Part shown: piece by piece, positions 1 to 34,154 of the stretch
Layout: the number at the start of each line of letters is the position of its first letter
How positions within the stretch are numbered: the stretch's first letter is position 1
DNA from: an uncultured Clostridia bacterium
GTDB lineage: Bacteria > Bacillota > Clostridia > Oscillospirales > Acutalibacteraceae
DNA length: 34,154 nucleotides
Assembly (NCBI GenBank): GCA_947624865.1
Contig: CANQMH010000013.1
Span: 1-34,154 of the forward strand
Direction of reading: 5' to 3'
Made by a program: the position numbers and the translations under genes
The notes under the pieces: generated by a model
Told to the model about the DNA's origin: nothing
Database searches by the model: none
Seen by the model: the letters and a program-made list of their open reading frames with translations, nothing else

Positions 1-1
1 G

Positions 2-361
2 CCCGAATGTATAGTGCTTGACGAACCGACCGCCATGCTTGACCCAAACGGGCGTGACGAAGTGCTGTCAACTCTTTTAAAGCTCAATAAAGATAAAAAC
101 ATTACGGTAGTGTTAATTACTCATTATATGGACGAAGCGGTGCTTGCCGACAGAGTTGTAGTAATGGACGACGGAAAAATACTTACTCACGGAACTCCCG
201 ACGAGGTGTTTTCTCAGGTTGAGCTTCTGAAAAAACACAGACTTGACGTTCCGCAGGCAACAGAGCTTGCATACAGGCTGAAAGGCTGCGGATTAAAAAT
301 AGATAAAATGCCTTTGAATACAACTGATTGTGTGAAATTGCTTGAGGAGGTGCTGAAATGA
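2..361 (+). CDS. ecfA1: Energy-coupling factor transporter ATPase (EcfA), C-terminal part, truncated by window start
   Basis: In-frame PECIVLDEPTAMLDPNGRDEV (Walker B/D-loop) and ITHYMDEA H-loop; followed by a second EcfA and EcfT. Confidence 0.9.
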   Translation, partial: PECIVLDEPTAMLDPNGRDEVLSTLLKLNKDKNITVVLITHYMDEAVLADRVVVMDDGKILTHGTPDEVFSQVELLKKHRLDVPQATELAYRLKGCGLKIDKMPLNTTDCVKLLEEVLK

Positions 362-1227
362 GCAGTATCCTTGAGCTTAAAAATCTCGGCTTTGTTTACG
401 GACAAGGCACACCGTTTGAAAAGCGTGCGGTTGACGATGTAAGTCTTTGCATTGAGAAAGGTGAATTTATAGGAGTTATCGGACATACGGGTTCGGGTAA
501 ATCAACCCTTGTCCAGATGCTTAACGGACTTATAAAGCCGACAACGGGGCAGGTGTTTCTTGACGGAGAGGATATCTGGAAAAATCCTAAGGAAATACGA
601 AAAATCCGTTTTAAGGTTGGTATGGTTTTTCAATATCCCGAATATCAGCTTTTTGAAGAAACGGTTTATAAAGATATAGCTTTTGGACCCGCAAATATGG
701 GGAAGTCAGGCAGCGAACTCGATTTTGCAGTTAAAAAGGCAGCAGAATTTACGGGTCTGAAAAAAGAGCTCTTGCAGAAATCACCGTTTGATTTGTCGGG
801 CGGTGAAAAACGAAGAGCCGCAATTGCAGGTGTAATTGCTATGGATCCAGACGTGCTTGTACTTGACGAGCCTACGGCAGGACTTGACCCTATGGGCAGA
901 GATGTTCTGCTCAGTCAGATTGTGCAGTACCACAAAGAGAGAAGAAATACGGTTTTGCTGGTTTCTCACAGTATGGAGGATATCGCCCGTGTAGCTGACA
1001 AAATTATTGTGATGAACAATTCTCATTGTGTGATGTTTGACAAGACCAAAGAGGTGTTTTCGCACGGACGAGAGCTTGAAAAAATCGGCCTGAGAGTTCC
1101 TCAGATTACAAAAATTATGATTGAACTCAAAGAAAAGGGCTATGATGTGTCTGACGGTGTTCTCACTGTAAATGATGCATTTGAGCAGATTTCCGAACTC
1201 CTGAAAAAGGAGGGAAAGATATGGTAA
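358..1227 (+). CDS. ecfA2: Energy-coupling factor transporter ATPase EcfA2
   Basis: Walker A GHTGSGKST, signature LSGGEKRR, Walker B VLVLDEPTAGLDP; overlaps the preceding ORF by 4 nt. Confidence 0.93.
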   Translation: MSSILELKNLGFVYGQGTPFEKRAVDDVSLCIEKGEFIGVIGHTGSGKSTLVQMLNGLIKPTTGQVFLDGEDIWKNPKEIRKIRFKVGMVFQYPEYQLFEETVYKDIAFGPANMGKSGSELDFAVKKAAEFTGLKKELLQKSPFDLSGGEKRRAAIAGVIAMDPDVLVLDEPTAGLDPMGRDVLLSQIVQYHKERRNTVLLVSHSMEDIARVADKIIVMNNSHCVMFDKTKEVFSHGRELEKIGLRVPQITKIMIELKEKGYDVSDGVLTVNDAFEQISELLKKEGKIW

Positions 1228-2033
1228 GAGATGTTGCATTCGGACAGTATTTCCCGGGCAACAGCCTGATACACAGGCTTGACCCCCGTGCAAAAATTAT
1301 TATGCTTGTTGCATTTCTCGTAATTATTTTCTGCACGTTCAATTATTTTTCACTTTTACTTGTTACACTGTTTACGGTTTTCTATCTTGCGTTCAGCGGA
1401 ATATCGCCGAAATTTTACTTTAAGAGCTTAAAGGTAATTTTTGTAATAGTAATAATAACTTCGGTGCTGAATCTGTTTTACGGAACAGGAGAACCTCTGT
1501 GGCAGTGGGGAATATTCAAATTAACGGTAAACGGAATAAACAGGGCGGTTTTTGTAACCGTAAGAATTATCTGTCTTATTCTTTCAAGTTCCTGCCTTAC
1601 GTTTACGACCTCGCCGACAGACCTGACCGACGCTATAGAACGTCTTATGAAGCCTCTTAATAAAATTCATTTTCCTGTACACGAAATAGCTATGATGATG
1701 TCGCTTGCACTAAGATTTGTTCCCACGCTTCTTGAGGAAACCGATAAAATTATGCAGGCGCAAAAGGCAAGAGGCGCCGATATGGAATCGGGAAATATTT
1801 TAAAAAGAGTAAAATCACTTATTCCGATACTCATTCCGCTTTTTGTTTCGGCATTCAGACGTGCCTATGAAATAGCGACGGCAATGGAATGTCGTTGTTA
1901 CAGAGGCGGCAGCGGAAGAACAAGAATGAAAGTGCTTCATATGTCAAAGTGTGATATATTTTCTTTTACAGCACTCGGAATAATGATTTGCGGAGTGGTT
2001 TTATGCAACATATTCATTCCGGCAGTAATTTAA
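1221..2033 (+). CDS. ecfT: Energy-coupling factor transporter transmembrane protein EcfT
   Basis: Hydrophobic; HRLDPRAKI N-terminal motif and ARGAD coupling motif; operon context. Confidence 0.9.
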   Translation: MVRDVAFGQYFPGNSLIHRLDPRAKIIMLVAFLVIIFCTFNYFSLLLVTLFTVFYLAFSGISPKFYFKSLKVIFVIVIITSVLNLFYGTGEPLWQWGIFKLTVNGINRAVFVTVRIICLILSSSCLTFTTSPTDLTDAIERLMKPLNKIHFPVHEIAMMMSLALRFVPTLLEETDKIMQAQKARGADMESGNILKRVKSLIPILIPLFVSAFRRAYEIATAMECRCYRGGSGRTRMKVLHMSKCDIFSFTALGIMICGVVLCNIFIPAVI

Positions 2034-2788
2034 GAAATCTGCTGGTTACAATTTCATATGACGGCAAAAATTTTCACGGATGGCAAATTCAGCAAAATGC
2101 GCTGACTGTTCAGGAGGTTTTTCAAAAATGTCTTGAAAAGATTATCGGTGAAGATTTTGACGTCAAAGGATGCAGCAGAACTGACAGCGGAGTACACGCA
2201 AATATGTACTGTATCAGCGTAAAAACCACGCATCCCATTGAACCTTTAAGGCTCAAAGCTGCGCTTAACCGCTGGCTTCCAAAGACTGTTGCAGTTCTTG
2301 ACTGCACAGAAGTAGGAATTGACTTTCATGCAAGATACAGTTGTATCAGTAAAGAATATATATACAAAATCTGGAACAGTGAAGTAAGAAATCCGTTTCT
2401 TGACGGTTATGCGCTTCATTACAGATACAAGATTGATGAAAAAATGCTTGACTGTGCCGCTCAGGCATATGTGGGAAAGCATGATTTTACTTCTTTTTGT
2501 ACCATTGACAGCCGCGAAAAGGGTGATATGACGCGAAATGTAAAATATTTTTCGGTTACCCGCGACGGTAATCTTGTCACAATAAAAGTTGAGGCAGACG
2601 GATTTCTGTATAATATGGTGCGAATAATGGTAGGCACACTGCTTCGTGTTCAGCAGGGAAAAATTCCTGCCGACGGGATAAGTGACATAATAGAAAAAAA
2701 GAACAGAAAGTTTGCAGGACCTACTGCTCAGGCTTGCGGACTTTATCTTAACAGAGTAAATTACAATAAAGGTTCACAAAAGGGGTGA
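2003..2788 (+). CDS. truA: tRNA pseudouridine(38-40) synthase TruA
   Basis: ISYDGKNFHGWQIQ, GCSRTDSGVHA catalytic motif, FLYNMVRIMVGTL; start chosen at internal ATG 2003. Confidence 0.93.
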   Translation: MQHIHSGSNLRNLLVTISYDGKNFHGWQIQQNALTVQEVFQKCLEKIIGEDFDVKGCSRTDSGVHANMYCISVKTTHPIEPLRLKAALNRWLPKTVAVLDCTEVGIDFHARYSCISKEYIYKIWNSEVRNPFLDGYALHYRYKIDEKMLDCAAQAYVGKHDFTSFCTIDSREKGDMTRNVKYFSVTRDGNLVTIKVEADGFLYNMVRIMVGTLLRVQQGKIPADGISDIIEKKNRKFAGPTAQACGLYLNRVNYNKGSQKG

Positions 2789-4092
2789 ACAGTATGTTAA
2801 ATAAGTTTAAAAACGGTCGATACGCGGAACGCAAAAAGAAGCAAGATCGTGACGTAATGAGCTATGAGGATATGCCTCTTGATGATTACGAGCAGGAGAA
2901 AACCGACATATCTCCCGAGGCAGTCAAAAAAATAATTATCGGCGTTTGCATTGCGCTTGCAACCGGACTTATAGTTTTTGCTTTTGCAAACCGTGATAAG
3001 CTTACTTGGGAGAACATTTCAACGTGGTGGACATATGATGTTCTCGGAAATGCGGGAAACGGCTATCCCGTAAATCTTGTGGGTTCGGAAGTAACATCCG
3101 GCAACTTTACTGTTAATCAGGGACACGTTGCCTATGCGTCGGATACCTCTTTTGTTACCCTCAACTCAACGGGAAGTGAAGTATCCAATCTTCAGCTCCG
3201 CTACTCAAAGCCTGTGATGAAATCGGCAGACAACAGATTTCTGACTTACGGACTCGGGGACACTGAATATCAGATTCATGATTTTGACAGCAAACTCTAT
3301 TCGGGAAATGCGGACGAAAGAATATATACAGGCGACATAGCTTCAAACGGCGTTTACTGTCTTGTTACTGAAGGAAACGGTTACTTAACTGTGCTTTTTG
3401 CATACGATAAAAATAATAACAGGATATATAAATATTCTTTTTCTGAATATTACATAACTTCGGTCGCAATTAACAATGATGGCACAGGCTGTGTTGCCTG
3501 TGGAATAACAAGCGATAACGGCGGAATAAAAACAGGTGTTTATGTTCTTGATTTTAAAAAGGAAGACCCTGTTTCAGTATATGAGATAGCAGATGACTCG
3601 GTAATTGACTGCAAATATCTCAGTGACAGCAGAGCAGCTTTAATAGGACAAGCTGCATCTTATATTGTGAAAATCGGGGATAAAAATTATACTGTTAACA
3701 GTTATGATGACAGAACTCTTGCCAATTACTGTTTCAATCCCGATACAAGCTCTTATGCGGTGGCGCTCTCCAGAAACGGCGACGGAAGAAGCTGCGCCGT
3801 GTTAGAATATACTGACGGCGGTGAAAAACTGTGTTCTGTAGATACCGAATATTCGGCAGAATCGCTTTCTATGTACAAAGGCATTATGGCTGTTCTTGAC
3901 GGGAACACCGCATATGTGTATAATACAGACGGTGATTTGCTCTATTCCTGTAACACCGGTACAGGTTCCAAGAAAATAGTTCTTACGTCTGACAGTACCG
4001 CATATGTGCTTAGCGTAAATCAGGTTAGATTTTTTGATTTAAAGAATCCCCTTTCAACCGCCGATACTGTTCGAGAAACTTCTGGGGAGTAA
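2785..4092 (+). CDS. Membrane-anchored beta-propeller-like protein (DUF5711-like)
   Basis: Charged N-term, single TM (IIIGVCIALATGLIVFAFA), long repetitive extracellular domain; operon position. Confidence 0.6.
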   Translation: MNSMLNKFKNGRYAERKKKQDRDVMSYEDMPLDDYEQEKTDISPEAVKKIIIGVCIALATGLIVFAFANRDKLTWENISTWWTYDVLGNAGNGYPVNLVGSEVTSGNFTVNQGHVAYASDTSFVTLNSTGSEVSNLQLRYSKPVMKSADNRFLTYGLGDTEYQIHDFDSKLYSGNADERIYTGDIASNGVYCLVTEGNGYLTVLFAYDKNNNRIYKYSFSEYYITSVAINNDGTGCVACGITSDNGGIKTGVYVLDFKKEDPVSVYEIADDSVIDCKYLSDSRAALIGQAASYIVKIGDKNYTVNSYDDRTLANYCFNPDTSSYAVALSRNGDGRSCAVLEYTDGGEKLCSVDTEYSAESLSMYKGIMAVLDGNTAYVYNTDGDLLYSCNTGTGSKKIVLTSDSTAYVLSVNQVRFFDLKNPLSTADTVRETSGE

Positions 4093-4095
4093 AGT

Positions 4096-4770
4096 ATGAT
4101 AGCAGACTTAGTAATTATTACTTTAATAGTCCTTTTTATAATTATCGGAATAAAACGCGGAATAGCAAAAACACTGCTGAATCTTGCAGGACTGGTGTTA
4201 ACTGTTATTTCGGCGAATTATTTATCATCATTTTTGGCACAATTTATTTATGATACATTTATAAAACAGTCGGTAATAACAAATCTTGAGCAAATTATAA
4301 GTGAAAACGGTGCTCAATATGCAATACAAAATTGTTTTGATGCTGTCCCCGGCTGGATATCTGGATTGCTCTCTGCTATTCTTTCATTGTTCGGAACAGA
4401 TTTGAACGGCTTTGAAAAACATATGAATATCTCATACAATACGTCCTTGTCTGTTGCACAATCTGTTGAAAACTCTGTTTCTGCGGTTGTAGTTGAGGTT
4501 TTCGGAATTTTGCTTGCAATAATTTTATTTATAGTAATTTTCATTTTAGTAAAAAAACTAATCAAGCTTGCACTCAAGGCGTTTAAAATTCCCGTAGTTA
4601 AGCAGATTAATATGTTTTTGGGCGGTGTACTTGGTGCTGTTGAAGGTATGATTTTTGTTTGGATTGCCGTAAATATTTTTTTCGCTGTAATGGCATTTAC
4701 AAATCCGACAGTGATTGAAAGCGATTATGTTACGGGAAATTTGTTTAGATTTTTTTGTATTGTAATTTAA
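4096..4770 (+). CDS. CvpA family membrane protein
   Basis: DLVIITLIVLFIIIGIKRGIAKTLLNLAGL N-terminus typical of CvpA; multiple TM segments. Confidence 0.75.
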   Translation: MIADLVIITLIVLFIIIGIKRGIAKTLLNLAGLVLTVISANYLSSFLAQFIYDTFIKQSVITNLEQIISENGAQYAIQNCFDAVPGWISGLLSAILSLFGTDLNGFEKHMNISYNTSLSVAQSVENSVSAVVVEVFGILLAIILFIVIFILVKKLIKLALKAFKIPVVKQINMFLGGVLGAVEGMIFVWIAVNIFFAVMAFTNPTVIESDYVTGNLFRFFCIVI

Positions 4771-4807
4771 TACTAATCACATTGTTATATTAAACAGAGA
4801 TTAGTAT
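4770..4807. repeat. Inverted repeat ATACTAATC...GATTAGTAT in intergenic gap
   Basis: 9-bp perfect arms with a 20-nt loop between the CvpA-like gene and pgsA; no T-tract. Confidence 0.5.
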
Positions 4808-4826
4808 AAGATTATGGGGTGATGAA

Positions 4827-5441
4827 ATGGAAAATAAGGAAGTTTGGAGCTTTAAGGTAAATGATTTGTTCACTGTTCCGAATATTATTACTTATATCAG
4901 ATTTATTCTGATAGTTCCTTTTGCTTGGTTTTTTCTTTTAGAGGAATACATTCCGGCGGCGATTTGCATAGGACTTTCCGGCTTGACCGATTGTTTTGAC
5001 GGATTTGCTGCCAGAAAACTTAATCAGGTAACTTCGCTTGGTAAAATACTCGACCCGATTGCCGACAAAGTTACATTGCTTGTCGTAGTTGTGTGTATGG
5101 TAATTTATGTTCCTGCGGTACTTCCCGTGCTTGTTACTCTGTTACTCAAAGATGTTCTTATGCTACTCGGAGGAACCGATTTAATAAAAAAGGGACTTAC
5201 GCCTCCTGCGGCAAAATGGTACGGAAAGGTAGGTACAGTGGTGTTTTATTTTTCTGTTTGTATAATAGTATTTTTAAAAGCGGTGTTCAGTTATGAGAAT
5301 TTTGCACTTGATTTTACTTTGCTTTCATTAACTGCGCTGACAATGCTATTTGCTCTTTATCAGTACGGAAAAATTTATTTTATGATGATTAAGGAATATA
5401 ATTTGAAAGAAAAAGAAAATAAAACGCATAAAACATTATGA
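4827..5441 (+). CDS. pgsA: CDP-diacylglycerol--glycerol-3-phosphate 3-phosphatidyltransferase
   Basis: FTVPNIITYIRF and CDP-alcohol phosphatidyltransferase motif GLTDCFDGFAARKLNQVTSLGKILDPIADK. Confidence 0.92.
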   Translation: MENKEVWSFKVNDLFTVPNIITYIRFILIVPFAWFFLLEEYIPAAICIGLSGLTDCFDGFAARKLNQVTSLGKILDPIADKVTLLVVVVCMVIYVPAVLPVLVTLLLKDVLMLLGGTDLIKKGLTPPAAKWYGKVGTVVFYFSVCIIVFLKAVFSYENFALDFTLLSLTALTMLFALYQYGKIYFMMIKEYNLKEKENKTHKTL

Positions 5442-5585
5442 AAACTGACAATTTACCATTGAATTTTAACCGATCAGCATATATAATTATAAATTATAAT
5501 CCGGGGCGTATCTAAAGTGCAGCGTCAACAAGCCCTGTAATGCAGTGATTATTAATTCTATTTTTATTATTATAAGGAGAATGAT

Positions 5586-7934
5586 ATGCTTTGTAGCAGA
5601 TGCGGAAAACGACAGGCAGTCGTTTTCGTTTCAAATAATACTTCAAAAGATGCTCCCACAACGGGGTATTGCCTTACTTGTGCAAAGGAGCTTGGTATAA
5701 AACCCGTTGAGGATCTTATAAGCAAAATGGGTATTTCGGATGAGGACCTTGAAAATGTACAGGACCAGATGAATACCCTTATGAAGAATATGGGTGAAAA
5801 TGGCGATATTTCTCAGCTTATGGAGCAGTTAGGAGCCGAGAACCTTGCCGAGCAAATGGATGAATTCGGCTCTGACGGTGAGGGCAGCGAGGATGATGAC
5901 TTTTCACATGGCGCGCCTGCATTTCCTGCCTTTTTCAATAATATTTTCGGCGGCGGACAGAATAACGCCCAAACAGCGAATAATTCAAATTCACATAAAA
6001 ATAAAAAAGAGAAGAAGGACAAAAACAGAAAGCACATAAATCTTTACTGCGAAGATCTTACTCGAAAAGCACGCGAGGGTAACATTGACAGAATTATCGG
6101 ACGTGATTTGGAGATTGAGCGTGTTATTCAGATTTTGTCGCGCCGTACAAAGAATAACCCGTGTCTTATTGGCGAACCCGGTGTAGGTAAAACCGCAATT
6201 GCAGAGGGACTTGCTCTCAGAATTGCGTCGGGCAATGTTCCTCAGCGCCTTAAAAACAAGGAAATTCAGCTTCTTGACCTTACCGCTCTTGTAGCAGGCA
6301 CGCAGTTCAGAGGTCAGTTTGAGAGCCGTATAAAAGGCCTTGTATCTGAAATAAAGGAAAACGGAAATATTATATTATTTATTGATGAGGTACATAGCCT
6401 TGTCGGCACAGGCGATAACGAAGGAACTATGAATGCGGCAAACATTCTTAAACCTGCTCTTTCAAGAGGTGAAGTTCAGGTCATCGGTGCAACAACCTTT
6501 AATGAATACAGAAAGTATATCGAAAAGGATTCTGCGCTTGAAAGAAGATTTCAGCCTGTTAAGGTTGGTGAACCTACAATTGCCCAGACAATAGATGTTA
6601 TTGCAGGAGTAAAAAGCTATTATGAACAGCACCACAGAGTAGTTGTAGATGACGACGTTGTAAGAAAAACTGTTGTGCTGTCAGAACGCTACATTACGGA
6701 CAGATTTTTGCCTGATAAGGCAATAGATTTGCTCGATGAGAGCTGTGCGTGCGCCGCTCTGCGAAATAAGAATATGGAACGCCACGACAAGCTGACTGAT
6801 GAGAGAAAAAATCTTATTATTAAAAAAGACCAACTGACAAGTGAAGAAGAGGTCGATTATAAGGCACTGGCTGAGGTCAATACAAGCCTTGCACGGATTG
6901 ATTCCGAATTATCCGAGATCGACCCTGAAACCCTAATTTCAAAAGTAACTGAAGAGGATATTGCAAAGGTTATTGAGCTTTGGACGGGAATCCCGGCGTC
7001 AAGAATAAGAGAAAACGAGCTTTCAAAGCTTGCTGACCTTGAAAATGAACTCAGCAAGAAAATTATCGGACAGGATGAGGCAGTTAAGGAGCTTTCTTCT
7101 GCAATAAAAAGAAGCCGCTGTCAGATTTCACCGCGCCGCCGTCCTGCGTCGTTCATATTCGTTGGCCCTACGGGAGTGGGTAAAACCGAGCTTGTTAAGG
7201 TGCTCAGTCAGCAGCTTTTTGATACGCCCGAAACGCTTATCAGACTTGATATGTCCGAATTTATGGAAAAACATTCGGTATCCAAAATTATAGGCTCCCC
7301 ACCCGGATATGTAGGTTATGATGAAGCAGGACAGGTAACTGAAAAGGTTCGCCGCCGTCCTTATTCGGTATTGTTGTTTGATGAAATTGAAAAAGCACAT
7401 CCGGATGTTCTGAATATACTTCTGCAAATTCTCGATGAAGGAAAAGTTACCGACGCACACGGCAGAATAGTCAACTTTGAAAATACAGTAATAGTTATGA
7501 CTTCAAATGCAGGTTCTTCAAACCGTGAAAGTGCATTGGGCTTTGGAAAAACTCAGGAGGACGCTTCAAAGGAAAAAGTAATGAAGGCACTCTCAGAATT
7601 TTTGCGGCCTGAGTTTATTGCCCGTGTTGATGAGGTAATTGTCTTTAACACACTTAGTGAGGATGACTTTGTAAAGATTGCAGACCTTATGCTCTCCGAG
7701 TATGTTTCAACGCTTGAGGAAAAACACATTAAATTTACTTATGATAATAATGCGTGCGAGTATATTGCAAAGAAATCCTGCGGAGGAAAAAGCGGCGCCC
7801 GTGATTTAAGAAACACCATAAGACGCGAGGTGGAGGAGAAAATTGCAGGTGCAATGATAGAAGCCGGCAATGCTTCGCTAAGCGGTATTCATGTTACCTC
7901 AGACGGAGAAAAAATTATTTTACAGTCAATTTAA
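5586..7934 (+). CDS. Clp-type AAA+ ATPase (ClpC/ClpE-like) with N-terminal zinc finger
   Basis: CxxC...CxxC N-term ([10 protein letters not shown]...YCLTCAKE); two AAA modules ([18 protein letters not shown]), C-terminal ClpB-D2-like domain. Confidence 0.92.
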
Positions 7935-7937
7935 TGC

Positions 7938-7966
7938 TTGACAATGCAGCGGAATGGTGATATAAT
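7938..7966 (+). promoter_or_regulatory. Sigma70/A-type promoter for tRNA-Gly
   Basis: TTGACA (7938-7943), 17 nt, TATAAT (7961-7966), about 18 nt upstream of the tRNA. Confidence 0.85.
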
Positions 7967-7984
7967 TTATTCCGTTGCAGATAA

Positions 7985-8058
7985 GCGGATGTAGTTTAGT
8001 GGTAGAACTTCAGCCTTCCAAGCTGATCGTGTGGGTTCGATTCCCATCATCCGCTCCA
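7985..8058 (+). tRNA. tRNA-Gly (anticodon TCC)
   Basis: GCGGATG/CATCCGC acceptor stem, TTCCAA anticodon loop, GGGTTCGATTCCC T-arm, encoded CCA. Confidence 0.95.
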
Positions 8059-8070
8059 TTCAGTAAAGTT

Positions 8071-8098
8071 ATTTAAGCAGCCGAAAGGCTGTTTAAAT
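8071..8098. terminator. Stem-loop after tRNA-Gly
   Basis: ATTTAAGCAGCC-GAAA-GGCTGTTTAAAT, 12-bp stem (one G.U), GNRA-type loop. Confidence 0.6.
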
Positions 8099-8194
8099 AG
8101 CTCGGCTGTAATTTAATTATACAATTTAATAAATGATTTAACAAAGAATTCGGGGAGTTTGTCTGATGGAAATTAATTTTTTGGAGGACTAACT

Positions 8195-8443
8195 ATGTCT
8201 AAAAAACGGCCCGAATTTCAATCGTATTATCGTAACGAAATTAAAAGGCTTAAGAAATTGAGCCGGTATTACGCTGAACACAATAAAGATAATTCAATGG
8301 TGGATTATCAAATTAAAATTTATGAGCAACAGTTGTATGGTCATAAATTTAAGAAGTTTAAGTGTAAAAGTACTGATAATACGTATAATAGGTTAAACAT
8401 TTACTATCCCTCTTATAAAAGGGGTAAGAAAATAATAAAGTAG
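8195..8443 (+). CDS. Small basic hypothetical protein (82 aa)
   Basis: ORF with TTGGAGGA Shine-Dalgarno upstream; Lys-rich; no recognised family. Confidence 0.55.
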   Translation: MSKKRPEFQSYYRNEIKRLKKLSRYYAEHNKDNSMVDYQIKIYEQQLYGHKFKKFKCKSTDNTYNRLNIYYPSYKRGKKIIK

Positions 8444-8468
8444 TGTTATTGTACCTTTCCCTATTCAA

Positions 8469-8900
8469 CGGAATCTTGTTGTCTAAGCAACAAGCATTCT
8501 CCGCCCCATTATCATCCCGACGATAGGGGTAATCCGCAGATATAGTTACAAACAAGAAATTATTATTTTCACACTTAATAATTTCTTGCAGAGTGGATAA
8601 AGCTCTTAGCAATCAGGTGCTATCAACAGTGTGTATTGGCTCGCTTTCTAGGTGTAATATGAGGAGTAATGCGAAGCTCTACCTGAGTGGCTGGTTGTAT
8701 GAGATACATTTATCCTATTAAATTGTATTTGTAAAAGAAATAAGACCTGCACCACGGGCAAAATCGGTACAGGTCTTGACAAAGGGTATAATAAGCGTTT
8801 AAAATATAACGCATATCAAGCTTCACAAGTTCTGAGTATCTGAGTTACTCGGGGCGCATGCCTGTTTGTTGTTGGTAGCAACGAACGGGCTGTGGGGCTT
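8469..8900 (+). ncRNA. Candidate structured non-coding RNA region (family not identified)
   Basis: Series of hairpins 8469-8503, 8504-8529, 8553-8588 (12-bp perfect stem), 8742-8777, and a three-way-junction-like fold at 8818-8900; no convincing ORF. Confidence 0.45.
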
Positions 8901-9020
8901 ATTTAATTTTACGATATTATTATAGAATAATAGTTAAATTTTGTCAATATGTTTTTAAAATTTTATTTTTAATTATTTTATAATATGCTTCGTAACAGAA
9001 AATATGATATATAAAAGTAC

Positions 9021-9043
9021 AAGTGTCCCTCCGAGGGACACTT
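9021..9043. repeat. Dispersed palindrome copy HP1
   Basis: AAGTGTCCCTCCGAGGGACACTT. Confidence 0.9.
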
Positions 9044-9095
9044 AAAAAAGCATTACTAAGTGAATAAATATCACAATGAAAAAGAGAGATATACT

Positions 9096-9743
9096 ATGTC
9101 ATTACTTATAGATATCCCTTATTGCGATAAGGATGAAGCTAAATTATTAGGAGCAAAATGGAATCCTGAATTAAAAAAATGGTTTATTAAAAATAAGTCA
9201 GATTATCCTAAATTCTCAAAATGGATTGTTAAAGGAGAAGGTTATACCACTATTTTGTGTGATTATTTTTACATTGTATTGGGAGTTAGAAAGTGCTTTA
9301 AATGCCATAAGCTAACAAATGTAATGTGTTTTGCTGTTAAAAATTTTTTGTTAATGGGTAAATCTCAGAATGAATTTGACTTTCCATATGAATATTTTCA
9401 CAATGATGTACATATTTCACCGATAATTAAATCATTGCCGGAGGGGTTTCTTGGATTTTTAAATAACAAATATAAATTTTATTTTGATTTTTCAAAAACA
9501 ACAGGAGATAGTTATTTTGCAAATCATTGTGACCATTGTGGAATGATTCAGGGAAATTATTATTTATTTGAAGAACCGGATTCTCCGTTCTATGTGGATT
9601 CTGTAGAATGTGCATCTGAATTAAATTTATTTAAAATAAAACTTAAATATGACTTAATATGTGATCTTGATTTGTCAATAGGATCAGATGACTATTTAAT
9701 TGAAAAATACGCAAAATTACATGATACGGATATTGTGATATAA
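9096..9743 (+). CDS. Hypothetical protein with DUF5710-like N-terminal domain and Cys-pair zinc-ribbon-like motifs
   Basis: IPYCDKDEAKLLGAKWNPELKKWFI; CFKCHK and CDHC; ATG at 9096 preferred over 9060. Confidence 0.65.
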   Translation: MSLLIDIPYCDKDEAKLLGAKWNPELKKWFIKNKSDYPKFSKWIVKGEGYTTILCDYFYIVLGVRKCFKCHKLTNVMCFAVKNFLLMGKSQNEFDFPYEYFHNDVHISPIIKSLPEGFLGFLNNKYKFYFDFSKTTGDSYFANHCDHCGMIQGNYYLFEEPDSPFYVDSVECASELNLFKIKLKYDLICDLDLSIGSDDYLIEKYAKLHDTDIVI

Positions 9744-9748
9744 AAAAT

Positions 9749-9775
9749 ACAAGTGTCCCTCCAAGGGACACTTGT
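9749..9775. repeat. Dispersed palindrome copy HP2
   Basis: ACAAGTGTCCCTCCAAGGGACACTTGT, between two convergent genes. Confidence 0.9.
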
Positions 9776-9776
9776 T

Positions 9777-10481
9777 TTATAATTTAGATATAAATCCTGC
9801 TGCAATAGCAGCTCCAGCAATAACAGCATTACCTGCTGCATTAGACTTTCTATTATTTCTGATTAGATTGTTGATATTTTGTAACGCTTGCATTTGCCGA
9901 TTAAATTGAAAATTCATACGGCGTTCATATTCAAATAAATTAATTGCTTCTTTAAGATTATCTGCTCTTCTATTTAGTATGTAATTAATAATCATATCAC
10001 CAGCAAACCAATAAACCTCAGGTAAGTAATTATATTCGGATATTTGTTTCGATATTTGATTTATTTTATTTAAAATATCATTGATGTTGTTGTTTAAAAC
10101 AATAATGCTTGATTTGGCGCGCTTCACTTTATATTTATGTGATATTGACGTTGAGGCTTTATATATTGTCCAGATTGCCATTCCAATAAATGATAAAGAT
10201 AATATAAATATAATCATAAATGAAGCCATCCGTGAACCAACATCAGGATTGGTTTTGATATTATAACTATGAAATATTTCTAAAATTACAATCATAATTA
10301 AAACTGCTATTCTCCAAGTAAAGCACCAAACAGGGCCGAAGCAAAATATTTTTTTATTTATCAAATTCATATATTCTGTTTTTTGTCGTTGAAGATTAAT
10401 TAAATGATTTACCCATTGATTTCTTGTTTTACAAAGATATAGTAATTGATTTAAAATAGTTGTATCGGTAATTTCTATCAT
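9777..10481 (-). CDS. Hypothetical membrane protein (two TM segments)
   Basis: Hydrophobic segments WRIAVLIMIVILEIF and ASFMIIFILSLSFIGMAIWTIY; start ATG 10481 with GGAGAT SD. Confidence 0.6.
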   Translation of the reverse strand: MIEITDTTILNQLLYLCKTRNQWVNHLINLQRQKTEYMNLINKKIFCFGPVWCFTWRIAVLIMIVILEIFHSYNIKTNPDVGSRMASFMIIFILSLSFIGMAIWTIYKASTSISHKYKVKRAKSSIIVLNNNINDILNKINQISKQISEYNYLPEVYWFAGDMIINYILNRRADNLKEAINLFEYERRMNFQFNRQMQALQNINNLIRNNRKSNAAGNAVIAGAAIAAGFISKL

Positions 10482-10590
10482 ATTTATATCTCCATTTACT
10501 GTTATATGTTCCAGTATATCACATATTTTGACATTGTTCAATGAAATTTGTTAGTTTTATTTACTGAAACAATATTAAATGATTAAAAAT

Positions 10591-10613
10591 AAGTGTCCCT
10601 CGGAGGGACACTT
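10591..10613. repeat. Dispersed palindrome copy HP3
   Basis: AAGTGTCCCTCGGAGGGACACTT followed by GTTTTTT. Confidence 0.9.
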
Positions 10614-10899
10614 GTTTTTTATTTTATAGAAATGTAGCTTATGTAAAAATATTATATAAATCAAAAAATATGTTGATTTTTATTGTTTATGTGATATAAT
10701 ATAATAAAATATGATAAAATATATAATAATATTGGCTATAAAAACAATTTAATACTTATTTTATATGCAGATTAATATTGCTTATTAAAATTTATATAGG
10801 AGGTGTTTTATTGTAATGCTAATTCTTACTTAAAATTGGGATTAGTATATATTTTTATAATAATAGGCAGTATTTGATTAAACGATAAAAAATATTTTT

Positions 10900-13347
10900 T
10901 TGAAAATGAGGTGTAATATGAAAAATTATAAAAAATCAATTAAAGTCGTATTTTCAATTTGTTTGGCTCTATGTATCTTGTCAAACTGTATGTTAATTGC
11001 TTACTCGAAAACAGAATCAACAAATTCAGAGAATACACAAATTATAGGGGATAAGCTCTATGATATTTTGAACAACAGCGCAGATAATGAAAAAATTCCT
11101 GTAAGCATATGGTATAAAGATATTGATCAGGTTAATGTGGATATTATGACAAAAGAAGAAACGGGTTATTCAATTGACTCTCTTTCTGTTAATATGGAGA
11201 ATGATATTCAAAGTATTGATAATGCCGAGCAATTGAAAGACTATTTAAGTAAAACCGCCAATCAGAGAAAAATAGAGAAAACGAGAACGGATAAGTATAT
11301 TAACAAGAGAAGAGAGCTGTCAAGAAAACAATATGTAAAAGCAGTTGACAAATTTTTAAATGAAGTATCAATTGCCGATGATGATATAATTTTTAAGAGC
11401 CAATATGCTCCAATGGTTATTGCAAATATGTCTGTTAATGACATTAAAAAAATTTCAGAAAATAATCTTGTTCAAAGTATAGACTATCATGAAGAACCTA
11501 AGTATGAGGAATGCACTAAAGAAAGTATTGCAAGCAATACCGGATATAATCAACTAGTTTCAGACTTTGGCCTTACAGGAGCAGGAATAAAAGTGGGAAT
11601 TGTTGAAAACGGTTATCCCACAGTTGACCCTGAACTTGATTTAACTAAAATTCATAAAGTTGGAAATATAGGAACATCCGATCATGCGGCCAATACATCA
11701 AAAATACTTATGGGCTCAGAAAGTGGATTTGCTAAAAATATTGATTTATATTCTACGAATACTGTATACAGTAATATAGAAGCAATGTTGTCTAATGGAG
11801 TACAACTAATTAATGTTAGCTTAAGCTGGACACTCACAGAAGATAATACAACTGAAAGCTATGCTGAAAAAGAACAAGACAAATGGTTTAATCATATTGT
11901 TTCGTATCATAATGTAACGGTTGTTGCATCGGCCGGAAACGACGGTCAGGGTTCTGTAGATAATAATGGTAATGTTTACAGACGTGTTGCTTCTCCTGCA
12001 ATGGCACATAATGTAATTGCAGTAGGAGCCTACGATGATAAGAATACAGCAGATAAAAGCGATGATGTTATTTATCCATATAGCAGCTACAAAAATTCAA
12101 ATGGCTCAGTTCGCGGGCTTGAAAAACCTGATGTTGTTATGTCGGCAAATATAGGGGGAAACGGTACAAGCTCATCTGCACCGGTTTTAACTGCTATGCT
12201 TGCTCTTATGTTTGAATTGAAACCATCAGTTGCGGCTTTTCCACAAGCTGTTAAGGCGATTGTTTTGGCATCATGCAACAGAAAAATTGCATCCTACGAA
12301 AATGATAATGAATTGAATAGTGGTCTGACAGATAAGCAGGGTGCAGGTGCGCCTGACGTAATGTTGATGGCAGATATTCTGTGTCAGGGTACATATGGTA
12401 TTGGAACAATTGAGGGAGATGAAACGGAAGATTCAATGCGTTTTGTACAACTCCCTTATGGTGCATCTAATATGAACGTCAGTCTTGCATGGTTAAAAGA
12501 AAACACAGGTGATTGTGCTGGAAATTTATATAGTAAAAGTAATGTTGATTTGGACTTGTCACTTTTAAGAGATAAAACTTTAATTAAGACATCTAATAAT
12601 TCATATTCATCTACTGAGTTAATTACCTCTGCTTTAGCCGGAAGCGGCAATTATGAAATGAAAGTAAAAAAATATACTAAAGATTATGATGAAACAGTAA
12701 GATATGGATATGCATATTGTTCTGATACATCCTACTCTAAAAAAGTTTCACAGGAAGGTATTTATTATTTAAAAGATTACCAGGGAAATTACTTGACTTT
12801 TGATAGCAATGACAACAGTTTAAAATTACAGCCGTTTACAGGAGAATTAAATCAGAAATGGTTATTTAAAAAATATAAAAAAGAGCTTGGTGTTTATCCT
12901 TGTGCCGGAGAATCTGATAAAGGCATTGGAATAGGTGATGCTGTAGGCGGAACACCAGTTAACAACACTGTACTTAAGGATGAAATAATGGGCGTCGGTA
13001 TTTATGGATTTGAAGAGAGCGGACGTCAAGATGGAAAGACATACTTTTATTCAAGAAGCAGTGGAAAATTTTTTAGTGCAAGTGGCAGTTCACTTGTATT
13101 AGTTATGGGTTCTAATATTAATAATCTTCCTCAAAATCAACTATGGAATCTTGAAAAAGTCGGATACCATTTAGGCGATGTTAATTTGGATGGAAAAATT
13201 AGTTCAGATGATATATCAATGATTCAAAATTATTTGGCTCATTTTTCAACATTTAATAATGTTCAAAAATACTTAGCAGATTTTGACGAAGATGGATCGG
13301 TTACTATTCGTGACGTGACTGTAATGCAGATTAAATTTGGATTATAA
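10900..13347 (+). CDS. Secreted subtilisin-like (S8) serine protease with ricin-like region and C-terminal type I dockerin
   Basis: Signal peptide; VGIVENG, DHAANTS, VVASAGNDG, NGTSSSAPV; C-term GDVNLDGKISSDDISMIQNYL...ADFDEDGSVTIRDVTVMQ dockerin repeats; the preferred ATG may be 10918 (MKNYKKS). Confidence 0.85.
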   Translation: MKMRCNMKNYKKSIKVVFSICLALCILSNCMLIAYSKTESTNSENTQIIGDKLYDILNNSADNEKIPVSIWYKDIDQVNVDIMTKEETGYSIDSLSVNMENDIQSIDNAEQLKDYLSKTANQRKIEKTRTDKYINKRRELSRKQYVKAVDKFLNEVSIADDDIIFKSQYAPMVIANMSVNDIKKISENNLVQSIDYHEEPKYEECTKESIASNTGYNQLVSDFGLTGAGIKVGIVENGYPTVDPELDLTKIHKVGNIGTSDHAANTSKILMGSESGFAKNIDLYSTNTVYSNIEAMLSNGVQLINVSLSWTLTEDNTTESYAEKEQDKWFNHIVSYHNVTVVASAGNDGQGSVDNNGNVYRRVASPAMAHNVIAVGAYDDKNTADKSDDVIYPYSSYKNSNGSVRGLEKPDVVMSANIGGNGTSSSAPVLTAMLALMFELKPSVAAFPQAVKAIVLASCNRKIASYENDNELNSGLTDKQGAGAPDVMLMADILCQGTYGIGTIEGDETEDSMRFVQLPYGASNMNVSLAWLKENTGDCAGNLYSKSNVDLDLSLLRDKTLIKTSNNSYSSTELITSALAGSGNYEMKVKKYTKDYDETVRYGYAYCSDTSYSKKVSQEGIYYLKDYQGNYLTFDSNDNSLKLQPFTGELNQKWLFKKYKKELGVYPCAGESDKGIGIGDAVGGTPVNNTVLKDEIMGVGIYGFEESGRQDGKTYFYSRSSGKFFSASGSSLVLVMGSNINNLPQNQLWNLEKVGYHLGDVNLDGKISSDDISMIQNYLAHFSTFNNVQKYLADFDEDGSVTIRDVTVMQIKFGL

Positions 13348-13365
13348 TTAATCTGTATAAAAAAA

Positions 13366-13390
13366 TACCTGTCCCTCCGAGGGACAGGTA
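13366..13390. repeat. Dispersed palindrome copy HP4 (compensated variant)
   Basis: TACCTGTCCCTCCGAGGGACAGGTA, both outer arms changed with pairing preserved. Confidence 0.9.
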
Positions 13391-13400
13391 TTGAAAATAG

Positions 13401-13424
13401 GCACTTCTGGTTTTTAAGAAGTGC
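13401..13424. repeat. Unrelated small hairpin between HP4 and HP5
   Basis: GCACTTC...GAAGTGC. Confidence 0.6.
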
Positions 13425-13434
13425 TAATCTGATG

Positions 13435-13473
13435 ATAACAGCAAGTGTCCCTCCAAGGGACACTTGCTGTTAT
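13435..13473. repeat. Dispersed palindrome copy HP5 (18-bp perfect stem)
   Basis: ATAACAGCAAGTGTCCCT-CCA-AGGGACACTTGCTGTTAT. Confidence 0.92.
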
Positions 13474-13476
13474 ATA

Positions 13477-13740
13477 TTACCGTTCATAATGAGACCACAG
13501 GCTGATTATTTTTATTTGTTTTGTTTCCTCGTAAACCTGATAAATAAGTCTGTGTTTAGAATTAATTCTGCGTGAGTAAGCTCCTTTTAAATCACCAACT
13601 AACTTTTCATATGTTGGAGGTATCTGATAAGGGTTTTCTTTTATAAGAGCTATTAGATTTTTGGCAGTTTTATCAAGATGAGCTGCTTTTAATTTTGGAA
13701 TATCTTTTTGAGCAGTTTTTGTATATAGAATTTGATACAT
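13477..13740 (-). CDS. yoeB: Txe/YoeB family toxin
   Basis: LKGAYSRRINSKHRLIYQVYEE...SLWSHYER; directly follows the antitoxin ORF. Confidence 0.88.
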   Translation of the reverse strand: MYQILYTKTAQKDIPKLKAAHLDKTAKNLIALIKENPYQIPPTYEKLVGDLKGAYSRRINSKHRLIYQVYEETKQIKIISLWSHYER

Positions 13741-13989
13741 TTACCATTCTACCTCATCTTCTGAAACACACTCTGAAAGAGGAGTATTAAGACCGTCGAC
13801 AATTTTTTCTTTCATTTCAGGAATAGAAGTAAGGTTAAGAGTTTCCATTAATCCTCTGTAATCTTCTTCACTGATAACTATTGCGTTGCCGTCCTTTGTG
13901 CTTATATTTACAGGTTCATTAAATTTTACGGTTTGCTCTAATACTTTATAAATATCTTTTCTGAAATTAGTAATGTTTGTATTATACAT
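13741..13989 (-). CDS. yefM: YefM/Phd family antitoxin
   Basis: NITNFRKDIYKVLEQTVKFNEPVNISTKDGNAIVISEEDYRGLMETLNL; start at 13989. Confidence 0.87.
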   Translation of the reverse strand: MYNTNITNFRKDIYKVLEQTVKFNEPVNISTKDGNAIVISEEDYRGLMETLNLTSIPEMKEKIVDGLNTPLSECVSEDEVEW

Positions 13990-14071
13990 ATGATCCACCT
14001 CAATAATATTATAGCGTACATATTTATGTACGTCAATATTATTTTCAAAATTTTTAAATATATTCAATTGT

Positions 14072-14091
14072 AAGTGTCCCTCCGAGGGACA
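14072..14091. repeat. Dispersed palindrome copy HP6 (short right arm)
   Basis: AAGTGTCCCTCCGAGGGACAGATAAAATT. Confidence 0.88.
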
Positions 14092-14106
14092 GATAAAATT
14101 ATTGTT

Positions 14107-14676
14107 TTAATAATTAATGTAATAATCACGTTTTAAATTGCAGTCTAAATAAGTTATATTTTCAGACCACATTCCGCTCTTTGCTTTTTCTGCCTCTATC
14201 TGGGCGTATGTGAATACATCTGCATATTTTGTATTTGGTTTATATTCCTTTGCAACCGCATATCCATTAACAACAAGGTCATAATTTACCATGTTATCAT
14301 CAAGATATACATATGCAAGTAATCGTCCATAGGGGTCATATTTATCTTTATCATATTCAAGCGATATTTTTTTATTTGACAAAAGGCCCTTTGTATAATC
14401 AGAAGCAGTTTTGCCAAACTCACAATTTTTACTTTCATCAGAATGTACACTTTCCGGTGTATCTATTCCTATCAAACGAACTTTTGTGTTTTCACCGTCT
14501 AAGTCAATTATGATTGTGTCACCGTCAACTACTCTGACTACATCATATTTAACTACATCGCTTGAAGGTGCTGTGATAGAGTTTGCAGATATATTTTCAA
14601 GGTGAATATCATCACAGCCCGTTATGATAAATATAATTATAATAATGGAAGTTAATAGTGTAAATAATTTTTTCAT
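14107..14676 (-). CDS. Thermonuclease (SNase) family lipoprotein
   Basis: Lipobox ITGCDD; VDGDTIIIDL, VRLIGIDTPES, YDPYGRLLAYVYLDD. Confidence 0.92.
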   Translation of the reverse strand: MKKLFTLLTSIIIIIFIITGCDDIHLENISANSITAPSSDVVKYDVVRVVDGDTIIIDLDGENTKVRLIGIDTPESVHSDESKNCEFGKTASDYTKGLLSNKKISLEYDKDKYDPYGRLLAYVYLDDNMVNYDLVVNGYAVAKEYKPNTKYADVFTYAQIEAEKAKSGMWSENITYLDCNLKRDYYINY

Positions 14677-14696
14677 TTAAATATCTCCTCTATATT

Positions 14697-15050
14697 TTAA
14701 ACAAGTGTCCCTCCGAGGGACACTTGTTTTATAAAATTCTTGAAAACAGCATTTTCAGTATAAGGGTTTAAAGTAATATATAAATAAAATAATTTTTTTA
14801 ACTGTTTCTTTTTGTTATCATCTTTGCAATAAAAAATATCTGTTTCTAATATTTTTAGATTGTTAATATATTCATCACAATTATGTTTGTTTCTGGATGC
14901 ACGGAAAGCCATAATATAAAAATTCTTATGAGAAATTCTTTGCGAACGTTTTATATTTGTTAGTTTCAATTCATCATATAAGAGCATATGTTTAATTTTT
15001 TGTAAATTGTTTTCTATGGTTTGTTTTGTTAATGTTACTTCAATTTTCAT
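14697..15050 (-). CDS. Hypothetical protein (117 aa); C-terminus encoded by HP7
   Basis: ORF with GGAG SD; last residues KQVSLGGTLV read through the palindrome. Confidence 0.55.
   Translation of the reverse strand: MKIEVTLTKQTIENNLQKIKHMLLYDELKLTNIKRSQRISHKNFYIMAFRASRNKHNCDEYINNLKILETDIFYCKDDNKKKQLKKLFYLYITLNPYTENAVFKNFIKQVSLGGTLV
14699..14729. repeat. Dispersed palindrome copy HP7
   Basis: AAACAAGTGTCCCTCCGAGGGACACTTGTTT. Confidence 0.9.
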
Positions 15051-15071
15051 TATTATTCTCCTTTAAAAGCA

Positions 15072-15096
15072 CAAGTGTCCCACAGAGGGACACTTG
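15072..15096. repeat. Dispersed palindrome copy HP8
   Basis: CAAGTGTCCCACAGAGGGACACTTG. Confidence 0.88.
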
Positions 15097-15127
15097 CTTA
15101 ATACTAAAAAATATAATTTTAGGCTAA

Positions 15128-15412
15128 TTACAGAGAAGCCTGTGCTGATTCATCTATGCAAAGACTACAAGTTGATTGTTCCGGAATATTCTCATGGCTT
15201 TTAAGTGTGTATAATAGAGCATATATAGGTTTATCTTTTTTAAAAATCAATATATCTCCCTTATATGTTCTATCAAAAGGAAGATTTACAGGGTCTTCAA
15301 TTTCAACACTATTTACATTAAAGGTTGTTTTATTGTATTCAATATTGTTAATATCAATATCAAGCATTTTTTTGATGGCGTCAGTAATTGGTTTTTGAAA
15401 TAAAAATATCAT
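15128..15412 (-). CDS. Hypothetical protein (94 aa)
   Basis: ORF with AAAGGA SD, bounded by HP8 and HP9. Confidence 0.5.
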   Translation of the reverse strand: MIFLFQKPITDAIKKMLDIDINNIEYNKTTFNVNSVEIEDPVNLPFDRTYKGDILIFKKDKPIYALLYTLKSHENIPEQSTCSLCIDESAQASL

Positions 15413-15435
15413 ATTAAAAGTCCTTTCATGTTTAC

Positions 15436-15455
15436 AAGTGTCCCTCGGAGGGACA
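15436..15455. repeat. Dispersed palindrome copy HP9 (short right arm, extended tail)
   Basis: AAGTGTCCCTCGGAGGGACAGATAAATTTATTTTTTCTCTGCTTT. Confidence 0.88.
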
Positions 15456-15553
15456 GATAAATTTATTTTTTCTCTGCTTTATGGGCTTTGTAGTATGTAC
15501 GGAGTGGTACAGGTTAATTGGTTTTTTGCAGATTTATTATTAAGATATTTTTT

Positions 15554-15580
15554 GCAAGTGTCCCTTGGAGGGACACTTGC
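15554..15580. repeat. Dispersed palindrome copy HP10
   Basis: GCAAGTGTCCCTTGGAGGGACACTTGC. Confidence 0.9.
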
Positions 15581-15586
15581 TTAAAA

Positions 15587-16018
15587 TTAAAATGGTAAAT
15601 CCTCATCCAATGGCATTTCCTCAAAGTCATTGTGAGCTGACATTTGCGGTTGTGCAGTAGGTGCAGACGGATTGGTGTTAGCATTATTATTTTTATCTCT
15701 GCGTTCGCCTGTAAATGATACTGTATCGGCAACGACTTCCGTAATATAACGGTTAGTGCCGTCTTTTGCCTGATATGTACGGCTTTGCAGTTTACCTTCA
15801 AGAGCAATCAGACTGCCTTTTGTAAAATATCTGCAAACAAATTCGGCGGTGTTGTTCCAACAAACAATATCGAAAAAGTCTGCTTTGCGTTCTTCGCCGG
15901 GTTTAGCGTAGTTTCGGTCAACAGCAATGCGGAAACTTGTTACGCTTTTTCCTGTGCTTGTTGTTTTGAGTTCGGGAGCAGCAACAAGTCTGCCCATTAA
16001 TACGATTCTGTTTAACAT
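15587..16018 (-). CDS. ssb: Single-stranded DNA-binding protein
   Basis: MLNRIVLMGRLVAAPELK, acidic tail EEMPLDEDLPF. Confidence 0.95.
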   Translation of the reverse strand: MLNRIVLMGRLVAAPELKTTSTGKSVTSFRIAVDRNYAKPGEERKADFFDIVCWNNTAEFVCRYFTKGSLIALEGKLQSRTYQAKDGTNRYITEVVADTVSFTGERRDKNNNANTNPSAPTAQPQMSAHNDFEEMPLDEDLPF

Positions 16019-16053
16019 TTTTAAAGTCTCCTTTGTATTGTAATTTTTATTTC

Positions 16054-16076
16054 AAGTGTCCCTCCGAGGGACACTT
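16054..16076. repeat. Dispersed palindrome copy HP11
   Basis: AAGTGTCCCTCCGAGGGACACTT. Confidence 0.9.
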
Positions 16077-16174
16077 ATTTATTGATAAAATTTATAGATT
16101 GTGGAACAAGCATTAATGTAATCATTATCGACCTCTGAATATTTTCTTTCCTTTACTTATCTTTATTTATATTA

Positions 16175-16261
16175 TACACTAAAAATTGTGTATTTTCAAT
16201 TGACATTATACACATATATTAGAGCATGTTTTTGTTTATTATATACATTGTTTTTTGTGTA
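16175..16261. promoter_or_regulatory. Candidate operator array upstream of XRE regulator 1
   Basis: TACAC-N8-GTGTA (16175-16192), TACAC-N8-GAGCA (16209-16226), TACAT-N8-GTGTA (16244-16261), centres 34-35 bp apart; TATAAT at 16272-16277. Confidence 0.6.
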
Positions 16262-16305
16262 TGTTATTTGATATAATAAACTTAAAATTTACTGGGGGAA
16301 TAGAA

Positions 16306-16515
16306 ATGTTAAAATATAAAGTTGATGTATTATCAGAATTAAAAAATAGAGGATTTACTACTTACAAAATACGAAAAGAAAAAATTTTTGGAGAAGCTAC
16401 ATTACAAAAATTTCGTAACGGACAAGTAATTTCAGCAGATAATCTTGATAGTCTTTGCAAATGCTTAGATTGCCAGCCCGGAGATATACTTGAATATGTG
16501 CCGGATGAAGAATAA
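16306..16515 (+). CDS. XRE/Cro-CI family HTH regulator 1 (69 aa)
   Basis: FTTYKIRKEKIFGEATLQKFRNGQ...LDSLCKCLDCQPGDILEYV; GGGGGA SD. Confidence 0.85.
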   Translation: MLKYKVDVLSELKNRGFTTYKIRKEKIFGEATLQKFRNGQVISADNLDSLCKCLDCQPGDILEYVPDEE

Positions 16516-16533
16516 GTGTCCCTCGGAGGGACA
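16514..16533. repeat. Dispersed palindrome copy HP12 (short right arm)
   Basis: AAGTGTCCCTCGGAGGGACATAGATAA; overlaps the TAA stop of the HTH gene. Confidence 0.88.
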
Positions 16534-16548
16534 TAGATAATAACTGTA

Positions 16549-16770
16549 TCATTCATACATGTTTTGAAAATTATCTATCCATTTTTTATATTCGCTGTCA
16601 CAGTTTTTTAATTCATTTGTCCATTCGACACGGTTTTTATATCCAGCAGCTTCTGAAATAATTTTTTCAATTACTCTAATCGTGAAATCTGTTGAAAATA
16701 CTTCAGGGTCTTTCTTTGCCTTTCGTCTGATGGTTTCAATCTTATCAAGTATTTCTAATTCTTTTTTCAT
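16549..16770 (-). CDS. Hypothetical protein (73 aa), divergent from XRE regulator 2
   Basis: ORF with AGGAGG-like SD; charged, helical-looking. Confidence 0.5.
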   Translation of the reverse strand: MKKELEILDKIETIRRKAKKDPEVFSTDFTIRVIEKIISEAAGYKNRVEWTNELKNCDSEYKKWIDNFQNMYE

Positions 16771-16803
16771 TTTAATGCCTCCTAAATTTTATGTATATAT
16801 TAT

Positions 16804-16857
16804 ATCACTAATAATAGATATGTTTTTGTCTATATTGTCACTTGTAATAGAGATATA
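16804..16857. promoter_or_regulatory. Candidate operator direct repeats upstream of XRE regulator 2
   Basis: ATCACTAATAATAGATAT and GTCACTTGTAATAGAGATAT, 33-bp register. Confidence 0.5.
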
Positions 16858-16894
16858 AAAATTGTATAATAAAAAGCTGAAAGGGGACTGTAAT

Positions 16895-17104
16895 ATGCCA
16901 ATTACGTATGACAGATTATTAGAAATTTTTAGAGAGAGAGGAATAACTTCATATACTATAAAGAAAGAAAATATTATAGGACAAGCTAGTTATAAAAAAA
17001 TAAAAGACGGTGGGGATATAGACACTCGAACTATTGCTAAGCTATGTAAATATTTAGATTGTCAGCCTGGAGATATACTTGAATACGTGCCGGATGAAGA
17101 ATAA
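16895..17104 (+). CDS. XRE/Cro-CI family HTH regulator 2 (69 aa), paralog of regulator 1
   Basis: ITSYTIKKENIIGQASYKKIKDG...LCKYLDCQPGDILEYVPDEE; AAGGGG SD. Confidence 0.83.
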   Translation: MPITYDRLLEIFRERGITSYTIKKENIIGQASYKKIKDGGDIDTRTIAKLCKYLDCQPGDILEYVPDEE

Positions 17105-17122
17105 GTGTCCCTCCGAGGGACA
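17103..17122. repeat. Dispersed palindrome copy HP13 (short right arm, extended tail)
   Basis: AAGTGTCCCTCCGAGGGACAGAAAAATTTATTTTTTCTCTGCTTT; overlaps the TAA stop. Confidence 0.88.
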
Positions 17123-17278
17123 GAAAAATTTATTTTTTCTCTGCTTTCGGGGCTTTGCGCTATGCCTGAAGCGGTGCAGGACATTTTCTTTTTTAATGCC
17201 GGGCTTACTTAATCGGATTTTATTTTTAACTTTCTCCTAATTGTTTCCCGATAAGAATATGTAAGGTATAATGATGAA

Positions 17279-17308
17279 AGCCGTTTCTTAATTGCAACGG
17301 TTTTTTAC
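17279..17308 (+). terminator. Rho-independent terminator-like hairpin
   Basis: CCGTT-tcttaattgc-AACGG followed by TTTTTT. Confidence 0.6.
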
Positions 17309-17447
17309 ATACCCATTTTAAGTTTATATTGCAAAGAAAAGTCCATAGAGCGTAGGGGGAGAGCGGATATAGAATTTCCCGCAGAAAAATGGCTGTAAAA
17401 ACAAAATTCAGCCACGATTTTAAGCAGGTGCGATTTAGCAGGATAAA

Positions 17448-17620
17448 GGAGTAACTGTATAAATACAGTTACTCCAGTCACAAATGTCAGCAGTGCTGAC
17501 ATTTTTAATGCAGTTACTTTTACAGTTACTTAAAAGGTCAATACAATTACTTTAAAATTACTTTTCCTTTTTTTGCTGATAAATACTGAATTTTGTATAC
17601 AGTTACTTTTACAGTTACCA
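17448..17620. repeat. Iteron-like cluster of TACAGTTACTTT motifs plus two perfect palindromes
   Basis: GGAGTAACTGTAT-AA-ATACAGTTACTCC (17448-17475); AAATGTCAGCA-G-TGCTGACATTT (17482-17504); CAGTTACTTTTACAGTTAC at 17511 and 17600. Confidence 0.65.
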
Positions 17621-17662
17621 TATTTTTTCAGATAAAAATTTGCAAAAAAATAAACATATGGT

Positions 17663-18955
17663 TTACAATTCAAAGTTGTGAATATGATCCCACAGCAACG
17701 CTTTTATATACGCTGCGGGCTGCTTAATGATGTAACGTGAAAAACATAAATCATAGCAGTTGACGGTTTCAAGAATAAGGTCACGCAAGGATAATCCGTC
17801 TATGTCCTCTAATATACAGTCATTCAGGTAATCAAAAAGTCTGGAGGTTTTAACAAGCTGCTTGTTGTATAATCCATGCTCTTTTACGCAAAGCATTTCA
17901 ACAAGCAAATTGACTGTTTTGCAATACTGCCTTGAAAATTTGTCGTTTTTGTTTGAGTATTCATCAAATCTCGTCAGACTGTAAATCATTTGTCTTATCT
18001 CATTTTCATTCTGTGTGTAGGGTATATAACCTACTTCAAGATTAGATGAAGATATATTATTATTACTGTTAATACTGGTAATGTTATTATTGTCGCAATT
18101 TTCAGGACACGGTAATGTCTCAAAATTTCGTACACGGTCATTTTTTAAAATGTCTTTATTTTTGGGACACGGTAAAAACTCAGTATTTATCGGAGTTTTT
18201 AAAATGTCCCTATTTTTAGGACACGGTGCAACATCAGTATTTATCGGACTTTCTGAATTGTCGCAATTTTTAGGACACGGTGATTTTGATGGGTTGCTGT
18301 TGAGAATGTAATCATTAACTGAGAAACGTCCGTTTTTTGTGTGTCTTTGCTTAACGGTTATGTAGTTGTATTCAATCAGCTGATTGAGTGCTTTATAATA
18401 TGTGTTTTTTGAAATCCCTAAAAATATGCAGACGGTAGAGCGGTGCGGAAAAGCTCTGCATCCGCTCTGAACAAGGCTGTAAAAAAACGCAATCAGACCT
18501 TTTGCTATAATACTGAGCCGTTTATCACACATAATTATCTTTGGAATGAAGCCATAGCCCTTTGCATTGATACCGTCCAATGATAAAAGGCTTTCACTCT
18601 GTTCACTGTTAATTTCGCATTTTATTTTCTTAGGATTATTGCAAACCGTATAGACGTTTTTGTTCTTAAAACCTTTTGCTTTGCTGATTTTTATATAACC
18701 GTTTATAAGGAGCGGTTTAAAATGCTTGTAAAAGGTGTTTTTAGACATTTTTAGGTCAGTAAGGATAGTTTCCCTTTTTGGAAAGATTGTTCGCCCTGCA
18801 CCCGTGTAGGACACGAAATAAGCATAAATAGCTTTGCTCTGAACTGATAAATCACGGTCAAACATAACTGACTGAGGAAGTATGCCGTAACCCTGAGCAT
18901 TAACACCCTCAACTTCCAGTATATTTTCAATGTCGTTTTTATAATTTTCTTCCAC
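17663..18955 (-). CDS. Replication-initiator-like / HTH_36-type DNA-binding protein with two winged-helix units
   Basis: Two homologous segments (GYGILPQSVMFDRDLSVQSKAIYAYF..., GYGFIPKIIMCDKRLSIIAKGLIAFF...) with MSKNTFYKH / ISKNTYYKAL recognition-helix motifs. Confidence 0.7.
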   Translation of the reverse strand: MEENYKNDIENILEVEGVNAQGYGILPQSVMFDRDLSVQSKAIYAYFVSYTGAGRTIFPKRETILTDLKMSKNTFYKHFKPLLINGYIKISKAKGFKNKNVYTVCNNPKKIKCEINSEQSESLLSLDGINAKGYGFIPKIIMCDKRLSIIAKGLIAFFYSLVQSGCRAFPHRSTVCIFLGISKNTYYKALNQLIEYNYITVKQRHTKNGRFSVNDYILNSNPSKSPCPKNCDNSESPINTDVAPCPKNRDILKTPINTEFLPCPKNKDILKNDRVRNFETLPCPENCDNNNITSINSNNNISSSNLEVGYIPYTQNENEIRQMIYSLTRFDEYSNKNDKFSRQYCKTVNLLVEMLCVKEHGLYNKQLVKTSRLFDYLNDCILEDIDGLSLRDLILETVNCYDLCFSRYIIKQPAAYIKALLWDHIHNFEL

Positions 18956-19029
18956 AAAAATTCCTCCCGAATTTCTTTTAAGCCGTTACAACAGGCTTTT
19001 TTATTTCCTCAGTAATGCTGAGAAAATAA

Positions 19030-19058
19030 AAAAACTTGCTGTAATTGCAGCAAGTTTT
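19030..19058 (-). terminator. Rho-independent terminator after the coupling-protein gene
   Basis: On minus strand AACTTGCTG-CAATTA-CAGCAAGTT followed by TTTTTATT. Confidence 0.75.
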
Positions 19059-19084
19059 GAAAAAATAATTATAAATAAATTTTT

Positions 19085-20902
19085 TTAGCTTAAATATTCA
19101 TCCGATATGGACTGTTTTGATTGTTCTGTATTGGTTACGTAGCTTGTTCGGCTATACTTTTTACGAATTGCGTTCATTAAGAAGCTTCGGTCAGCATAAT
19201 CAACAGAACGAGAGGCTTTTGACGCAATCTTAAAAGGATGTTCCTTATCAATTTCAATTTTCCATTTTTCAAGTTTTGGAATTTGCATTTTTGCAGGATT
19301 TATGCCTGTGCGCATTAATATCCATTCACCTTTGTCCATACGTCTTATTTGGTCTGCCGTCATAAGAGGCTTTTTAATCATTTGATACGTTGTTGAGTTT
19401 TGAGTGTTTGCAGCTCCGTATCGCTTTGATACCGAACCGCTCATAACGGTTTGTGTACTGAGAGCCTTTGAAAAGGTTTCCGCATCATCAGACAGAGGTG
19501 ACTGAAAGCCGAACATAATATTCTGACAGTTCGCGCGAATATTTTTTGCAGTATCACGGCCGTATTTTTCATCAAGCTGTGATAATGACTGTAAAAAAGG
19601 ATTGGTTATTATATTACGTGAACGTCCTGCCGAGAAAAATTGCTGTACGCCTTCAATTGCTGTATAAGTGCCGAATTCGTCAAGGAAGTATTGAATACGG
19701 TGGGGAAGGCGGTTATCTTTGTAATTTTCCGAGGCTTTCAACAGTTCGTTGTAGGTCTGTCTTACAAGTAAATTTGCAATAAAGTTTTTGGTGTTTGATG
19801 ATTCATCAAAGATAAATATAATAGCTGTTTTGCCTTGTACAAATTTCTCAATGTCTATGCTTCCTTCATCAAAGCATAGAAGCTGTTCCATTTCAGAGTC
19901 AAGAAAGGATAACATTTGTGAAACGGCAGTTGAAACGATACTTGCAATAGTTTTCAGCTCACCTGCTGTTGCTGCTGCCGATAACAAATCTTTTGCAATA
20001 TGATTTTCAGGAAGCAGGGAGTAAAGCTGAGATAAGTATGTCTGGGGGATAACGCCCTTTTTACCTATAGTGGCAGGGTCTATTTCTAATATCTGACGGC
20101 AAATTCTGAATACTGATACAATGTGTCTTTGACCCGTTTCACATAACTCGGAAACAAGATAGGTTATAGCAGATACGACACCCTCTGCAGCAATATAGAA
20201 GAATTTGTTTGAGCCTGCATCCTTAATGCTGTTATTGAGATTTACAACAGACGAGCCTACGGTTTTGGCATATGATTCTGCTTTGCCCTTATCCGCAAGA
20301 TTTCCGCTGTTTCTGTATCTGTCAATGTATTTATTTGTGAGTGCTAAAAGATTATATCCGTCACTGTTTGCCGGATTTCGCATATCAATAACATAAGTCT
20401 GCATATGGTAATAATCTCTTAGTATGGGGACAAATTCCTTAGATATGTTTCCTTTTGTATCGGTAGTAAAGAAAGACATACCGCAGGCTGCCGAGTATTC
20501 CATATTAGGATAACCCAGAGAAGTTGTTTTACCTCCGCCGGAAGCCGCAACAAACATTGTGTGATTGTCGGATGTGTCAACTATTGCAGTTATGTTTTTT
20601 CCGTGTATTTCAGAACCAATTATAATTCCTTCTTGTGTTGGCAGGTTTTCGCCTCTGCGCCATCTTTCAGGCTCAAAAGGAATATATTTAAAATTATTTT
20701 TAAGTTCGTCCCTTGAAGCCCATTTTGCTGTTCCGTACTGACCGTCACCGACAGTTTTTGATTTAATGTTATTAAGAGTGCCGCCTTTGCCGGCGACAAG
20801 GTAAATAATTAAAATGATTGCAAATATAATACCGACTGCTATAAATATTCCTGTGTTCACGTTTTTTCTTCCTTTCTTCGATTTATTAACACTTCGTTCC
20901 AA
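19085..20902 (-). CDS. VirD4/TraG-like conjugative coupling protein (CD1115-type)
   Basis: N-term TM; YGTAKWASRDEL; FVAASGGGKTTSLGYPNMEY Walker A; IQYFLDEFGTY Walker B. Confidence 0.92.
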   Translation of the reverse strand: MERSVNKSKKGRKNVNTGIFIAVGIIFAIILIIYLVAGKGGTLNNIKSKTVGDGQYGTAKWASRDELKNNFKYIPFEPERWRRGENLPTQEGIIIGSEIHGKNITAIVDTSDNHTMFVAASGGGKTTSLGYPNMEYSAACGMSFFTTDTKGNISKEFVPILRDYYHMQTYVIDMRNPANSDGYNLLALTNKYIDRYRNSGNLADKGKAESYAKTVGSSVVNLNNSIKDAGSNKFFYIAAEGVVSAITYLVSELCETGQRHIVSVFRICRQILEIDPATIGKKGVIPQTYLSQLYSLLPENHIAKDLLSAAATAGELKTIASIVSTAVSQMLSFLDSEMEQLLCFDEGSIDIEKFVQGKTAIIFIFDESSNTKNFIANLLVRQTYNELLKASENYKDNRLPHRIQYFLDEFGTYTAIEGVQQFFSAGRSRNIITNPFLQSLSQLDEKYGRDTAKNIRANCQNIMFGFQSPLSDDAETFSKALSTQTVMSGSVSKRYGAANTQNSTTYQMIKKPLMTADQIRRMDKGEWILMRTGINPAKMQIPKLEKWKIEIDKEHPFKIASKASRSVDYADRSFLMNAIRKKYSRTSYVTNTEQSKQSISDEYLS

Positions 20903-21801
20903 TCCTTTAATTTGGGTGTATGAATTATTACGATGTGACTTTGAGCTAACTCGTTTTTAACTCTTACTGCAAATTCCTGACCGTGATTTTTTCCGTCAGG
21001 GCTGTTGAAGTCATTGTCTGTGCAGATAACTATATTTTTAATATGAGGATAGCTGTTCAAAAACTTTTTTAAAACATCAACATATAGACCGCCTAAAGCT
21101 ATGTAGTTAAATTTGTGCCAGTCATAATTCATATGAAACAGTGAGATATAACTGAATAAATCAATAAAAGCTTCAAACACATACAGCGTGTCGGAAGTGT
21201 TGATATGTCTGAAGCAATAATTTTTGTTGCTGCCTGTTATTTCACGTCTGAATGGTTTGTCTGTCAGAGTTCCCTTTAAACCTGCGTATCTTATGATACC
21301 TTTTTTATCCTTGCCGATAAAAACAATATTGTGATTGTCTTTATCCTCATAAATCAGTTGTTTTCGGATAAAATTTGTGACTACGTCAGGATTTATACAG
21401 CGAGCGGTACAGAGGTAAGCATAAAGACGCTTGTTATTTGGATTTTTCGGTGGTAATATTACCTTATGTTTTTTATGGTATGTTTCGTCAGGCTGTTTGC
21501 CAAGCATATCTTCAGGACGAGTGTTTCTTGTCGCCATATATTTGCCGTCAAGCAGAGTGATAACGGCATCCTGAAATGAATAATCGAAAAATTCCATAAG
21601 AAAATTGACCGCCGTACCTTTTGCGCCTGTGGAGTGCTGATACCAAACGTGTCCCCTAAATTTAACGCTGTCGTGTTGCGCCCACATATATTCTGTTCCG
21701 CTGTGCAATACTTTTTCGCCTATGCTTTCAAGGTATTGCTTAATATCTTTGTGATGAGCCTGATATAGTTCTTCTTCTGTGAATGGTATATAGCGTGACA
21801 T
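20857..21801 (-). CDS. DUF3991 / toprim domain protein (primase-like)
   Basis: MSRYIPFTEEELYQAHHKDIKQYLESIGEKV; toprim-like YVFEAFIDLFSY and VICTDNDFN. Confidence 0.85.
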   Translation of the reverse strand: MSRYIPFTEEELYQAHHKDIKQYLESIGEKVLHSGTEYMWAQHDSVKFRGHVWYQHSTGAKGTAVNFLMEFFDYSFQDAVITLLDGKYMATRNTRPEDMLGKQPDETYHKKHKVILPPKNPNNKRLYAYLCTARCINPDVVTNFIRKQLIYEDKDNHNIVFIGKDKKGIIRYAGLKGTLTDKPFRREITGSNKNYCFRHINTSDTLYVFEAFIDLFSYISLFHMNYDWHKFNYIALGGLYVDVLKKFLNSYPHIKNIVICTDNDFNSPDGKNHGQEFAVRVKNELAQSHIVIIHTPKLKDWNEVLINRRKEEKT

Positions 21802-21811
21802 TTGTACCTCC

Positions 21812-24800
21812 TTAATAATCATAGCTTTGTTCGTAATCACTGATGGCATGACCTGCATATATTTTTTGAATTTTTTCTTTATGCAGAAGTTTTGTATCAG
21901 AAACATATCTGTTTTTTGCGGCAGCCATAGTTTCAGTATTTATCATTCTGCCAAGGTGACAGGCCGTTGTTGCAATAGACATAACTGATAACTGCCTTAT
22001 CTGCTGTGCTTCATCAATTTTTTGCTGTGCTTTCTGATTGCCAAGCTCAACAGATTTTTTATACCAGAAAATAGCCTTGTCAATGTCTCGCTCGACACCT
22101 AATCCGTAATGGTAGAAAGTACCTATACGCATAGCCAAGGAGCTGTCTGTAGGATTTTTAGAAAATTCCGTTTGATATGCAGGCAGGGCAGAGGAGAAGT
22201 ATTTGTTTGACAGCATATCATTTTTAAATCCGTAATTTTCAGATTTATAAATATATCCGAGCTGATAAGCGGCATCAGGATTGCCTTGCTCAGCTGATTT
22301 TTCAAACCAGGCAACAGATTGAGAAATGTCCTGTACTGTTCCCTGAGCATTGAAGTACATCTGACCTATCCGGTAAGCGGTGAAGTCATCCGGATTTTCC
22401 TGATAATCTGAAATGTATTGCTGTAAGGCATTGCCGTAACAGATGTTTGCTTTTTCAGTATCGAGCACACCGTACCCAGTATCAGAATAAATTTGTCCCA
22501 GTCTGTACCAGGCATGAGAGATATTCTTATCCGCAGCTTGTTCAAAATATTTTATTGCCTGCGGTATGTCGTTATTTTCAAGACTGATATTGCCTAAATA
22601 ATAACAAGCATAAGGATTATTGTTTTCAGCAGACATTTTAAAAAATTCTTCTGCTCTACGTAAATTTTGTGGTACGTCTGTACCTGAGTAATAAATCTTT
22701 CCAAGCTGATAAGCAGCGTTAATATTTTCATTTACTAATGCTTTTTCAAACCACTTAACAGCTTTATCAATATCTTTTTCTGTGCCTTGACCTGAAAGAA
22801 ACATCTTGCCTAAACGGTATTCAGTGGTTGAATTTTTTTGCTCTGTTTCAGAGTTAAGGTAAGAATTAAGTGCAAACGAAAAATAATCATTAGCTTTATT
22901 AGTATCAAAAAAGTCTGAATCAGGCTGAGAGTGAATAATACCGAGCTGATAGGCTGCATCGGGATTGCCCTGCTCGGCTGACTTTTCAAACCAGGCAATA
23001 GACTGAGGAATGTCCTGTACAGTTCCCTGAGCATTGAAGTACATCTGACCTATGCGGTAAGCGATGAAGTCATCCGGGTTTTCCTGATAGTCTGAAATGT
23101 ATTGCTGTAAGGCATTGCCGTAACAAACGTTTGCTTTTTCGGCATCGAGCACACCATACTCAGTATCAGAATAAATTTGTCCCAGTCTGTACCAGGCATG
23201 AGAGATATTATTATCCGCAGCTTGTTCAAAATATTTTATTGCCTGAGGTATGTCGCTATTTTCAAGACTGATATTGCCTAATTTGTAATTAGCATACGGA
23301 TTGCCAAGTTCAGAAGAAAGTTGATAAAAAAGAAATGCCTTTTCGGGGTTTTTCGTAACTTCTGTTCCTTCATCATATAAAACGGCAAGTTTATAGGCTG
23401 CCGAAGCATTGCCGTTTGAAGTCGATTTACTAAACCAATGCACAGCCTTGTCAATATTTTTATCTACGCCTAATCCGTTAAGATAAATTAAGCCGATTCG
23501 ATATTCTGCCGTGGCATTGCTGTTTTCTTCCTCTGCTTTTTCATAATCTGATAAAGCTGCAGCGTAATATTTATTTGACTTAGCAATATCCGATAGGGCG
23601 TATTTCTCAGAGGAATATATGTAACCTAACTGATAAGCTGCATCGGGATTGCCTTGCTCGGCTGACTTTTCAAACCATTTTACAGCTTCATCTATGTTTA
23701 TATTCGTTCCCTTACCGTTGAGATACATACTTGCGATACGAATTTCAGTGAAAGCGTCATGACTGTTTTGTTCCTGTTGTAACAGTTCGTCAAGCGCTTT
23801 TTGATATAAAGAATAAATTGTGTCGCTGGACTTTTGAAATGTTTCAGGGTTGTTTTCGTAAAGTTCCGCAAGGTCATAGTTTGCAAGCGTAACTCTGTTT
23901 ATAGCTTTTAAAAGGTATTTTTCGGCATTTATTATGTCTGCGTTTACACCCTCGCCTTTAATATACATTTTTGCAATACGGTAGTCGGCATAACTGTCAT
24001 TTGCCTCACTTGCCTTTTGGTAATATGACAATGCTTCTGAATAATCCTGATTGAATCCTAAACCGTAATAATATTGATTGCCTATATAGTAATTTGCGTG
24101 AGCATAACCGTTTTCTGCTGCAAGTAAAAAGGTCTGGTATGATTTAAAATAATCCTGTTCAACACCTTCGCCTTTAAGGTACATACGACCCATTAAATAC
24201 TCTTTATAAGCATCTGATTTTGGTACTTTGGTTTGATAACGCAGATCATTAAATCCATTGTTAAGGTCATCAAAAAAGGTGCTGTTTTTTATTTCATCCC
24301 AAAATTTATAGAAGGCCTTGTTACAATAGTAATGTCCAAGTTCATTATCTATATCTATACCGTCGGCACCGTAAAGGTAAAGTTGACCAAGTCTATAAGA
24401 AGCCATACTGTCCTGAAACTGGTCTGCTGCAATGCCATACCACATAACAGCCTGTGTAATATCTTTTTCTATACCTTTGCCATAATTATAACAATCGGCA
24501 AGGTTTCGGCATATTTCACCGTTTCGTGAAGAAAGATCTGTTGCAAGAATAGAAAGAGACTTAAAGTTTTTGATTGATTCGTCATCCGATTCAAAAATTA
24601 AACGTGAGCCAAATATTTCCCGTAATTCAGGAGTGTCCGGCTCAGGCGAATAGAAAATATGTTCCGGGAATTGTTTCATATATTTTTGTACCGGGTCATA
24701 GTGTGATAAATTGTTATTTCTGCTTTCTTTCGGGGCAGGCGAGGGGAGGACATTATTTGTACTTGAATTATTTTTAATTTTAGGAACATATGTATCTATT

Positions 24801-26461
24801 AAATTATCAATCGTGTAAACGGATGAATCTTTAGTAGTATTGATATTCATAGATTTCTCATTTACTTTAATGTTATCTCTGTTTTCTTTCGGGGCAGGCG
24901 AGGGAATAACTTTATCTGCATTTAAAGTGTTTTTAATGTCAGAAGCATATGTATGTGTTGAATCGTCAATTGTGCTGGCTGCAGAGGTATTGCATACAAC
25001 ATCAATTGGCTGTTCAAGATTTATTATGCCGTCCCTAATATTTTCAGCCTGCTTCAGAATACTGTTCTTTATTTTTGTAAAATCTGAAACCGTCTCAATT
25101 GACGGAATATCAGGCAGTTTATCCTTAACATAAAATTTATGAAGATTGTATTTTTCTTTAGCCCAATTATTATATAGGTCTGATAATTGCTTGTTGTTAT
25201 TTACGAGCGATTTTTCAATATCATTTACAAGTTCTTTTACCTTTTTAGGCGACCAGCCATATTCAATTTTTCCATGAGTGGGGAGATTGTCGGCTAAATT
25301 AAGCATTTTGTTAATTAAATCATTAAGGTTTTTATCCGAGATATATTTATTTGGATTTTTCAGCAATTCATCAAGTTTTTCTTCTGCTTGTTCTTTAAGC
25401 TCATCTCGGTATAAGTCCTTATCTATAAGGATTTCGTATCTTTCATCGTTAAAAATTTGTGTTACAAACGTTCTTTTTAATAGCGTTATACTTTTATTTG
25501 CTTTTTCACTATAAAAACCTTCATTTGGGTCAATTGAAAAAACAAATAAATGTATATGCGGATGGTGACCGGTATTGTGCATTGCAGCATACCATCTTAA
25601 ATTTTCGGGTTTAATATTATGAGCTTTTGCAATTGTATCTATATTTGCCATAATTAAGTCACGCCAAGGTTTTTGAGAATCATATCCGAGTGCGCCGGCA
25701 TCTTCACGTCTTAATGAAAGTATATGTGTCCAGATGTTTCCCTTGTGTTTTGATACTTCTTCCTTTGCTTCTTCTAAATCTACATTTTCAAATGATGAGA
25801 ACAAACCGTGTTCTCCGACTCTGACAGCACCTGGACGTTTGGCGGCGTATTCAACAAGGTTTGAAACTTGACCTTGTTTCATTAAAAGTTCTTCCGATAA
25901 TCGAGAAATCAGCTCCGAAGCATTTTGTACTGTCGGAGCTGATTCATAATCATCGTATTCAAGAGGAATATCCTCATTGTCTTTATAATTAATTTGTTTT
26001 AACAAACTGTTAATAGTATTAATTTGTTTTTCTGTTGCCGGGCGTTTGGTGTTATCATAAAAATTAATGGTTTCAATTCCTTTTTGTGCGGCCGACTGCG
26101 CAGATTCGTCAAGCGAGTTGTCTGCCAATATTTCCTCCGTCATTCGATTGATTAATTTTAATGCGTTGTTTCGTGAAGAATCAGATTTATAATCATCCAT
26201 TTCGGAAAAATTAATAGATATATTATTATCTTCAAATGCTTTTATCAATTCATTTATACTTTCTTTTTGTCTGCTTGTAGCAGAAAGTTCAACTGATTCA
26301 TTTATAAGGTTATAGTCAACAGATTCACGCGTGGCACAGTATTCAACAAGTGCTTTAACATGATCTTCACTAAGAGCGTAATCACTAATCGGTTCACCTG
26401 GCTTTGCAACATGAAAAAATCTTGACTGAAGAATAAAACGTGCGCCCTGCATTACATTCAC
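21812..26461 (-). CDS. MobP-like relaxase fused to a long Sel1-repeat (TPR-like) C-terminal region (1549 aa)
   Basis: N-term QGARFILQSRFF..., HUH-type motif MHNTGHHPHIHLFVF; many AxxWYxKAAExGNxxAxYxLGxxYxxG repeats. Confidence 0.87.
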   Translation of the reverse strand: MNVMQGARFILQSRFFHVAKPGEPISDYALSEDHVKALVEYCATRESVDYNLINESVELSATSRQKESINELIKAFEDNNISINFSEMDDYKSDSSRNNALKLINRMTEEILADNSLDESAQSAAQKGIETINFYDNTKRPATEKQINTINSLLKQINYKDNEDIPLEYDDYESAPTVQNASELISRLSEELLMKQGQVSNLVEYAAKRPGAVRVGEHGLFSSFENVDLEEAKEEVSKHKGNIWTHILSLRREDAGALGYDSQKPWRDLIMANIDTIAKAHNIKPENLRWYAAMHNTGHHPHIHLFVFSIDPNEGFYSEKANKSITLLKRTFVTQIFNDERYEILIDKDLYRDELKEQAEEKLDELLKNPNKYISDKNLNDLINKMLNLADNLPTHGKIEYGWSPKKVKELVNDIEKSLVNNNKQLSDLYNNWAKEKYNLHKFYVKDKLPDIPSIETVSDFTKIKNSILKQAENIRDGIINLEQPIDVVCNTSAASTIDDSTHTYASDIKNTLNADKVIPSPAPKENRDNIKVNEKSMNINTTKDSSVYTIDNLIDTYVPKIKNNSSTNNVLPSPAPKESRNNNLSHYDPVQKYMKQFPEHIFYSPEPDTPELREIFGSRLIFESDDESIKNFKSLSILATDLSSRNGEICRNLADCYNYGKGIEKDITQAVMWYGIAADQFQDSMASYRLGQLYLYGADGIDIDNELGHYYCNKAFYKFWDEIKNSTFFDDLNNGFNDLRYQTKVPKSDAYKEYLMGRMYLKGEGVEQDYFKSYQTFLLAAENGYAHANYYIGNQYYYGLGFNQDYSEALSYYQKASEANDSYADYRIAKMYIKGEGVNADIINAEKYLLKAINRVTLANYDLAELYENNPETFQKSSDTIYSLYQKALDELLQQEQNSHDAFTEIRIASMYLNGKGTNINIDEAVKWFEKSAEQGNPDAAYQLGYIYSSEKYALSDIAKSNKYYAAALSDYEKAEEENSNATAEYRIGLIYLNGLGVDKNIDKAVHWFSKSTSNGNASAAYKLAVLYDEGTEVTKNPEKAFLFYQLSSELGNPYANYKLGNISLENSDIPQAIKYFEQAADNNISHAWYRLGQIYSDTEYGVLDAEKANVCYGNALQQYISDYQENPDDFIAYRIGQMYFNAQGTVQDIPQSIAWFEKSAEQGNPDAAYQLGIIHSQPDSDFFDTNKANDYFSFALNSYLNSETEQKNSTTEYRLGKMFLSGQGTEKDIDKAVKWFEKALVNENINAAYQLGKIYYSGTDVPQNLRRAEEFFKMSAENNNPYACYYLGNISLENNDIPQAIKYFEQAADKNISHAWYRLGQIYSDTGYGVLDTEKANICYGNALQQYISDYQENPDDFTAYRIGQMYFNAQGTVQDISQSVAWFEKSAEQGNPDAAYQLGYIYKSENYGFKNDMLSNKYFSSALPAYQTEFSKNPTDSSLAMRIGTFYHYGLGVERDIDKAIFWYKKSVELGNQKAQQKIDEAQQIRQLSVMSIATTACHLGRMINTETMAAAKNRYVSDTKLLHKEKIQKIYAGHAISDYEQSYDY
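22259..22597. repeat. Segmental duplication copy A within relaxase Sel1 region
   Basis: 339-nt ungapped near-identical match to 22943-23281. Confidence 0.88.
22943..23281. repeat. Segmental duplication copy B within relaxase Sel1 region
   Basis: Near-identical to 22259-22597, offset exactly 684 nt (228 codons). Confidence 0.88.
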
Positions 26462-26463
26462 TC

Positions 26464-26901
26464 CTATCTCTGAGCATCATAAATGCTAATGATTCCTTTT
26501 GTAGCTCTAACGTCATCTACGGCCGTTTTTCGCATGCTTTCATATTCACTTTTGCTTATATCAAAATGGCTTGCTATGAGGCGAGTAAGAAGGTTTAATT
26601 CAACGGCTTCTTTAAATTGCAGACGTGCGGTGCGGTCTGATAATGAGTTGATCATACCCTCCATTTTTTGACCTACTATCGAGCATAAATAACCCTGATT
26701 TAATTCTGATGTCATATATCCAAAGTAAAAGTCAACCGCAGCTTCTATAACTTGATTGCGGCTAAGTTGGGATTGTTTATCTATTGATTGAAGTGCTTTA
26801 ATTTTGTTAAGAGTTAGTGTGGGCAAAGAAACAGTAACCTGAAATTTTTTGGTTGACGGAGTGGATTTGGTTATTGAACCTTTTTTTAATACTTCATTCA
26901 T
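26464..26901 (-). CDS. Mobilization accessory / RHH-type protein
   Basis: KKFQVTVSLPTLTLNKIKAL...LSRNQVIEAAVDFYFGYM; immediately upstream of the relaxase. Confidence 0.6.
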   Translation of the reverse strand: MNEVLKKGSITKSTPSTKKFQVTVSLPTLTLNKIKALQSIDKQSQLSRNQVIEAAVDFYFGYMTSELNQGYLCSIVGQKMEGMINSLSDRTARLQFKEAVELNLLTRLIASHFDISKSEYESMRKTAVDDVRATKGIISIYDAQR

Positions 26902-27146
26902 TTTTCTTCACCCTCTGCCGGTGTTTGCAAATTATTACTGTTTTGTGAGCTGCGCAGTTCATTAACATAGTGCTCAACAGCTTTTTCAATAATATTGCTT
27001 CGCTTGCCAATTTTAGTTATAGCGGATATTTCCTCAATTTCTTCAAATGTTTTTCTGCTTAAAGACAGACATGTCTGAAAATGTTTGTCAATAGGATATG
27101 CATTGTTATAAAGAATTTTTTTATTGTATAATTGTATATTTGACAT
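26898..27146 (-). CDS. Small ribbon-helix-helix-like protein
   Basis: FQTCLSLSRKTFEEIEEISAITKIGKRSNIIEKAVEHYV; 4-nt overlap with next gene. Confidence 0.6.
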   Translation of the reverse strand: MSNIQLYNKKILYNNAYPIDKHFQTCLSLSRKTFEEIEEISAITKIGKRSNIIEKAVEHYVNELRSSQNSNNLQTPAEGEEK

Positions 27147-27165
27147 TTAAACACCTCTTTTTGTT

Positions 27166-27714
27166 TTATACGGTCTTAGTTTCATTTATAAGCCATCTGT
27201 TATTTTTATACATCATATCAAAAGTGTAAACTGCATTTGAAGTATTAACTTCATTGTTGTATATAACAGTTTGTTTACAGAGAGCTAAAATTTCTATGCT
27301 GTCGGAAGGGGAGGAGTAATTACTGTAATACAGTTTAACAATACCTGTTGACTGTTCGTAATTGTCTAAAGATTTCTGATGACCTGTTTGTGACATCAGT
27401 TCGCTGTAGTAAGTATCAGTAACAACATCTTTTATATTTTTGATGTTATCAACGGCAGAACCGTTATAGGATAAATATTTTTCACAATATGTATTAATTG
27501 ATTTTTCAAGCGTGTCATCGTATATTTTTGTGACATCGTTATATTTGGATTCAAGTGTAGTATAATCAGATTGCAGTTTTTCAATGTCAACGGCTGAATC
27601 AATTGTTGCTGTATGAGGGAGCGGTTTTTCAGTCGGCTTTCTTCCGCAAGCCGACATTGTAAGTGCTGATACAAGCAAACTTGTTATCAGTAATGAATAT
27701 AATATTTTTTTCAT
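27166..27714 (-). CDS. Lipoprotein of conjugative module
   Basis: Lipobox LTMSACGRK; coiled region. Confidence 0.65.
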   Translation of the reverse strand: MKKILYSLLITSLLVSALTMSACGRKPTEKPLPHTATIDSAVDIEKLQSDYTTLESKYNDVTKIYDDTLEKSINTYCEKYLSYNGSAVDNIKNIKDVVTDTYYSELMSQTGHQKSLDNYEQSTGIVKLYYSNYSSPSDSIEILALCKQTVIYNNEVNTSNAVYTFDMMYKNNRWLINETKTV

Positions 27715-27729
27715 AAAATAATCCTTTCC

Positions 27730-27756
27730 GCAAGTGTCCCTCCGAGGGACACTTGC
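27730..27756. repeat. Dispersed palindrome copy HP14
   Basis: GCAAGTGTCCCTCCGAGGGACACTTGC. Confidence 0.92.
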
Positions 27757-27770
27757 TGTTAATTTGTACT

Positions 27771-29102
27771 TTAAGAGGGTTCAGTCGGGCTGTTTGTAAA
27801 AGTGCTGTCAGGCAAGTCTTTTAAGTAGTTGTACGTCCATGTTCTGCGGTTATAGTAATTGTAGTTGCTGTCACTCCAGGCACGCTGAGAGTTATAAATC
27901 TCATCAAGCGACATACTTCCTGTTACACCGTGCAAAACACCGTGACTTCCGTTGCCGTATACGTTTACATTAAATGAAGATGTGCCCCATTGATTAAGAA
28001 TGTCACAGCAGTAAACAATAGCTTTGTTATCAGTAAGCCCGTTATCTGTGCATATATCTATGTACTGCTGTGCATCTTCAAGGGACGTTTCGTCCTGCGC
28101 CTGATTGCCCGCATCAGTAAGAAGCATTGCCCTTATACAACTGCAAACGCTTTGATTTGGTATGTAACTTGACCAATCTGCGCCGTTACGTATTGCAGAC
28201 AGAACTGAATTTCCACTTGAAGAATAAGAAGCAGCAATTGAGCTTATTTCGGAGCTGTTGTTCTGATATGTTTTTTGAAGCAGCGTTAAGGCTTTGTTGC
28301 CGTGCCAACCATAAACTCCTATTGAAATGGCGCCGTTGTCATTAGCAATAACAGAGCCGTAATTATCGCCGTTTATTTCATCATAAAGTACGCCGACTTC
28401 ATTATGGCAAATTACGTTTCTTGCCGTTGCGTTAAGTCCTGTTGAAACAGTAAGAGTTGAACCCACAGCACCGTAACAGGCAATTGTATCATTGTCTTTT
28501 GATAAGGTGTACTTATTTACATAGCTGACATTTGCCCAGTTTGAGGTCTGTCCGTTATATTCGTTTCCTGCAATAACGGTAACAGTATCATCTGTGACCT
28601 CAACAACAATGCCAACGTGAGCTACAAAATTGGTTGCAGCGTAATTTGCTCTGCCGTTATAGTTAAAAAAAACAGGGTTTCCGACCTGCGGAGTATATCC
28701 TGATGAGGCGGTTTTAAGTTTCCCCATATTTTGAAGATTTGCAGTCCAGGTATTTGTAACTGAAGCATAACGGCTTTCATCATCTTCTATATTTCCCTCG
28801 CGGTAACAGTACCCCGCGAAAAAACAGCACCAGTCTGTTATGCCAAAATGGAAATAAGAGCAGTATTTTTCACCCTGACAGGATAATCCTTCGGCAGAGG
28901 GAGTATGGCTCTGCCAGTAGTTATATTCTCTTACTGCAATGTTGGCGGCTTCGGATGCGCTGTTGCTGTTTTGTTCTGTATATACAACTGCTCCTAAAAT
29001 CATAATAAAAAATAACGCAATACCTACAATCACACCGATTAAGGTATTGCGTACTTTTTTATTTTTAAGAAGCAATAATAAGTATTTAGCCGCAGCAGTC
29101 AT
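27771..29102 (-). CDS. CHAP-domain cell-wall hydrolase (CD1108-type conjugation protein)
   Basis: TM, then EYNYWQ...YCSYFHFGITDWCCFFAGYCYREG...VGNPVFFNY...FVAHVGIVVEVTDDTVTVIAGN. Confidence 0.85.
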   Translation of the reverse strand: MTAAAKYLLLLLKNKKVRNTLIGVIVGIALFFIMILGAVVYTEQNSNSASEAANIAVREYNYWQSHTPSAEGLSCQGEKYCSYFHFGITDWCCFFAGYCYREGNIEDDESRYASVTNTWTANLQNMGKLKTASSGYTPQVGNPVFFNYNGRANYAATNFVAHVGIVVEVTDDTVTVIAGNEYNGQTSNWANVSYVNKYTLSKDNDTIACYGAVGSTLTVSTGLNATARNVICHNEVGVLYDEINGDNYGSVIANDNGAISIGVYGWHGNKALTLLQKTYQNNSSEISSIAASYSSSGNSVLSAIRNGADWSSYIPNQSVCSCIRAMLLTDAGNQAQDETSLEDAQQYIDICTDNGLTDNKAIVYCCDILNQWGTSSFNVNVYGNGSHGVLHGVTGSMSLDEIYNSQRAWSDSNYNYYNRRTWTYNYLKDLPDSTFTNSPTEPS

Positions 29103-31531
29103 TAACGACCACCTGCCGTACCAAACAGCTCTGCTTTATAAGGCGGAGCAATAACGTGCAGCTTGTAACGCTCAGAGCCGCAACAGTAGAGGAAATGGCC
29201 TCGATTTGATGTGGAAATCAGGCCGTATTCAGTATCATTGATATTTGCTGTTTCTTTGAACATACGCACATCAACCTTGCCGGGATAGGCAAGGAAAGAG
29301 TGAGTCGGTATTGAAAACAGCGGACGGGTATGTTCAATAATTCCGGGAAGCATAAGGTCATCAAGGTTTTGCGAAGCAATAACTATGTCGCTGTTTTTCT
29401 TGCGGCCGCGCTTAACAAATGAGCGAATATATAATACAACGATTCTTGATTTAATAATTTCATGCAGCTCATCAACGATAACAACTGTGTCGCCCATTGT
29501 AAAAAACTTATGCTGCATATATGAGAAAATGTTGAAATACATAGCATTTTTAAGATTCTCATTTGTGGAAAGTAATCCGGTAATTACGAAATTAACGTGC
29601 TCTGAGTTTGGAATGTTTGTATAACCGTTGAAAAATACGGAATCTGTTCCTACACATATACTCCTTACAGCCAGAAGTAATTTGCGCAGGTCAGATTTTT
29701 CATATTCCATTTCAATCCCTTTATGTGCCTTATCATCATACAAATTAAGCTCTCTTTCCAATGTAGTGTAAAGATCTGACAGAATAGGGTAATCTTCTGA
29801 TTTTAGTTTGCTAAAATCCGTTTTTTCGGTTATGTGAAACAGCTTGTAGGTTTCTTCAAGCATAATTTCAAGAATATCAAGCTGTGAGCCTGTTATTTCA
29901 GGTTTGTAAACACTGAAAAAATCCCTTAAATATGCAATGTGCTGTGATAGCAGAGTTTTTCTGTTTACAGCCGAGGGTGCATCCGAATCCTCGTTATCGT
30001 TGTTTGATTTAAGTATTAATACTTCAAGCAGATTTATAAAATATTTACCTGCCATCATATCAATATTTGTACCGCCCAGGGCTTCTGTAAGGTCAATGTA
30101 TTCAGAATCGACGTCAACTGAATAAAGTGCTTTTCGCTGTTGCCTGAAAATGCATATAAGAAGTTTAATAAGCCACGACTTACCCTCACCGCTGTTTCCG
30201 AATATTGAAATATGACCGTTTGTTTTATCAGAAGCGCGCTTGTCAAAATCAACAATAATATTACTGCCGTAATCGTCTTTGCCGATGTAAAATCCTTTTA
30301 CGTCTGTTTTGCCGGAGTAGGAGAGAGGAAAAAGATTTGCCGCACTTGTTGAGGGCAGCACTCGTTCAAACTCCTTACCGAAAATATTAAATCCAAAAGG
30401 AGATACCGCAGCAAAACCGTCGCGCTGCTGTAATCTCAGCTTGTCGGGAACTATGTTGCTTGCTGTGAGTGCGGATTCCGCAAATGAACTTAATTCATCC
30501 AGCTTTTCAAGCGAGTTTGCTGTCATTTCAATGAACACAGCGCAGTGTATGAACGCTTCCTTATTGTTATATGATTCGGCAATGAGATTTTTAATTCCGG
30601 TGAGGTTTTCAGCACCCTTGATTTGTTCGTTAACATCTTTTGAATTATTTAAAGTTGCTTTGTTTCTGCGAAACGCCTTGTTGAATACTTTATTTTGTTC
30701 AATAGGAGCAACAAGCCGATTATAAATGTGTAGAGTAATTCCGTCTTTTTCACCCAGAGATTTCAGCAGTGCGAGTTTTTCGGTTATGGTTGCATATTCT
30801 CGTATAGCCCACGTTCTGCGATAGGTGTTTCCTATGCAGTAGTATGTAGGATGCTTAAAATCCATAATGGACGGAGCAATTAAATCTACAAAGTTTTTTA
30901 GGTCATAAACATCAGGTGCAAGCTCATCAGAATATTGCTGCCCGTCAAAATCAGGTATGTCATCCTGATATACATTCTGTTCAAGATAAATAGCAAGCAT
31001 TTTCTTTATACCGGGTTTAGATGTAAGTTCAACAATGTAGTTATGTTCCTTGCACTTTTGGATTGCGGTATAGATATTCTGCAATCGTTTCTGTTCATCT
31101 TCAAGCAGTGTGCTTTGCTTTATCATAATGAAAAAGCTTCTGTCTGTAGCCATAGATACTCGTATTTTATCAAGAAATTCTATATCCTGACGGTCAAGCC
31201 GTTCAATTGACGTATTAGCTTCATTATCTGCAAGCATATTAAGATACTGCTTGTTTGTTTCATAACTCTGCGTACTGTTAAGACAGAGAATTTCACTTTT
31301 TGGGAAATTACTTAAAATATCTGAAAGAGCAGTTATAAGCTCAATTATACCTGAAGCTGACATTATTGATATATTTTTTGGTGTGATTTGAAGATAATAT
31401 ATCTCTTCATTTTTTGTAGTCAGCAGGCAGTTTTCCTTTATTTCTTTTATTTCAAAGAAATTTTGAACTTTTGTATTGTTTTCCTTAACCTGTTTCCGAA
31501 TTTTTCTTTCTGCTTTCTTAGTTTTATTCAA
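29102..31531 (-). CDS. VirB4-like conjugative ATPase
   Basis: Walker A IFGNSGEGKSWLIKLL; Walker B DTVVIVDELHEI; IVIASQNLDDL. Confidence 0.92.
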   Translation of the reverse strand: MNKTKKAERKIRKQVKENNTKVQNFFEIKEIKENCLLTTKNEEIYYLQITPKNISIMSASGIIELITALSDILSNFPKSEILCLNSTQSYETNKQYLNMLADNEANTSIERLDRQDIEFLDKIRVSMATDRSFFIMIKQSTLLEDEQKRLQNIYTAIQKCKEHNYIVELTSKPGIKKMLAIYLEQNVYQDDIPDFDGQQYSDELAPDVYDLKNFVDLIAPSIMDFKHPTYYCIGNTYRRTWAIREYATITEKLALLKSLGEKDGITLHIYNRLVAPIEQNKVFNKAFRRNKATLNNSKDVNEQIKGAENLTGIKNLIAESYNNKEAFIHCAVFIEMTANSLEKLDELSSFAESALTASNIVPDKLRLQQRDGFAAVSPFGFNIFGKEFERVLPSTSAANLFPLSYSGKTDVKGFYIGKDDYGSNIIVDFDKRASDKTNGHISIFGNSGEGKSWLIKLLICIFRQQRKALYSVDVDSEYIDLTEALGGTNIDMMAGKYFINLLEVLILKSNNDNEDSDAPSAVNRKTLLSQHIAYLRDFFSVYKPEITGSQLDILEIMLEETYKLFHITEKTDFSKLKSEDYPILSDLYTTLERELNLYDDKAHKGIEMEYEKSDLRKLLLAVRSICVGTDSVFFNGYTNIPNSEHVNFVITGLLSTNENLKNAMYFNIFSYMQHKFFTMGDTVVIVDELHEIIKSRIVVLYIRSFVKRGRKKNSDIVIASQNLDDLMLPGIIEHTRPLFSIPTHSFLAYPGKVDVRMFKETANINDTEYGLISTSNRGHFLYCCGSERYKLHVIAPPYKAELFGTAGGR

Positions 31532-31537
31532 TCCTTA

Positions 31538-31807
31538 TCACCTCCATTTTAATATCAGTTCATCAGTAAATAAATATCGGACATACAGTATGATTTGCTT
31601 TGCTATTGAGCGCCCTTTTGAAACTTTCATAGATAAAAATGCATATATTATTGCAATGAAAAATGTAAACCAAACAAAAATTAGAATTAACAACAGCAAG
31701 CTCAATACTACTATTCCAAATATTATGGCAATGTCTGTAAGAGACCAATATTGTAAAAATACAGAGCTTGCCGTAAGATTATCAGGATAATAAAACGTTT
31801 TTTTCAT
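31538..31807 (-). CDS. PrgI-like membrane protein
   Basis: MKKTFYYPDNLT... two TM, located before virB4; start at 31807 with AAGGAA SD. Confidence 0.75.
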   Translation of the reverse strand: MKKTFYYPDNLTASSVFLQYWSLTDIAIIFGIVVLSLLLLILIFVWFTFFIAIIYAFLSMKVSKGRSIAKQIILYVRYLFTDELILKWR

Positions 31808-31821
31808 AGTAATTCCTTTCT

Positions 31822-31848
31822 GCAAGTGTCCCTTAGAGGGACACTTGC
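31822..31848. repeat. Dispersed palindrome copy HP15
   Basis: GCAAGTGTCCCTTAGAGGGACACTTGC. Confidence 0.92.
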
Positions 31849-31850
31849 TT

Positions 31851-32720
31851 TTATCTCATGAATACAGACGCAATATTCATAATGCCGCTTACTCCGTAAA
31901 TAGCTTGTGATACATTTGTTTTCATGGAAGTGTCAAGACCGAACTGTTGTAAGATTCGCGGTACTTCTGAAGCTGACAGCATAACGCCTGCACCCAGTAC
32001 AAGGTCATACATATCCATATCTGAGTTTGCATATACAATCATTCCTATTATTAACAAAAGATTTTGCATAAAAGAGGTTACGCAAAGACCTATAACTTGT
32101 TTGCACCAACTGAAAAAAGCGTCTGTATATCCTCTTGGAATTGAGAACATATGCAGAGAGCCTACAGTGATTAATGTTACAAGTATTCCGCCTCTTTTGA
32201 GATTTGCAAGAAAGACCTTGATAACGCAAACCAGTATTATTATTGAAAAAATCGGAGAGCCCCAGCCTGAGAAAAAATTAAGATTTTCAATATATGACCA
32301 CATATTGTTCATTGTATTTTCTATATTTGTTCCCGTGAATGTTGTACATAAAATATTCGCCAAATCATTTATGTATTTTAGCAACAGTATGGGTAGTGAA
32401 GCAAATCCAGAAACAGCCGCAAAACCTATAAAAGAGTTTTTAAAGGTTGCAAGCAGATTAGGAGCTCCGTTGTTTTCATTGCAGTCAATTGCCCATTCTG
32501 CAAACGCAAAGCCTAAACCAAAAAGAAAAAATATGCTGCCGACTATTGATATAAACCATAAAAAGCTTGTTACAACACTGTTGTCAAACAATGATGTTGT
32601 AAAGTCGTTATTCATAGCAACAATATCTGTTGTTAAGTCAGCAGCAAACGCAACAACTGGTTTGAAGGTCACAGCATTAAAAAGACTTGCTATCAGTCCA
32701 GATATTATGGTTTCAATCAT
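31851..32720 (-). CDS. VirB6/TrbL-like conjugative membrane protein (CD1112-type)
   Basis: Multiple TM; position between pilin-like and PrgI-like genes. Confidence 0.8.
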   Translation of the reverse strand: MIETIISGLIASLFNAVTFKPVVAFAADLTTDIVAMNNDFTTSLFDNSVVTSFLWFISIVGSIFFLFGLGFAFAEWAIDCNENNGAPNLLATFKNSFIGFAAVSGFASLPILLLKYINDLANILCTTFTGTNIENTMNNMWSYIENLNFFSGWGSPIFSIIILVCVIKVFLANLKRGGILVTLITVGSLHMFSIPRGYTDAFFSWCKQVIGLCVTSFMQNLLLIIGMIVYANSDMDMYDLVLGAGVMLSASEVPRILQQFGLDTSMKTNVSQAIYGVSGIMNIASVFMR

Positions 32721-32733
32721 ATATATTTACCTC

Positions 32734-33105
32734 TTACAGGCCAAACCAACCAAAGAAAGCGGTAGAACTGGCCAAACCGCAGAGTACTGTTCCTATGCCG
32801 CCAGCAATTACCGGACCTATGTGTACATCTTCATTACGCCTGTAAGCAAATGCTGCTTTAACTCCTTTAAAAACTGTGAAAGCAAGAGCAAAAAGTGCTA
32901 CGGTAGCAAATACAGTTCCGGCAATTGTTTCAGCTTGTGAAGTAACATTGGTTGCAAGCTGGCTTACCCCTCCGGAAAAATCAACTTCCGCAGCGTTAAT
33001 TTCAATCATTGAAGCAATCATAAGAGAGGTTGCTGCAGCAGATACGGCCGCAAATGCTTTTGTGAGTTTGATTTTAAAATTTGATAAAATATTTCTGAAT
33101 TTCAA
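32734..33105 (-). CDS. Pilin-like (Maff2/VirB2-type) small membrane protein
   Basis: Two TM segments, TVFATVALFALAFTVFKGVKAAFAYRRNEDVHIGPVIAGGIGTVLCGLA. Confidence 0.7.
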   Translation of the reverse strand: MKFRNILSNFKIKLTKAFAAVSAAATSLMIASMIEINAAEVDFSGGVSQLATNVTSQAETIAGTVFATVALFALAFTVFKGVKAAFAYRRNEDVHIGPVIAGGIGTVLCGLASSTAFFGWFGL

Positions 33106-33120
33106 TTTATATCACTCCTG

Positions 33121-33906
33121 TTATGTTATTGTTACGGTGCAGTAGTAATTTTTGCCGTTGTAGTTAGCCGTTACGGTTGCAGTTCCTTTTTTAAGAGCCT
33201 TGAAGCTGCATTGATTACCACCGCCGCCGTAGTTTTGAAGTAGGGATGAATTGTTTACGCTCCACGAAACGCCATTTTTGGCATTTATGAGCGATAAAAA
33301 AACAACATCTCCTGTTTTTATAGAAACTGAGCTGTAGGAAAGGCAAATGTTGTCCGGTGCCTGTGTGGGCTTTGGTTTTGGTTTAGTTGTAGGTTGGGGT
33401 TTAGTTGTGGGTTTAGTTGTGGGTTTAGTTGTGGGTTTAGTTGTGGGTTTAGTTGTGGGTTTAGATTTCTCTGTAGGTTTTTGCGTGTTTTTTGAATTGT
33501 TAGTTTTATTTGAATTGTTAGAGTTACTTAAACTATTAGATTTATTAGAACTTGAATTGGACTTGCTTGATGATGAATTACCTGACAAGCGGCTGTTGGA
33601 GTAATTGTAGTAATAGCCGTTATTACTTGAATTGTAGTTATTACTGATTTCATTTTTTGAATTACTCTCAGTTTTCTTACTGTCAGATTTTTTGGGGCTT
33701 TTTTGTGTAGATTTCTGCGTTGCCTTTTGTGTTGTTTTTTGCGTTGCCCTTTCAGTAGATTGAGTTGCTGTTACAGATGTACTATCTTCTGCAACTTCTG
33801 TAGCAGGTTCTGCTGTGGTGACCGAAACAGAAACGTTTGTGGGTTCATCAGTCGTACTTTCAGCAGATGAGGGACTGTTTAAGGCAAGATTAATAAGTAC
33901 AAGCAC
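33121..33906 (-). CDS. Ser/Thr/Asn/Pro-rich surface protein with KPTT repeats and C-terminal Ig-like (BIG2-type) domain
   Basis: Low-complexity linker, KPTT repeats, C-term VSWSVNNSSLL...FKALKKGTATVTANYNGKNYYCTVTI; first listed start is GTG. Confidence 0.65.
   Translation of the reverse strand: MLVLINLALNSPSSAESTTDEPTNVSVSVTTAEPATEVAEDSTSVTATQSTERATQKTTQKATQKSTQKSPKKSDSKKTESNSKNEISNNYNSSNNGYYYNYSNSRLSGNSSSSKSNSSSNKSNSLSNSNNSNKTNNSKNTQKPTEKSKPTTKPTTKPTTKPTTKPTTKPQPTTKPKPKPTQAPDNICLSYSSVSIKTGDVVFLSLINAKNGVSWSVNNSSLLQNYGGGGNQCSFKALKKGTATVTANYNGKNYYCTVTIT
33397..33465. repeat. 12-bp tandem repeat GGGTTTAGTTGT (encodes KPTT)
   Basis: About five near-perfect consecutive units. Confidence 0.85.
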
Positions 33907-33992
33907 AATGCAAACAACAAGTCCGCATCCTATACATACGGCAACAAATTGCGGCTTAACTTTTCTCCTAATAACTAATCATTCCTTTCAAC

Positions 33993-34009
33993 TGTCCCTT
34001 CGGGGGACA
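33993..34009. repeat. Dispersed palindrome copy HP16 (divergent)
   Basis: TGTCCCTTCGGGGGACA. Confidence 0.75.
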
Positions 34010-34061
34010 CATAATTTTAATAAATAAAACGCACCCATAAAGAGTGCGTTAAACTTGAATA

Positions 34062-34090
34062 TTGACAAAAGGAAAATCGTAATATATAAT
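34062..34090 (+). promoter_or_regulatory. Consensus sigma70/A-type promoter reading rightward out of the window
   Basis: TTGACA - 17 nt - TATAAT; downstream AACCGTTTAAAGCGGTT inverted repeat. Confidence 0.75.
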
Positions 34091-34154
34091 GATGTTACAG
34101 GGAAAACCGTTTAAAGCGGTTAGCCTATTGCAAAGAGAATATTAAATAAAAATA

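Follow-up and report, generated by a model that had tools for sequence, protein, structure and literature searches.

Short palindromes separating the cargo genes of a gut ICE are probable parS sites and cassette joints

The cargo genes of an ICE in an uncultured Clostridia bacterium (genome G000) are separated by copies of a 17-bp palindrome, TGTCCC-TCnGA-GGGACA. In related ICEs single genes or operons are absent, duplicated, moved or present, with junctions exactly at these palindromes. We consider it likely that the palindromes are the dispersed parS sites of a ParABS system encoded by the ICE, and that recombination between these short repeats exchanges cassettes. As the sites are probably parS and single genes are gained and lost exactly there, the centromere of the ICE would also mark the joints of its cargo cassettes. 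We infer ParB binding and a partition function from sequence comparisons. Dispersed parS sites are a known kind of system; new here are the ICE setting and the consequence for cassette joints. An earlier note on this DNA had read the array as one-gene cassettes delimited by a palindrome that may be the recombination or insertion unit. That reading is partly supported: its structural part is confirmed, while the mechanism is replaced.

The window, by which we mean the whole 34,154-nucleotide stretch analyzed, contains 16 matches to the consensus TGTCCCTNNNAGGGACA with up to two mismatches, compared with 0.04 expected. Thirteen of them stand between genes at 9.0-17.1 kb and three lie in the conjugation region. 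Seven further copies are found on C33, the contig with the other half or end of the ICE, and bring the total for this element to at least 23. When the whole 1.9-Mb genome was scanned, the exact core was confined to the window and C33. Carriers are rare elsewhere (3 of 59 relatives); further ones are MAGs recorded as Ruminococcus or uncultured Clostridia, and a scan of viral contigs yielded no palindromes. Comparison of 144 copies showed a near-invariant core, TGTCCC in 270 of 288 half-sites, with flanks of the form YA(A/T/C)(G/C). The outer arms vary partly independently, matching in 58 copies where 41 would be expected under independence. Changes in the core arms are one-sided and uncompensated, indicating that the sequence is conserved, beyond a hairpin alone.

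The 26-bp attachment core attL, formed by the 3' end of tRNA-Gly, lies at 8033..8058 on the plus strand and recurs as attR on C33 (20663-20688). The first putative parS site (9024..9040) is the left border of a cassette with a plus-strand gene for a DUF5710 protein (9060..9743). The second (9754..9770) is followed by a minus-strand membrane protein gene (9777..10541; its DUF3810 match is sub-threshold) and the third (10594..10610) by a plus-strand gene for a subtilase with a dockerin domain (10900..13347). Two sites, 13370..13386 with ACC arms and 13446..13462, then precede a minus-strand operon of a YoeB/ParE-like toxin and a Phd/YefM antitoxin (13477..14067). Beyond the site at 14075..14091 is a gene that the earlier note named a thermonuclease (14107..14676, minus strand). 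The next site (14706..14722) holds the stop codon of the minus-strand gene for a 117-aa protein (14697..15050), and the site at 15076..15092 separates this gene from that of a 94-aa protein (15128..15412, minus strand); both proteins are without a Pfam match. The sites at 15439..15455 and 15559..15575 enclose a 120-bp unit without an assigned gene, followed by the minus-strand gene for a single-strand DNA-binding protein (15587..16018). The array continues with a site at 16057..16073, the plus-strand gene XRE1 (HTH_26; 16255..16515), a site at 16517..16533, a cassette of a minus-strand 73-aa ORF and plus-strand XRE2 (16549..17104), and the last cargo site at 17106..17122; the stop codons of XRE1 and XRE2 overlap the sites at 16517 and 17106, respectively. 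In the conjugation region, one site lies between two conjugation genes (27735..27751), another at 31827..31843 and a divergent one at 33993..34009. Palindromes do separate the listed genes between 9.0 and 17.1 kb as the earlier note proposed, but its scheme of one palindrome on each side fails where two separate the subtilase gene from the toxin-antitoxin operon and the 94-aa gene from the ssb gene. The strands of the cassette genes bear out its observation that modules occur in both orientations.

The element has other repetitive features. Another repeat, ~90 bp long (TTTATTTTTTCTCTGCTTT...GGGGCTTTG), begins at certain palindromes and is found again in several ICEs (window 15436-15527 and 17103-17194; L037 5898-5990; L039 11783-11878). 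Tandem repeats at 18082-18284 of the window, within the gene for a 430-aa HTH protein, encode a CPKN motif (SPCPKNCD / APCPKNRD / LPCPKNKD). A 1549-aa protein is encoded upstream of the conjugation genes (21812-26461), with a repeat number that differs between G000 and G062. Dockerin domains occur in several ICE proteins (window 10900-13347; L001 15275-15853; L036 4717-5574), and the ICEs have genes for SpaA-type surface proteins and sortases in addition.

We compared the element with ICE contigs from nine other genomes, including those of G062 (96-97% identical to the G000 ICE), G064 (92-95%) and G029 (~72%). The G064 ICE is missing 14091-15076, from the site at 14075 (L039:9432) to the site at 15076, and retains a single palindrome where the ends meet. 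In G062, 15439-16533 is duplicated, with breakpoints at the sites at 15439 and 16517, and the two copies are separated by a RelE/HTH toxin-antitoxin cassette. The site at 16517 is also a breakpoint in G064, where the same RelE/HTH cassette replaces the 73-aa/XRE2 cassette. The single site at C33:18054 in G000 corresponds in G062 to a one-gene cassette (C11:23909-24895). The G029 ICE is without the 94-aa cassette, and here too a palindrome marks the join; its thermonuclease homologue is located elsewhere, adjoining parB. The single-site junctions are hybrids, with the left flank of one parental site and the right flank of the other. In L001, a block at 12718-15218 encoding an N6/N4 DNA methylase, an ASCH protein and a radical-SAM-like protein, which G062 lacks, has its right end at a palindrome.

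The comparison of related ICEs was the test named in the earlier note, which expected breakpoints at the palindromes; several indels end exactly there, but others lie elsewhere. Differences away from palindromes include Sel1 repeats in a relaxase-region protein, C33 11618-11642, a 155-bp indel upstream of XRE and an integrase exchange about 56 bp from a site. The G000 and G062 ICEs, despite their 96-97% identity, have unrelated tyrosine integrases (C33 19531-20472 vs L035 1391-2467), which implies an integrase swap beside the terminal palindrome. Overall, 14 of 59 alignment ends fall inside palindromes compared with 4.2 expected at random intergenic positions, with events partly counted twice; because most are counted from both sides, the permutation p-value is too optimistic. 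An alignment-stop test likewise favored palindromes (146/175 vs 28/49 for cargo, 57/87 vs 181/409 for core), in comparisons that are not independent and in which palindromes in common draw alignment ends towards themselves. Conservation of gene adjacency with and without an intervening palindrome (169/226 vs 515/603) did not discriminate, since the test required both genes and thereby masked gains and losses.

The probable reader of the palindromes is encoded on C33, where parA (17207-18052) specifies a Walker-type ATPase (AAA_31, 5.4e-40). The adjoining parB product matches ParB_N (1.2e-10) and HTH_ParB (8e-4) as well as solved ParB/Spo0J chains (4umk, 2.4e-13; 1vz0, 1.1e-8). One palindrome lies just upstream of parA and one within parB. 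Searching 150 genomes of the genus with an alignment of the ICE ParB revealed further parAB loci and three ParB groups, each with its own palindrome nearby: TGTCCCTCnGAGGGACA for clade A, TGTCCCACCGTGGGACA for G180a and GTGGACAAnTTGTCCAC for clade B. The HTH recognition segment differs by clade as well, e.g., NTNRKTVHKY vs NLSKKKIYRY. At 18 of 18 related parAB loci the cognate site is found upstream of parA, mostly within ~100 bp and farther away in G131 (~650 bp) and G129b (~355 bp), and many of these loci also have sites within parB. All nine carriers of a clade-A ParB have the matching site, which occurs in 14 of the 150 genomes (Fisher p 2e-11), and so do all eight carriers of a clade-B ParB, with the site in 24 of the 150 (p 1e-7); since each ParB moves on the same element as its sites, part of this co-variation is phylogenetic. 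No clade-B site was seen in the five pieces of clade-A contigs checked. Clade-B sites are likewise dispersed between cargo genes. Some draft MAGs, e.g., G078, G096 and G166, have one or two sites with no cognate parB detected. Genome G129 harbors both clade-A and clade-B parAB, each with its own palindromes and on separate contigs (C3/C19 and C1/C25). XRE proteins had also been considered as readers and were dropped, as no gene of the XRE family F14 was called in the palindrome-carrying contigs of G029, G063 and G066.

Clade B provided a second example of junctions at sites. G100 and G106 differ in parB by the gain or loss of a 96-bp in-frame unit that is delimited exactly by two sites, G106 having one unit more. 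Junctions therefore arise at putative parS sites of two unrelated sequences, which is what recombination between short repeats would predict. The number of sites inside the parB linker varies among clade-B elements (L063 13749; L065 18139-18235 of C24; L064 5054-5225).

Taken as parS, the TGTCCCTCCGAGGGACA sites are predicted to load the ParB of the ICE, which would then spread, keeping the excised or replicating element stable and perhaps also tuning ICE genes. As a common repeat of 17-25 bp between most cargo genes, the sites would be targets for recombination. Two of them, within one ICE or on co-resident ICEs, might recombine through their short homology, by slippage or annealing, so that whole cassettes would be deleted, duplicated or inserted and one hybrid site left behind. 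A counterpoint to parS is that sites are densest in the cargo region, seemingly more than partition alone requires.

The sites could be KorB-like operators, bound by a ParB-family protein, that mainly silence or tune ICE genes, with partition secondary. Of the classified sites, about half are located between genes in tandem, in many cases within tens of bases of a start codon, and on RK2 KorB clamps exert long-range silencing from dispersed OB sites (PMC11790492). Sites are also gained and lost in single conjugation-gene spacers; that at 27735 is present in G062, G064 and G029 and absent in G003, G060 and G066. However, 26 of 129 classified sites lie between convergent genes and 16 of 129 are intragenic, in ICEs that are 84% coding; moreover, the ICE encodes a ParA partner, and its sites are clustered around parAB. 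We regard a mainly regulatory role as rather unlikely, though a serious candidate. More speculative, and in our judgment doubtful, is a centromere-guided exchange, in which ParB clamps bound at parS would pair sites on the same or co-resident ICEs and actively promote recombination. If this were true, partition and cargo shuffling would be one machine and each captured gene would keep its own parS.

A dedicated cassette system, in which a tyrosine or serine recombinase (the ICE integrase, Xer or an integron-like enzyme) excises and inserts modules at the palindromes, now appears improbable. It would account for the exact cassette-like gain and loss with one site remaining and for symmetric sites with variable outer arms, and in several elements the terminal palindrome has a tyrosine recombinase gene close by. 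On the other hand, the palindrome is unchanged across ICEs whose integrases share as little as 16-28% identity, and the att core is a tRNA-Gly 3'-end sequence that is neither the palindrome nor palindromic. The palindrome instead tracks ParB, with copies upstream of parA and inside parB, and equal junctions form at a parS of unrelated sequence. Among the ICEs compared we found no recombinase whose type tracks the palindrome. No attC architecture was seen at the palindromes and no integron integrase was identified. A search of the genome with a dif consensus, allowing three mismatches, returned no match and so did not locate the host dif.

That the palindromes are transcription terminators or RNA hairpins insulating the cassettes is very improbable. 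They have perfect RNA hairpin potential, and in 42 copies, about one third of the total, five consecutive T occur within 16 bases to one side. Most copies, however, are without the T run that should follow the hairpin of an intrinsic terminator on the transcribed strand. The one-sided, non-compensatory core changes, the location of sites inside parB and in 5' leaders, and an Rfam search without matches further argue against such a role. A REP/RAYT or MITE-type mobile palindrome, suggested by the many near-identical short intergenic copies, is largely refuted, as the palindrome is limited to the ICE, its sequence shifts together with ParB, and the genome gave no match to a Y1/IS200/RAYT transposase, the RAYT-like partner that the earlier note had proposed to look for.

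Dispersed parS sites serving as cassette joints, if this reading is right, would explain how these gut ICEs trade single genes, among them toxin-antitoxin pairs, a nuclease, SSB and regulators, without an integron or transposon. The three groups would also offer two or three matched ParB-parS pairs for studies of specificity, and they raise the testable question of whether ParB binding merely supplies scattered homology or promotes recombination.

Several known systems share parts of this arrangement. Short sites flank single genes or toxin-antitoxin pairs in variable order and both orientations in the pdif modules of Acinetobacter (PMC6449649, PMC13141974); those are Xer sites, whereas the ICE palindromes follow ParB, and no recombinase that we found varies in step with them. 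Integron attC cassettes similarly consist of a gene with a flanking imperfect palindrome, gained or lost as a unit, but the ICE site is 17-25 bp long and highly conserved across cassettes, and a parS type of unrelated sequence gives junctions too. Chromosomal ParB-parS (Spo0J) and Noc-NBS have a palindrome of similar length, a ParB HTH reader and sites in or near par genes; their site sequence differs, and these homologues share only 22-28% identity with the clade-A ParBs of the ICEs. SGI1 also has parS-type sites on an integrative element, which hijack the ParABS of IncC (PMC10954446), but it has two sites and borrows ParAB while this ICE has more than 20 sites and its own ParAB. A further parallel is found in dispersed centromeres, in which a ParB-family protein has many sites scattered over the replicon, as in KorB/OB of RK2 (IncP), the linear prophage N15, pSM19035 and the Myxococcus plasmid pMF1 (PMC3235114, PMC11790492). 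Such centromeres are known on a few plasmids, and in the literature searched none is described as forming the cargo-cassette joints of an ICE. Here, in contrast, the replicon is an ICE integrated in gut bacteria of the Ruminococcus type, most of its cargo genes are set apart by the sites, and the cassette junctions fall within them.
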